This document shows, one piece after another, positions 1-51,912 of a stretch of DNA of 51,912 nt (positions within the stretch are counted from its first letter, which is position 1; every line of letters starts with the position of its first letter). Below the pieces are notes generated by a model. It did no database searches, was not told the origin of the DNA, and saw only the letters and a list, made by a program, of their open reading frames with translations. The position numbers and the translations under genes are program-made. The stretch covers positions 1 through 51,912 of the forward strand of contig JAFYZX010000025.1 in the NCBI GenBank assembly GCA_017548505.1, in the 5' to 3' direction. This DNA comes from Bacteroidales bacterium. Its GTDB lineage: Bacteria > Bacteroidota > Bacteroidia > Bacteroidales > UBA932.

Positions 1-2
1 AG

Positions 3-2525
3 ACCGGACAGCATCCGCACGTAACCACTATGGCAAACATAGACCGCTACCGCAGCCAGCTGGACAGGATCGGTTTCTCCTTTGACTGGGACAGGGAAGT
101 AAAAACTTGCGATCCGCCGTATTACAAGTGGACACAGTGGGCTTTCCTGAAAATGTTCGACAGCTGGTACAATACGGAATCCGATTCCGCAGAACCAATT
201 ACCGAACTCGTGGCCCGTTTTGAAGAAGACGGAAACCAGAAGGTAAAGGCAGCTTGCGGAGATGTTCCGTCTTTCGATGCAGAGCAGTGGAAAGGCTTCT
301 CGGAAAAAGAGAAGGCCGACATACTTATGCAGTACAGGATCGCCTATCAGGGAGAGACTTCCGTAAACTGGTGCCCGGCTCTGGGAACGGTGCTGGCAAA
401 CGATGAGGTTAAGGAGGGACTTTCCGTCCGCGGAGGCTTCCCGGTGGAGCAGAAGAAGATGAAGCAGTGGCAGCTGAGGGTTTCCGCATACGCCGGAAGG
501 CTGCTGGACGACCTCGAAAGCCTGGAGTGGAGCGATGCCCTCAAGGAGATGCAGCGCAACTGGATAGGCCGCTCTTACGGAGCCCAGATGGTATTCAAGG
601 TAATCAATCCGGACCCTGCGGACGGAAGCAAGTTCGACCGCGAATACGATATGGAAATCTTCACTACCCGTGCAGATACCGTATTCGGTGTAACCTTTAT
701 GGTTGTGGCTCCGGAAAGCGACTGGGTCGAGAAACTTACGACAGAGGCTCAGAAAGAGGCTGTTGACGAATACATCAAGCAGGTAAAGAAAAAGACCGAG
801 AGGGAGAGAATCGCCGAGACAAAGACTGTAACCGGCGTGTTCTCAGGCTCCTGGGCGGTGAATCCGTTCACGCAGGAGAAGGTTCCGGTATGGATTGCCG
901 AATATGTTCTGGCAGGCTACGGAACCGGCGCCATCATGGCCGTTCCGGCTCACGACAGCAGAGACTATGCCTTTGCAAAGAAGTTCGGACTGAAGATTAT
1001 TCCGCTGATCGAGGGCTGCGATGTGTCTGAAGAGAGTTTTGACGCAAAGGAGGGCATAATGATAAACAGCGGTTTCCTTTCCGGAATGAGTGTGAAGGAA
1101 GCCATACCTGCTGCAATCGAGGAAGTTGAAAGGAGGGGAATCGGCCACCGCACAATCAATTACAGGCTCCGCGATGCCATTTTCTCCCGCCAGAGATATT
1201 GGGGAGAGCCGTTCCCGATTTGCTACAAGGACGGAATCGCGACTCCTCTTCCTGAAAGCGCCCTTCCGCTGGAACTTCCGGAGATTGAATCCTTCAAGCC
1301 TGCAGAAGGAGGGGAACCTCCTTTGGCAAGGGCAAAGAACTGGACATACGAGGGCTGGCCTCTGGAAAAGAGTACTATGCCGGGCTTTGCGGGAAGTTCC
1401 GCCTACTATCTCAGATATATGGATCCGCACAACAGCGAGGCACTGGTAAGCACAGAAGCAGACCGGTACTGGAGAAATGTGGACCTCTATGTCGGCGGAA
1501 CAGAGCATGCTACCGGTCACCTTATCTATTCCCGTTTCTGGAACAAGTTCCTGTACGACCTTGGCTATGTATGCGAGAAGGAGCCGTTCAAGAAACTGGT
1601 CAACCAGGGAATGATTCAGGGAAGGTCCAACTTCGTTTACAGAATCAAGAATACCAACACCTTTGTATCCTGCGGACTTAAAGACAAATACGATACCACC
1701 GAGATCCACGTGGACGTGAATATCGTATATAACGACCGCCTGGACATCGAGGCATTCAAGAAGTGGAGGCCTGAGTTCGAGACAGCAGAATTCATTCTCG
1801 AGGACGGGGAATATATCTGCGGATGGGCCATCGAGAAGATGAGCAAGAGTATGTTCAATGTTGTTAATCCGGACAGCATCTGCGACAACTACGGGGCAGA
1901 CACACTCCGCCTGTACGAGATGTTCCTCGGCCCTGTAGAAATGAGCAAGCCTTGGGATACCAAGGGAATAGACGGAGTCCACCGCTTCCTGAAGAAATTC
2001 TGGAGGCTGTTCTTCGGCGGCGGGGAAGGCCTTGGAGACTTCAGCCTCAGCGATGCGGAACCTACACCTGCCGAGCTGAAGATACTTCATAAACTCATCC
2101 ATAAGGTAGAGACGGATATCGAGACATTCTCATACAATACTTCCGTTTCCGCCTTCATGGTTGCGGTAAACGAATTGGGAGCCCTCAAGTGCAACAAGCG
2201 CAAGGTTCTGGAGCCGATAATCGTGCTTCTGAGTCCGTTCGCCCCTCACATCGCGGAGGAACTGTGGCAGATGACAGGTCACGAAGAAAGCGTTTCCTTT
2301 GCATCCTTCCCTATGTATCACGAAGAGTACACAAGAGAAGATACATTTGACTATCCGGTTTCCTTCAACGGAAAGACACGGTTCAAACTCACCCTTTCCA
2401 AGACCGCTTCCAAGCATGAGGCGGAGAAGGCCGTGATGGAGGCTCCGGAGACAGCCAAGTATCTGACCGGCCCGGTTAAGAAAGTCATAGTGGTTCCCGG
2501 AAGAATCATCAACATAGTGTTTTAG
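3..2525 (+). CDS. leuS: Leucyl-tRNA synthetase, 5'-truncated by window edge
   Basis: This class I aminoacyl-tRNA synthetase charges tRNA-Leu with leucine in the cytoplasm. The frame is open from base 3, and the residues before the first ATG (position 30) continue the conserved TGQHP..VTT stretch, so the ATG at 30 is internal and the real start, with the HIGH motif, lies left of the window. The editing domain shows TRADTVFG and [12 protein letters not shown]. The signature [16 protein letters not shown] is present, and KMSKS is at 1836-1850. A long segment between GMIQGRS and KMSKS is typical of Bacteroidota enzymes. About 90-100 N-terminal residues appear to be missing. The gene ends with TAG two bases before the next start, so it probably leads an operon with the YitT genes. 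Confidence 0.97.
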
Positions 2526-2527
2526 AA

Positions 2528-3496
2528 ATGCCTGAAAAGAAAAAGGTTTCCGTAAAGAAACTGATACTGGATTACATACTTATCACGATAGGTGTATTCG
2601 TCTATACATTCTCGTGGCAGGCTTTCGTGGTTCCTACAGGGATTTCCGGCGGAGGCCTGGTGGGACTTTGCACCGTTCTCAACTACGCCACCGGCATTCC
2701 GATTCCGGTATTCTTCGGAACCATCAACGCCGCGCTGCTGGTTATCGGAACAATAGTCCTCGGAAGGGGCTTCGGTTTCAAGACCATATACAGTATCATC
2801 CTTTCCACAATCTTCTTTGCGATTCTTCCAGGTGTGGAATGGATTTACAATATAGGGCTTACCACCATTCCTCCGGACAGCCCTCAGGCTCCGCTGCGGT
2901 ATCTGGTGAACCCGATTATCGGAGGCTTTCTCTGCGCTGCCGGAATAGCGCTGATTTTCAAGCGTAACGGAAGCACGGGAGGAACGGATATAGTGGCTCT
3001 CATAATAAACAAGTACAGGAACATTTCTCCGGGAAAGGTATTCATGTACAGCGACTTTATCATTGTTGCTTCAATAATTCTCCTACCAGAGAAACACCTT
3101 AGCGACGTGATTCTGGGTTACATCTTTACGATAGCCTTCTCCTATATGGTGGACCTGATCCTGACCGGCAGCGAGCAGAGCGTCCAGATAATAATCTTCT
3201 CCCAGAAATACCAGGAGGTGGCGGACAATCTGATGACTGAGCAGAACAGGGGAGTCACCGCCCTGGACAGCGTCGGATGGTATTCCAAGCAGCAGGGCAA
3301 GGTGCTGATTGTAGTGGCCCGCAAGATGCAGGTCAACGATATTACCCAGGCAGTCAAGGCGGTGGATCCGAAGGCCTTCATTTCCATTTCCACCGTTTCC
3401 GCAGTGTACGGACTTGGCTTCGCCGAGATTAAGGGCAAGGCCAGAAAATCTTCAGACAACCGCCTTAAGAGGCTTCTGAAGTGGATAGACAGCTGA
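2528..3496 (+). CDS. YitT family membrane protein (first of tandem pair)
   Basis: This is an integral membrane protein of 322 residues from the YitT/DUF161 family, whose transported substrate is not established. About six hydrophobic segments fill residues 10-210, including the family-type glycine-rich GISGGGLVG and GSTGGTDIVA motifs. A soluble DUF2179 domain follows (about residues 218-310, SVQIIIFS...RGVTALDSVGWY...). It starts two bases after leuS and is followed at once by a paralogue, so the three are likely co-transcribed. A heteromeric pair is possible but is only inferred from the adjacency. Confidence 0.9.
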   Translation: MPEKKKVSVKKLILDYILITIGVFVYTFSWQAFVVPTGISGGGLVGLCTVLNYATGIPIPVFFGTINAALLVIGTIVLGRGFGFKTIYSIILSTIFFAILPGVEWIYNIGLTTIPPDSPQAPLRYLVNPIIGGFLCAAGIALIFKRNGSTGGTDIVALIINKYRNISPGKVFMYSDFIIVASIILLPEKHLSDVILGYIFTIAFSYMVDLILTGSEQSVQIIIFSQKYQEVADNLMTEQNRGVTALDSVGWYSKQQGKVLIVVARKMQVNDITQAVKAVDPKAFISISTVSAVYGLGFAEIKGKARKSSDNRLKRLLKWIDS

Positions 3497-3498
3497 TT

Positions 3499-4428
3499 AT
3501 GAACACAAGAAAAATACTACTCGGAGTCAAGAGCTACTTCATCATCACGCTCGGCCTGCTGTGCTATGTGCTTGGCTGGGTAATCTTCCTGATTCCAAAC
3601 AATCTGGTAGGAGGCGGAGTAACCGGTATCTCCTCCATTGTGCTCTATGCCTTCGGGGTTCCCATCTCCGTCACGTACTTTTCCATAAACATAATCCTGC
3701 TGCTTATAGCCCTTAGGGTGCTGGGCAAGAGTTTCGGCGCCAAGACGGTGTACGCCATTGCTGCCACAACTCTTTTCTTCCAGTTTGTCCCGGCATTTAT
3801 CCCGCAGGACTTTATCCAGGAAATCGCCATCTCCAACGGCAGACTCCTCAGCGCCATTTTCGGCGGCGTTATGAGCGGTTTCGGAATTGGCATCAGCTTC
3901 TCCCAGGGCGGAAGTACCGGAGGCACGGACATCGTTGCCCTTATGGTGGCAAAATACCACAACATAGCCCCCGGCAGAATGATTCTCTACATGGATCTCG
4001 TAATAATCGCATCATCCTTGCTTATTCCGGCAAAGGAAGTTATGGACGCTTCCGGCAACCTTGTCAGGGAGACTTGGGGAATGAGGCTCGCCACTGTCCT
4101 CTATGGTTATATGCTGATAGCCTCCTGCTCCCAGATTGTGGATATGATGGTGGCCGGCAGCCGCCAGAGTGTCCAGGTATTCATCTTCTCCAAGAATTAC
4201 GAGAGGATCGCCGATATAATCACCCAGGAAATGGGTCGCGGAGTAACTGTCCTTACAGGCGAAGGCTGGTACACCAGGAGCGAGAGCAAGATGCTGATGG
4301 TCCTCATCCACAAGACCGAGGTCAGCAGGATTCACAACCTGATTAAAGAGGTTGACCGGGATGCCTTCATCTCCATGGCTCCGGTCACCGGAGTTTGGGG
4401 AAGAGGCTTCCAGCAGATAGGCAAATAG
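3499..4428 (+). CDS. YitT family membrane protein (second of tandem pair)
   Basis: This 309-residue paralogue of the preceding gene has the same layout: hydrophobic helices, the GGSTGGTDIVALM motif and a C-terminal DUF2179 domain (SVQVFIFSKNYERIADII...RGVTVLTGEGWY). An upstream GTG at 3481 would extend it by six residues and overlap the previous gene; the ATG at 3499, two bases after that gene's TGA, is preferred. Compared with the first copy it carries an extra stretch around MDASGNLVRETWG between two helices. Its substrate is unknown. It is the last gene of the leuS-YitT-YitT run. Confidence 0.9.
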   Translation: MNTRKILLGVKSYFIITLGLLCYVLGWVIFLIPNNLVGGGVTGISSIVLYAFGVPISVTYFSINIILLLIALRVLGKSFGAKTVYAIAATTLFFQFVPAFIPQDFIQEIAISNGRLLSAIFGGVMSGFGIGISFSQGGSTGGTDIVALMVAKYHNIAPGRMILYMDLVIIASSLLIPAKEVMDASGNLVRETWGMRLATVLYGYMLIASCSQIVDMMVAGSRQSVQVFIFSKNYERIADIITQEMGRGVTVLTGEGWYTRSESKMLMVLIHKTEVSRIHNLIKEVDRDAFISMAPVTGVWGRGFQQIGK

Positions 4429-4437
4429 CACATTTCC

Positions 4438-4480
4438 GTACAATTCCAGGATTGTACTTTTGTACGATTCCAGAATCGAC
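4438..4480. promoter_or_regulatory. Tandem palindromes upstream of AraC-type pair
   Basis: There are two related 20-bp units 24 bp apart. The first (4438-4457) is GTACAATTCCAGGATTGTAC, a perfect 7-bp inverted repeat around TCCAGG. The second (4462-4481) has GTACGAT-TCCAGA-ATCGAC, with 4 bp of perfect symmetry. A TAnnTTTG box (TACTTTTG, 4455-4462) sits exactly between them, overlapping both. This looks like an operator for a dimeric regulator, possibly the neighbouring AraC-type proteins; that link is inferred. Confidence 0.5.
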
Positions 4481-4533
4481 AATAAGTTTGAGGCAGTTGT
4501 AGTTCAGGCCTTTCCGAGGCCTTAGGGCTCGTT

Positions 4534-4541
4534 TATTTTTG
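4534..4541 (+). promoter_or_regulatory. Bacteroidota -7 box before AraC-type pair
   Basis: TATTTTTG matches TAnnTTTG and lies 33 bases before the ATG at 4574, giving a leader of roughly 27 nt. No clear -33 TTG is seen at the right spacing. Confidence 0.45.
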
Positions 4542-4573
4542 TGCTTTCTTTCCGCGCAAAAAACGAAGACCTT

Positions 4574-5170
4574 ATGAACGCAATAACTTTTGATTCCTAT
4601 AGTTTTATTCTTTGGGCGGTTTTGATTCTGCTCATTGTCCAGACAGTTTTCATCCTGTGGCTTTCTATCCGTGCCAGAAAACTCAGAAAGAGACTTAAGA
4701 ATAAACCCAAGGCAGGGCGGAAAACCTATCAGGTGCAAACGGAAGACGCATCCCTTCTCTACGAGAGTAACGAGCTTTATTACATAGCCAACCAGGCAGT
4801 GCACGTGATGGAAGTAAAGAAACTGTTTCTCAATCCGCAGTTCAGGATAGCGGACCTGAGCAAGGCGGTAGGCACTAACCGCAATTATCTGAGCAAGGCC
4901 ATTAACGATTGCTTTATGCTGAATTTCAGCCAGCTTTGCAATTATTTCAGAGTCAAGGAGGCTTGTCAGCTCTATCTTTCCAAGCCGGGAATTTCCAGAA
5001 GAGAGTGGGTGGACCGCTCCGGATTCAAGTCCTTCTCTTCCTTTTCCAACGCCTTTGGAAACTTCACCAAGCGTTCGCCCGTCAAGTGGCAGAGGGAGGT
5101 CCGCCAGCGCCTGAAGAACAGGGAAACCATATCAGTCTATGACTACATAAAGGATTTGACCAAAGTATGA
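4574..5170 (+). CDS. Membrane-anchored AraC-type HTH protein
   Basis: This 198-residue protein has one N-terminal transmembrane segment (about residues 9-31, ILWAVLILLIVQTVFILWL), a basic juxtamembrane stretch (RARKLRKRLKNK) and a C-terminal AraC-type DNA-binding domain of two helix-turn-helix units (ADLSKAVGTNRNYLSKAIND, then a GFKSFSSFSNAFGNFTKRSP motif). The ATG at 4574 is chosen because the promoter box is at 4534-4541; a TTG-initiated extension to 4541 would start inside it. It overlaps the next gene by ATGA, implying translational coupling. No sensor domain is visible. It is most likely a membrane-tethered transcription factor; its targets are unknown. Confidence 0.75.
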   Translation: MNAITFDSYSFILWAVLILLIVQTVFILWLSIRARKLRKRLKNKPKAGRKTYQVQTEDASLLYESNELYYIANQAVHVMEVKKLFLNPQFRIADLSKAVGTNRNYLSKAINDCFMLNFSQLCNYFRVKEACQLYLSKPGISRREWVDRSGFKSFSSFSNAFGNFTKRSPVKWQREVRQRLKNRETISVYDYIKDLTKV

Positions 5171-5682
5171 GAAAATTTCTTAGCAGGATATTATTCGGCC
5201 TCTGCGACAGGATGTACAGTCTGGCCCTTAGCCTCGGCCGGGACAAAATCCGGGAAGATGAACTTCTGAGATATCCCGAATGCTTGATAATGAGTACCAA
5301 GGCCCAGGCTATGAAGAACCTGAGCGACCGCCTGGAAGATTATATAGAAAGGAAGAAACTATATCTCGACCCTTATATGAGCCTTTCCAGGGTGGCCGCG
5401 CTTGTGGGAAGCAACCGTACCTACATATCCAATATCCTCGCTTCCAGGAACGGTTTCAAGAATTACCTGAACGAGTTGAGATTCAAGCACATTTTCCAGC
5501 AGATAGCGGCTCTGCCGTCCAACCAGGCCGGAATGCTCCGGGAGGGAGACGAAAGGGAGGACGCTGCAGAATATGCCTTCATCATCCTAAGGAGCGGATT
5601 CGCTGACCTGAGGACATTCCGCAGACAGCTCTCCGTCATTAGCGGAGAGTGGGCCTCGCGGCTGAGAAGTATTCTGTACTGA
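5167..5682 (+). CDS. AraC-type HTH protein, second of coupled pair
   Basis: This 171-residue protein starts inside the stop of the preceding gene (ATGA overlap). The central region (about residues 55-105: YLDPYMSLSRVAALVGSNRTYISNILAS..GFKNYLNELR) matches the first half of an AraC DNA-binding domain. The second helix-turn-helix is degenerate (SGFADLRTFRRQLSVISGEW). The N-terminus is amphipathic rather than a clear membrane span. It resembles its neighbour and probably arose by duplication. The two may act as a heterodimer, which is inference. Its stop is two bases from the convergent trkA stop, leaving no room for a terminator. Confidence 0.65.
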   Translation: MRKFLSRILFGLCDRMYSLALSLGRDKIREDELLRYPECLIMSTKAQAMKNLSDRLEDYIERKKLYLDPYMSLSRVAALVGSNRTYISNILASRNGFKNYLNELRFKHIFQQIAALPSNQAGMLREGDEREDAAEYAFIILRSGFADLRTFRRQLSVISGEWASRLRSILY

Positions 5683-5684
5683 TT

Positions 5685-7037
5685 CTACAGGAAGAACTTG
5701 TTCACCTTGGCAAGCACCTGAGGCAGAGCGAACACCACCACCCTGTCATACGGCAGCACAACAGTGTTGCCGTTGGCTATTATGCTCTCTTCTCCACGGA
5801 TGATTCCACCTATAATCGCCTCTTTCGGGAACTTGAGATCCTTGATAGGGGCCTTTGTGATCGTGCTTTCCGGGTTGGCTATGAATTCCAGCACTTCAGC
5901 GTCGCTTCCGTTGAGGCACTTGATGGACCTTACCTTGTTGCTGAGGGTGAAGCGGAAGATTCTGCCGGCTGTAACGAGTTTCTTGTTGATGACGGCATCC
6001 ACGCCCATATCTTCGGCCAGCTTGATGTATTCTATGTTCTCAACCTCCGCGATTACCTTAGGCACGCCCATATTCTTTACTGCCACGCAGGAGAGGATGT
6101 TGGTTTCGCTGGACGAGGTTACGGCAACAAAGGCGTCGTAGCCTCCTGCGTCCTCTTCCACAAGAAGGTCCGTGTTCCTTCCGTCCCCGTTGATGACCAC
6201 AACGTCCGGAAGGGCCTCGGCCAGATATTCGCACCTTTCCTTGCGGGCTTCTATCACCTTGATATGGTCAACCTTGTGCAGCATCTTGCGGCAGAGCATC
6301 TCGGCAATCCTTCCTCCGCCTACGACCATAAGGTTCTTCACGTCTATGTCGTATTTTCCGGAGTGGCTCATAAGTTCCTGGAAGCCTTCCTTCTTGCAAA
6401 CCATAAATACCAGGTCTCCCTGGAGGAACTTGGTGTCTGCATCCGGAATTATGGTCTCGTTTCCCCTGGCTATGGCAACCGGCTTGAAAGGCTTGCTGTC
6501 CGGCTTTCCGTCGCTGAGCAAATTCAGAGTCTTGTTAATCAGAGGGGCTCCGTCGTCCAGGCGGAACACGGCCATCTGGAGTTTGCCTCTTGCAAAGTCC
6601 ATGAACTCGCTGGTGCCGGTTTCCTTCAGGAGGTCTATGATTTCGTAAGCCGCCATTTTCTCCGGATAGAACAGCAGGTCTATTCCCAGTTCAGTGAATA
6701 TGAGCTTGTTGTCGTGTTCAAGATATTCGTCGTTATTTATTCTGGCTGTAACTTTCTTGGCTCCCATCTTCTTTGCCAGAAGGGCGGAGATAATGTTGGT
6801 GTTCTGTGTCTGTGCGGGGCCTACCGCTATGAACAGGTCTGCCTTGGCGGCTCCGGCCTGGCGGAGTACGGGTATGGAAGTGGGGTCTCCGTGCACGGTT
6901 ACCACATCGGCAAGTTCGCTGAGCTTGTCCAGCTTGCTCTCGTCACTCTCAATGATAGTAATGTCGCTCCCCTCTCGGCTGAGCATCTTGGCCAGGTGGC
7001 TGCCCACTTCTCCGGCTCCGGCAATTATTATCTTCAT
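5685..7037 (-). CDS. trkA: Trk potassium uptake regulatory protein TrkA
   Basis: This cytoplasmic gating subunit of Trk/Ktr potassium transporters has 450 residues. It contains two RCK units: a Rossmann domain opening with GAGEVG (residues 7-12) and its TrkA-C domain, then a second Rossmann domain starting near residue 240 (VVGGGRIAEM) with a second TrkA-C domain. The start is the ATG at 7037, where the protein begins MKIIIAGAGEVG; 16 more upstream codons would be out of family. No trkH membrane partner lies in the window. The lipoprotein gene upstream ends 25 bases away on the same strand, so the two may form an operon. Confidence 0.93.
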   Translation of the reverse strand: MKIIIAGAGEVGSHLAKMLSREGSDITIIESDESKLDKLSELADVVTVHGDPTSIPVLRQAGAAKADLFIAVGPAQTQNTNIISALLAKKMGAKKVTARINNDEYLEHDNKLIFTELGIDLLFYPEKMAAYEIIDLLKETGTSEFMDFARGKLQMAVFRLDDGAPLINKTLNLLSDGKPDSKPFKPVAIARGNETIIPDADTKFLQGDLVFMVCKKEGFQELMSHSGKYDIDVKNLMVVGGGRIAEMLCRKMLHKVDHIKVIEARKERCEYLAEALPDVVVINGDGRNTDLLVEEDAGGYDAFVAVTSSSETNILSCVAVKNMGVPKVIAEVENIEYIKLAEDMGVDAVINKKLVTAGRIFRFTLSNKVRSIKCLNGSDAEVLEFIANPESTITKAPIKDLKFPKEAIIGGIIRGEESIIANGNTVVLPYDRVVVFALPQVLAKVNKFFL

Positions 7038-7062
7038 ATCGGTTGTCTGAAATTTAAATCTT

Positions 7063-7749
7063 TTAAAAATCTGCCAAAGGATCATCCGCGTCCCATCCGC
7101 CCCTCACGATTCCGTCTGCAGTGTAATCTATTCTGCGGCTGAGTTTTCCCTTTGAGTTATATGTATATCTGGAGTGCTCGCACTGAATATCCTTTTCTTC
7201 AATGTAGTTGAAAAGCTTTTGGAATATTCCCCTTACGGCTTCCATAAAATTCCGGTCTTTCTCCGCGATAGGGTTGTCCAGATAATGGACTATTGAAATC
7301 TGGTGTCCGTCCTTGTAATTGATCTGTACTAGCCAGCGGTCTTTGTCCTTGTCTTCCTTGTCCAGTGGAGTGTAAGGATACTTGTTCAGGGAATAATCTT
7401 TCACGGCCTTTTCAAAATCCGAATAAATGTCTCCCGCATCGAAATGTCCCATTCCCGTAGCGTTGAGATTTCCGCTTTTGCGCCAGTACAGATAGCTGCC
7501 GTATTCGCTCAGGCTCAGTGAGTAAACTTCAGAGTTGCAGAAGGATTCCCCGACAAATGACTCGTATCTGAATGACGTGATGCGGTCTCCGGCGCCCTCA
7601 AGCAAATTCTCTTCTTCGGCGATTGTCTCAGGGCTTGGCACAGACCGGAGAGGTTCCTGGGCTTTTGCCTTCCTTGAGCATGAAAGAATAATCGCGGAGA
7701 TTACTGCAATGCCCAGTGCGATGCCGATTAGAATTAAGATCTTGTTCAT
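7063..7749 (-). CDS. Hypothetical lipoprotein or single-span membrane protein
   Basis: This is a 228-residue protein of unknown function. The N-terminus is a hydrophobic segment (residues 3-23) ending in ILSC, a plausible but imperfect lipobox with Cys24; if it is not processed, this would be a membrane anchor. The mature part is charged and soluble, with repeated Tyr and Asp and a C-terminal MORN-like phrase (YTYNSKGKLSRRIDYTADG). It is transcribed toward trkA, 25 bases away, from a TAnnTTTG box at 7769-7776. A role linked to potassium transport is not supported by sequence. Confidence 0.7.
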   Translation of the reverse strand: MNKILILIGIALGIAVISAIILSCSRKAKAQEPLRSVPSPETIAEEENLLEGAGDRITSFRYESFVGESFCNSEVYSLSLSEYGSYLYWRKSGNLNATGMGHFDAGDIYSDFEKAVKDYSLNKYPYTPLDKEDKDKDRWLVQINYKDGHQISIVHYLDNPIAEKDRNFMEAVRGIFQKLFNYIEEKDIQCEHSRYTYNSKGKLSRRIDYTADGIVRGGWDADDPLADF

Positions 7750-7768
7750 ACGGACTTGTTCTACATGG

Positions 7769-7795
7769 CAAAATTAGTAAAAAATGGTATTTTTG
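7769..7795. promoter_or_regulatory. Divergent promoter boxes between lipoprotein and kinase
   Basis: On the minus strand TAATTTTG (7776 to 7769) precedes the lipoprotein start at 7749. On the plus strand TATTTTTG (7788-7795) precedes the kinase start at 7813. Both match TAnnTTTG and are only 11 bases apart, so the two transcription units probably compete for polymerase. The plus-strand box also argues against the upstream in-frame ATG at 7756. Confidence 0.5.
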
Positions 7796-7812
7796 TAATC
7801 AGGATGGCTTAT

Positions 7813-8691
7813 ATGAAAAAGACATACGAAATAGCGGGGCATATAGTTTCCCTGGAAATGCCGGAGGATGGAGTGTGGCGGCAGATGAAGAATCTGGTTC
7901 CGTTCGAGACGGCGGAACAGGAGCCTCTGATTGCTTTCCGCCAGGTGGAAAATCTTGGAGAGCAGGCTCCGGAGCCGCTTCTTGTGAGCGATGACGACGG
8001 CTTTCCGCTGATTACCATCGGCAAGGCGGAGAGCGGAAAATGGTTTTTCACGATGGCTCCACTCAACACGGCTCCAATCAGCTGCAACTGCGTGGCCTCG
8101 GAGGATTTTTCAGAGGTGGCATTCCAGATTCTGAACCCCCGGCAGGCGGCCTTCTCCATCAACAATACGATGATGCTGCTTTTTGCCCTAAGGACAGCTC
8201 CGTTGTACACTCTGGAAATACACGCTTCCGTTATAATGAAGGGAGGAAAGGGTTTTGCCTTCCTGGGCAAGAGCGGAACGGGCAAGAGCACCCACAGCAG
8301 GATGTGGCTGGAGAATATTCCTGGAACGGAACTCCTCAACGACGATAACCCGATTATAAGGATAACAGACGGCAAGGCAAGGATTTACGGCTCTCCTTGG
8401 AGCGGCAAGACCCCTTGCTACAAGCAGAAGTCCGTGGATTTGGGAGCGATTGTCCGCATAGTGCGGGCTCCGTCCAACTTTACGGAAAGGCTTTCCGTTG
8501 CCCAGAGTTACGCCTGCCTCTACCCTTCCGTTTCTGCCTACCGTCCGGAAAGGAAGATTGCGGACGGGGTTCACAACACGATAGTGGGGGTGGTAACAAC
8601 GGTTCCTTGCTACAATATGCATTGCCTTCCGGACGGTGATGCCGCAAAGGTTTGCTGCAATACGGTTTATGGACAAGAAGACGGTTCCTAA
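7813..8691 (+). CDS. HprK-like serine kinase (PEP carboxykinase-like fold)
   Basis: This 292-residue protein resembles the HPr kinase/phosphorylase-related kinases of peptide-modification clusters. It shows LEIHASVI just before a P-loop, GKSGTGKST (residues 152-160), followed by LLNDDNP and GSPWSGKTPC, the order seen in this family. The N-terminal 100 residues are not a recognisable HprK N-domain. The start is the ATG at 7813, with 7804 as alternative; the promoter box at 7788-7795 excludes earlier ones. It overlaps the following peptidase gene by 23 bases and belongs to a four-gene cassette. In lasso-peptide clusters such kinases phosphorylate a precursor; the substrate here is unknown. Confidence 0.82.
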   Translation: MKKTYEIAGHIVSLEMPEDGVWRQMKNLVPFETAEQEPLIAFRQVENLGEQAPEPLLVSDDDGFPLITIGKAESGKWFFTMAPLNTAPISCNCVASEDFSEVAFQILNPRQAAFSINNTMMLLFALRTAPLYTLEIHASVIMKGGKGFAFLGKSGTGKSTHSRMWLENIPGTELLNDDNPIIRITDGKARIYGSPWSGKTPCYKQKSVDLGAIVRIVRAPSNFTERLSVAQSYACLYPSVSAYRPERKIADGVHNTIVGVVTTVPCYNMHCLPDGDAAKVCCNTVYGQEDGS

Positions 8692-9109
8692 CGATATACT
8701 TATTCCAGAAATAGGAAAGCTTCTGGCGGAAGGAAGAGAAGTGGAACTGCGCCCAAAGGGGAACAGTATGCTGCCTTTCATACGTCAGGAAAAGGACAGT
8801 GTTGTCCTTCTCAAAAAGCCGGAAGTGGAAGTGGGGGATATTGTACTTGCCAGGACCGGCGGAAGGTTTGTCCTTCACCGTGTCTATATAATGGAGGGAA
8901 CGGCCCTTACCCTTATGGGAGACGGTAATGTAGCCGGAGTGGAAAAGTGCACCAAAGACGATGTTCTGGGTACTGTCATAAAAATCATCCGCCCGGGTGG
9001 AAAGAGCGTAACCCCGTCAAAGGGAAAACTTTGGAAGGCCCTCAAACCTGTAAGGAGATACCTTCTGGCTTTCTACCGCAGGATTTGGACCAGAATTTGC
9101 CATCGCTGA
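8669..9109 (+). CDS. S26B-like (S24/S26) serine peptidase
   Basis: This 146-residue protein has the core of signal-peptidase-like S26 enzymes: KGNSMLPF with Ser33, VGDIVLA, and VLHRV with His70, then MGDGN with Asp85. A His in place of the bacterial catalytic Lys is the S26B (archaeal/Sec11) pattern, so a Ser-His centre is likely. There is no hydrophobic N-terminal anchor; the basic C-terminus (KPVRRYLLAFYRRIW) could associate with the membrane. The ATG at 8669 overlaps the kinase gene by 23 bases; an earlier ATG at 8636 is possible. Context suggests cleavage of a leader peptide in the same pathway; this is inferred. Confidence 0.8.
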   Translation: MDKKTVPNDILIPEIGKLLAEGREVELRPKGNSMLPFIRQEKDSVVLLKKPEVEVGDIVLARTGGRFVLHRVYIMEGTALTLMGDGNVAGVEKCTKDDVLGTVIKIIRPGGKSVTPSKGKLWKALKPVRRYLLAFYRRIWTRICHR

Positions 9110-9126
9110 AAACAAAAATTTGAGAT

Positions 9127-9396
9127 ATGAAAATAAAGAAAGGATTTGTGCTTCGCCAGCTTCTTGGCGAGTACGTGGTTACCGGAGAGGGCCTGGAGAG
9201 GGTGAATTTCAACAAGATTATTTCTCTCAACGCTACTGCCGCCTACCTGTGGGAGCAGGTTCAGGACAAGGATTTTACCGTTGAGGACCTTGCCAGCCTT
9301 CTTACGGAAAAGTATGAAGTTTCCGCCGAGACCGCTCTCAACGATTCCAGGACTCTTGCAGACTCCTGGAAAGATGCCGGCCTGATAGACGAATAA
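9127..9396 (+). CDS. PqqD-like peptide recognition protein
   Basis: This 89-residue protein of the PqqD/RRE type binds the leader of ribosomally made peptides and presents it to modifying enzymes. It has the family layout: an N-terminal beta segment (FVLRQLLGEYVVTGEG), FNKIISLNATAAYLWEQV, then a winged-helix part (TVEDLASLLTEKYEVSAETALNDSRTLADSWKDAGLI). It lies 17 bases after the peptidase gene and 11 before the ABC exporter. No precursor peptide or radical SAM enzyme is adjacent, which is unusual for a complete RiPP cluster. Confidence 0.88.
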   Translation: MKIKKGFVLRQLLGEYVVTGEGLERVNFNKIISLNATAAYLWEQVQDKDFTVEDLASLLTEKYEVSAETALNDSRTLADSWKDAGLIDE

Positions 9397-9407
9397 ACCC
9401 AAGGCAA

Positions 9408-11051
9408 ATGAAGAGCGTTGGATACTGCCTTAGGGCAGCCATAAGGATGAGCCGCCCCGCAAGATGGAGGATGCTGGTCAGTTTCCTGATCGGCCTGGTC
9501 CAGATTGCCGCATCGCTTTCCTTTGTGTGGATAAGCAAGGCTCTGGTGGACGTGGCCACGGGAGACCGCAGCGGTTCCCTGTGGTTCTATGTCATTCTTA
9601 TGGCGTCCATTATGCTTGCCCAGATTGCTCTTCGCCTGTTTGCCGCCTGGTGGGAGAAGATGAACGTGGTCAAGACGCAGAACATTCTGAGAAGAAGCCA
9701 TTTCTCCCACGTTCTGTTCTCTACCTGGAGAGGCAAGGAGATGTTCCACAGCGCGGATACCGTAAACCGCCTGGAGGAAGACATAAGGGTTGTGACGGAA
9801 CTTCTGTGCGTCAGGATTCCGGATGTGTTTGTTACCGTGTGCCAGCTGGTTGCGGCTTCCATCTATGCCGTGATTCTGGCTCCGGGCCTTATCTGGATGG
9901 TGATAGTCCTTATGATTATCGCTATCGTTGGCTCCCGCCTGTTCTTCCGCAAACTGCGCAGCCTTACAGACAATATCCGAAAGAAAGACAGCCGCGTGCA
10001 GCAGCTTTTCCAGGATAATCTCCGCCTTAGGGATCTGGTGCTTATGCTTTTCGGCCCGTCCAAGGTTATTGGCCGGCTGGACAGCGAGCAGAAAGATATC
10101 GAGAACCTTACCCGCAAGCGTCTGCTCCTGAATGTGGTAGCCAGAGGCTTCATGGGAGTCGGCTTCATGGGCGGTTACGCCGCCGCCTTCTTCTGGGGAG
10201 TCTTCGGAATCGCTGCAGGAACGGTGACATACGGTATGATGACCGCCATGCTCCAGCTGGTTGGGCAGGTTCAGAGGCCGATTTCAGATATCGGCAGAGC
10301 CATACCTGCATTCATCCACGCTGTAACTTCCATAGAGAGGCTCTCCGAACTGACAGACCTTCAGCAGGAAGAGCAGGGAGAGGGCGTTGTCTTTGAAGAC
10401 GCTCCTCAGATTACCCTCAGCGATGTAAGCTTCTCCTATCCCGATTCGGATGAACTTGTCCTGAAGGATTTTTCCTGCACATTCCCGAGCGGAAGCCTTA
10501 CTGCCATAATGGGTCTTACCGGAGCCGGAAAGAGCACGCTTATGCGCATTGTCATGGGGCTTCTTTCCCCAACCAAAGGCACGGTGGAGATCTCCGGAGA
10601 AAAGGGCGGAAAACGGCAAACGGAAACAATTTCCGCCAAGACCCGGGAGAACTTCATGTATGTTCCGCAGGGCAACACCCTTCTTTCCGGAACTATCCGT
10701 GAAAACCTGAAACTTGTGGATCCTGATGCTGATGACAATCTTCTGAAAGAAGTCCTCAAAAGAGCCGAAGCGGGCTTTGTGCTCGATCTTCCGGAAGGGA
10801 TGGACACCAGGTGCGGAGAAGACGGAACCGGCCTTTCAGAGGGCCAGTGCCAGCGAATCGCCATAGCCAGGGCATTGCTGAAAAAAGGCGGAGTGCTTCT
10901 TCTGGATGAAGCCACCTCCGCCCTCGACAGTGCAACTGAAGGCCGTCTGCTGGATAACATCTGCAATTTCTATCGCGGAAAAAAGACAATCATCTTCATT
11001 TCCCATCGCGATGCGGTTGCAAGTGCCGCAGACAATATCCTCCGCCTTTAA
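9408..11051 (+). CDS. ABC exporter, fused permease and ATPase
   Basis: This 547-residue half-transporter is a type IV ABC exporter. Membrane helices occupy roughly residues 20-290. The nucleotide-binding domain has Walker A GLTGAGKST (369-377), a Q-loop (YVPQGN), signature LSEGQ (476-480) and Walker B VLLLDEATSALD, and ends with an H-loop (FISHRD). It would work as a dimer in the inner membrane. No C39 peptidase domain is fused, fitting the separate peptidase upstream. It closes the kinase-peptidase-PqqD-exporter cassette, so export of a modified peptide is the best guess. Its TAA abuts the convergent lipoprotein stop with no gap. Confidence 0.88.
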   Translation: MKSVGYCLRAAIRMSRPARWRMLVSFLIGLVQIAASLSFVWISKALVDVATGDRSGSLWFYVILMASIMLAQIALRLFAAWWEKMNVVKTQNILRRSHFSHVLFSTWRGKEMFHSADTVNRLEEDIRVVTELLCVRIPDVFVTVCQLVAASIYAVILAPGLIWMVIVLMIIAIVGSRLFFRKLRSLTDNIRKKDSRVQQLFQDNLRLRDLVLMLFGPSKVIGRLDSEQKDIENLTRKRLLLNVVARGFMGVGFMGGYAAAFFWGVFGIAAGTVTYGMMTAMLQLVGQVQRPISDIGRAIPAFIHAVTSIERLSELTDLQQEEQGEGVVFEDAPQITLSDVSFSYPDSDELVLKDFSCTFPSGSLTAIMGLTGAGKSTLMRIVMGLLSPTKGTVEISGEKGGKRQTETISAKTRENFMYVPQGNTLLSGTIRENLKLVDPDADDNLLKEVLKRAEAGFVLDLPEGMDTRCGEDGTGLSEGQCQRIAIARALLKKGGVLLLDEATSALDSATEGRLLDNICNFYRGKKTIIFISHRDAVASAADNILRL

Positions 11052-11759
11052 CTACTTGGAGATTTCTGCCTTTACCTGCTCCTGAACCTTTGGATCGGAC
11101 AGAATCTTTTCCGCCTCTGCCATAGACTCGTCCAGGCTCTTCTGCAGTCCTCTGTAAATCTGTACCCGTGCCTTGCAAGGTACGTCGTTTCCGTCAACCT
11201 TCTTGTCTTTCCTTTCCATTGAAACATGGTAGAAGACTCCGTCCTTGATGTAGGACCAGCCGTACATTCCCATATAGAAATCCACGCCAAAGAGCTTTCC
11301 GCCCTTGCCGTCCTCTATCATCTTGTCAAAGTCCTTCTCCCGGGACGCTTCTTCCAGAGTGTTCTTCTCCTCAAAGCCGTAAACGTTTATGCCGTTGTCC
11401 GCAATGCCCTTTGTTACATCGTAAACCTTGCGTACATACTTGATGTACTCGTCTTTGGAGAGTTCTCCCTCCTTAACGGTGAAAGTTGCTGTGGCTACGT
11501 GCCCGTCGTCTCCGTAGAAGTCGTACTTGTCTGCCTCTCCCAGAGCAAAGTCCGGGGTGATGGAAGAAAAGTCAACTCCATAGTTTTTCCTGAAGCAGAA
11601 TTCCGCAGCCTCCTGGCTGTCTTTAGGCCCGTCGAAAACAGCCTCTTCTCCAGGGGCAGTCTTCTTTTCCGCGGTACCGGCAGAAGATTTCTTTCCTCCG
11701 CAGGCTGCAACCATCATCGCAGAGGCTGCAACCATCATGATCAGATAAATCCTTTTCAT
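11052..11759 (-). CDS. Hypothetical lipoprotein A of pair
   Basis: This 235-residue protein has a type II signal peptide (MKRIYLIMMVAASAMMVAAC, lipobox Cys20) followed by a polar linker (GGKKSSAGTAEKK). The mature part is acidic and mixed alpha/beta with no family I recognise; near the end it has LQKSLDESMAEAEKILSDPKVQEQ, probably helical. The first 62 bases of the gene are nearly identical to those of the next lipoprotein gene while the mature proteins are unrelated. It lies 21 bases after that gene, so one operon is likely. Confidence 0.75.
   Translation of the reverse strand: MKRIYLIMMVAASAMMVAACGGKKSSAGTAEKKTAPGEEAVFDGPKDSQEAAEFCFRKNYGVDFSSITPDFALGEADKYDFYGDDGHVATATFTVKEGELSKDEYIKYVRKVYDVTKGIADNGINVYGFEEKNTLEEASREKDFDKMIEDGKGGKLFGVDFYMGMYGWSYIKDGVFYHVSMERKDKKVDGNDVPCKARVQIYRGLQKSLDESMAEAEKILSDPKVQEQVKAEISK
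11698..11759 (-). repeat. Signal-peptide DNA repeat, copy A
   Basis: These 62 bases cover the start codon to the lipobox of lipoprotein A. They match 12433-12494 at 61 of 62 positions, differing by one C/T. The unit itself contains two near-identical 21-bp halves beginning GGCTGCAACCATCAT on the plus strand. Confidence 0.9.
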
Positions 11760-11780
11760 AGAAAATAATGGAATCCGCGA

Positions 11781-12494
11781 TTAATCAATGGCAATAAGTT
11801 CCTGAACCAGAGTAGGATTGCCGTCTTCTCCGTTCAGAACGTTCTTGACCACTCCAATGCCTTTTTTCATCCACATCTTGACGGTTCCGGCCTGCTTGAT
11901 GTTCATTATGAAATTAACTTCAGAGGTATAGTCGTATTCAAGAACCCAGCATTTGAATTTTCCTGCCGGAGTTTCAATCTCCTCCTGCCCGGTGAATCTT
12001 ACATTGTGGAAAGTGCCGGTGGTACCGAGCGCTTCAATCACAATCTTGCTGTCTCCCAGATCTTCACCGACTTTCGGTTCTTCTGGAATGACGGGGCCGT
12101 GCCCTTTAACGCTGAAAGCAGGGCCGTACTGTCCCATCATTGCCTTGGCGTTTGTATGGAAATAGCCGTCTTCAGTCCAAACGTCGCATCCTACAGGCTG
12201 CTGTGCCACTCCTTTGATTGATTCTATCACCACATTGAAGGTGATGGTTTTCTTGTTGCCTTCGGTATTGCTTCCTACGATGTTGTACTTGAAGATGTCG
12301 TTGGTGGTTCCGCTCTGTTTATAGGTCAATACTGTGCCGGGAGTTTCGCAGAACCAGGTTCCTTCTTCTTTTGCGACCTCCTCCTGCTGTTCTTCGGCTT
12401 CAGTGCCGCCTTGGTTATTGCCTGAGTTTGAGCCGCAGGCTGCAACCATCATCGCAGAGGCTGCAACCATCATGATCAGATAAATCTTTTTCAT
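11781..12494 (-). CDS. Lipoprotein B, possibly DUF3108-like
   Basis: This 237-residue lipoprotein has the signal peptide MKKIYLIMMVAASAMMVAAC (Cys20), a Gln/Glu-rich linker and a beta-rich mature domain. The phrases GTVLTYKQSGT, TPAGKFKCWVLEYD and VKMWMKKGIGVVK resemble the DUF3108/TapB-like group, in which a 'TPAGxFxC' strand is typical; I am not certain of that assignment. It lies between an OmpA-like gene (stop 15 bases upstream) and lipoprotein A, on the same strand, so an envelope operon of three is likely. Confidence 0.72.
   Translation of the reverse strand: MKKIYLIMMVAASAMMVAACGSNSGNNQGGTEAEEQQEEVAKEEGTWFCETPGTVLTYKQSGTTNDIFKYNIVGSNTEGNKKTITFNVVIESIKGVAQQPVGCDVWTEDGYFHTNAKAMMGQYGPAFSVKGHGPVIPEEPKVGEDLGDSKIVIEALGTTGTFHNVRFTGQEEIETPAGKFKCWVLEYDYTSEVNFIMNIKQAGTVKMWMKKGIGVVKNVLNGEDGNPTLVQELIAID
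12433..12494 (-). repeat. Signal-peptide DNA repeat, copy B
   Basis: This is the second copy of the 62-base segment (see 11698-11759), covering start codon to lipobox of lipoprotein B. The identity stops at the lipobox and does not extend into the upstream regions. Confidence 0.9.
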
Positions 12495-12509
12495 AAAACT
12501 AAAATCGGA

Positions 12510-13886
12510 TTACTTCTTGATGAATTCTACGCGGCGGTTCTTTGCCCTGCCTGCTTCTGTGGAGTTGTCTGCAACTGGCTCGTGGCTTCCCTTGCCCACA
12601 GCCCTGAGGTTGAATGAATCGACTCCCATTCCCTCAAGTGCCTTGACAACGGCTTCTGCTCTCTGCTGAGAAAGCGGATCGTTCACCTTGTCAGAGCCCT
12701 GGTTGTCGCAGTGTCCCTGAACTTCGAACCTTACGTTAGGGTTCTTCTTCATATAGTCAGCCACCTTCTTGATTTCCTCCATACTCTCTGGCTTTAGATC
12801 TGCCTTTCCGGAAACGAACAGAATGTTGTTTGTAACAAATTTTCCGCTCTCAGCGATGGCCTTTGAAACAGCATCCATATCTGTTACAGTCTGATCATAG
12901 AGATCCATAGCGCCTTTGGCATAGCGGAAGTTTGTTACATAATTATTGTTGCCGTTGAATCCGCCCCATTCTGCCTGATGGATTATCATACGCACAGCTG
13001 GTCTGCAATTAGGGATGTTAATAACACGCTTGTTGTTAACATAGATCTTTAGGGCACGCTTGTTGAAAGACAAAGCAAAGTGGCTCCAGTCATTCTTCTT
13101 CAACTCCCAAGTCTTGCCGTCGCCAGAATCTCTCCAGTCACCTGCGGTAGATAAGTAACGGCATGTTACTGATAGTTTGTCATAACTTTCGCCAATTCTG
13201 ATTTCATAAGCATCATCACCCTGCGCATCCTTGAACTCAAGCTCATAGCAGTTGCTAAGTTCTGTCTTAGGGTCGTTCATCCAGAAATCGAACTCTAAAG
13301 TGAATACATCCGGGATATAACTCTTTTGATTGGTCATCAGAGGTTCAACCCTTGACCCCGGTTCAAAATGGAGGCACTTAAAACCTTTTAAATTAGCCAC
13401 ATCCGCAGAGCCCTCGATTAGATCCCATTTAGACGGGAACTCGCCCATCTGCTCAGTCTTCAAATCATCTTCAAAGAAAGCAACAGCTCCAGGCACGAAG
13501 TCGCTTTGTTCGTATTGAGCTTCAGCAGGGGTATTGTCCGGGCGTTTGGTTCCGCACTGGTCGCAGAACTTTCCGGTGTTGCCCTTGTGGCCGCACTCTG
13601 GGTTAGGGCAAGTCCAGGTGCCAGGCTTGGCAACTGTTACATCCTCGCCATCGTCTTCATCCTCGTCGTCACTGTCCTTGGATTTCTTGTCCTTGTCTTT
13701 TTTCTTTCCGCTTAGAAGCCCGCCTATGCCGTCAAAAACTTTGTCAACGGCCTGGTCTACGGTCTCTTCGGTCTTGTTCTCGGTTTTGTCCTTAACTGCC
13801 TTGCCAATTTTCTTCAGGAAACCCTGTGCACTAGCTGCTGTGCAGACCAGCATCATGGCAACAAGGAGCATAATCAACTTTTTCAT
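12510..13886 (-). CDS. OmpA-family protein with zinc ribbon and LamG-like domain
   Basis: This 458-residue exported protein has a signal peptide (MKKLIMLLVAMMLVCTAASAQ). After it come an amphipathic segment and a highly charged linker (KKKDKDKKSKDSDDEDEDDGED), then a four-cysteine zinc ribbon (CPNPEC..CDQC, about residues 94-115). A LamG/concanavalin-like domain follows (FTLEFDFWMNDP, WSHFALSFNKRALKIYVNN, about 150-320), then a C-terminal OmpA peptidoglycan-binding domain (residues 350-458, VQGHCDNQG, LSQQRAEAV, NRRVEF). OmpA domains anchor proteins to the cell wall. A zinc ribbon in an exported protein is unusual. It probably heads the lipoprotein operon. Confidence 0.85.
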   Translation of the reverse strand: MKKLIMLLVAMMLVCTAASAQGFLKKIGKAVKDKTENKTEETVDQAVDKVFDGIGGLLSGKKKDKDKKSKDSDDEDEDDGEDVTVAKPGTWTCPNPECGHKGNTGKFCDQCGTKRPDNTPAEAQYEQSDFVPGAVAFFEDDLKTEQMGEFPSKWDLIEGSADVANLKGFKCLHFEPGSRVEPLMTNQKSYIPDVFTLEFDFWMNDPKTELSNCYELEFKDAQGDDAYEIRIGESYDKLSVTCRYLSTAGDWRDSGDGKTWELKKNDWSHFALSFNKRALKIYVNNKRVINIPNCRPAVRMIIHQAEWGGFNGNNNYVTNFRYAKGAMDLYDQTVTDMDAVSKAIAESGKFVTNNILFVSGKADLKPESMEEIKKVADYMKKNPNVRFEVQGHCDNQGSDKVNDPLSQQRAEAVVKALEGMGVDSFNLRAVGKGSHEPVADNSTEAGRAKNRRVEFIKK

Positions 13887-13953
13887 ACTTGTTGTATTTT
13901 AATAATTAATGATTTGCGTTTATGAATGTGTATAATAATCCAACTTAATTGCT

Positions 13954-13961
13954 CAAATATA
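13954..13961 (-). promoter_or_regulatory. -7 box for the OmpA-like operon
   Basis: TATATTTG on the minus strand (13961 to 13954) precedes the start at 13886, giving a leader of about 60 nt. No TTG is found at the 19-base spacing. The rest of the non-coding stretch up to 14247 contains only the gene remnant described separately. Confidence 0.5.
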
Positions 13962-13993
13962 CGAAAATACTCTAACAAATGCTATTCCACAGC

Positions 13994-14239
13994 CTAAACA
14001 GTCTTGGTTCCTATTCTATCTATCAAGAGAAGCCTGGCTTCTTCTGGTTTTTCGTAGGCGTTGCAGGATTTCAGATAAGCATCCAATTCGTAAAAATCTT
14101 CACCCCAAAGGGGCCTATGCCTCTTGAAAGCCTGCGGAGTGAAAGCAGATAATCTTCTCAGCCATAAATTTTTGCGATTAAGAGAGTGTGGGGTATTTTC
14201 TTCTAATTTTCTGTTCTTTACAAAAAGAATGAGGCGTCC
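13994..14239 (-). pseudogene. Possible gene remnant without start codon
   Basis: An open frame of 81 codons runs from just after a TAA at 14240-14242 to a TAG at 13994-13996. The translation looks protein-like (RLILFVKNRKLEENTPHSL near the start, LWGEDFYELDAYLKSCN and EEARLLLIDRIGTKTV near the end), but has no ATG, GTG or TTG start. It lies next to the displaced 21-bp repeat at 14248, so it could be the 3' part of a gene cut off by the neighbouring insertion. Family not recognised. Confidence 0.3.
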
Positions 14240-14247
14240 TTATAGCC

Positions 14248-14268
14248 TAGTACTCATCCTCGTTGAAG
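14248..14268 (-). repeat. Direct repeat, distal att-like copy
   Basis: This is identical over 21 bp to 16739-16759. On the minus strand it reads as the C-terminal codons FNEDEY plus stop of DUF2795, preceded by only a 16-codon open frame (MCIIHKTHYN...). It is best read as the displaced original 3' end of the target gene. Confidence 0.75.
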
Positions 14269-14394
14269 TTGTAGTGTGTTTTGTGTATAATACACATTGT
14301 CAATATATTACCATTGTGTTCAAAAACTGGGGATAGCTACAGGGGTAGTCTGATGTAGCTTAATTGCAACTAATTGGATTGATGAGCCCCATTT

Positions 14395-15720
14395 TTACTC
14401 TCCTTGCTCCGGAACAGGAATCCCTGCGGCGCGGAGAAATCCTTCGATTGCGTACAGAGGAAGATTCTCCATCCAGCCTTGGTCGATGTAGTTCAACATT
14501 GAGAGCCGGAGGCCTTTCAGGTTGGGATGTTCATCAATGTATGTCTTAAGAGATTTAGCTTTGACATTTTCCTCAGCCTTAGCCTCAATGGGGACAACAC
14601 GCTTTTCTGTCTGGACGGCGAAGTCTATCTCCACTTCAGATTCGTTGGTGGAATAGTAGAAGGTGGGAATCTGGATACGGGCTAATTGCTCATTGACATA
14701 GCACTCAGTGAAGGCTCCTTTGAACTCCTTGAAGATATTGTCGCCAACCAGCATCTGGGAAGCGGGAACATCTGTCATAGCCCCGAGCAAGCCCACATCC
14801 AATGGGAAAACCTTGAATACATCGAAATCTTCGTAAAAACTGAGCGGGTATTCAATCTTGGAGACGCGATGTACTTTATAGATGAGACCGGCATCTTTGA
14901 GCCAAGTAATGGCTATTTCAAAGTCCTTGGCCCTGGCGCCTTTACGTATGGCTCCATAGATGAGCTTCTTGTTCTCTTTTGCCAGATGGGAAGGGAGAGA
15001 ATCCCAAACCATTTCGATTCGTGGTACTTCCTTCTTGGGTGCGTGCTTTGAAAAGTCTTTGCGGTAGCCGGCAAGGATATCTTTATGGATCTTGCGGACG
15101 GCATTGAGCCCTTTACCGGCGATGTAACCGGCAACGGCTTCGGGCATACCGCCTACGTAATAATACTGCCTGAGGAGGTCTATATACTTTTGACTCAAGG
15201 TGTTTACTGCGATCCAGTCACATTCCAGGAGCAACTGCGTCAGTTTCTCGTTGCCTGTAGCGTTCAGGAATTCGTGCAGGGACATCGGGAACATCCGGAC
15301 AAGTTCTACCATTCCGACTGGGAAAGACTGGTCTTCGTGGATAGAGATGCCAAGGAGAGAGCCTGCGACAGCCACATCATACTCCGGGAAGTCTTCCTTG
15401 AAGTATTTGAGGCAGCCCAGGGCTGCAGCGCTTTCCTGAATTTCATCGATGATAATAAGCGTATCCTTAGGGACGATATCCACGCCTGTATGGGCAGACA
15501 ACGTACGGATGATTCTCTTGATGTCGTGATCTGGCTCAAAGATAGATTTGGCCACGGCCTCTTTATCCAAGTTGACATAGGAGACGCTTTTGTACTCCTT
15601 TGCACCGAACTCTTTGAGAATATAGGTTTTGCCAACCTGACGTGCACCATCAAGGACAAGGGGCTTATGGTCTCTACGAGACTGCCAATCAAGTAATTTT
15701 TGGTATATATCTCGTTTCAT
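14395..15720 (-). CDS. AAA_14/DUF4143 ATP-binding protein
   Basis: This 441-residue protein of the archaeal-type ATPase group is common and multicopy in Bacteroidales. The N-terminal AAA_14 domain has P-loop GARQVGKTY (near residue 25) and Walker B LIIIDEIQES; the C-terminal DUF4143 domain carries an ESEVEIDFAVQ...VVPIEAKAE segment resembling a PD-(D/E)XK nuclease fold. The start is the ATG at 15720 (MKRDIYQKLL); the frame extends nine codons upstream to a TTG or ATT. Upstream is a triplicated 33-bp repeat. Its function is unknown; a link to mobile DNA or toxin-antitoxin behaviour has been suggested for the family. It is the only intact gene of the presumed element. Confidence 0.85.
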   Translation of the reverse strand: MKRDIYQKLLDWQSRRDHKPLVLDGARQVGKTYILKEFGAKEYKSVSYVNLDKEAVAKSIFEPDHDIKRIIRTLSAHTGVDIVPKDTLIIIDEIQESAAALGCLKYFKEDFPEYDVAVAGSLLGISIHEDQSFPVGMVELVRMFPMSLHEFLNATGNEKLTQLLLECDWIAVNTLSQKYIDLLRQYYYVGGMPEAVAGYIAGKGLNAVRKIHKDILAGYRKDFSKHAPKKEVPRIEMVWDSLPSHLAKENKKLIYGAIRKGARAKDFEIAITWLKDAGLIYKVHRVSKIEYPLSFYEDFDVFKVFPLDVGLLGAMTDVPASQMLVGDNIFKEFKGAFTECYVNEQLARIQIPTFYYSTNESEVEIDFAVQTEKRVVPIEAKAEENVKAKSLKTYIDEHPNLKGLRLSMLNYIDQGWMENLPLYAIEGFLRAAGIPVPEQGE

Positions 15721-15727
15721 ATCACAC

Positions 15728-15807
15728 AAATTCTGACGAATAAACAAGTATAATCAACAAAAATTCCGACGAATCTTTGCCGCAAATATACAAAAATTCC
15801 GACGAAT
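15728..15807 (-). repeat. Three 33-bp-period repeats upstream of ATPase gene
   Basis: The 14-mer AAATTCCGACGAAT occurs at 15761-15774 and 15794-15807, and as AAATTCTGACGAAT at 15728-15741, spaced exactly 33 bp apart. On the minus strand the frame reads FVGIFVYLRQR, FVGIFVDYTCL, FVRICVI and stops in an ATGA overlapping the ATPase start. Either these are protein-binding iterons or an 11-residue repeated leader peptide. Confidence 0.7.
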
Positions 15808-15916
15808 GCCGAAGCACGGAAAGAACCTTCTGAAGTGTCCCGCTTGTGGAGTCAAAAAACCACAAATCATTGCTCCCTGTCACAGGTTATTGCAAATATA
15901 CACTTTTTGCGTGTAA
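15806..15916 (+). CDS. Doubtful 36-residue CxxC mini-ORF
   Basis: ATG to TAA encodes 36 residues (MPKHGKNLLKCPACGVKK..., then PCH), with a CPAC knuckle and later Cys/His that could bind zinc. It overlaps the last repeat copy at its start. No promoter or ribosome-binding signal is seen, and nothing else supports translation; it may be a remnant. Confidence 0.2.
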   Translation: MPKHGKNLLKCPACGVKKPQIIAPCHRLLQIYTFCV

Positions 15917-15946
15917 TTCTTTTTCTTTGGTTTACAACAGATAATC

Positions 15947-16123
15947 TCAATCATCATTTGATAAGAATCTCCATTTCATACTGCTGGCCAGAATAACGTC
16001 CGAGCCATTTTGGAATTCGACTAATCCATCTGTAAAGTGTAGCTGTAAGTTCGTGATAGTCTTATCCTTGAAATCATTGGAGACGTTAATGGTATCGACT
16101 TCGGCCAGTTCTATGCACAACAT
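15947..16123 (-). CDS. Hypothetical 58-residue protein
   Basis: This is a short open frame with plausible protein composition (MLCIELAEVDTINVSNDFKD... TDGLVEFQNGSDVILASSMKWRFL). The same frame is open upstream to about 16216, reading DDADETESRKIVYLRLAIDCGLWQF and overlapping the 3' end of the integrase remnant in another frame. It could therefore be the tail of a longer, truncated gene. Family not recognised. Confidence 0.4.
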   Translation of the reverse strand: MLCIELAEVDTINVSNDFKDKTITNLQLHFTDGLVEFQNGSDVILASSMKWRFLSNDD

Positions 16124-16158
16124 GGCAAATTGCCAGAGGCCACAATCTATTGCAAGCC

Positions 16159-16560
16159 TCAGATAGACGATTTTACGGGATTCAGTTTCATCAGCGTCAT
16201 CGACTTGCCTCCGGTATGGAATCTCTCAAAGTCTGAAAACACTCGCAGATAACTCCGGTGGTTGTAGTAGGTCTGATAGGTGATTTGTTTCTTGAGGAAC
16301 CTTGACTCCAGATATTCCAGCGCAAAATCGACAAGCGTTACCATCCTGGGGCGGTCTTCCTCTGCCACATGTGTCCCCTTAAGGATTGAACCAATGAGCG
16401 TAATCGTCAGGTTTTCAGGTTTACACTTCCCGTGTTGCTCCATAATGCCTGCCTTGAAAGCCGCCAGTTCCGCATTGATGGATAGTGACTCTTCAGTATT
16501 CCCGGATGCCATTTCCCTCCGGCTGTCCCATAGGTCCGGCTCGATGGAAACTCCTGATGG
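16159..16560 (-). pseudogene. Truncated tyrosine integrase (N-terminal part only)
   Basis: The translation (GVSIEPDLWDSRREMASGN..., LVDFALEYLESRFLKKQITYQTYYNHRSYLRVFSDF) matches the arm-binding and SAM-like core-binding domains of Bacteroidales phage-type integrases. It stops after about 130 residues with LMKLNPVKSSI, before any catalytic R...HxxR...H...Y motif; the first ATG (16512) is internal to the arm domain, and the frame remains open upstream without a good start. The gene has lost both ends. It lies next to the right direct repeat, where an element's integrase is expected. Confidence 0.7.
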
Positions 16561-16589
16561 AGGAGGAATACTGCCACAAATCAGCAGCT

Positions 16590-16632
16590 CAAAAAAGAGG
16601 GTAAAACAGTGGGCAAAAAAGAGGACAAAACA
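16590..16632. repeat. Tandem 24-bp repeats beside the integrase remnant
   Basis: CAAAAAAGAGGGTAAAACA (16590-16608) and CAAAAAAGAGGACAAAACA (16614-16632) match at 17 of 19 positions with a 24-bp period. A third partial copy (AAAGAGGGTAA) is at 16691-16701. Their place between integrase and direct repeat suits integrase arm-type sites; this is inferred. Confidence 0.5.
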
Positions 16633-16642
16633 AATAGAAAAA

Positions 16643-16668
16643 CGGCCCCAGAGCGCGCTCTAAGGCCG
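16643..16668. other. Strong hairpin between integrase remnant and DUF2795
   Basis: CGGCC pairs with GGCCG around an internal CC/AA mismatch, and AGAGCG/CGCTCT forms a perfect inner palindrome. On the plus strand it is followed by ATTTTAAC, on the minus strand by GTTTTTCTATTTGTTTT. It may terminate DUF2795 transcription on the minus strand, or be part of the recombination site. Confidence 0.55.
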
Positions 16669-16737
16669 ATTTTAACAAATAACCGCCCATAAAGAGGGTA
16701 ACTTTAGGTCGGTCATAAATCTCTAATATTCAACGAG

Positions 16738-16959
16738 TTAGTACTCATCCTCGTTGAAGAAAAAGTCTTCCTTGCTCGGATAGTCAGGCCAAAGGTCTTC
16801 AATGTTGTCGAATACCTCTTCCTCGTCTTCAATGTCGTTGAGGTTCTCTATTACCTCGTCTGGAGCGCCGGAACGCATCGCATAGTCTAACAGCTCGCTT
16901 TTTGTGGCTGGGAACGGGGCATCTTCAAGTTTTGATGCTAACTCTAAAGTCCAGTACAT
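16738..16959 (-). CDS. DUF2795 family small acidic protein
   Basis: This 73-residue protein matches the DUF2795 group of Bacteroidales: YWTLELASKLEDAPFPATKSELLDYAMRSGAP, then an acidic tail (LNDIEDEEEVFDNIEDLWPDYPSKEDFFFNEDEY). The function is unknown. Its last codons are duplicated 2.5 kb away, suggesting it is the insertion target of the element. It has its own canonical promoter (16985-17014), with a leader of about 20 nt. Confidence 0.85.
   Translation of the reverse strand: MYWTLELASKLEDAPFPATKSELLDYAMRSGAPDEVIENLNDIEDEEEVFDNIEDLWPDYPSKEDFFFNEDEY
16739..16759 (-). repeat. Direct repeat, gene-proximal att-like copy
   Basis: These 21 bp form the 3' end of the DUF2795 coding sequence and are identical to 14248-14268. 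Confidence 0.75.
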
Positions 16960-16984
16960 TTCTCTTCTTCTCTAAAATGGGGTG

Positions 16985-17014
16985 CAAATATATACACTAT
17001 TTTCAAATATGCAA
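16985..17014 (-). promoter_or_regulatory. Canonical Bacteroidota promoter for DUF2795
   Basis: On the minus strand TTG (17014 to 17012) is followed after exactly 19 bases by TATATTTG (16992 to 16985), a match to the TTG-N19-TAnnTTTG consensus. It lies upstream of the start at 16959. Confidence 0.75.
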
Positions 17015-17022
17015 CCAAATTT

Positions 17023-17601
17023 TTATGGAAGCCAGAAAACTTCCGGGGTGCTGGTTACCGTATTGAAAAATCGTGCCAGAGTAAACAGATAGTCACTCAG
17101 GCGGTTAAGGTATTGTTTGCACTTGGAGAGATTGTTCTCGAGATCCTGGTCCGTTGAGTGGAGATTGATGGATCTTCTTTCCACCCGGCGGCAGATTGTA
17201 CGTGCAACGTGGCAATGGGCGGCCTGGATAGGAGCTCCGGGAATAACGAATGCCTTGAGCGGCGGAATCTGGCCTGTCATCTCGTCTATGCTTTGCTCCA
17301 GGAAAGTTATCTCTTCATCTTCCATCGGCTTAAGGGCTTTGCCCGTACCTTCTTCAGGCATAGCGAAGAAGGCGGAAACCTTCATAAGGACCTGCTGGAT
17401 ACGGAGAAGGTCCTTGCGGATTTTTGTGGCGGTCTCCGCAGTGTTTGCGGGATTTTCGCTCTCGGCGATGATGAGGCCGAGATAGGAAATCAGCTCGTCC
17501 GCATCTCCGTAGGCCTCAACCCTGGGGTCGTTCTTGAAAACTCTCTTTCCTCCAACCAGAGAAGTGGTTCCCTGGTCTCCGGTCTTGGTGTATATCTTCA
17601 T
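17023..17601 (-). CDS. Cob(I)alamin adenosyltransferase, PduO type
   Basis: This enzyme transfers adenosyl from ATP to cob(I)alamin, making coenzyme B12. At 192 residues it is the usual PduO/CobA-type ATR length. It shows the N-terminal TKTGDQGTTSLVGGKRV ATP-binding motif, YGDADELISYLG, and the helical RTICRRVERR motif. The product is the cofactor for methylmalonyl-CoA mutase (mutA/mutB at 44-48 kb). It is the last gene of the folE-mqnB-ATPase run, four bases after the ATPase stop. Confidence 0.93.
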   Translation of the reverse strand: MKIYTKTGDQGTTSLVGGKRVFKNDPRVEAYGDADELISYLGLIIAESENPANTAETATKIRKDLLRIQQVLMKVSAFFAMPEEGTGKALKPMEDEEITFLEQSIDEMTGQIPPLKAFVIPGAPIQAAHCHVARTICRRVERRSINLHSTDQDLENNLSKCKQYLNRLSDYLFTLARFFNTVTSTPEVFWLP

Positions 17602-17605
17602 ATTG

Positions 17606-18328
17606 TTATTGTGCTAAAGTTGGTTTAGGATTAGGGGTGTCGCTCTCGATTTTCCCGTCGCGGAGACGGACAATTCTCCTTGCAAAGCGGGAAATGTCTT
17701 CCTCGTGGGTTACGATGATGATAGTGTTGCCGCTCCTCCAGATCTTCTCGAAGATGTTCATTATCTCGATGGAGGTCTTGGTGTCCAGGTTGCCGGTAGG
17801 CTCGTCTGCCAGGATGATGGTAGGGTTGTTGATTATGGCTCTGGCGATGGCCACTCTCTGCCTCTGGCCGCCGGACAGCTCGTTGGGCTTGTGGTCCATC
17901 CTGTCCGAAAGCCCCACAACCTCCAGGGCCTTGGTTCCAAGGTCTATCCTTTCCCTTTCTGGAGTTCCGCAGTAAATCAGGGGCAGGGCCACGTTCTCAA
18001 GGGCGGAATACCTCGGAAGAAGGTTGAAGGACTGGAACACGAAGCCGATCTGGCGGTTTCTGACATCTGCAAGCTCGGAGTCTTCCATCTGGCTTACGTC
18101 CGTTCCGCCGAGAATGTATTTGCCGGAGGTCGGGGTATCCAGGCAGCCTAGGATGTTCATCATCGTGGACTTGCCGCTGCCGGAAGGGCCCATAATGGCG
18201 ATGTAGTCGTTTTTCCTTATGGACAGGGAAACTCCGTCCAGGGCGTTAACCTGCTGGTTCCCCAGAATGTATGTCTTGTGGAGGTCTTCGATTCTGATAA
18301 CCTCGCTTTGGGTTCCGTTTTCTTCCAT
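17606..18328 (-). CDS. ABC transporter ATPase, MacB/LolD type
   Basis: This 240-residue ATPase has Walker [10 protein letters not shown] (near residue 47), a Q-loop ([11 protein letters not shown]), signature LSGGQRQR, Walker [12 protein letters not shown] and the MacB/LolD-type ending ([26 protein letters not shown]). Such proteins drive lipoprotein release or macrolide/peptide export with FtsX-like permeases. No permease is adjacent, so its partner must be elsewhere. It sits four bases from each neighbour in a tight minus-strand run. Confidence 0.9.
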
Positions 18329-18332
18329 TTTG

Positions 18333-19019
18333 TTATGCTATCTGTCTGAAGAACTCCTTGAGGGCTTCCTTGAGGGCATCGAGAGCCTTCGGGGTATCCC
18401 ACTTGGAAGTATCTTCCTCTCCCACACGGTTGGAGACACTTCGGATCTCCATGAACTTGACATCCTCGTTAAGGCAGACATAGAAGAAGCCGGCTCCTTC
18501 CATAGTCTCGATCTGAGGCGAGTATTTGTCTATGATTCTTCTGATGGTCTTCTCTTCTCCTGTAATGGTCTGGATGGTAATGCCGGTGGCCTTCCTGTAA
18601 GACTTTGAAATATTGTCGAAGAACTCGGGCAGAGGAAGCATTTCCAGCGCTCCGTCCTTGAATGGGAACAGGTTGGCGTCCAGTGTCTTGGAATCAAACA
18701 ATGTCTGAAATCCGGATGCTGTCATAAAGCCAAGGTCTCCGAAGAATTCCTTTTCTACAAGGGCGGTACTGCCTATAGGGAATTTCTCCAGGTCGTAACT
18801 GCCGGCTATGCCGATGTTGATGGCCAGGGAGTAAGGGTTGCCTTCCGCGGAGGCTTCCACGATTTTCTTGGTGGTGCGGTAGCAGGCGGATGTGGTTCCT
18901 ATGCCGGTTAGCATAAAATCTATCTGGAATCGTCCGGCAATTTTGCTTTCATACAGACGGAGCGCCTGGATCGCGCAATCCAGCTCTTCCTGTTCGGCAG
19001 CACAAATCAATATTCTCAT
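18333..19019 (-). CDS. mqnB: Futalosine hydrolase
   Basis: This 228-residue nucleoside phosphorylase-fold enzyme removes the base from futalosine in the alternative menaquinone pathway. The typical pattern is present: [17 protein letters not shown] at the N-terminus, [33 protein letters not shown], and [12 protein letters not shown]-type ending with [15 protein letters not shown]. It follows folE by 29 bases. Other mqn genes are not in the window. Confidence 0.87.
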
Positions 19020-19048
19020 AAGTCAAGTCTTATCGTGTTTCTTGTTTG

Positions 19049-19648
19049 TCAGTGAAGCGGAGAACCAATCAGACGAAGGAATTCCTCCCTGGTCTTGCGG
19101 TTGTTGAGGAAAGCTCCCGTGAAGGCGGAGGTGGTGGTTACTGAGTTCTGCTTCTGAACGCCCCTTAGCTGCATGCACATGTGGGCGGCCTCGATTACCA
19201 CAGCAACTCCCAGAGGCTTGAGTGTCTTCTGGATACAGTCTCTGATCTGAACCGTAAGCCTCTCCTGGACCTGGAGACGGCGGGCGAAGGCGTCCACAAC
19301 CCTCGGAATCTTGCTCAACCCTGTAATGTAGCCGTTTGGAATATAGGCAACATGAGCCTTGCCGTAGAACGGCAGAAGATGGTGCTCGCACATCGAGTAC
19401 AGTTCTATATCCTTTACCAGAACTATCTGCTGGTACTCTTCCCTGAACATCGCGCTCTTGAGAATTGCAACAGGATCTGTCTGGTAGCCCTGCATCAGAA
19501 ACTGCATGCTCTTTGCCACTCTCTCCGGGGTTTTCAGAAGTCCTTCCCTGGAAGAATCCTCGCCGATCAGATCGAGGATGGCTTTGTAATGCTCTGAGAG
19601 TTGACGGGTTGTTTCCGGCGTGAAGATTTCCTTTTTCTTGTATGTCAT
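19049..19648 (-). CDS. folE: GTP cyclohydrolase I
   Basis: This converts GTP to 7,8-dihydroneopterin triphosphate, the first step of folate and queuosine-type pterin synthesis. It has 199 residues with the zinc and catalytic motif [41 protein letters not shown] and HMCMQLRGV. It is divergent from the response regulator with 56 bases between them. No TAnnTTTG box is evident for it in that gap. It probably heads the run folE-mqnB-ATPase-adenosyltransferase. Confidence 0.96.
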
Positions 19649-19691
19649 AAACCGCTTCTTTTCAAACAGGGCATAAAGTTAATAATTATAT

Positions 19692-19699
19692 TATATTTG
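19692..19699 (+). promoter_or_regulatory. -7 box directly before response regulator ATG
   Basis: TATATTTG matches the consensus perfectly and ends five bases before the ATG at 19705. With the usual distance from this box to the transcription start, the mRNA would begin at or beside the start codon (leaderless). Confidence 0.6.
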
Positions 19700-19704
19700 C
19701 AATT

Positions 19705-20487
19705 ATGGAAGAGTCAAAGAATAAAGCCAGGATACTGGTAATCGACGATGAGGAGGATATCTGCGAGATACTCCAGTACAATCTTGAGAAGGCGGGATAT
19801 CAGGTCAAGACGGTCTTCAGTGCCGAGGAAGCCCTGTCTGAAATTGCAGCGCAGAAGTTCGACCTTCTGCTGCTGGACATTATGCTTGGAGGAATCAGCG
19901 GCCTGAAACTGGCGAAACTGCTCAGGGAAGACTACAAAAGCAACGTTCCGATAATCTTTGTGACTGCGCTGGACACAGAGGATGATATCCTCAAGGGGTT
20001 CCGCACAGGAGGAGACGATTACATATCCAAGCCTTTCTCCGTAAACGAGGTGATTGCAAGGGTGGGTGCGGTGCTTTCCCGCAGCGGCAGGAAGATGCAG
20101 ACAGAAGCTTCTTCCTCAGCCTGGAAAAGGGCGGATTCCGGAACTCCGGATTCTGAGCAGGCATCTTCCGAAGATGTTCTCCAGACAGAATTTGACTTTG
20201 GATCCCTAAAAGTGAATGCTGCTGAGAATCACGTTGTTGCCAATGGGGTGGAAGTGTTCCTTACCCGCAAGGAAATGGATATACTGCTTCTGCTGGCCCG
20301 CTCGGCCGGAAAGATTTTCTCCAGAGAAGATATCCTTAAAAAAGTCTGGAGGGACGATAGCTTTGTGCTTCAGAGAACCGTTGATGTCCATATCGCCAGG
20401 CTGAGGAAAAAACTCGGGAAGGCCGGAGAACTGATACAGAACCGTTCCGGCTACGGCTATTGCATCCAGAAGCCTCATTCCGCTTAA
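19705..20487 (+). CDS. OmpR-family response regulator
   Basis: This 260-residue regulator has a receiver domain with acidic pair DD (14-15), phosphoacceptor Asp58 (LLLLDIML), TALD and the conserved Lys in SKPFS. A winged-helix DNA-binding domain follows (about 165-255, LTRKEMDILLLLA, RTVDVHIARLRKKLG, GYGYCI). The linker of about 35 residues rich in Ser/Glu is longer than usual. It pairs with the kinase five bases downstream; the signal is unknown. Its start is fixed by the receiver domain, and the promoter box lies immediately upstream. Confidence 0.94.
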   Translation: MEESKNKARILVIDDEEDICEILQYNLEKAGYQVKTVFSAEEALSEIAAQKFDLLLLDIMLGGISGLKLAKLLREDYKSNVPIIFVTALDTEDDILKGFRTGGDDYISKPFSVNEVIARVGAVLSRSGRKMQTEASSSAWKRADSGTPDSEQASSEDVLQTEFDFGSLKVNAAENHVVANGVEVFLTRKEMDILLLLARSAGKIFSREDILKKVWRDDSFVLQRTVDVHIARLRKKLGKAGELIQNRSGYGYCIQKPHSA

Positions 20488-20492
20488 GGCAA

Positions 20493-21920
20493 ATGTCCAG
20501 ACTCAAGCTTAAATACCGCTACAGGCTTGTAATCTACCTGCTCATACTGCTGACTCTGCTGGCGCTTTTCTTTTTGCTCTATGTGTCCAGGCAGAGCCGG
20601 GGATACAGTATTTCCGCTCTCCAGACCGAGCTCAGCGATGCCGTAAAGCAGGTGGAGGACAGCCTTTCCCACAGAAAACGCCCGGAAAGCATCATCCTGG
20701 AAGGCGGTATGGGCTTTACCCTGATAGATACTTTGGGAGAGGTGGTTTACGACTCCCGCCAGAACGACATTTCGATACCGGACAATGTTCTGAATGCCAC
20801 GGAAGTGGCAAACGCCCTGGCCTCCGGAGAGGGGAGCGCGCTTAGAAGTTCCGTTGGTGAGCCGGGTACGGAATACCTGTATTTTGCAAGAAAATCGGGA
20901 GACAAAATTATCCGTTCATACTCCAAGTTCGAGATTAGCCGTCCGGCCCAGGTGGAAAAGGACAACAATTATTTTATACTCATCGCGATACTCCTTTTTG
21001 CGCTAATTGCGGCCTTCGTTTATGTGTTGAGAAGGCTATCCAAACCGATCAGCACCTATAGCGAACTGGTTGGAGCAATAAAGGAAAAGGACAATGCCAA
21101 CCGCCTGGCCGAGATTAAGTTCGGCAACGACGAGCTTGGAGATATGGGCAAGGAGATTGCATCTACCTTCAGCCAACTGGAACAGGCCAAGAAATACAAG
21201 CAGCAGCTAAGCCACAACATAGCGCACGAGCTCAAGACTCCGCTTACGGGAGTCAAGGCCTATCTGGAGACAATCATGAATACCGAGGACATGACTCCCG
21301 AGCAGATGCGCAAGTTTGTTGGGAAAGCCTATTCCCAGACTCTCCGTCTGGCAGACCTTGTAGGCGAGGTTTCCACCCTCAACAAACTGGACGAGTCTTC
21401 TGAACTTGGGAAGCCGTCCGAGGCCCTTTACAAGATAGGGGAAGTGAATATCAAGAGCTGCCTCGACGATATACTGGAGGAAATAGGCTACAAGCTGGAG
21501 AAAAACAACGTAACCTTTACCCCGAGAGTCAGCAGCCGCCTGAAGATAAACGGATGCTACAATCTGATATACTCTCTTTTCAAGAACTTGATAGACAATT
21601 CTATAGAGCATGGCGGACAGGGAATACAGATCAGCCTTGATGCCGGTATAGAGCAGGTCTCCGGAGAGGGACGCTACAAGATAAACTTCACCTACACCGA
21701 TACGGGAAAGGGCGTTCCGGCAGAGGCTTTGGACAGAATCTTCGAGAGGTTTTACCGTGTGGAGGAAGGGCGTACCCGCCGCACCGGAGGAAGCGGCCTG
21801 GGGCTTTCGATTGTAAAGAACGCCGTCCTCTTCCATAAGGGAACAATAACCGCCTCCGAAAGAGAGGGAGGCGGCATCATATTCAAGTTCAGTCTTTATT
21901 CTCTGGACAGGGAGGCCTAG
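20493..21920 (+). CDS. Sensor histidine kinase
   Basis: This 475-residue kinase has two membrane spans (about 12-30 and 161-179) that enclose a periplasmic domain of roughly 130 residues. A HAMP-like segment is followed by HisKA with His245 (HNIAHELKTP), then an HATPase domain with N-box LIDNSIEHGG, DTGKGVP, FERFYRV and GGSGLGLSIVK. PhoR/BaeS-like architecture. The ATG at 20493 is chosen, five bases after the regulator's stop. The stop overlaps the convergent nucleotidase stop by four bases. Confidence 0.94.
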   Translation: MSRLKLKYRYRLVIYLLILLTLLALFFLLYVSRQSRGYSISALQTELSDAVKQVEDSLSHRKRPESIILEGGMGFTLIDTLGEVVYDSRQNDISIPDNVLNATEVANALASGEGSALRSSVGEPGTEYLYFARKSGDKIIRSYSKFEISRPAQVEKDNNYFILIAILLFALIAAFVYVLRRLSKPISTYSELVGAIKEKDNANRLAEIKFGNDELGDMGKEIASTFSQLEQAKKYKQQLSHNIAHELKTPLTGVKAYLETIMNTEDMTPEQMRKFVGKAYSQTLRLADLVGEVSTLNKLDESSELGKPSEALYKIGEVNIKSCLDDILEEIGYKLEKNNVTFTPRVSSRLKINGCYNLIYSLFKNLIDNSIEHGGQGIQISLDAGIEQVSGEGRYKINFTYTDTGKGVPAEALDRIFERFYRVEEGRTRRTGGSGLGLSIVKNAVLFHKGTITASEREGGGIIFKFSLYSLDREA

Positions 21921-22750
21921 AACCAGATATCTATCCTTCCGACTTCTTCTCCCTTGCATCCTGCCTGGACTACCATCACCTTCCGTCCGGTCTTGCTTTG
22001 TACTATGGCAGGCTGCTTGATGAAAGTGTGCGAGTGTCCGCCGATGATTATGTCCACACCTTCTGTGTTGGCGGCAATCATCTGGTCGTCCGGATTCTGC
22101 TCCTTTCCGTCCGAGAATCCGCAGTGGCTCAGAAGGATGACAAGGTCGCACTTTTCTTTTCTCCGTAGCTTGCGGGCCAGGTTGTTCACGATTTTATACG
22201 GATGGAGGTACTTCATACCCTCAATGCGGCTCGGGCTTACAAGTCCGGCGAGCGTTACGCTTAGGCCTATGACTCCTATTCTCTTCCCTCCGCGCTCAAT
22301 CACCGTGTATGGAGCAATCAGGCCTTCGAGCGGGGTGCCGTCCATCTTGTAGTTTGCGTTAAGGAGAGGGAAGTTCATCATCTTGATCCTGCGGGCAAGT
22401 TCGGACAGCCCGTTATCGAACTCGTGGTTTCCGAACGTGGCCGCGTCGTAGCCCATCGCGTTCATAAGTTCAACTTCAGCATCTCCCTTGAACAGAGTGA
22501 AGTACGGAGTGCCCTGAGAGAAATCTCCAGCATCCAGGAGGATGACGTTTTTGTTTTCTGCCCTGACCTGGCGGATATATTTTTCCCTGCGGTCCACTCC
22601 GCCAAGTCCCTTGTAGTTTCCGGAGGAAAGCGGCTCGATCTGGCTGTGGGTGTCGTTAGTGTGGAGTATCACAAGATCCTGCCCCGTCGCTGAAGAAAAA
22701 GAAAGGAGCAGAGCTAAAGCCAAAAGCAATAATGTCTGTTTCATGGTCAT
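21917..22750 (-). CDS. 5'-nucleotidase, metallophosphatase half
   Basis: This 277-residue protein has a signal peptide (MTMKQTLLLLALALLLSFSSATG) and the N-terminal calcineurin-like domain of UshA/5'-nucleotidases: LHTNDTHSQI, DAGDFSQGTPY, FGNHEFD, LLSHCGFSDG and GGHSHT, giving all the metal ligands. The C-terminal substrate-binding domain is missing here and is encoded by the preceding gene, whose stop overlaps this start (ATGA). Both products have signal peptides, so they probably assemble in the periplasm to hydrolyse nucleotides or related esters. Confidence 0.92.
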   Translation of the reverse strand: MTMKQTLLLLALALLLSFSSATGQDLVILHTNDTHSQIEPLSSGNYKGLGGVDRREKYIRQVRAENKNVILLDAGDFSQGTPYFTLFKGDAEVELMNAMGYDAATFGNHEFDNGLSELARRIKMMNFPLLNANYKMDGTPLEGLIAPYTVIERGGKRIGVIGLSVTLAGLVSPSRIEGMKYLHPYKIVNNLARKLRRKEKCDLVILLSHCGFSDGKEQNPDDQMIAANTEGVDIIIGGHSHTFIKQPAIVQSKTGRKVMVVQAGCKGEEVGRIDIWF

Positions 22751-23577
22751 TTCTTTTTGTTTTCAACGACAAGCCTGTTGTCCGTAGATTTTTCGATCTT
22801 CTTTCCCCGGGCTGTCAGGTTCTGTATGTATTCTATGAAGATGTCCATCATCTTCTTGCGCGTCTCCACCATCCAGTTGCTGTACTTGAGAGGGTAGAGG
22901 TTGTCTCCTCCCTGGTAGAGGAAGTCGATGGTCGCTACCACGTACTTGCGGTTGTCGTCAATGGGCTTTCCTCCTATAAGACATTCCTTTACGGTGTCTC
23001 CGTCTATGTGGAGAAAGACATTTGAAAGTACCTGTCCCCTGGTCTTTGCAAAGAACTCCATCAGCATCCTCACCTTGTCTCCGTCCATCTCTTCAATGAC
23101 AAGATAGTTGTCGAACGGGAAGATGGAAAGGATGTCGTACTTGGATACATTTCCCTTTGGCATCTCCGTCCTGATTCCGCCAAAATTCATCAGCGCAAAG
23201 TCTATCCTGGCGTTCTTGTCTATGTCTGTGCGGGATGTGGTGTCTATCCAGTTTTGAGCATATTCCCTGAAGGCATCCACAGCCCAGGAAGACATCGGGG
23301 CAACAGGATAGCCCCTGAGAAGGCCGGTCGGGCAGAAACCTATAGGCTCGCAGTATTTGTCAACCTCAGGCTTGTACTTTGCTATCACAGGGGTAGTTGC
23401 AAGATTGTCTCCCTTGGAGGTCTCAAACCGCTTGTCCATAGTTACGGTTGTCCAGGAAATCTTGCTGAAATCCTTGTTGCCTAGCTGTGCCGAAGTGTAC
23501 TCCGCCTTTTTCACTCTCTGGGCTTGGAGGCTCAGAGATGAGGCGATGGCAAGAATGCACAGTAGAACTCTTTTCAT
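22747..23577 (-). CDS. 5'-nucleotidase, C-terminal domain half
   Basis: This 276-residue exported protein (signal peptide MKRVLLCILAIASSLSLQAQ) corresponds to the C-terminal domain of 5'-nucleotidases, which positions the nucleoside. Diagnostic phrases are DFALMNFGGIRTEMPKG, SIFPFDNYLVIEEMDG, YVVATIDFLYQGGD and the lysine-rich end. In single-chain enzymes this part follows the metallophosphatase; here it comes first in the operon, and its TGA overlaps the partner's ATG. A split arrangement is common in Bacteroidota. Confidence 0.9.
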   Translation of the reverse strand: MKRVLLCILAIASSLSLQAQRVKKAEYTSAQLGNKDFSKISWTTVTMDKRFETSKGDNLATTPVIAKYKPEVDKYCEPIGFCPTGLLRGYPVAPMSSWAVDAFREYAQNWIDTTSRTDIDKNARIDFALMNFGGIRTEMPKGNVSKYDILSIFPFDNYLVIEEMDGDKVRMLMEFFAKTRGQVLSNVFLHIDGDTVKECLIGGKPIDDNRKYVVATIDFLYQGGDNLYPLKYSNWMVETRKKMMDIFIEYIQNLTARGKKIEKSTDNRLVVENKKK

Positions 23578-23590
23578 TTTATTGTGTGTG

Positions 23591-24991
23591 TTAATCCTTG
23601 AACTTCATCCATTTGAATATTTCCTTCCATCCGGCTTTCTTTCCGTAGGATAGGATTCCGATGCGGTAAATCTTGCCGCTGATCCATCCCATAAGCAGGA
23701 AGGTTCCGGCCAGGAGGGCAACGGACAGGATGTACTGCCAGGCAGGTACTCCGTATGCAAATCTTGCCACCATAACCATAGGGGATGTGAACGGAATGAT
23801 TGATCCCCAGACAGCGATTGTGGAGTTAGGATTCTGGAATGCACTCATCATTATGAACAGTCCGATGATGAGCGGAATGGTTATAGGCCATAGCAGCTGC
23901 TGGGTATCCGCCTGGTTGTCCACACAGGCTCCCACCGCCGCAAACATGCTGGCGTACAGCAGATAGCCGAGTATGAAGTAAATCAGGAACGTTCCGATGA
24001 TTCCCAGAATGTTCATCTGCTTGAGGGTGTTGAGGATTGGAGCGATAACTCCGGAGGCTTCAGAAACCGCGGCGGAATCTGCCGGAACTATGGCCTCATC
24101 GATTCCGAGCGCTGTCAGATCAGCAGAGTTGCCGTTCATGCCCATTGGGGACATCTGGGCCTGTGCGCTTTGCTGTGCCAGCGACGTTGTGCTCTTTCCC
24201 GTTACCACGGAAACAGCGGTGACTATCAGGAAAGTAAGCACTATCCAGCACACGAACTGAGTCAGAGCCACAAGTGCGATTCCCACTATCTTGCCTATCA
24301 TTAGCTGCATCGGCTTGACGGAAGAAACAATCACCTCGATAATCCTGTTGTTCTTTTCCTCGATTACTCCCTGCATTACCATGCTGCCGAACATGAAAAT
24401 GAACATGTAGATTATGAAGCTGGAAATGTAACCGATTGCCATATAAGCTCCTACTGATGTTTCCTTGCCTTCCTTGTCGTTGTCTCCAACCTGAAGAGTC
24501 TTTACCCGGGAGGTGTTGCGGATGTTCTCCATCACGCTTTCCAGATTTGGAATATCATAGGATGCAAGTTTATTTGCAGACAGTATCTCGTTAACCTGGC
24601 TCTGGATCTGCTCTTTCAGGGACATGCTCACCTGCTCCTTGCAGTAAATGGCAACATCTGCATTGTTGAGAGAGTCCAGTTCTGAAATCTGGAGCAGCGC
24701 ATAATAGGTGCCGGAAGAAGGAAGGTCTTCCTTGATCTTGTCCACAATGGCGTTGTCCACTATGCTGTACTTGATGTTCTCCTTGTCTTCCAGTTTCTGG
24801 GCCACTACTCCGGAAGCGTCGCTTACTGCAATTGTACGCACCTTGTTGTCAGATGAATACATTGCTATCAGCATAGGAATCACAATCATCGATGCAAACA
24901 GTATCGGTACTAATAAAGTTCCTATGATGAAGGACTTTTTCTTAACTCTGGTAGAGTATTCCCTTGCGATTATTATCCCGATCTTGCTCAT
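23591..24991 (-). CDS. ABC-2 type permease, NatB-like
   Basis: This 466-residue membrane subunit has one N-terminal helix (residues 20-45), a large extracytoplasmic domain (45-180), then helices in the second half, with NNRIIEVIVSSVKPMQLMIGKIVG, the conserved amphipathic segment of ABC-2 permeases. A 50-residue insertion rich in Gln/Met/Ala lies between helices (TTSLAQQSAQAQMSPMGMNG). It overlaps the ATPase gene by four bases (ATGA), so the two form a transporter like NatAB; the substrate (sodium or a toxic compound) cannot be read from sequence. Confidence 0.88.
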   Translation of the reverse strand: MSKIGIIIAREYSTRVKKKSFIIGTLLVPILFASMIVIPMLIAMYSSDNKVRTIAVSDASGVVAQKLEDKENIKYSIVDNAIVDKIKEDLPSSGTYYALLQISELDSLNNADVAIYCKEQVSMSLKEQIQSQVNEILSANKLASYDIPNLESVMENIRNTSRVKTLQVGDNDKEGKETSVGAYMAIGYISSFIIYMFIFMFGSMVMQGVIEEKNNRIIEVIVSSVKPMQLMIGKIVGIALVALTQFVCWIVLTFLIVTAVSVVTGKSTTSLAQQSAQAQMSPMGMNGNSADLTALGIDEAIVPADSAAVSEASGVIAPILNTLKQMNILGIIGTFLIYFILGYLLYASMFAAVGACVDNQADTQQLLWPITIPLIIGLFIMMSAFQNPNSTIAVWGSIIPFTSPMVMVARFAYGVPAWQYILSVALLAGTFLLMGWISGKIYRIGILSYGKKAGWKEIFKWMKFKD

Positions 24992-25965
24992 AGTCTTTTG
25001 GTATTAGAGTCCGACTTGTAATCTTCTATGCTCTGCGATATGGCTCCTCCGCTTTCTCCCACGAGCTTGATGAATATCTCGTTCATCTTCGGCATCAGAG
25101 GCTGGAAGGAAATGATGTCCGCCCTGTCTGCGATGCTTCTGAGAAGATCCCTTCTGCCCACTCCCGGAGCAACATCCAGAATGCTTTTCAGATGATCCTT
25201 CACGTTCTCTGTGGAAACTACGGAGAACAATCCGTCAACGCTCTGGAGATCAGGCTCGTCCTGTGACGGGGCGTAGCATACTTCCACTCTGTTGTGGCCG
25301 TGTTCCCTGCGGATCTGCTCCACATTGCCGGTGATGACCAGCTTGGCCTTGTTGATGAGGGCTATGTCATCGCAGAGCTCCTCCACACTTTCCATATTGT
25401 GGGTGGAGAGGATGATGGTACAGCCCTCGTCTTTCATCCTCAGTATCTCGTCGCGGATGAGGTTTACGTTAATAGGGTCGAATCCGGAGAACGGCTCGTC
25501 CAGAATCAGCAGCTGAGGCTTGTGGAGAACGGTTGTAATGAACTGTATCTTCTGGGCCATACCCTTGCTGAGTTCCTCCACCTTCTTGTTCCACCACGGC
25601 TGTATGCCGAACTTCTGGAACCATTTCATCAGTTCCCTTGTGGCTTCTCCTCTGGAAAGGCCCTTGAGCTGAGCCAGATAAACCGCCTGGTCTCCGACTT
25701 TCATTTTTTTGTAAAGACCGCGTTCTTCAGGCAGATAGCCGATTCTCTCGATGTCCTCCAGACGGAGAGGCTTTCCACCCAAAAGCACCTGGCCCTCGGT
25801 AGGAAGGGTGATGCGGTTGATAATCCTTATCAGGGTTGTCTTTCCCGCCCCGTTAGGGCCGAGGAAGCCGAAGATCTTGCCCTGAGGAATATCCAGGTTT
25901 ATGTGGTCCAGGGCAGTGAACTTGCCGAACTTCTTGACCACATTTTCACAACTGATAAATCCCAT
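24988..25965 (-). CDS. ABC transporter ATPase, NatA-like
   Basis: This 325-residue ATPase partners the downstream ABC-2 permease. It shows Walker A GPNGAGKTT (near residue 36), Q-loop (YLPEERGLY), signature LSKGMAQK, Walker B LLILDEPFSGFDP and STHNMESVEELCDD, followed by a C-terminal extension (residues 230-325) typical of NatA/YhaQ-type proteins. The signature LSKGM is a family-specific variant of LSGGQ. The four-base overlap with the permease indicates coupling. Confidence 0.9.
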   Translation of the reverse strand: MGFISCENVVKKFGKFTALDHINLDIPQGKIFGFLGPNGAGKTTLIRIINRITLPTEGQVLLGGKPLRLEDIERIGYLPEERGLYKKMKVGDQAVYLAQLKGLSRGEATRELMKWFQKFGIQPWWNKKVEELSKGMAQKIQFITTVLHKPQLLILDEPFSGFDPINVNLIRDEILRMKDEGCTIILSTHNMESVEELCDDIALINKAKLVITGNVEQIRREHGHNRVEVCYAPSQDEPDLQSVDGLFSVVSTENVKDHLKSILDVAPGVGRRDLLRSIADRADIISFQPLMPKMNEIFIKLVGESGGAISQSIEDYKSDSNTKRL

Positions 25966-26011
25966 TTTTTCTTCTTGCTTAAAAATCCTGTCAAAGATAA
26001 TGCAAATTGAT

Positions 26012-26908
26012 TTATTCCATATACGGATGCAGCCTGAGAGTGTCTTGAGCGGAGAGGATGTTGTTTTCGCAGAGAGATTTCAGGCTGCACTTTTCCTTTC
26101 CCTGGGACTGGATGAAAAGCGCTATGCCTCTGGCGTTGTAGGCTCCGATATAAGGATGCCGCCTCAGGAAATTTTCATCCGCCTCGGCGATGGAGAACTT
26201 TTTGATTCCTCCCGGATGCACAAATACCTGGTCCTTTATCCTGTCGAACTTCTCCCGATCCATTCCCCTGATTTCCAGAAGCTGCTCTATGCTCGCAAAA
26301 CTTCCCAGAGCCTTGCGGTAAGACAGGATAGCCTTGCAGAAATAGGGGCCGATTCCCTTGACGGAAATCAGTGCTGCGCTGTCTGCCTCGTTGAGATCTA
26401 CAAAAACCTTTTCCTTCGGGCTTTTCCACACGGCCTTTTCCTCATATTTGTCTTCCTTTGGAATCTCCGGTTTTTCTTCCTGTTTTATCTCTGGCCTTAC
26501 CTTTGGCTTTTCTGGTGTCATTGCCTTGGGCTCGGGTCTTTTTCCAGCCACGGGAATAACTATGTATGGCTCGAGTTCCAGGTATTTTTCCGGACTTACC
26601 GTGTACATTTTGGAGAAATCTTCCTTTTTTCGGAACTTTCCTCCCTTTTCGCGGTAATGGATAATTGTCAGAGCCTGCTTTTGCGTTAGACCGAGCAGCT
26701 GAAGACTGTCGATAGTGATGGTGTTCGGATTAAAGGCAAACAGAGTCTCGTGAGTCTCCTCTGTTTTAACTTCTGCCGGAGGCCGTTCTTCTTTGGATTT
26801 AGAGCATTTGTGGATTGTGAATGTTACGGCCTGAAATACAAACACCAGGGCCATCATCGCGATGACGCCCCTTGCCGTTGAGTCGCTGACCCTCCTCGTC
26901 TTTCCCAT
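26012..26908 (-). CDS. ComEA-like helix-hairpin-helix protein
   Basis: This 298-residue protein has one N-terminal membrane segment (about 14-30) and three helix-hairpin-helix regions: 57-116 (FNPNTITIDSLQLLGLTQKQA), 170-230 (DLNEADSAALISVKGIGPYFCKAILSYRK) and 240-298. A Pro/Glu/Lys-rich linker separates the first two. HhH domains bind DNA without sequence specificity, and ComEA-type proteins take part in DNA uptake; the role in Bacteroidales is untested. It overlaps the upstream rsmI frame by 110 bases; a start at 26857 (MMALVFVFQ) would shorten the overlap. Confidence 0.8.
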   Translation of the reverse strand: MGKTRRVSDSTARGVIAMMALVFVFQAVTFTIHKCSKSKEERPPAEVKTEETHETLFAFNPNTITIDSLQLLGLTQKQALTIIHYREKGGKFRKKEDFSKMYTVSPEKYLELEPYIVIPVAGKRPEPKAMTPEKPKVRPEIKQEEKPEIPKEDKYEEKAVWKSPKEKVFVDLNEADSAALISVKGIGPYFCKAILSYRKALGSFASIEQLLEIRGMDREKFDRIKDQVFVHPGGIKKFSIAEADENFLRRHPYIGAYNARGIALFIQSQGKEKCSLKSLCENNILSAQDTLRLHPYME

Positions 26909-27584
26909 ATTCTTTCCCTTCTATAATTACAACAATTTCTCCTTTCGGCTCGTTGGCTGTGAACCATTCTACGAGTTCATCCAGAGTGCCTCTGCGGCAC
27001 TCGTTGTGTATTTTGCTTATTTCCCTGCAAACGGCGGCCTTTCTGCTTCCTCCTGCAAATTCCTTTAGGGATTCCAGAAGTTTGAGAAGCCTGTACGGGG
27101 ATTCATAAATGATTGATGTCACGTCTCTTTCCGCAATCTCGCGGATTCTTGTCTGGCGGCCTTTCTTCTGTGGAAGGAAGCCCTCGAAGCAGAAGCGGTC
27201 GCTCGGCAGCCCGCTTACGGTAAGGGCCGGAACAAAGGCGGTGGCTCCGGGCAGAGCTTCCACCTCTATGCCGCGATCTATGCAGTCTCTTGTTACCAGA
27301 TATCCGGGATCTGAAATTCCGGGAGATCCTGCATCGGTTATCAGAGCCGCATTCTGCCCTTCGAGTATCTTGTTGCAGACGGATTCCGTTTTCTTGTGCT
27401 CGTTGAACTTATGGTAGCTCTCCATGTGGGTGGTGATACCGTACTTTTTCAGAAGGACGCTGCTCGTGCGGGTGTCTTCCGCATAGATAACATCCACATC
27501 TTTAAGAACTTGCAGGGCTCTAAGGGTTATGTCCTCAAGATTTCCCACAGGAGTGGGCACAAGATATAGCTTTCCGGAGTCCAT
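26799..27584 (-). CDS. rsmI: 16S rRNA cytidine-1402 2'-O-methyltransferase
   Basis: This SAM-dependent tetrapyrrole-methylase-fold enzyme modifies C1402 in the ribosomal decoding centre. It shows LYLVPTPVGNLEDIT, YAEDTRTSSVLLKKYGI, LITDAGSPGISDPGYLV, ALPGATAFVPAL, FEGFLPQKK and VCREISK..ECRRGTLDEL. The start is the ATG at 27584, which overlaps the preceding stop (TGATG). Family members usually end soon after GEIVVIIEG; this frame runs about 36 residues further (a Gly/Arg-rich tail) into the ComEA-like gene, so the true C-terminus may be unusual or the tail fortuitous. Confidence 0.93.
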   Translation of the reverse strand: MDSGKLYLVPTPVGNLEDITLRALQVLKDVDVIYAEDTRTSSVLLKKYGITTHMESYHKFNEHKKTESVCNKILEGQNAALITDAGSPGISDPGYLVTRDCIDRGIEVEALPGATAFVPALTVSGLPSDRFCFEGFLPQKKGRQTRIREIAERDVTSIIYESPYRLLKLLESLKEFAGGSRKAAVCREISKIHNECRRGTLDELVEWFTANEPKGEIVVIIEGKEYGKDEEGQRLNGKGRHRDDGPGVCISGRNIHNPQML

Positions 27585-28384
27585 CAGTTGCGGAATTTGC
27601 GGCGGATATGCATATACAGCCTGTAAACTGTGTCGCTGTCTTCCTTCCATTCCGGATGGGCCTGGCGGAAGTACTGGACAATGGCCTTGAAGTTAGGCAT
27701 GGTATCAATTTCAGTCATCTGCGAGTTGAAAAGCGCAGGGTCCGAATGGAAGAGTTCCCTTACAAACTCAAGCTTGTCGTTGATGCCCATAGTTCCCAGT
27801 ATATCATCAACATATTCAGCCGGATAGTCATATTCCCAATCAAACCAGTCCTTGCCCTTCTTCTCGGGAGCCGGCTCTTCTTCCTTAACTTCTGCTACGG
27901 TTTCCTCTATTTTCTCTTCAACCTCCGGCTCTTCCTCTACAGTTTCCTCTTCCACGATAGGCTCTTCAGCAACCTCTTCCTCTACAACAGGCTCTTCTGC
28001 AAGTTCTTCCGGGTTTTCTTCTGCAGGTTCCTCAGGAGTTTCTTCTTCAGGATCGTAACTGAATTCCTCCTCTTCTTCCTCTTCTGAGAAACTGTCTTCT
28101 GCAAGGGTTTCAAAGATAGGCTCAGGGACTTCTCCTGTCTCGGCTGAGGCAACGGTATCAAAGCCTGAAGCCTTTTCCGCGATGGAGTCCACTTTCTCGT
28201 CTATGGAGTTCAGGCGGGCGGAAAGATGGTCAACCCTGTCGCTGAGAGAAGAAATCATCTTTGCGATTTCTTCAAGTTTTTCTTCCAGGGCAATTGCCAG
28301 ACTGTCCTTATTGTCAGCCTGATTCATCTCGTATTGCTTGAGAGTTTCCGCAAGAGCGGAGAGCAGTCCCTTTTTCTCTTCCAT
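27584..28384 (-). CDS. Acidic coiled-coil protein, Bacteroidales-type hypothetical
   Basis: This 266-residue protein has no signal peptide. Residues 10-70 are predicted coiled coil ([26 protein letters not shown]). Residues 95-175 are an extreme Glu/Pro/Val repeat ([21 protein letters not shown]). A C-terminal domain follows (200-266, [31 protein letters not shown], ending [12 protein letters not shown]), which resembles a conserved tail (NDRFxFxRELF) seen in uncharacterised Bacteroides proteins, from memory. The function is unknown. It is co-transcribed with rsmI and divergent from tdk from a shared symmetric promoter. Confidence 0.7.
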
Positions 28385-28392
28385 ATTTTTAC

Positions 28393-28417
28393 TAAATTTG
28401 TGTACCGTACAAATTTA
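28393..28417. promoter_or_regulatory. Symmetric divergent promoter between tdk and acidic protein
   Basis: TAAATTTGT (28393-28401) and ACAAATTTA (28409-28417) form a perfect 9-bp inverted repeat around seven bases. Each arm contains a TAnnTTTG box, one per strand: the plus box 28393-28400 serves tdk (start 28424), the minus box 28417 to 28410 serves the gene starting at 28384. The two transcription starts lie inside or beside the opposite box, so simultaneous firing seems unlikely. Confidence 0.6.
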
Positions 28418-28423
28418 AGAAAA

Positions 28424-29017
28424 ATGTTTCTAGAAAGTCCAAAACAGTCTGGTTGGCTAGAGGTTATCTGCGGAAGTATGTTCTCCGGAAAGACGGAAGA
28501 GCTTATCCGGAGGCTCAAGAGGGCCAATTTCGCCCATCAGAGAGTGCAGATATTCAAGCCCGGGATAGATGTCCGCTATTCCGAAACGGAAGTGGTAAGC
28601 CACGAGGGCAAATCCATCCAGTCTATCAGCGTGGACTCTTCCCAGAACATCCTGCTCTATGCCACGGATGTGGACGTGGTTGGAATCGATGAGGTCCAGT
28701 TCTTCGACGATGGAATCGTGGAAGTCTGCAATATACTCGCCGACAAGGGAATAAGGGTAATAGTAGCCGGTCTGGACATGGATTATCTGGCAAAGCCTTT
28801 CGGCCCTATGCCTGCTCTTTTGGCCAGGGCTGAACACATAACCAAGGTACACGCAATCTGCGTAAAGTGCGGCCAGCCTGCCCAGCATTCTCATCGTCTG
28901 CCAACAGTACAGGGAGCCGGCAAAGACGAGCAGGTACTTCTGGGTGAAATGGACAAGTACGAGCCGCTTTGCCGGCACTGTTTCAACGCCGCCCTCAAAG
29001 CCGAGGGCAAGCTCTAG
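28424..29017 (+). CDS. tdk: Thymidine kinase
   Basis: This type II thymidine kinase phosphorylates thymidine (and deoxyuridine) in the salvage pathway. It has 197 residues. The P-loop [14 protein letters not shown] lies near residue 17, [12 protein letters not shown] is the Walker B with catalytic Glu, [15 protein letters not shown] is the lasso region, and CVKCG..CRHC provides four zinc ligands. The start is the ATG at 28424, behind the promoter box; a much longer in-frame extension to 28226 runs antisense through another gene and is rejected. Its stop is three bases from the convergent aspA stop. Confidence 0.96.
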
Positions 29018-29020
29018 TCT

Positions 29021-30433
29021 TTATTTCTTGTAGTCGCGTGGTGCGAGCATGTTCTTTGGGCTGAGGGCCTCGTCGAGCTTGGCCTTGGTCATGACTTTCT
29101 GCTCGAGAACTATGTCGTAAACGCTGCGACCGGTCTTCTGTGCCTCCTTGGCAATCTTGGTGCTGGCCTTGTAGCCGATGTAAGGATTGAGGGCGGTAAC
29201 GATACCTATGGAGTTCTTTACCAGATCCATGCAATGCTCAGGGTTGGCGGTGATTCCGTCAACGCACTCCACTCTGAGGGTGTTCATTACATTGCTCATC
29301 CAGGTGATGCTCTCTGTGATGCACTGTATGATAACAGGCTCCATAACGTTGAGCTGGAGCTGGCCGGCCTCGGCCGCAAATGCAACGGCGGTGTCGTTTC
29401 CGATAACCTTGAAGCAAACCTGGTTGGTAACTTCAGGGATGACAGGGTTAACCTTGCCAGGCATGATGGAAGATCCCGGAGCCTTTGGAGGAAGGTTGAT
29501 TTCTCCCAGTCCGCATCTTGGGCCTGAAGCAAGCAGACGAAGGTCGTTGGCAACCTTGGAAAGCTTTACAGCCAGCCTCTTTACTGCTCCGTGATAAGCT
29601 ACGTAAGGAGCGGTGTCAGGAGTTGCGGCAACCAGGTTCTTGGCAGGAGCGAAAGGCTCGCCTGTAAGTTCAGCCAGCTTCTTGCAGCAAAGCTTTGTGA
29701 ATCCTGGAGTTGCGTTGATGCCGGTTCCGATGGCGGTTCCGCCCATGTTGATTGCGTAGAGCTTCTTCTTGTTGTATTCGAGGTTCTCTATTTCCTCTTC
29801 AAGAGAATCGGCGAATGCCTTGAATTCCTGACCGAGAGTCATAGGAACTGCATCCTGGAGCTGGGTTCTACCCATCTTGATAATCTTGTCGAATTCCTTT
29901 GCCTTTGCCTTGAAGGATGCGATGAGGGCCTTGAGGCTCTCGATGAGCTTCTTGTTCATCATCACGATGGTAAGGTGAAGGGCAGTAGGATAAGCGTCGT
30001 TGGTGCTCTGGGCGCAGTTGATGTGGTCGTTAGGCGAGCAGAACTTGTAGTCTCCTCTCTCCTTGCCCATAATCTCGAGGGCGCGGTTGGCGATAACCTC
30101 GTTTGCATTCATGTTAACTGATGTACCTGCACCGCCCTGAAGCATGTCGATAGGGAAGTCGCAGTGCATCTTGCCGGCGATGATTTCCTTGCAGGCCTTT
30201 ACAACAGCCTTGGTGATGGTGTTGTCCACAACGCCGAGCTCGTTGTTTGCCTGGATGGCAGCCAGCTTGACGTATGCTATAGCTACCACGAAATCAGGAT
30301 AGTCGCACATCCTGATTCCAGAGATCTTGTAGTTGTTGAGCGCTCTCTGAGTCTGAACGCCGTAGTATGCCTCTGCAGGAACCTTGAGTTCTCCCAAGAG
30401 GTCTGATTCAACTCTATATTTCTTTGTTGCCAT
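29021..30433 (-). CDS. aspA: Aspartate ammonia-lyase
   Basis: Aspartase reversibly deaminates L-aspartate to fumarate and ammonia in the cytoplasm. It has 470 residues, with RVESDLLGELKVPAEAYYGVQTQRA at the N-terminus, SPNDHINCAQSTNDAYPTA, GRTQLQDAVPMTLGQEF and the superfamily signature GSSIMPGKVNP. The N-terminus and signature context favour aspartase over fumarase, although the superfamily is close. The ATG at 30433 is the family start. Fumarate made here can feed fumarate respiration and the succinate-propionate branch (mutA/mutB). The promoter at 30480-30496 shares 17 bases with that of mutA. Confidence 0.93.
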   Translation of the reverse strand: MATKKYRVESDLLGELKVPAEAYYGVQTQRALNNYKISGIRMCDYPDFVVAIAYVKLAAIQANNELGVVDNTITKAVVKACKEIIAGKMHCDFPIDMLQGGAGTSVNMNANEVIANRALEIMGKERGDYKFCSPNDHINCAQSTNDAYPTALHLTIVMMNKKLIESLKALIASFKAKAKEFDKIIKMGRTQLQDAVPMTLGQEFKAFADSLEEEIENLEYNKKKLYAINMGGTAIGTGINATPGFTKLCCKKLAELTGEPFAPAKNLVAATPDTAPYVAYHGAVKRLAVKLSKVANDLRLLASGPRCGLGEINLPPKAPGSSIMPGKVNPVIPEVTNQVCFKVIGNDTAVAFAAEAGQLQLNVMEPVIIQCITESITWMSNVMNTLRVECVDGITANPEHCMDLVKNSIGIVTALNPYIGYKASTKIAKEAQKTGRSVYDIVLEQKVMTKAKLDEALSPKNMLAPRDYKK

Positions 30434-30479
30434 GTTTTTAAAAATTAAATATGATTTGTTTCTACTTAAAATCTTGCGG

Positions 30480-30496
30480 ATAGACAACAAATATAA
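30480..30496 (-). promoter_or_regulatory. aspA promoter with 17-nt motif shared with mutA
   Basis: On the minus strand TTATATTTGTTGTCTAT contains the -7 box TATATTTG (30495 to 30488) and the presumed first transcribed bases. The same 17 bases occur before mutA (47975-47991). Leader to the ATG at 30433 is about 50 nt. Confidence 0.65.
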
Positions 30497-30525
30497 TTAA
30501 AAATTTTAAACGAAGCGTTTTCTTT

Positions 30526-31707
30526 CTATTTATTTATGTAGCGATAGGAGAAGCAGGCTGTCACGAAGTAAACGATGGCCTGGATCCAGAGGGCGATGAA
30601 TTCCGGACGGATGACGGAGAAGTCAGCTCCCATGCAGTTGAGCTTCACATAGCCCTGAACGCCGAAGGTACCGGGAAATATGCAGGCGAAATATTTCCAG
30701 AAGGCAGGGAAACTGCTGAAAGGCCATGTAAGGCCGCTGAGGAAGAGGAGTATCACGCTGAAAAACAGGAACATCACCATACCGGTCTCGCGGTTGCGGA
30801 TAAAAATGGCCCAGGTCTGGGAGAAGAATATCACGGCCAGAAGGAACGGGAGCAGAAGTCTGTAGATGTCCCACGCCGATGCGTAGTGCGGCAGGCCGAA
30901 CATCCTCGGAACCAGGATGAGAATGTATGCGGATATTATCGAGTATATAAGGAAATATGCGGCAGCCTGGCCGAGAATAAACCTGTGGACTTTCTTCTCG
31001 TGAGGAGAGACATCTTCGCTGAGCTTATGGTTGGCGTTTTCCTCTCTTCTTGTCCCCGATACCATACCTATGCCAAGGAAGAGAAGCTGGTGGATAATCA
31101 GAACAAGCACACCGGGAACGAAGAAACTGGCAAAGCCGTTGCCCTCGTTGAAGAGGATGTTCATCTTGTTCCTCAGAGGCTCGGCGCTTGTGAGGGCTTC
31201 CTGCTCGGTAAGGCCGTCAGCAGAGAGCCTTTCAAGGGAAATGTTCTTGTTCTCGGCCAGCATCACATAGTTGCAGGCCATGGCTATGTTCTTGTAGATG
31301 AAGAATGTAGCCATATTAACATACAGGGATACCGTGGTTTGTTTTCCGGTTTGGATGTCTTTGCTGAATTCCTTAGGTATGACAATGATGCCGTGGATTT
31401 CCCTTTTCTTCATCCTGCCGATGGCGTCTTCCATATTGACGCAGGATTCCAGGGAAACCTCCCTTGTGGCATCTATCTTGGAGGCGAAGCTGCGGCTGTA
31501 GGATGTTCCGCACTCGTCTATGATTCCAACAGGAATCTCGTCCACGCTTTCGTTGAGATAGACGGTGCTGTAAAGCAGAGGATAGCCAAAGCCGGCGATT
31601 ATCAGAATCAGCAGCACTCCGCTGTCGGTGAATATGGTTTTGACCTCCCTCCAGGTGATGGCGGTAAGCTCGGCGAGCACTTCCTTTATATGAGAAAAGA
31701 ACTTCAT
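30526..31707 (-). CDS. ABC-2 type permease, YbhS/YbhR-like (second)
   Basis: This 393-residue inner-membrane subunit has an N-terminal helix after REVKTIFTDSGVLLILIIAGFGYPLLYS, a large extracytoplasmic domain (about 50-190, PVGIIDECGTSYSR), then five helices. The start is the ATG at 31707, overlapping the preceding permease stop (TGATG); the in-frame extension upstream runs through that gene. It is a paralogue of the upstream permease; together they would form the membrane channel of a drug-efflux-type ABC-2 transporter. No ATPase gene lies in this operon. It is the last gene of the operon. Confidence 0.87.
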   Translation of the reverse strand: MKFFSHIKEVLAELTAITWREVKTIFTDSGVLLILIIAGFGYPLLYSTVYLNESVDEIPVGIIDECGTSYSRSFASKIDATREVSLESCVNMEDAIGRMKKREIHGIIVIPKEFSKDIQTGKQTTVSLYVNMATFFIYKNIAMACNYVMLAENKNISLERLSADGLTEQEALTSAEPLRNKMNILFNEGNGFASFFVPGVLVLIIHQLLFLGIGMVSGTRREENANHKLSEDVSPHEKKVHRFILGQAAAYFLIYSIISAYILILVPRMFGLPHYASAWDIYRLLLPFLLAVIFFSQTWAIFIRNRETGMVMFLFFSVILLFLSGLTWPFSSFPAFWKYFACIFPGTFGVQGYVKLNCMGADFSVIRPEFIALWIQAIVYFVTACFSYRYINK

Positions 31708-32891
31708 CACTTGGTAGGATAATTGAGTTTGACCATAGCATCCTTGAGCCTTCCCAAAACAAGGAACGGAAGGAAGAAGAAGATGCACATTCCCAGCATG
31801 TTGATCCACACATCGCCGATGCCGGAATCAAGCATCGCCCACTTTACATATATGAGGTAGTATTGCCTGAGAGGGAAAAGCTGGGCAAATCCCTGCATAG
31901 GGGCAATCATCATTTCCACAGGGTAGGTCATTCCGCACATGCTCATGGCCAGTATGGAGTAGAGAGAGGCGGCGCTGAGGGCATCCCTGAGCACAGGGAA
32001 AAGACCTATGAAGAACAGTCCCACGGCGTGGGAGGCCAGAACCAGCAACGTGATGTTGAGGGCCATGACCCAGGCCGGTCCCAAAAGCGGGAATCCGAAA
32101 ATCCTGTAGGCCAGCACAACGAACGAAAGTCCCAGCAGAATGTAAATCAGGAAATATGGCAAAAGTTTGCCGATCAGGGCGTTTATTATGCTGCCTCCGG
32201 CTTTTTCCAGAAGTTCCGGAGTGGTTTTCTGCTTGAGCTCATATCCGATGGTGAATACCGTCATCACGATGATGCAAAGAGAAAGGATGCCCGGCCAGAT
32301 TATGGAAATCAGATAGATTGCATAGCTGCTCCACGGGTTGCAGATGCTGTGCGTGTCTATGGTGATTGGCTGGAGCTGAGGCATGATGTCCGCTTCCGGA
32401 ACGCCCTTTGCCCTCATAGTTGTTCTCCTGACTCCGGCGTTCAGCACGTTGACAATCTGGTAGAAGTTCCTGTAGGCAAGTGTCCCGGCAACCATATAAG
32501 CTTCTGTGTAATAGACGGGAACGGTTGGCCTGAGGCCGTTGACCACATTCACGTAGAGGTCCTCTGGAAACTCTATGAAGCCGTAGATTTCTCCCCTCTG
32601 CATTGCAAGCCTGGCATCGTGATAACTGCCGTAACGCCTGGAAATATCGATTCCCTGCATGGCTTCCATATTCTTGATGGCAGTGCGGGAAAGATAGGAG
32701 TCGTCCAAGTCCACAACTCCAACGGGAACCCTCTGGGGGAGACCCTGGTACATCAGGCTCACAAAGAAAATGGCGCAGAAAGCAAGTACCAATATGGTGC
32801 CGTACAGGTAGATAGGCCTGTTCAGCATTATATTGCCCTCTCTGACAAAGACATTGAGGATGCAATTGAGCATATTGGAACTCTTTCTCAT
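31707..32891 (-). CDS. ABC-2 type permease, YbhS/YbhR-like (first)
   Basis: This 394-residue permease has the same plan as its downstream paralogue: an N-terminal helix (about 26-46), an extracytoplasmic domain with PVGVVDLDDSYLSRTAIKN and IYGFIEFPEDLYVNVVNG, then helices from residue 190 with the YELKQKTTPELLEKAGGSIINALIGKLLPY amphipathic stretch. It acts with the HlyD and TolC proteins encoded upstream, a layout like YbhFSR-YbhG. The starting Met could also be Met7 (MLNCILNVF) or Met22. Confidence 0.88.
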   Translation of the reverse strand: MRKSSNMLNCILNVFVREGNIMLNRPIYLYGTILVLAFCAIFFVSLMYQGLPQRVPVGVVDLDDSYLSRTAIKNMEAMQGIDISRRYGSYHDARLAMQRGEIYGFIEFPEDLYVNVVNGLRPTVPVYYTEAYMVAGTLAYRNFYQIVNVLNAGVRRTTMRAKGVPEADIMPQLQPITIDTHSICNPWSSYAIYLISIIWPGILSLCIIVMTVFTIGYELKQKTTPELLEKAGGSIINALIGKLLPYFLIYILLGLSFVVLAYRIFGFPLLGPAWVMALNITLLVLASHAVGLFFIGLFPVLRDALSAASLYSILAMSMCGMTYPVEMMIAPMQGFAQLFPLRQYYLIYVKWAMLDSGIGDVWINMLGMCIFFFLPFLVLGRLKDAMVKLNYPTK

Positions 32892-32909
32892 AGAGTCTTT
32901 TCTCAGCGA

Positions 32910-33899
32910 TTATTTTACGATAGCGCTCATGCCAGCCCTCATGTGCGGAATCCTGGTAACTGGCTTTGCCCTGACCTCGAAGGTCTTTGCGTCGAATTCT
33001 CCTCCGGCCTTGGTCGGTTTCCAGGTGGCGTAGGATGCCATAACGTTTATGAAGAAGACTTCAGCCTCGTAAGTGTCATCTCCGAGAGCGGGAATCCTGA
33101 CCTTCAGCTTGCTTCCCATCGTGATGCCCTTGAGCATATCTTCCCTGACATTGAAGGAGAACCACACATCGTCGATATCAGTAACGGTCATTATCGGAGC
33201 GCCCTGTCCCACAAGTTCTCCAACTTTAGGGAACACTTCCGTAATGACTCCGCTGATAGGGGATACCAAGTTGATTTCGTCTATGTAGGAGTTAACCTGG
33301 TCCACGCTTGCGTTTGCTGCATCCACGGCTGCCTGGGCTGCCATACGGTCTTCTGCCTGGGCTCCGTTCTTTGCCAGATTGTACTGGCTGAATGCGGCTT
33401 TTTCAGTTGCCACGGCTGCGTCGTACTGAGCCTTTGCCTCGTCTCTTTTCTGGGCGGAAACAACTTCCTGGCGGTAGAGATTTTCAACTCTCTCGTAAGA
33501 CTTGCGGGCAATGTCCACCCCCACCTTGGCCTTCTGCCATTGCTCGAAGGCTCCTTCCACAAGCTCGCTTCTGGCGCTTCCGCTGGCCTTAGCCCTTTGG
33601 GCTCTTGCGGCGCGGCTCTGTGCGTTTGCCTGAACGATTTTAGCCTGAAGCTCAGGGCTGTCCAGCTTAACGACTACCTGGCCCTTGGAAACGGTATCCC
33701 CTTCCTGGAAGAGGAGAGTTTCCACCCTTCCGGCAACCTTGCCCGAAACCCTGTATTCGCGGGCTTCAACGGTGCCCTGGATGGTCAGTTTCTGGGTGGA
33801 GGATGTGAGCCATCCGATAACTACCAAAACGATGATTACAAGAAGCAGCGCTGCCAGTCCAACCAGCAGGCTTATCGTGCTTTGCTCTAACTTCTTCAT
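32910..33899 (-). CDS. HlyD-family periplasmic adaptor
   Basis: This 329-residue membrane fusion protein links inner-membrane permeases to the outer-membrane channel. It shows an N-terminal anchor (residues 10-32), biotinyl-lipoyl-like halves (TIQGTVEAREYRVSGKVAGRVETLLFQEGDTVSKGQVVVKL and SPISGVITEVFPKVGELVGQGAPI), a long alpha-hairpin rich in Ala/Gln between them (70-200), and a beta-barrel domain. The adaptor lies 12 bases after the tolC-type gene and 18 before the permeases; one efflux operon is clear. Confidence 0.92.
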   Translation of the reverse strand: MKKLEQSTISLLVGLAALLLVIIVLVVIGWLTSSTQKLTIQGTVEAREYRVSGKVAGRVETLLFQEGDTVSKGQVVVKLDSPELQAKIVQANAQSRAARAQRAKASGSARSELVEGAFEQWQKAKVGVDIARKSYERVENLYRQEVVSAQKRDEAKAQYDAAVATEKAAFSQYNLAKNGAQAEDRMAAQAAVDAANASVDQVNSYIDEINLVSPISGVITEVFPKVGELVGQGAPIMTVTDIDDVWFSFNVREDMLKGITMGSKLKVRIPALGDDTYEAEVFFINVMASYATWKPTKAGGEFDAKTFEVRAKPVTRIPHMRAGMSAIVK

Positions 33900-33911
33900 A
33901 TCTGTAAATTT

Positions 33912-35399
33912 TTAATCTTTCTTGATATTGCTGATACCAACTGCCTTGCGGAGGTAAAGCTCGCAGAGGCGGGCATCTATCCCGGCATCGATCTTATCGG
34001 AATTGGCGCTGATCCAGGCGGTTTGTGCGGCAAGAAGGTCGGTGACGCTTATCAGGCCTTCCTTGTAGGAGAGTTCCGCAAGGCGGAGGTTCTCCTCGGC
34101 GGCGCTTATGTTGCTCTGGGCGGCCTCGAGTTTCTTGTTGGCTTCCCTTACCTTGAAGTTGGCCTGGGTAACCTGGAGGTTAATCAGTTCCTTTGCCTCG
34201 TCGATGCGGTGGCTGACCATTCTCTCCTCGCTCTGGGCTGCCCTGAGGGTGTAGATTCTGTCTCCGAAATGGAAGATAGGTATGGTGATGGCCACTCCGG
34301 CCGTGAACATTCCCTTGAACTTGTTCTCGAATCCGTTGAAGGTGTTCGGGTTGGTGGTAAGATAGTTTACGGAAGCCGCAATGTTCGGAAGGAAGCGGCT
34401 GCGCGCTATGTTAACCTGGCTGCGGCTTATTTTGCTGAGATTCTCCAGTTCCTTGATTTCAAAGCGGTTGTCAATAGCCTGGGCTTTGTTGTATGCGGGA
34501 TCAAGCTCCTGCGCCTGGCCCTGGGAAATGTCTTCGTCTGCCAGACCGAAGTCTCCGTCCAGGTCCAGTCCGCACACTCTGAACAGGGCCATCTTGGAAA
34601 GTGCCACTCCGTCCGTTGCCCTGGTGAGAGCCAGGTTGGCTTCGTTGAGCTTGACCTTGACATTAAGGAGGTCTCCTCTTGTTGCCACTCCCTGGTCAAT
34701 GGCTGCCTGGATGTTTTTCTCCAGCTTTGTCAGGAGTTCCACGTAACTTTCCGCAAGTTTCTTCTTGTTAAGAAGCGATACTGTTGTCCAGTATGCCTGG
34801 TCCACGGAAATTATGAGTTCTTCCTGGCGGTTGTCCGTCTGGAGACGGGCCATTTCTTCCGTGGTCTTTGCGATGTTGTAGAGTTCCCTGATTTTTCCTC
34901 CCAGATAGATTGGCTGTGTGAATCCGATGCCTGCCGCAAAGATATTGTGCACGTCGTATGTAAGCTCGCTCTTAGGCAGATAGGCGTACTGCTTCCACTG
35001 GATTTTCTCCGGGTTGGTCTTGGGGTTGAACGGCACTCCGTCCGCATCCAGGGGAACAGGCTGGCCGTCGATAACGGTCCATTTGTTGGATATCTGGTCT
35101 GCGGTAAAGCCGAAGCTTCCGTCAGCCATCTTGGTTCCTACGGGAAGAAGGGCATCTTCGGCCAGCAAAGAAATATTCTTCTGGTTCCAGGTATAGGTTC
35201 CAACGGCCTGGAAACTCGGCAGGAACTGCGTGAAGGCGGCCTTTCGGAGATTTTCCGCGGCATTGATTCTTTCCTGAGACACTTTCAGGCTTTTGGAGTT
35301 CTGAAGAGCGAACTCCTCGTATTCCTTAAGCGTGTATGTCTGCCCCCAGAGGGATGCTGCCACAAGCAGGCAGAGCGCAACCGATATGCTTTTTTTCAT
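33912..35399 (-). CDS. TolC-family outer-membrane efflux protein
   Basis: This 495-residue channel subunit has a signal peptide (MKKSISVALCLLVAASLWGQ) and two OEP repeats, each with a long coiled-coil hairpin (ERINAAENLRKAAFTQFLPSF and RSQVNIARSRFLPNIAASV near the starts). A loop-rich insertion of about 70 residues (residues 80-150, GTKMADGSFGFTADQISNKW) sits in the first barrel strand region and is longer than in E. coli TolC. It works as a trimer with the adaptor encoded next. It is preceded by an acyltransferase gene only five bases away. Confidence 0.93.
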   Translation of the reverse strand: MKKSISVALCLLVAASLWGQTYTLKEYEEFALQNSKSLKVSQERINAAENLRKAAFTQFLPSFQAVGTYTWNQKNISLLAEDALLPVGTKMADGSFGFTADQISNKWTVIDGQPVPLDADGVPFNPKTNPEKIQWKQYAYLPKSELTYDVHNIFAAGIGFTQPIYLGGKIRELYNIAKTTEEMARLQTDNRQEELIISVDQAYWTTVSLLNKKKLAESYVELLTKLEKNIQAAIDQGVATRGDLLNVKVKLNEANLALTRATDGVALSKMALFRVCGLDLDGDFGLADEDISQGQAQELDPAYNKAQAIDNRFEIKELENLSKISRSQVNIARSRFLPNIAASVNYLTTNPNTFNGFENKFKGMFTAGVAITIPIFHFGDRIYTLRAAQSEERMVSHRIDEAKELINLQVTQANFKVREANKKLEAAQSNISAAEENLRLAELSYKEGLISVTDLLAAQTAWISANSDKIDAGIDARLCELYLRKAVGISNIKKD

Positions 35400-35404
35400 G
35401 GCGG

Positions 35405-35992
35405 TCAGTTATTATCTATGAGCTTTGGAGTAACATCCCCGCAGCTGAAACAGCCCTTGTGACGCCCTTCAAGGTTTAGTGCGGCATAATGGGCCTGTAT
35501 CTTTTTCAAATCTTCTTTTGGATTATCCGAAACCACAAATCTTATTCCAGCTCCGGCTCTTTTAGTTCTGTAATTGAAAAAACCGAGATATACTGGAACA
35601 TTGCAGGCTCTTGCTATTGCCAGAAATCCCATTTTCCATTTGTCCGTTTTCTTGCGGGTTCCTTCAGGCGCAATGGCAAGATGCATTTTGTCCGCATTCT
35701 TGAGGGCCTGGATATTGTGAAGAGCCACGTTGGAACCCTTGCTCCTATCCACTGGAATGGCTCCCATTTTTCTAAGGAGCCAGCCGAGGGGCCAGAAGAA
35801 GAACTCTTTCTTTATCATTATGTTGGGAGTGCCTCCTTCTGAAGTGTAATAAGCCCAGGCAACAACGAAATCCATCACGGAAGTATGTGGAACTCCCAGA
35901 ACAATGCACTTGTCCTCTGTAGGGATGCTTCCTTCTGCAGTCCAGCCCATCAATTTCAGAAGCCTTTTGCTGAATTTCTGCTTGAAGCTCAT
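35405..35992 (-). CDS. PlsC-like 1-acylglycerol-3-phosphate acyltransferase
   Basis: This 195-residue protein of the lysophosphatidic acid acyltransferase superfamily shows catalytic HTSVMD (the H-x4-D motif, about residues 36-41), GAIPVDRSKGSN and APEGTRKK. These enzymes acylate glycerolipids or related acceptors at the inner membrane. It is short and lacks clear membrane helices, as in the small PlsC-like group of Bacteroidota; the acceptor is uncertain. It is 15 bases after parE and five before the efflux genes, so it is probably co-transcribed with both. Confidence 0.85.
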   Translation of the reverse strand: MSFKQKFSKRLLKLMGWTAEGSIPTEDKCIVLGVPHTSVMDFVVAWAYYTSEGGTPNIMIKKEFFFWPLGWLLRKMGAIPVDRSKGSNVALHNIQALKNADKMHLAIAPEGTRKKTDKWKMGFLAIARACNVPVYLGFFNYRTKRAGAGIRFVVSDNPKEDLKKIQAHYAALNLEGRHKGCFSCGDVTPKLIDNN

Positions 35993-36007
35993 ATCCGTAG
36001 AATTACA

Positions 36008-37912
36008 TTATACGTCTGCGGCGGCCCTGTCTTCCATAATAACCTCTTCCCTGAGGTTCTTCATAATGAAGTCCTGGCGGAAAGGAGTATTATTGCCCAT
36101 ATAGAATTCAAGTATCTCGTGGGTAGGGTCTTCCTTGTAGATATGAACGGTATCCAGGCGCATGTCGTCGCCGATGAAATTCTCGAACTCCTTGTCCGAT
36201 ATTTCTCCAAGTCCCTTGAATCGTGTGACTTCCGAGCTCTTCCCGAATTCCTCTATCGCTTCAAGTTTTTCGGCCTCGCTGTAGCAGTAGTGCACGTCGA
36301 AGGAGTTGTCTTTCTTTTTCTTCCTGACTCTGAACAGCGGAGTCTGCAGAATGAACAGGTGGCCTCTTCTTATGAGTTCCGGGAAGTACTGGATGAAGAA
36401 TGTGAGCATCAGCATCCTGATATGCATTCCGTCCACATCGGCATCGGTGGCTATCACCACACGGTTGTAGCGCAGGTTCTCGATGTCCTCCTCTATGTCC
36501 AGGGCTGCCTGCAGGAGGTTGAGTTCCTTGTTGTTATTGTCGTAGATAACCTTCTTGGAACTGCCGTAGGTGTTCATTGGCTTTCCCCTAAGGGAGAACA
36601 CGGCCTGGGTGTCTGCGTTCCTTGCCTTGGAGACGGTTCCGCTTGCGGAATTACCCTCGGTGATGAAGATGGTGGTCTTTTCTGCGAGAGGGTTGTTCTT
36701 GTCTGTATAGTGAACCTTGCAGTCGCGGAGCTTTTCGTTGGAAATCATTCCCTTCTTGCGGCGCTTGCTCTTGAGGATGTCTGCAATTTCCTTCCTTTCC
36801 TTCTCGCTGGCGTTGATCTTTTTCTGCATCGCGTCCGCGATGAGCGGATTCTTGTGCAGATAGTTGTCCAGCTCGGAAGCCAGGAAATTCATTATGAAGG
36901 TCTTTATAGGGATTCCGCCCCTTTCCTCGGTATCAGTAAGACGTGAGTTCAGGAAGGTTTTGGTCTGGTTGGCGAATCCGGGTTCTCCAACCCTTATGGC
37001 GATTGCCGCAACTATGCCTTCCCTTACATCCTTAGGGTCGTAGTCTTTCTTGAAGAAGTCCTTTACGGTTTTTCCCACAGCCTCCCTGAAGGCGCTCAGA
37101 TGGGTTCCTCCGTGGTAGGTGTTCTGGCCGTTGACAAAGGAGTAGATATCTTCCCCGCCCTCGCTGCCGTGAGTTATAACCACTTCTATATCGTGGCCTT
37201 TCAGATGGATAGGGTCGTAGAGCGGAGCCTCCGTCATATTGTCGTTGATAAGGTCCAGAAGGCCGTTCTTGCTGCAGTAGGTGGTCTTGTTGAAGTGGAT
37301 AGTTAGACCTGTGTTCAAGTACGCGTAGTTCTTGAGCATGCCGTCTATGTACTCCAGCTTGTAGGAATAGTTCTCGTACAGTTTAGGGTCTGCAGTGTAT
37401 CTGATAAGAGTTCCGTCCTTTTCGTCGCAGTTCTTGAGGTCTCCCTCTTTCTTGAGTTCCCCTTCCTCGAAGTAGGCCCACTTGCTCTTTCCGTCTCTCC
37501 AGCTCTGTGCATAGAACTTTGTGGAAGTGGCATTCACCGCCTTTGCTCCAACGCCGTTCAGACTTACGGACTTGCCGTAGGCGTCAGAGCCGTACTTTCC
37601 GCTGGTGTTTATCTGTCCCACGGAAACCACCAGGCTGTCCAGAGGAATGCCGCGTCCATAGTCCCTGACCGTGACTTCCTTTGTCTCCTCGTCAAGGGTA
37701 ATGTCCACACTCTTTCCGAATCCCATGTTGAACTCGTCTATGGCATTGTCCACTATCTCCTTGAAAAGCACATAGATACCGTCGTCTTTCTCGCTGCCGT
37801 CTCCCAGCTTGCCCAGGTACATTCCCGGCCTCTTCCTCAGATGCTCGTGCCAGTCCCAGTGCTGGATGTCCTCGCTGCCGTATCCCTTGTTTTTCTTCTC
37901 TTCCTTACTCAT
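36008..37912 (-). CDS. parE: DNA topoisomerase IV subunit B
   Basis: This is the ATPase subunit of the type II topoisomerase that decatenates chromosomes. It has 634 residues. The GHKL ATPase has EIVDNAIDEF, DYGRGIPLD and LNGVGAKAVNA. The transducer is followed by the TOPRIM domain with FITEGNSASGT and DADVDGMHIR, then FKGLGEIS. Length, the N-terminal IQHWDWHEHLRKRPGMYLGKLGDGS and GGTHLSAFREAV fit ParE rather than GyrB of Bacteroidota. parC is not adjacent. It lies 18 bases after the hydrogenase gene. Confidence 0.92.
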   Translation of the reverse strand: MSKEEKKNKGYGSEDIQHWDWHEHLRKRPGMYLGKLGDGSEKDDGIYVLFKEIVDNAIDEFNMGFGKSVDITLDEETKEVTVRDYGRGIPLDSLVVSVGQINTSGKYGSDAYGKSVSLNGVGAKAVNATSTKFYAQSWRDGKSKWAYFEEGELKKEGDLKNCDEKDGTLIRYTADPKLYENYSYKLEYIDGMLKNYAYLNTGLTIHFNKTTYCSKNGLLDLINDNMTEAPLYDPIHLKGHDIEVVITHGSEGGEDIYSFVNGQNTYHGGTHLSAFREAVGKTVKDFFKKDYDPKDVREGIVAAIAIRVGEPGFANQTKTFLNSRLTDTEERGGIPIKTFIMNFLASELDNYLHKNPLIADAMQKKINASEKERKEIADILKSKRRKKGMISNEKLRDCKVHYTDKNNPLAEKTTIFITEGNSASGTVSKARNADTQAVFSLRGKPMNTYGSSKKVIYDNNNKELNLLQAALDIEEDIENLRYNRVVIATDADVDGMHIRMLMLTFFIQYFPELIRRGHLFILQTPLFRVRKKKKDNSFDVHYCYSEAEKLEAIEEFGKSSEVTRFKGLGEISDKEFENFIGDDMRLDTVHIYKEDPTHEILEFYMGNNTPFRQDFIMKNLREEVIMEDRAAADV

Positions 37913-37930
37913 CGGTGACTAATAATATCG

Positions 37931-39379
37931 TTATTTCATTTTTGCAAGTGCCGCATTCAGATTCCTCAGCGCTGCGGCCGGGTCGTTGTAGATAAGCGGT
38001 CCGGTGCAGCATCCGCCTTCACAGGCCATAACCTCCAGGAATGGAGAAGGGGCCTTGGTTGTTTTTGCGATGCCCCTGAGCAGGGCTATATTCTTCTTGT
38101 CCAGATTTGCTATGGCTGTGGCCTTTAGCTGCTCGTCCTTGAGAATGTACTTTACCGCTCCAATCACTCCACCTGTCTGTGCGAAACCGTGGGCTGCCTT
38201 GTAGCTCTGGACTTCCGGAATAAATGACGGAATGGTTTCAAAGTCAATGTGGAGGCCTGCGAACACACTGCCGATTTCCTCAAAGGTGATGGCAATGTCC
38301 GTATCAGGATTGTCCCTGACTTCCTTCTTTTTGGCAAGGCACGGGCCTATGAAAACAACCTTTGCGTCCGGATATTTCTTCTTGGCAATCTTTGCCGTGT
38401 AGAACATCGGCGAGCCTGTAGAAGAAACGTATGGAGCCATTTCCGGAACGTGCTTTCTCACAAGTTCAATCCAGGAAGGGCAGCAGCTTGTTGTCATGAA
38501 AGGCTGGCCCTCGGCGATTTTTTCCTGAAGCTCTGCTGCCTCGTTTGCCGTGGTTTCCATTGCGCCCTGGGCCACTTCAATCACGTCCTTGAATCCAAGA
38601 GACTTGATAGCCCCGTAAACCTTCTCGGTCGGAACTCCCTGGAACTGTGACAGTATGGCCGGTGCCACGATTGCCACCATCTCCTGCCCTTCCTTCAGAC
38701 CCTGGAGCACGTCGAAGATCTGGCTGACCTCGAAAATGGCTCCGAACGGACAGGCGTTAAGGCATTTACCGCAGTATATGCATTTGCTCTCGTCTATGTG
38801 CTCTATGCCGTTTTCATCCTTGGATATGGCTTTGAGCGGACATGCGTCCTCGCAAGGTACTGGGATGTACACGATTGCGTGGTAAGGGCAGCTCTGCTGG
38901 CATTTTCCGCAGCTGATGCAAAGGTCGTGGTCTATCTCGGCCTGGCCCTGCTTGTTGAAGAAGATGGCCTGTTTAGGGCAGTTCATGTAGCAGGTTCTGG
39001 CCACGCATCCGCGGCAGAGGTTTGTAACCTCGTAATTGGTCTTCACGCAGGAGGAGCAAGCTTCGTCTATGACGCACATAAGGTTTGGCTTGCGGTTAGG
39101 GTCCTTCCTGCTTAGGGCTTCCCTGGCATAGTGCGAAAGCGGAGTCAGTTCGTCATCCTCGTCATACATGTCGAATCCCATCAGAGGGAAGCTCTTGTAT
39201 CTCCAAACGGCCCTTTCCTTGTGGATGCAGCATCTTCCGAGCACTTTCTGGCCTCTCTTCGGGCTGAGGTTTATCGGAAGGCGGTCTATCTCCTCCACAA
39301 GCCTGTCTTCTTTCCACAGTTCCACCAGCTTTGCCAAAAGGGCCTGGCGGACTATCATCACGTTGTTTGCAAATGCCAT
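37931..39379 (-). CDS. Monomeric [FeFe] hydrogenase, probably group B
   Basis: This 482-residue iron-sulfur protein has at least three 4Fe-4S cluster motifs in the N-terminal half (CRGCVARTCYMNCP, CISCGKCQQSCP, CIYCGKCLNACP). The H-cluster domain follows, with the three signatures TSCCPSW (residues 297-303), GPCLAKKKEV and MACEGGCCTGP. The Gly in place of Met in the second signature (GPC, not MPC) and the N-terminal cysteine pattern fit the group B enzymes of anaerobes, recalled from memory. It may evolve or sense H2 with ferredoxin; the partner is unknown. No maturation genes (hydE, hydF, hydG) are nearby. Confidence 0.85.
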   Translation of the reverse strand: MAFANNVMIVRQALLAKLVELWKEDRLVEEIDRLPINLSPKRGQKVLGRCCIHKERAVWRYKSFPLMGFDMYDEDDELTPLSHYAREALSRKDPNRKPNLMCVIDEACSSCVKTNYEVTNLCRGCVARTCYMNCPKQAIFFNKQGQAEIDHDLCISCGKCQQSCPYHAIVYIPVPCEDACPLKAISKDENGIEHIDESKCIYCGKCLNACPFGAIFEVSQIFDVLQGLKEGQEMVAIVAPAILSQFQGVPTEKVYGAIKSLGFKDVIEVAQGAMETTANEAAELQEKIAEGQPFMTTSCCPSWIELVRKHVPEMAPYVSSTGSPMFYTAKIAKKKYPDAKVVFIGPCLAKKKEVRDNPDTDIAITFEEIGSVFAGLHIDFETIPSFIPEVQSYKAAHGFAQTGGVIGAVKYILKDEQLKATAIANLDKKNIALLRGIAKTTKAPSPFLEVMACEGGCCTGPLIYNDPAAALRNLNAALAKMK

Positions 39380-39391
39380 ATTATAAGGTTG

Positions 39392-40576
39392 TTATTTGGT
39401 CATTACGGCGTTCCATACCGCTGTGCGGAGTGTTCCCTTGGTGTCGTCCTGGTCATATTCCCAGTACATAAGTCCCAGCATACCTTTCTGGCGCACCCAC
39501 GCTCCCTTGGCTGCAATGCTCTTAGGATTGTCGTATCCCATATAGAACACTCCCTGCATTGTTTCCACGTAAGGGCAGTTGGCGGTAGCGTCCCACTTGT
39601 TTCTCCTGTACTTCTTGGCATCCATGGTGATGATGCTCTTGTAAGAAACTGCGGTAGGTGAAGTGCTGAATGAATGTCTTCCGTAGAAAGGAACTCCAAG
39701 AACGAGCTTGTTAGGCTTTACTCCCGCATTCAGGTATGCGTTAACCGCACGGTTGCAGTCTCTGTAGGCTCTTGTGTCTGACAGCGCGGAGTGATGGTGA
39801 GGTGCCTCGTCCAGGTCGTAGGTCATTATGTTGACATAGTCCACATACTTGTCCATCTCCTTGATGTCAATGTAACGGTAGCCTCCGGTAACGGTCTGCT
39901 TGTCAAAGCAGTATCCGGCATATGAAATTTCGTATTTGTCTCCGAAGGTTTCGCGGAGCTTTTTTACAAGCTTTACATAGTTGTCGGTATCGCAGCTCAC
40001 GTCGCAGGCCGCTCCGCTCCAGCTCAGACCCGGGAACTCCCAGTCGAGGTCTATTCCGTCTATGCCCCATTCTTCCATAAAGGCCACGCAGTCATCGGCG
40101 AACTTCTGCATATTCTCATCGCTCTTGCAAAGTGCGGAGAAGCTTCCGCCCTGCCTGTTGTTTGAGTTTGCCACTCCGTGAGTGAAGCTGAGGCAAATCT
40201 TGAGGTTAGGGTAGGTCTTCTTCAGGTTCACGATATTCTGGAATCTTGTCTTGCTGCCCTGAAGGTCGAACTTCTGGTAAATGCCGTCCACCATATAAAG
40301 CTCTGCGAACGCGTAGTTTATGTGGGTGAGCACGGTAGGATCCGGAATCAGGCTTCCGTAATATGTCACGTATGCGGTAACGTGCCTTCCGTCATCTATG
40401 CGGGCATTAGGGGCAACCAGTGGCTCGCTGATAGGTGGATCCACTTCTTCAACCGGTGTCGGCTTGGTTGGTTCAACAGGTGAATCTTCTCCGTCAAGTC
40501 CGTTTCCGCCTCCTCCGCAGGAGGTCATAATCATTGCGGCAATTGCCCAAACGGGCAGAATTCTGAACATTTTCAT
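39392..40576 (-). CDS. GH18 glycosidase lipoprotein (copy 1)
   Basis: This 394-residue lipoprotein (lipobox IMTSC, Cys20) has a Pro/Thr linker and a GH18 TIM barrel. The catalytic motif DGIDLDWE is at residues 173-180, with Glu180 as acid, and YVNIMTYDLDEAPHH is the conserved barrel strand. The family hydrolyses chitin or the chitobiose core of N-glycans using the substrate acetamido group; which one is not clear. It is surface-exposed or periplasmic. It is closely related to the protein encoded at 41102-42283, and is followed by the hydrogenase gene after 12 bases. Confidence 0.92.
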   Translation of the reverse strand: MKMFRILPVWAIAAMIMTSCGGGGNGLDGEDSPVEPTKPTPVEEVDPPISEPLVAPNARIDDGRHVTAYVTYYGSLIPDPTVLTHINYAFAELYMVDGIYQKFDLQGSKTRFQNIVNLKKTYPNLKICLSFTHGVANSNNRQGGSFSALCKSDENMQKFADDCVAFMEEWGIDGIDLDWEFPGLSWSGAACDVSCDTDNYVKLVKKLRETFGDKYEISYAGYCFDKQTVTGGYRYIDIKEMDKYVDYVNIMTYDLDEAPHHHSALSDTRAYRDCNRAVNAYLNAGVKPNKLVLGVPFYGRHSFSTSPTAVSYKSIITMDAKKYRRNKWDATANCPYVETMQGVFYMGYDNPKSIAAKGAWVRQKGMLGLMYWEYDQDDTKGTLRTAVWNAVMTK

Positions 40577-40620
40577 ATCGCAAAATAATTTTTTGTCAGA
40601 CCAAATTTTCCTTCAAACCC

Positions 40621-40628
40621 CAAATTTA
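40621..40628 (-). promoter_or_regulatory. -7 box for GH18 copy 1
   Basis: TAAATTTG on the minus strand (40628 to 40621) lies 45 bases before the start at 40576. It directly follows the hairpin at 40634-40652. Confidence 0.5.
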
Positions 40629-40633
40629 ACAAA

Positions 40634-40652
40634 TTCCGTGCAAAGCACGGAA
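40634..40652 (-). terminator. Hairpin after the DUF486 gene
   Basis: TTCCGTGC-AAA-GCACGGAA is a perfect 8-bp stem with a three-base loop, five bases after the DUF486 stop. On the minus strand it is followed by TTTGTTAAATTTG, a weak T-run, so it is a plausible terminator that insulates the GH18 promoter. Confidence 0.65.
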
Positions 40653-40657
40653 AGATT

Positions 40658-41026
40658 TTACCGGAAAACAAAGTACACGGCTCCAATCAGCAGGCAGAAT
40701 GCTATCAGATGGTTGTAGTTGAAGTTCTGCGTCTTGAAGAAAATCAGGGTAAACACCACGAATACCAGTATGGAAATCACTTCCTGGATTACCTTGAGCT
40801 GAACAAGTGAGAACGGGCCTCCGAGATCTTTGAACCCGATCCTGTTTGCCGGTATCATAAAACAGTACTCGATAAAGGCTATTCCCCAGCTGATCAGTAT
40901 GATGCCGGCCAGTCCCCACTTCGGGAGAAGGGTGTTTGTCTTGAATTTCAGCTGGCCGTACCAGGCCAGTGCCATGAAACTGTTGGATACTACCAGCAGC
41001 AATATTGTAAGCAACGCTTTGCCCAT
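40658..41026 (-). CDS. DUF486 (DMT-type) membrane protein
   Basis: This 122-residue protein has four transmembrane helices. It is of the DUF486 family, related in fold to small multidrug-resistance/DMT transporters: an N-terminal helix (LLTILLLVVSNSFMALAWYGQLKF), GIILISWGIAFIEYCFMIPANRIG and the conserved KVIQEVISILVFVVF. The substrate is unknown. It has its own promoter (41054-41061) and terminator, and separates the two GH18 genes. Confidence 0.9.
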   Translation of the reverse strand: MGKALLTILLLVVSNSFMALAWYGQLKFKTNTLLPKWGLAGIILISWGIAFIEYCFMIPANRIGFKDLGGPFSLVQLKVIQEVISILVFVVFTLIFFKTQNFNYNHLIAFCLLIGAVYFVFR

Positions 41027-41053
41027 ATTTTATCCTTAGATTAAAACCGGGCG

Positions 41054-41061
41054 CAAATATA
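41054..41061 (-). promoter_or_regulatory. -7 box for the DUF486 gene
   Basis: TATATTTG on the minus strand (41061 to 41054) is 28 bases before the start at 41026, giving a leader of about 22 nt. Confidence 0.55.
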
Positions 41062-41101
41062 TCAAAGAATCAGATTCGTTGTCGCGATAAAAATCAACTT
41101 C

Positions 41102-42283
41102 TCAAGGAGTCATCACAGCGTTCCATACGGCAGTTCTCAGAGTGCCCTTGGCATCGTCTTCATCATAAGACCAGTACATAAGGCCCAGCAGACCTTTCTG
41201 GCGGATCCAGTCTCCTTTTATCGCGATGCTTTTTGGATTGTCATATCCCATAAAGAACACGCCCTGCATTGTTTCGACGTAAGGGCAATTGGCCGTAGCG
41301 TCCCACTTGTTGCGGCGGTATTTTTTAGAATCCATATTAAGGATTTTCTTGTATGAGACTGAAGTCGGGGATGTGCTGAAGGAGTGCCTTCCGTAGAATG
41401 GAATTCCGAGAACTATTTTCTTTGGAGAAACTCCTGCCTTGAGGTATGCTTTCAGGGCGCGGTTGCAGTCGCTGTAAGCTCTTGTGTCAGACAGGGCTGA
41501 CTGGTGGTGAGGGGCCTCGTCAAGGTCGTAAGTCATTACGTTGACGTAATCCACGTATGGGTCCATTGCGGCAATGTCGTTGAATATGTATCCGCCGTTG
41601 GAAGGATACTTGTCCATGCAGTAGCCGCAGTATGAAATGGTGTACTTGTCTCCAAGCACCTCCCTTAACTTCTTGACGAGCTTGACATAGTTGTCGGTAT
41701 CGCAGCTTACGTCTGAAGCGGCTCCGCTCCAGGAAAGCCCCGGGAACTCCCAGTCCAGGTCAATTCCGTCGAGATTGTAATCCTGAAGGAATTGCAGGCA
41801 GTCATCGGCGAACTTCTGCATGTTATCCTCGCTCTTGCAAAGCGCGGAGAAGCTTCCTCCCTGCCTGTTGTCCGAATTCTCCACAACGTGCGAGAAAGCT
41901 ATGCATATCTTGAGATTAGGATAGGTCTTTTTCAAATCCACGATGTTCTGAAACCTCTTCTTGCTTCCCGAAAGGTCAAATTTCTTGTAAACTCCGTCCA
42001 CCATATAAAGTTCGGCAAAAGCGTAGTTGATGTGGGTTACAACGCTGGCGTCCGGAATCAGGCTCCCGTACCAGGTTACGTAAGCGGTTACATGGCGTCC
42101 GTCATCGATACGAGTATTTGGAGCTACAAGTGGCTCGCTGATAGGCGGATCCACCTCTTCAACAGGTGTTCCTGTTACCGGGGTTTCAGGCTCCAGCGGG
42201 TCATCTTTGCTTCCACCCCCGCCGCAGGATATGAGCATAATAGCGGCAATTGCCCAAACGGACAGATGTCTGAATATTTTCAT
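41102..42283 (-). CDS. GH18 glycosidase lipoprotein (copy 2)
   Basis: This 393-residue lipoprotein (lipobox MLISC, Cys20) has the same plan as copy 1: a Pro-rich linker ending VEEVDPPISEPLVAPN, then a GH18 barrel with DGIDLDWE at residues 172-179 and MTYDLDEAPHH. Differences cluster in the helices facing the cleft (for example LQFLQDYN against VAFMEEWG) and in the segment after the catalytic strand (MDKYPSNGGYIFN against FDKQTVTGGYRYI), so substrate preference may differ. It follows the esterase gene by 21 bases and is likely co-transcribed. Confidence 0.92.
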   Translation of the reverse strand: MKIFRHLSVWAIAAIMLISCGGGGSKDDPLEPETPVTGTPVEEVDPPISEPLVAPNTRIDDGRHVTAYVTWYGSLIPDASVVTHINYAFAELYMVDGVYKKFDLSGSKKRFQNIVDLKKTYPNLKICIAFSHVVENSDNRQGGSFSALCKSEDNMQKFADDCLQFLQDYNLDGIDLDWEFPGLSWSGAASDVSCDTDNYVKLVKKLREVLGDKYTISYCGYCMDKYPSNGGYIFNDIAAMDPYVDYVNVMTYDLDEAPHHQSALSDTRAYSDCNRALKAYLKAGVSPKKIVLGIPFYGRHSFSTSPTSVSYKKILNMDSKKYRRNKWDATANCPYVETMQGVFFMGYDNPKSIAIKGDWIRQKGLLGLMYWSYDEDDAKGTLRTAVWNAVMTP

Positions 42284-42304
42284 GACTCAATTTTTTTTTG
42301 TTCT

Positions 42305-43792
42305 CTATCCCTGGCCCTGGCTTATTGGGGTCTGTCCCTTGACGGCCGGGGAGATGTTCAATTTACGGCTGTAGGTGAAAGTCTTCCTGTCCGAAACTAT
42401 GATTTTTCCCTCAGCGATTTTTAATGTGAGAAGTCCTCTCTCGTATTCCTTTGTTCCACCGTTTCTAAGCAGTTCCGGAAGGTGAGGCCCGTTGTCTTCC
42501 AGAAGAGCATCCCTGACTTCATCCGGTATTTCCAGAATGAACCTGACTCTTCCGTTCTGGTCGCAGACCTGAATGCCTATGTCTGTGAGAACAAACAGAT
42601 TACCCTTGGAGTCAAAAGCCATAGGGCCTTTTGAAACAGGAGCGTTGCCGTATGAATGCAGCCAGTAGAATCTCTGTTCACTGAAATATGGAGAACGTGA
42701 GGTGTTGCTGTCTGTATTATTGCAGATAGCCTGCCAGAGGCAGTTGGTTTCTTTCTCTGTATAATCCAGGCTTTTTTCCAGAACCATGAAGCTGTTATCC
42801 GGATAATAGGCAGCATAGACAATGGTAGATTCTGAACGATGGTTGCCTCTTTCTAAAGTAGAGCAAGTGATTTCAATGATAGACGGTTTGGTCATGTCTA
42901 TTTCTTTTTCCTCTACCCATTCTTCATCAGCGACAAGATACTTGTCCAGAAAGTCATTCTTGGAAATTCCGGCCTTGATTGGTTCAGGGTAATCTCTCCA
43001 CAGCCAGACCATTACATCCTCAAAGATTTCTGCGGAACGCTTTACGGAATGGTAGCCGTCGCTCCAGTCGTACTTGGTGTCATAGCCTGCAAAGTCCAGG
43101 GCCGTGGACAGCATCTGGTTGGCCTCGTACCAATGGCCGAAGGTGGCGTTCCATACATCGTTACTTCCGTCCTGGAGGAAAATCCTGAGCGGCTTCGGCT
43201 CGCATTTTCTGACAAACATCTGAAGGTCGTTGCCGCCCCTCATAGAAACAAAAGTTCCCACTCCGCTGAACACTCTGCGGAAGAGGTCAGGCCTCTGCCA
43301 GGCAGCGTTGAAGGCCGCGATTCCCCCGCTCGATAGTCCGAAGATAGACCTGTCGTTTGGATCTTCTGAAATGCTTACTCCAGCCTCTTTCTCAACAAAC
43401 GGAATTATCTCTGTCTCAAGGAACTCTGCGAACCTTCCGTCTGTATAGTCAAACTCGTTGGAACGGTTGTAGCGGATTACATTTCCGTCTTTTCCCTTGA
43501 TGACTCCAGGCTGGACGAAGATGCCGATAGTAACGGGCATTTTTCCCTCGGCGATGAGTTTGTCAAAGACCTTTGGAGCATTGCAGAGTATTCCGTCAAG
43601 TCCAATGTACAAGCAGGCCGGTTTCTTTCCGTCATATTGCTGAGGAATATAGACCTGCAGGTTCCTCTCCGTTCCGGGATAAAGGTCACTTTCCGTCTTG
43701 TAGTCCAGGGATAAGATTTTTCCCTGTCCCATCGCTGAGGCAAAACTTAACAGAAACGCCATTACGGCCAGAATGAATCTAAAGAACTTCAT
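42305..43792 (-). CDS. Enterochelin esterase/CE1-like secreted esterase
   Basis: This 495-residue exported protein (signal peptide MKFFRFILAVMAFLLSFASAMG) has an alpha/beta-hydrolase domain of the enterochelin-esterase/CE1 type: RNLQVYIPQQYDGKKPACLYIGLDG, the nucleophile elbow GLSSGG, LQDGSNDVWN with a likely catalytic Asp, and GYHSVKRSAE with His. The last 200 residues are a beta-rich part resembling SMP-30/beta-propeller strands (MAFDSKGNLFVLTDIGIQV). It may deacylate glycans ahead of the GH18 enzyme. The ATG at 43792 follows an AGGAGG Shine-Dalgarno, which is rare in this window. Confidence 0.85.
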   Translation of the reverse strand: MKFFRFILAVMAFLLSFASAMGQGKILSLDYKTESDLYPGTERNLQVYIPQQYDGKKPACLYIGLDGILCNAPKVFDKLIAEGKMPVTIGIFVQPGVIKGKDGNVIRYNRSNEFDYTDGRFAEFLETEIIPFVEKEAGVSISEDPNDRSIFGLSSGGIAAFNAAWQRPDLFRRVFSGVGTFVSMRGGNDLQMFVRKCEPKPLRIFLQDGSNDVWNATFGHWYEANQMLSTALDFAGYDTKYDWSDGYHSVKRSAEIFEDVMVWLWRDYPEPIKAGISKNDFLDKYLVADEEWVEEKEIDMTKPSIIEITCSTLERGNHRSESTIVYAAYYPDNSFMVLEKSLDYTEKETNCLWQAICNNTDSNTSRSPYFSEQRFYWLHSYGNAPVSKGPMAFDSKGNLFVLTDIGIQVCDQNGRVRFILEIPDEVRDALLEDNGPHLPELLRNGGTKEYERGLLTLKIAEGKIIVSDRKTFTYSRKLNISPAVKGQTPISQGQG

Positions 43793-43796
43793 ATAA

Positions 43797-43821
43797 CCTC
43801 CTTTTCTCAAATTCAAAGATA
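43797..43821 (-). promoter_or_regulatory. -7 box and Shine-Dalgarno of the esterase gene
   Basis: On the minus strand TATCTTTG (43821 to 43814) matches TAnnTTTG. AGGAGG (43802 to 43797) lies four bases before the ATG at 43792. Most genes here lack such a sequence. Confidence 0.55.
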
Positions 43822-43825
43822 ACAA

Positions 43826-43853
43826 AAAAGGTTGCCCCATAGGACAACCTTTT
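43826..43853 (-). terminator. Rho-independent terminator after mutB
   Basis: On the minus strand AAAAGGTTGTCC and GGGCAACCTTTT form a stem with a TATG loop, followed by a T-run into TTGTTATC. It lies 22 bases downstream of the mutB stop. Confidence 0.85.
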
Positions 43854-43875
43854 CAAGTTGGTTTTGAAACCGGCT

Positions 43876-46020
43876 TTACTTTTCGAATCTCTGGTTGAGA
43901 AGCTCCATCATCTTGATTACAGAGTAGGAGATTCTTGTACCAGGGCCGAAGATAGCGGCTGCACCGGCCTTGTAGAGAGCGTCATAGTCCTGGGCAGGGA
44001 TAACTCCGCCGGCTACAACTATGATATCCTCTCTTCCGAGTTTCTTCAGTTCGTTGATGATCTGAGGAACCAGGGTCTTGTGGCCTGCTGCCAGTGAGGA
44101 AACGCCAACGATATGGACGTCGTTCTCAACTGCCTGCTTTGCTGCCTCGGCCGGAGTCTGGAACAGAGGTCCCATATCCACGTCGAATCCGCAGTCTGCA
44201 TAACCGGTTGCGACAACCTTTGCACCGCGGTCGTGACCGTCCTGTCCGAGCTTGGCAACCATGATACGAGGCTGGCGGCCTTCCTTCTTGGCGAACTCGG
44301 CAACCATCTTCTTTGCCTTCTCGAACTCGCTGTCTTTCTTAACCTCAGATGAGTAAACACCTACATTCATACGGATCTTTGCTGTGTATCTTCCTACTAC
44401 CTCTTCGCAAGCGTCAGAGATTTCTCCGAGGGAAGCCCTTGCCTTTGCAGCCTCAACTGCAAGAGCGAGGAGATTGCCCTTCTTGGTCTTAACGCACTCG
44501 GTGATAGCGGCCAGACACTGTTTAACTTTCTCGTTGTCTCTTGTCTTGTACAGTTTCTGCAGACGGGCTACCTGCTGCTGGCGAACCTTGGTGTTGTCGA
44601 TATCCAGGATCTTGATTGGATCCTCGTGGTCGAGACGGTAGCGGTTCAGGCCGATGATGGTCTCCTCGCCGGAGTCGATTCTTGCCTGCTTTCTTGCGGC
44701 GGCTTCCTCGATTCTCAGCTTAGGAATACCGGTCTCGATAGCCTTTGCCATACCGCCGAGTTTCTCCACTTCCTGGATATGCCCCCAAGCCTTGTGAGCC
44801 AGCTCGTTGGTCAGGCTCTCGATGTAGTAGGAACCTGCCCAAGGGTCGATTGAACGGCAAACCTGGGTCTCCTGCTGGATGTAGATCTGGGTGTTACGCG
44901 CGATACGTGCGGAGAAGTCCGTTGGCAGGGCGATAGCCTCGTCGAGCGCGTTGGTGTGCAGACTCTGGGTGTGGCCCAGTGCTGCTCCCATAGCCTCGAT
45001 ACAGGTTCTTGCAACGTTGTTGAAAGGATCCTGCTCTGTAAGGCTCCATCCTGAAGTCTGGCAGTGGGTTCTGAGGCTGAGGCTCTTAGGGTTCTCAGGA
45101 TTGAACTGCTTGACGATCTTTGCCCAAAGCATTCTGGCGGCCCTCATCTTTGCAATCTCCATAAAGTGGTTGGTTCCGATTGCCCAGAAGAATGAAAGTC
45201 TCGGAGCGAACTTGTCTACAGGAATGCCTGCCTTGATACCGGTACGGAGATACTCCAGACCGTCTGCAAGGGTGTAGGCCATCTCGATGTCGTTGGTTGC
45301 ACCTGCTTCCTGCATGTGGTAACCGGAAATTGAGATGGAGTTGAACTTAGGCATGAACTGTGAAGTGTAGGCGAAGATGTCGCCGATGATTCTCATACTG
45401 AACTCAGGAGGATAGATGTAGGTGTTACGCACCATGAACTCCTTGAGGATGTCGTTCTGGATGGTACCGGCCATTTCCTCGAGCTTCACTCCCTGCTCCA
45501 GACCTGCCACGATGTAGAAGGCCATGATAGGAAGAACGGCTCCGTTCATTGTCATGGATACGGACATCTTTCCAAGAGGAATCTGGTCGAAGAGGATCTT
45601 CATATCCTCAACGGAGCAGATACTTACACCTGCCTTTCCTACATCGCCGACAACTCTTGGGTTATCTGCATTGTATCCTCTGTGGGTAGGGAGGTCGAAC
45701 GCAACGGAAAGACCTTTCTGTCCTGCAGCCAGGTTCCTTCTGTAGAATGCGTTGGACTCTTCTGCTGTGGAGAAACCTGCGTACTGGCGTACGGTCCAAG
45801 GTTTCTGAACGTACATTGTGCTGTAAGGTCCTCTCAGGAAAGGAGCCACACCTGCAGCGTAGTGCAGATGCTCCATCTTCTCAAGGTCTTTTGCGGTGTA
45901 GTTGGTCTTAACCGCAATCTTCTCAGGGGTATTCCAAAGAACTTCTTTCTTTGCTGCACCCTTCTTTGCTGCAGGCTTTGCAGCTGACTTATATACTAAA
46001 TCGTTGAATTTTGGACGCAT
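43876..46020 (-). CDS. mutB: Methylmalonyl-CoA mutase large subunit
   Basis: This B12-dependent mutase interconverts succinyl-CoA and R-methylmalonyl-CoA. It has 714 residues: an Ala/Lys-rich N-terminal extension, the TIM barrel ([42 protein letters not shown]) and the C-terminal cobalamin domain with the DxHxxG motif DGHDRG (lower axial His596), GVSSLAAGH and VAGGVIP. It acts as a heterodimer with the MutA product. Together they serve propionate formation from succinate. It is preceded by a GGAGG Shine-Dalgarno and followed by a terminator. Confidence 0.97.
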
Positions 46021-46027
46021 AACTTTT

Positions 46028-46036
46028 CCTCCCCTT
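46028..46036 (-). promoter_or_regulatory. Shine-Dalgarno of mutB
   Basis: AAGGGGAGG on the minus strand overlaps the mutA stop and lies seven bases before the mutB ATG. One of only three clear Shine-Dalgarno sequences noticed in the window. Confidence 0.55.
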
Positions 46037-47888
46037 ATTTGATAAGTTTTTCCTGGTAAGCCTTCAGTGTCTCAAGCACGTTGCTGCGTACACTGATGAA
46101 GTTCTCTATACCCTTTGCAATCAGATCGTTCTTGCATTCAGGGTCTCCGGCTACAACTACGATTCCCTTCTTGCCCACGATCTTGGCAATCTGAGGAACC
46201 TCAACTGCATACTCGTCGTCTGAAGAGCAGGCTACGATGATGTCTGCCTTAGCCTTGAGGGCTGCCTTTGCTCCTTCCTCAGGAGAGTTGAAGCGGTTGT
46301 TGTCAACTACCTGGAATCCGGCTACTGCAAAGAAGTTGCAGGCGAACTGTGCCCTTGCGCGGCACATTGCCAGGTTTCCGTAGGTAACCATAAACGCCAT
46401 CGGACGTTTCTTGGCCTTGTCTGTCTTGAACCTGAGTTCCTCGAAAGCCATGGCGCCTCTGTAAACCTCCAGAGGACGGCCAACCATTCCGGCCTTCTTC
46501 TTAGGAGCGGCCTTGCGGGTTACGGTCTTCTTGGTAACTTCCTTCTCCACAACCTCGGTGAAGTTAGGGAACTGGTTGGTTCCAAGGAGAGTATCCCTTC
46601 TGGTAGCGATGTTGGAATCTCTCTTCAGCGATGTCTCCTTGATGCTGTCCTGGATCTTTTCTGCCTTGAATGCCTCGACATATCCGCCGGCCTTCTCGAT
46701 AGAGTTGAACAGATCCCAGGAAGCCTTTGCTACGGCATCGGTGAGCTCCTCGATGTAATAGGATCCTGCACCCGGGTCAACTACCTTGTTGAAGTGGCTC
46801 TCGTCCAGAAGCAGGCTCTGCACGTTACGCGCAATTCTGTTGGAGAACTCGCCAGGCTTCTTGTAAGCGTGGTCGAAAGGAAGGACTTCCATTGAGTCAA
46901 CTCCTCCGATTGCTCCACTCATTGCCTCGGTGGTATCTCTCAGCATATTTACGTAAGGATCGTAAACCGTCTGGTTCCAGGCGCTTGTAACAGCGTGAAC
47001 CTTGATCTTGCAGCTGTCTTCCTTCTTTGCCCCGTAAGCCTTTACGATATTGGCCCACAGCAGTCTTGCTGCACGGAACTTGGCAATCTCCATAAAGTAG
47101 TTGCCGCTGATGGATACGGTGAACTTGATCCTCTTTGCAGCCTCGTCAACCTTCACACCGGCATCCTGCAGGAGGTTCAGGTACTCGCTGCCCATATTCA
47201 TTCCGTATGCCAGTTCCTGGGTGATGGTGCTTCCCGCATCGTTGAAAGCGTATGAATAAACTCCAACAACCGTTATGTGAGGGAAGTCCTTTACAAGCTC
47301 GATGGCCTTTACCAGAAGTTTTGCAGCATCTGCCTTGCTCCAGACTCCGGTTGCGTTCATCTCCTTCAGAGGGTCGTAGTCGAAAGAGGCCCTGATAGCG
47401 GAAGCCTTGGTGCCCTTCTCCTTTGCCACTGCGATGAAGTTCTTCAGGATTGACAAGTCCTTGCATCCCTTGAAGTTAACCTCGACAGCCTTGAGCTCGA
47501 TGCCGTTCAGAAGGGCTTTCATGTCTGCCTTGAGAACTTTCTCTGTCTGGCTGAGGTCGAATCCCGGAGCGGTAACTCCCTTCATCATGCCGTCAAGAGC
47601 CAGAGCGTTGGCTGCCTTGAAATCCTTTCCGACTGCATAGTCCTGCCTGATCAGCCAGTTGTTGTCGTCTTTGGTGCCTCTTACAAAAGGAAACTCTCCG
47701 GCCTTTCCGCCCACTTCCTTCAGACCCTTCAGGTCCTCGGCGCGGTAATAAGGCTGCACGGAGAAACCTTCCATTGTCCTCCATACGAGCTTCTTCTGAT
47801 AGTCGGCACCCTTCAAATCCTTGATTATAGCATCCTCCCAGACCTGCTTGGGAACGGGAGGAAACTCAGTAAATAATTTCTCTGCCAT
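46035..47888 (-). CDS. mutA: Methylmalonyl-CoA mutase small subunit
   Basis: This 617-residue non-catalytic partner of MutB has a mutase-type barrel ([53 protein letters not shown]) and a cobalamin-binding-like C-terminal fold that lacks the DxHxxG axial His, as expected for the small subunit. A Lys/Ala-rich linker ([15 protein letters not shown]) joins them. The first gene of the mutA-mutB operon, 14 bases before mutB. Its promoter box (47983-47990) gives a leader of about 90 nt, in which I see no B12 riboswitch. Confidence 0.96.
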
Positions 47889-47974
47889 ATTATTACTGTT
47901 GTTTGAATAGGTGTATTATTGTTTTAATGTTAATTCTTATGAAGCATTGCCTGTAGTTCAGCGATGGCTTTATA

Positions 47975-47991
47975 ATAGACAACAAATATAA
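47975..47991 (-). promoter_or_regulatory. mutA promoter with 17-nt motif shared with aspA
   Basis: TTATATTTGTTGTCTAT on the minus strand includes the -7 box TATATTTG (47990 to 47983) and is identical to the aspA promoter segment (30480-30496). The remaining gap between mutA and rpsU (47889-48110) holds only this promoter, the mutA leader and the rpsU promoter. Confidence 0.65.
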
Positions 47992-48045
47992 CATTTATTC
48001 TTGTACTTTGTAAGTCTCTGATACATTAAACTGCACTTGTGAAAA

Positions 48046-48101
48046 TTTGGAGTTGGAGGAAATTTTTATATCTTTGCACCCCGCTAAAGAAAAAGGAGGT
48101 G
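48046..48101 (+). promoter_or_regulatory. rpsU promoter and strong Shine-Dalgarno
   Basis: TTTG (48046-48049) is followed after 19 bases by TATCTTTG (48069-48076), a full match to the Bacteroidota promoter. The leader carries AAAGGAGGTG (48092-48101), ten bases complementary to the 16S rRNA 3' end, nine bases before the ATG. Confidence 0.85.
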
Positions 48102-48110
48102 GTATAAAGC

Positions 48111-48302
48111 ATGATTATCGTTCCAATCAAGGACGGCGAGAACATAGAGAGAGCATTAAAGAAGTTTAAGAGAAAGTTCGAGAAGACTGGCATCATCCGC
48201 GAGCTCCGCGACCGCAAGACTTTTGAGAAGCCTTCAGTCAGGAAGCGTGCGCAGCTGATGAAAGCTATCTATGTAAAGCACCTTCAGACTAGCGAGGAAT
48301 AA
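48111..48302 (+). CDS. rpsU: 30S ribosomal protein bS21
   Basis: This 63-residue basic protein of the small subunit sits near the anti-Shine-Dalgarno end of 16S rRNA. Conserved phrases are IIVPIKDGENIERALKKFKRKFEKTGIIRELRDR, PSVRKR and the C-terminal basic helix. It has its own consensus promoter and terminator. Unlike nearly all genes here it has a near-perfect Shine-Dalgarno; in Bacteroidota bS21 helps hide the anti-Shine-Dalgarno, so ribosomes lacking bS21 should preferentially translate this mRNA (autoregulation, known from Flavobacterium). Confidence 0.97.
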   Translation: MIIVPIKDGENIERALKKFKRKFEKTGIIRELRDRKTFEKPSVRKRAQLMKAIYVKHLQTSEE

Positions 48303-48325
48303 TCCTGGCGCTTTTGCAAGCTTAG

Positions 48326-48357
48326 AGAGGGATGGACATCAGTCCGTTCCTCTTTTT
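48326..48357 (+). terminator. Rho-independent terminator after rpsU
   Basis: AGAGGGATGGAC and GTCCGTTCCTCT pair (two G-U wobbles) around ATCA, followed by TTTTT. It lies 23 bases after the rpsU stop. Confidence 0.85.
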
Positions 48358-48360
48358 CGT

Positions 48361-48368
48361 TATATTTG
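48361..48368 (+). promoter_or_regulatory. -7 box directly before the xer gene
   Basis: TATATTTG ends six bases before the ATG at 48375, so the transcript would start at or next to the start codon. It sits just after the rpsU terminator. Confidence 0.6.
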
Positions 48369-48374
48369 CAATGT

Positions 48375-49301
48375 ATGGGATGCCTCAGCGATTTTACGGA
48401 TTACCTCAAGGTCAGGAGGAGATATTCTCCCCGCACTGTAAAGCTCTACAGCGATGCCGTGGGGGATTTCCTGCTCTATGCTCTGCCGGAAAGGCAAAAC
48501 GAGGCAACATCCGCCATTCCTGACAATGAGATTCTGGAAGTTCTCCGATTCCAGATCATACGTGGCTATGTTTCCAATATGATGGACAGGTCTCTGGATG
48601 CCAGAACGGTAAACCTTCATCTGAGCGCCCTGAGCACCTTCTGCAACTACCTTGTCAAGCAGCAAAAGCTCCCGTCCAATCCCGTCAAGGGCATCGTCCG
48701 CCCTAAAGAGAAAAAACGGCTTCCGTCTTTTTTCACACCTGAGGCTTTGAAAGAGTATTTTGACAGCCCTGTTTCCGATGACTATCCTTCTGCCAGAAAC
48801 AGGATGATAGTGACCCTTCTCTTTGCCACCGGCCTCAGGCGGGCAGAGGCTGCAGGGCTGAGGACAACAGATATAGACCTTTCCAGACGCACCATCAGCA
48901 TCATAGGAAAGGGCAACAAGCAAAGGCTCATTCCGATAGTGGACTCTCTGGCAGAGAGAATCGGCGACTATCTTAATCAGCGACAGGCTTTCCTGGAAGA
49001 GCAGGGAGTCTCTGACTCAGGTTATTTCTTCCTTACTGATAGGGGAAAGCCCTCTTACGTGGAGTTCATTAACAGAATTGTCAAGAGTGAGCTTTCTTCC
49101 ATCAGTATTTCCGGCAAGAAGACTCCGCACACTCTCCGTCACAGTTTTGCCACGGCTCTGCTCAACGACGGGGCAGACCTCAATAGTATCAAGGAAGCCC
49201 TTGGGCATTCCAGTCTTGCCGCTACCGAGGTCTATACCCACAACTCCTTTGAGAAACTGAAGGAAGTTTACAAAACCGCCCATCCAAGGGCCAGGAAATA
49301 A
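48375..49301 (+). CDS. XerC/XerD-type tyrosine recombinase
   Basis: This 308-residue recombinase has an N-terminal SAM-like DNA-binding domain (1-105) and a catalytic domain with Arg155 (ATGLRRAEA), Lys179 (IGKGNK), His252-x-x-Arg255 (HTLRHSF), His278 (LGHSS) and nucleophile Tyr287 (EVYTHN). Length and lack of an arm domain fit the housekeeping Xer enzymes that resolve chromosome dimers; C or D cannot be told. The ATG at 48375 is required to keep the N-terminal helix. A TTG at 48366 lies inside the promoter box and is unlikely. Confidence 0.93.
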   Translation: MGCLSDFTDYLKVRRRYSPRTVKLYSDAVGDFLLYALPERQNEATSAIPDNEILEVLRFQIIRGYVSNMMDRSLDARTVNLHLSALSTFCNYLVKQQKLPSNPVKGIVRPKEKKRLPSFFTPEALKEYFDSPVSDDYPSARNRMIVTLLFATGLRRAEAAGLRTTDIDLSRRTISIIGKGNKQRLIPIVDSLAERIGDYLNQRQAFLEEQGVSDSGYFFLTDRGKPSYVEFINRIVKSELSSISISGKKTPHTLRHSFATALLNDGADLNSIKEALGHSSLAATEVYTHNSFEKLKEVYKTAHPRARK

Positions 49302-49327
49302 AAGACAAATCAAAAACAACAATTAAT

Positions 49328-49846
49328 ATGAAAAGGATTCTCATAATTGCAATTCTGGCATTATTCGCTACCGCTTCATTTGCCCAGACCACTCAGAAGC
49401 AAGCCCTCAAAAAGGTTTATGACGAAGATATCAATCCGCTTGAGCAGATAGACAAGGCTGTTGCAAAAGCCAAGGCAGAAGGCAAATACGTAATTTGCCA
49501 GCTAGGCGGCAACTGGTGCCCGTGATGCCTAAGGTTCGCCGATTTTATCACAAAAGACGCAGATATAAACAAGATGATCGGCGACAATTTTGTTTATATC
49601 CACGTGAACTACAATCCGAGAATGGCCAAGAGCAAAGACGAAGCTGTTGTTAAGCAGGCTAATGCCCTTATGAAAAGGCTCGACAATGCTGGCCGCTTCG
49701 GATATCCTGTCTTCATAGTGCTAGACAAAGGCGGCAAAGTCCTTCATATACAAGATTCAAGCTTTCTCGAGGAAGGAGAAGGCTACAACAAGGACAAAGT
49801 TCTCCGCTTCTTCAAGAACTGGACTCCAAAAGCCGTTGGCAAATAA
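49328..49846 (+). pseudogene. Exported thioredoxin-fold protein interrupted by TGA in CXXC
   Basis: The signal peptide (MKRILIIAILALFATASFAQ) is followed by a thioredoxin-like domain: VICQLGGNWCP, then TGA (49523-49525, codon 66), then CLRFADFITKD in the same frame, and on without any other stop to TAA at 49844 (172 codons). The active site thus reads C64-P-TGA-C67. In thioredoxin_7-type relatives this position is commonly Trp (WCxWC), one base from TGA. The most likely reading is a recent TGG-to-TGA mutation or a sequencing error; readthrough is an alternative. Re-initiation at Met (49574) could give the C-terminal half. It would reduce or isomerise disulfides in the periplasm. It is 26 bases after the xer gene. 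Confidence 0.8.
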
Positions 49847-51045
49847 TGAAAGACAACACTCAAGCAGATAAGTATAAAGACCGTGCGCTGGGTTGTATGG
49901 TTGGCGGGGCTGTGGGAGACGCCCTAGGCTATGCCATTGAGTTTGACAGCTGGCAGGAAGTTGAGCGCAAGTTCGGTCCTCGTGGAATTACCCGTTATCA
50001 ACTTGACAGATGGGGTGTTGCCCGTATCTCAGATGATACCCAGATGTCTCTTTTCACCGCCGCCGGCATTCTTCTGGGAATGACCAGAGGTTATATGAGA
50101 GGCATTATGGCCCGTATAGATACCTATTGCTACTGGACATATCTGGACTGGCTTCACACGCAGCAGTGGACTGCCAGAAAAGAAGACGAGAGAGTTGATT
50201 CCTGGCTGATGGATATCCCCCAGCTCTACTCCTGCCGGGCTCCCGGACATACCTGTCTTTCCGCCCTGATGGCTTTGGAGAAGGACCAGACTCCAGTCAA
50301 CGACAGCTGCGGCTGCGGCGGAGTGATGCGCACAGCTCCGCTTGCCATTCTTGATTTCCTCCACAGCTATGCTTCCGGAGATATACTTTTTTGCGATATG
50401 TGTGCCGCTGAGGCAGCCAGGCTGACTCACAAGCACCCGCTTGGCTTCATTCCTTCCGCTCTTCTCAATCACATTCTGACCAGGATTCTGGGTGGTTATG
50501 CGGATGGTGAAAACCGCCAAGACCTCCTTGCTTCCCTGATACAAAAGGCCGCGGAAGAGATTGGTTCAATACAGTCTGCTCCAGACGATAACAAGGCCTA
50601 CAAAGAACTCTGGCCTAATCATATAGCAACCCAGCAGGACATTATCAAGAAGGCCTTAGACCTTGCCGGAGGAGACACTCCGGACCACACAGCCATTGAG
50701 TCCATCGGCGGCGGCTGGACCGGCCACGAAGCTCTTGCCATTGCGGTTTACAGCGCGGTCAAGCATTGCACTTCTTTTGAAGACGCAATCATAAGCAGCG
50801 TGAACCACTCCGGAGACAGCGACTCCACAGGTGCCGTCTGCGGCAACATCATAGGCTGTCTTCTTGGCCGCAGCGCAATTCCGGCCCACTTTACTCAGAA
50901 CCTGGAACTCCTGGACATCATAGAAGAAATTGCCACAGACCTTTACACAGGCTGCATCATCAGTGATCACGATCCTGTAGAGACTCCAGAAAAGCAACGC
51001 TGGGAGCAGAAATACTGCCACCACCGCTACCCTCATACTCGCTGA
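49846..51045 (+). CDS. ADP-ribosylglycohydrolase family protein
   Basis: This 399-residue DraG/ARH-type hydrolase removes ADP-ribose from proteins, nucleic acids or small molecules, using two magnesium ions. Metal-binding motifs are present: GGAVGDALG (20-28), SDDTQMSLF (62-70) and GDSDSTGA (323-330), with a CGCGGVMRTAPL segment typical of the group. The start overlaps the previous stop (TAATG). The C-terminal extension (residues 370-399, basic and His-rich) is not part of the fold. The substrate is unknown; no ADP-ribosyltransferase is nearby. Confidence 0.93.
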   Translation: MKDNTQADKYKDRALGCMVGGAVGDALGYAIEFDSWQEVERKFGPRGITRYQLDRWGVARISDDTQMSLFTAAGILLGMTRGYMRGIMARIDTYCYWTYLDWLHTQQWTARKEDERVDSWLMDIPQLYSCRAPGHTCLSALMALEKDQTPVNDSCGCGGVMRTAPLAILDFLHSYASGDILFCDMCAAEAARLTHKHPLGFIPSALLNHILTRILGGYADGENRQDLLASLIQKAAEEIGSIQSAPDDNKAYKELWPNHIATQQDIIKKALDLAGGDTPDHTAIESIGGGWTGHEALAIAVYSAVKHCTSFEDAIISSVNHSGDSDSTGAVCGNIIGCLLGRSAIPAHFTQNLELLDIIEEIATDLYTGCIISDHDPVETPEKQRWEQKYCHHRYPHTR

Positions 51046-51061
51046 ACTTCATTTGTTAATT

Positions 51062-51077
51062 CAGGCGAATGAGCCTG
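51062..51077 (+). terminator. Weak hairpin after the ADP-ribosylglycohydrolase gene
   Basis: CAGGC-GAATGA-GCCTG forms a five-base stem followed by TAAAAAC rather than a T-run. A poor terminator candidate, 16 bases after the stop. Confidence 0.3.
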
Positions 51078-51090
51078 TAAAAACTTTTCA

Positions 51091-51126
51091 TTTGACAGAA
51101 CTTGTCAAAGCAGCCTTTTATTTTTG
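51091..51126 (+). promoter_or_regulatory. Palindrome and -7 box upstream of nuclease-like gene
   Basis: TTTGACAgaactTGTCAAA (51091-51109) is a perfect 7-bp inverted repeat. Nine bases later TATTTTTG (51119-51126) matches the -7 box. The palindrome covers the place where a -33 element would lie, so a repressor bound there would block the promoter. The leader to the ATG at 51200 would be about 70 nt. Confidence 0.5.
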
Positions 51127-51199
51127 CCGTTGAAAATGGGAAAGAGTTCTTTTTCCTGTCTTTTACACTTCAGAGAACATTAAACAATAAATTACGCGT

Positions 51200-51912
51200 A
51201 TGAACATTATTGAAATCGTTGAAAAGACATTTGGCGAGTATTGCGGAGAGTTTTCCAAAATACTTGGAGAAGACACTGAAAATGGTGGTTTTGGTTTTAA
51301 GCCGTGGCTTCAGGCCTGGAATGACAAAAAAAGGCGGAGCATACACGAATCCAATCAGGTATATAAATTCATGGAAGCATATAAAGAAACGGCCCCAAAT
51401 CCTTCCAAAGTGCTTACTTGGATGGAACTTCCGGTTATTGTTAGAGATAGAAAGTTACATCCTTGCACTCATCATATTGACGGTTTTATCGTAGATAACG
51501 AACGGAAAATTCTTTTCTTTCTTGAAGCCAAGCGTTTGTCAAGGAAGAGCAACTATGAGAGTTTGAATTGTGATGTTGAGCTTCTATATGACTTTAGACG
51601 CGATGAGTATTCAAATTTTAAAGGCAAAATTTGCGATAGTTATAAAGGATTGAACCTGCTTGAATATGACGCCTTTGCAATTTGCCTTGTTGACATATGG
51701 AAAGACAAAAGTTCGTGGACAAAAGAAATGGTTGAGAAGTGGGGCCCTTATGATGATTTTTCAAGCAACCCTGGATATTCGTTGAAAAATGGATTGAAGG
51801 AAGTTTATCCTGGCTACTTCCAGGGTTATTATCTTATGCCATTTTTTAACAGCAAAAAATATTTTCACGATATATCAGGACGAAAGCTCCGTAAAAGGAT
51901 AGACGAAACACT
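51200..51912 (+). CDS. PD-(D/E)XK nuclease-like protein, 3'-truncated by window edge
   Basis: This frame is open from the ATG at 51200 to the window end, 237 codons so far. It begins MNIIEIVEKTFGEYCGEF. The segment IDGFIVDNERKILFFLEAKRL contains Asp94 and Glu109-x-Lys111, the spacing of a PD-(D/E)XK nuclease core; hydrophobic strands flank both. The rest (KSSWTKEMVEKWGPYDDF, YPGYFQGYYLMPFF) is not recognised. The gene is distinctly richer in A and T than its neighbours, suggesting transfer. It may belong to a defence or restriction-type locus continuing to the right; this is inferred. Confidence 0.6.
   Translation, partial: MNIIEIVEKTFGEYCGEFSKILGEDTENGGFGFKPWLQAWNDKKRRSIHESNQVYKFMEAYKETAPNPSKVLTWMELPVIVRDRKLHPCTHHIDGFIVDNERKILFFLEAKRLSRKSNYESLNCDVELLYDFRRDEYSNFKGKICDSYKGLNLLEYDAFAICLVDIWKDKSSWTKEMVEKWGPYDDFSSNPGYSLKNGLKEVYPGYFQGYYLMPFFNSKKYFHDISGRKLRKRIDET

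Follow-up and report, generated by a model that had tools for sequence, protein, structure and literature searches.

The 3' end of DUF2795 genes as a predicted recurring docking site for tyrosine-integrase elements in Bacteroidales

Why should the last 21 bp of a small protein gene stand twice in one stretch of chromosome? The question is raised by 51,912 nucleotides of a Bacteroidales contig (the window), where the repeated sequence is the 3' end of a gene for a 73-aa DUF2795 protein; the original prediction was that a site-specific element had inserted there and rebuilt the end of the gene. The direct repeat proved exact, with copies at 14248-14268 and 16739-16759, in the same orientation and spaced 2,491 bp apart; on the minus strand both encode FNEDEY and then a stop codon, just as had been claimed, the stop being TAG in the distal copy and TAA in the gene. 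A chance repeat was rejected, there being no match to the repeat pattern in 100 dinucleotide-preserving shuffles of the window. The features of the locus are as follows.

12510..13886, minus strand: chromosomal gene of the OmpA family that flanks the distal side (Pfam OmpA; homologue 210 bp behind DUF2795 in G021/L033)
14247..14268, minus strand: distal att copy, right boundary of the element (exact 21-bp repeat)
14248..16738, no strand: inserted element, decayed (2,491 bp by repeat spacing; 99.1-99.8% in blastn against G011, one internal deletion)
14269..14394, no strand: right end of the element, with homology to that of the 780-bp insert in G019 (68.8% over ~155 bp; z 13.4 against 60 shuffles)
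14395..15747, minus strand: AAA_14/DUF4143 ATPase, presumed cargo; PADLOC candidate family PDC-S01 (Pfam E 4e-32 and 4e-26; PADLOC E 3e-171)
15947..16123, minus strand: 3' remnant of a 124-aa ORF found in G011 (tblastn 100% to L031:6218-6391)
16159..16512, minus strand: truncated tyrosine integrase, N-terminal and SAM-like part without the catalytic domain (clade profile 36.1 bits; Phage_int_SAM_5 in the G011 copy)
16172..16184, no strand: junction of a 796-bp deletion relative to G011 (overlap of ~13 bp; blastn blocks 1-587 and 575-2512 of the element)
16590..16632, minus strand: tandem repeats of 12-bp period, family D2 (location matches the TTTGTTTG repeats of the element family)
16638..16673, minus strand: hairpin just inside the element, where many family members have a terminator-like hairpin (inverted repeat I1)
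16738..16759, minus strand: gene-side att copy, left boundary of the element, coding for FNEDEY-stop (exact 21-bp repeat)
16738..16959, minus strand: target gene for attachment, DUF2795, 73 aa (Pfam DUF2795 E 2e-17; stop codon at the 16738 end)

An integrase fragment beside the gene, an AAA/DUF4143 ATPase, tandem repeats and a hairpin had been described between the repeat copies, and all four are present. The integrase fragment begins ~225 bp past the DUF2795 stop, which is the usual spacing in the family. It is short and distant from the clade of DUF2795-associated integrases, whose profile it nevertheless matches with the score listed above; alone it is weak in Pfam (E 0.1), and the form of it in G011, itself only 183 aa, scores 22.3 bits, just at the Pfam gathering score, with a best phmmer match of E 1e-12 among 121 integrases. 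When the G011 form was searched in 148 genomes it was found in G000 and G011 only, so that no full-length close relative of the fragment emerged. The region 16610-16740 folds with a z of -2.49, equalled by 2 of 200 shuffles, and a covarying hairpin occurs in 16 left ends of one type. The repeats of 12-bp period may be integrase arm-type sites.

All support for an inserted element is comparative, drawn from the sequences of the window and its relatives. A close relative is G011, with 98.9% DNA identity to the window over 4 kb upstream. It has the same segment as the window, in a version 796 bp longer by blastn, together with a further element of 7,937 bp whose insertion point is exactly the 3' end of DUF2795, so for that element the window represents the empty site. 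The att hybrids of this pair are consistent with strand exchange within GAGTA, and since ~1% of bases differ between G011 and the window, an ordinary substitution may account for one of the bases by which the crossover is placed. The call for an empty site in relatives was thus answered for the 7.9-kb element of G011, whereas for the 2.5-kb element of the window the empty state appears only in the more distant G021, where the homologue of the distal flank begins ~105 bp after the gene (76-81% identity, offset by ~153 bp). Elsewhere, G030 and G019 have a 421-bp distal flank in common that is 99.5% identical, and their inserts differ (7,562 and 780 bp).

Judged by its sequence, the window element is a decayed, integrase-deleted, CIME-like remnant holding one cargo gene, the DUF4143/PDC-S01 ATPase. 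Both att sites are kept. Integration and transfer genes are lost: the integrase is without its catalytic part and carries the deletion relative to G011, and among the ORFs of the element there is no gene of relaxase size apart from the ATPase, nor was any relaxase recognised there. The additional element in G011 encodes, by comparison, an integrase with a complete catalytic domain (Phage_integrase E 6e-24, Phage_int_SAM_5 E 5e-8).

The proposal that integrases would be found behind DUF2795 3' ends in other Bacteroidales held across the order. Cultured isolates such as Muribaculum sp. An289 and Barnesiella sp. An55 are among the carriers of the element. The gene itself is near-universal, with a DUF2795 match in 142 of the 148 genomes searched (counting the window's own), and in the nine of these genomes that match the integrase strongly, the integrase lies directly behind DUF2795 in all nine. 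A wider set of 393 genomes gave the same picture, a DUF2795 gene or the motif adjoining 11/11 strong integrase matches and 0/33 weaker loci. Recruiting integrases by sequence alone (genome_contigs) yielded 80 loci, and in 75 of them the integrase follows a DUF2795 gene of the same strand at a distance of 195-281 bp; as for the other five, one follows an att copy within an array, one is a true exception with neither beside it, and three are untestable. Individual departures include L256, a clade integrase with no att nearby, L174 (G320), which is convergent to the DUF2795 gene, and L091, which at 2.2 kb from the gene was not counted as adjacent. The clade branch has an SH-aLRT of 100, in a tree for which the program warned of long branches that meet, made from 121 of the 132 loci with a match (rows <330 aa were dropped) and including the duplicate loci L031/L224, L042/L225, L157/L274, L095/L301 and L168/L261. 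Outside the clade stand 31 rows, 28 without the motif and three untestable. The predicted attB of a tyrosine-integrase element family across Bacteroidales is the terminal 21 bp of the DUF2795 gene, and the insertion in G011, together with a clade tied to its target, upholds the idea that this gene end serves as an attachment site.

Among the cargo that we scanned are restriction systems of types I, II and III, CBASS and PDC-S01 ATPases; few elements were scanned, so the defence content is to be read as presence there and not as enrichment. The PDC-S01 family is a PADLOC candidate, predicted to be anti-phage, and is matched also in G071 (E 3e-24). That DUF4143 ATPases travel as cargo is supported by the gene shared by the window and G011 and by a second AAA_14 ATPase (DUF4143 match below the Pfam cut-off) that forms a one-gene unit in both G071 and G088. 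In G071 this unit of ~1.5 kb adjoins DUF2795 and is bounded by two att copies; in G088 it lies inside an array and is 90% identical to that of G071 across gene and right end, the left ends being different. As a counterpoint, the nearest homologue of the window ATPase outside G011 (79%, in G023) is on another contig than that genome's DUF2795. Other element genes encode DUF3987, DUF6371 and, in G440, a Mob_Pre (MobV-type) relaxase (E 5e-12); ORFs with opening residues similar to the Mob_Pre gene were found in the elements of G053, G343 and G200.

Phage satellites typically have tyrosine integrases and defence cargo, a likeness that would suit a prophage or phage-satellite family instead of a mobilizable one. 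We consider this very improbable, given the relaxase in G440 and the scarcity of viral relatives: the tightened attachment pattern had no match in viral_contigs, the integrase profile had a single match there, at 25% identity, and among the best 20 of 33 matches in phage records none exceeded 30% identity. Plasmid records were similar, with none above 30% among the best 20 of 71 matches to the integrase family.

Further copies of the gene end are found well beyond the window. We surveyed 135 loci (134 fetched loci and the window; G056, G057, G078, G080, G088, G098 and G133 were left out, G088 being read separately) and found extra DUF2795 3'-end copies in nine, which is a floor because in many cases the fetched sequence stops no more than a few hundred bases from the gene. 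All 11 extra matches are on the strand of the gene and none on the other, and 20 mononucleotide shuffles per locus gave none. Two control matches are not evidence either way: the single match to a mid-gene control word (L066) is a self-match in a contig that begins inside the gene, and the one opposite-strand match (L161, three mismatches) came from an N-masked gene end, so that the query was not a gene end. In whole genomes the att pattern occurs in 367 of 393, with at least two copies in 26 (counted by hand), against three matches in total for the backward pattern. The repeat-bounded units range from 0.5 to 28 kb and several are stacked in tandem, with array junctions in G011, G343, G053, G200, G112, G071, G088 and G892.

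Inserts without a recognised integrase (G071, G112, G091, G052, G019) could be taken to mean that the repeats are the target-site duplication of a transposon, or bound integron-type cassettes with no dedicated integrase, the integrase association being chance. This is scarcely credible in view of the integrases of one clade at a near-fixed distance behind the gene, the want of the motif in every testable row outside that clade, and the integrase-less insert of G071, whose left and right ends are the same as those of integrase-bearing elements. The inserts in G091 and G052 have no right-end sequence common to the others, and may be unrelated elements. A tandem DUF2795 duplication in which decay had spared only the final 21 bp of the distal copy would likewise yield two gene ends in the same orientation, but we rejected it as having a negligible chance, because only ~21 bp are repeated, the distal copy is preceded by an element end that recurs in G019, and the same end repeat recurs in the nine surveyed loci with differing interiors.

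The reading of a site-specific element that rebuilds the DUF2795 3' end is accordingly supported on a wider scale than the window alone. We assign a probability of about 93% to the joint explanation, in which an attB at the DUF2795 end, a tyrosine-integrase family and its arrays account for the locus and the window would hold a decayed remnant. The attP of the element would bear its own copy of the gene end, and strand exchange (within GAGTA in one genome pair) would rebuild the coding end with the element's version. In most members an element-borne hairpin then follows, probably as the gene's new terminator, with the integrase gene coming after it. Newer arrivals would re-insert at the gene end and displace older ones outward into tandem arrays; elements would shed the integrase and core genes while retaining both att copies. 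Larger members, some with defence cargo, probably depend on a helper conjugation system for their mobilisation, as suggested by the Mob_Pre relaxase gene. More tentatively, and on balance doubtfully, the gene end might be an integron-like platform at which integrase-bearing elements dock and, acting in trans, also mobilise one-gene units that have no integrase, which is proposed because such units keep the family ends. If so, exchangeable anti-phage modules would be gathered at one site across a whole order.

Bacteroidales are prominent in the gut and rumen. The DUF2795 3' end would be a recurring docking site in this order, some elements carrying predicted anti-phage defence genes, so that defence genes might be found by position at a 21-bp gene end. 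The elements offer a testable model for the spread between families of restriction, CBASS and uncharacterised ATPase systems, and they supply integrases whose target has been mapped. Attention is drawn, too, to what the near-universal DUF2795 protein does, since the codons at its C-terminus would also form a conserved attB.

Integration at the 3' ends of protein genes is of a known kind. We found no published description of the DUF2795 target and its integrase clade, and, among the papers searched, none joining either DUF2795 or DUF4143 with an integrase; DUF2795 is mentioned in just two of them. The family has the makings of IMEs, with a catalytic-domain integrase, a fixed site with gene-restoring direct repeats, and a relaxase; restriction-modification cargo and tandem structures are further likenesses. 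As far as the published Bacteroidota entries available to us extend, IMEs there target tRNA genes or have loose sites, with no DUF2795 among the targets, whereas in the present family a single integrase clade goes with a single small protein gene, in organisms whose labels span many families. Integrons have an integrase at one end and arrays of units bounded by one short site, and DUF2795 elements work partly alike; their site, however, is a linear 21-bp coding gene end in direct orientation, and larger members have a relaxase. In CIMEs and accretion, as described in one account (PMC5704250), integrase and transfer genes are lost, both att sites are kept and a newer element enters at the gene-side att; the window and G011 show the same loss, retention and gene-side insertion, but some DUF2795 units are one gene long, as with the shared ATPase gene of G071 and G088. 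The rAID clusters of Bacteroidales are described (PMC12247911) as co-oriented short immunity genes with intergenic motifs; they resemble the DUF2795 elements in having a tyrosine recombinase and arrays, in belonging to the same order of bacteria and in their defensive role, whereas the DUF2795 elements, with their DUF3987, DUF6371, Mob_Pre and anti-phage matches, are set apart by description and gene content.

The DUF2795 gene of the window (73 aa) ends in 21 bp that recur exactly, in the same orientation, at a spacing of 2,491 bp, and both copies spell FNEDEY-stop, as originally predicted; dinucleotide shuffles of the window gave no match to the repeat. The predicted integrase fragment, AAA_14/DUF4143 ATPase, tandem repeats and hairpin are likewise all present between the copies. 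The main features are:

14248-14268, minus strand, distal copy of the 21-bp gene end (att)
14395-15747, minus strand, DUF4143 ATPase gene
16159-16512, minus strand, integrase fragment
16739-16759, minus strand, gene-side att copy, the final 21 bp of the DUF2795 gene

DUF2795 is present in 142 of the 148 genomes compared, mostly in single copy. A search for the 3' end of the gene with a degenerate pattern gave matches in 367 of 393 genomes from the order, mostly one each, and the reversed pattern, used as a control, gave three matches in total across the 393. Counted by hand from the table, 26 of the 393 genomes carry the pattern at least twice, with some copies on separate contigs where their position relative to the gene cannot be placed. 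One locus (L048, genome G014) has, some 2.1 kb downstream of the intact copy, an inverted partial second DUF2795 with stops.

Genome G011, 98.9% identical to the window across 4 kb upstream, carries the gene end three times. The distal two copies enclose the window's element, there 796 bp longer, and an extra element of 7,937 bp lies between the DUF2795 gene and this window-type element. Because the window's 421 bp from the gene end correspond to the sequence after the second G011 copy (99.05%), and the flank past the last copy also matches (96.9% identical), the window is the empty site of the 7,937-bp element. Taking the window as attB (the chromosomal site), the gene-side copy of G011 agrees with it at the Asp codon base but not at the Tyr codon and stop, and the second copy shows the opposite pattern; this pattern probably places strand exchange within GAGTA, a placement to be taken with caution at the roughly 1% divergence between the two genomes. 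For the window's own element, the empty site that the original prediction expected among relatives was found only in G021, at a flank identity of 76-81%, and no closer empty relative was found. Genomes G030 and G019 are 99.5% identical in the flank past their distal copies and hold different inserts, of 7,562 bp vs 780 bp. Extra gene-end copies, 11 in total, occur in 9 of 135 loci (the window and 134 others), a lower bound as contig ends shortened many loci; all 11 share the gene's strand, the opposite strand has none, and 20 mononucleotide shuffles per locus yielded none.

Integrases adjoining DUF2795 3' ends elsewhere in Bacteroidales, proposed at the outset as a check, were found in the 148 genomes, in the 393 genomes of the order and in genome_contigs. 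We used sequence-only searches with two alignments (A1 and A2) of integrases sited behind DUF2795. Among the 148 genomes, all nine with strong matches have the integrase directly behind DUF2795, and neither of the two with weak matches (E 6e-51 and 4e-46) does. Across the 393 genomes, 11 of 11 strong matches adjoin the gene or an att motif, as does a broken integrase in G200; the motif was found near none of 33 weaker integrase loci (18 from the order search and 15 from the class search, with flanks of up to 1.5 kb per side). The genome_contigs collection gave 196 integrase relatives, of which 80 were kept, and 75 of these have a same-strand DUF2795 gene ahead of the integrase match, the distance from its last codon being 195-281 bp (one such gene is cut by the contig start). 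As for the rest, L235 has an att copy behind another element's end instead of the gene, the flank of L251 is N, L280 and L284 begin too close to the integrase for the gene to show, and L256 is a true exception, with a clade integrase and neither gene nor att.

An integrase tree of 121 rows (111 different, some duplicates), for which the program warned of meeting long branches, separates 90 rows from the rest at a branch of SH-aLRT 100. Of the 90, 85 are att-adjacent, 2 untestable and 3 labelled as lacking att (the masked L251, the convergent L174 and the exception L256); of the 31 remaining rows, 28 lack att and 3 are untestable. Because identical or near-identical integrases occur under different genus names (Bacteroides, Alistipes, Barnesiella, Muribaculum, Phocaeicola), the comparison suggests recent horizontal spread, MAG binning errors aside. 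The clade was absent from phage records among 20 of 33 matches listed and from plasmid records among 20 of 71; viral_contigs gave one match, at 25% identity.

Several loci depart from the common layout. In G320 (L174/L213) a diverged clade integrase about 0.6 kb downstream of DUF2795 points towards the gene, and the locus DNA examined shows no second att copy. In G193, whose genome has the att motif four times, L175/L313 pairs the motif with a clade integrase beside an MFS-type transporter gene (identified by eye), with no DUF2795 gene in the locus DNA. The genome_contigs loci L229 and L246, titled Saccharibacteria and Clostridiales MAGs, have the DUF2795 gene and a clade integrase; L246 and L249, the latter a Prevotella MAG whose isolate name is similar, share an identical integrase, and both taxon labels are probably binning errors.

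Left ends run from the restored stop through a hairpin, T-rich sequence and TTTGTTTG repeats to the integrase, and the hairpin follows the stop in most left ends printed. For 16 left ends hand-picked among those with one type of hairpin, pairing holds in 99.2% of stem cells, and four pairs have changes on both sides. Right ends of G440, G053, G377, G461 and G200 are homologous (z 11.6-57.0) and also contain the TTTGTTTG repeat; we infer that the hairpin acts as a terminator and the repeats as arm sites. Four larger elements measure 14,335, 16,736, 18,801 and 27,853 bp. Pfam identified DUF3987 and Mob_Pre among the core genes of G440 and DUF6371 in G343, with no match for a 223-aa core ORF or for a 311-aa ORF of G011. 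The 7.6-7.9-kb elements at L031 and L042 encode a second tyrosine recombinase (199 aa, catalytic domain only) downstream of the main integrase.

In G053, G200, G112, G071 and G343 the distal att copy is followed by the left end of another element, in G343 with a second integrase behind it. The G071 unit (1,570 bp) has both family ends and one AAA_14 gene (DUF4143 match below cut-off), and no integrase. G088 holds a stretch 90% identical to it across the gene and right end, within a unit whose left end differs. Two att copies spaced at 1,537 bp bound this unit, a right end comes before it and a left end after it; the 5 kb read there has no DUF2795 gene, and the unit's link to that gene is presumed. 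G015 has a 94% identical AAA_14 gene without the family ends. Such integrase-less units may be deletion remnants (CIMEs, which keep both att copies) or cassettes moved in trans, and we favour neither. At L154 (G052) two short repeat-bounded units follow DUF2795, one of 468 bp and one with three genes, nucleotidyltransferase-like and metallophosphatase-like genes by eye among them; the first two had no Pfam match, and the right ends of both units matched none of the other elements tested.

The window's integrase fragment, at the family's usual spacing from the gene, ends ahead of the catalytic domain and scores 36.1 bits against the clade profile; phmmer with its G011 form returned clade rows only, among matches listed. 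The right end of the window's element matches that of the 780-bp G019 insert (z 13.4). The likeliest reading of the window's element is a decayed member of a second lineage that uses this site too, with its ATPase retained. Relatives of the ATPase (E <=1e-100) occur in 27 of 148 genomes, including its own and G011; the closest beyond these two (79%) does not share a contig with the DUF2795 gene of its genome. One relative, in G140 (contig C6, 42476-47273), is found 3.3 kb downstream of DUF2795 in a genome where the att pattern does not occur a second time. At window positions 15719-15807, spanning the ATPase start and extending a little upstream of it, a repeat ending AATTCNGACGAAT occurs three times at 33-bp spacing, possibly an operator for this gene.

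PADLOC assigned the ATPases of the window and G071 to PDC-S01, and found type II methyltransferases in G011 and G030, a type II restriction enzyme in G030, a DUF1848 gene in G112 and, weakly, PDC-S10 in G052; 4 of the 10 proteins in this set had no match, including the presumed restriction enzyme of G011, whose Pfam match was below threshold. Further sets gave type I restriction, HEC-06, a CBASS cyclase and a 2TM effector in G053, type I restriction in G440 (1 of 10 proteins unmatched), a type III restriction enzyme, C3a139 and TmtA in G200, and a partial SspH match in G343 (3 of 7 unmatched). Since the proteins were hand-chosen (17 of 49 ORFs in these two sets), the scan shows presence of defence cargo, not enrichment.

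Our literature search, with most subscription papers and preprints outside its scope, found no report of DUF2795 with an integrase or of a DUF2795 3'-end site. Integration into the 3' ends of protein genes, CIMEs and accretion are described in the parts seen of a review of integrative mobilizable elements (PMC5704250), and the window and G011 fit that account. The Bacteroidota entries seen there have tRNA genes or loose sites as targets, whereas here the target is the 3' end of DUF2795.
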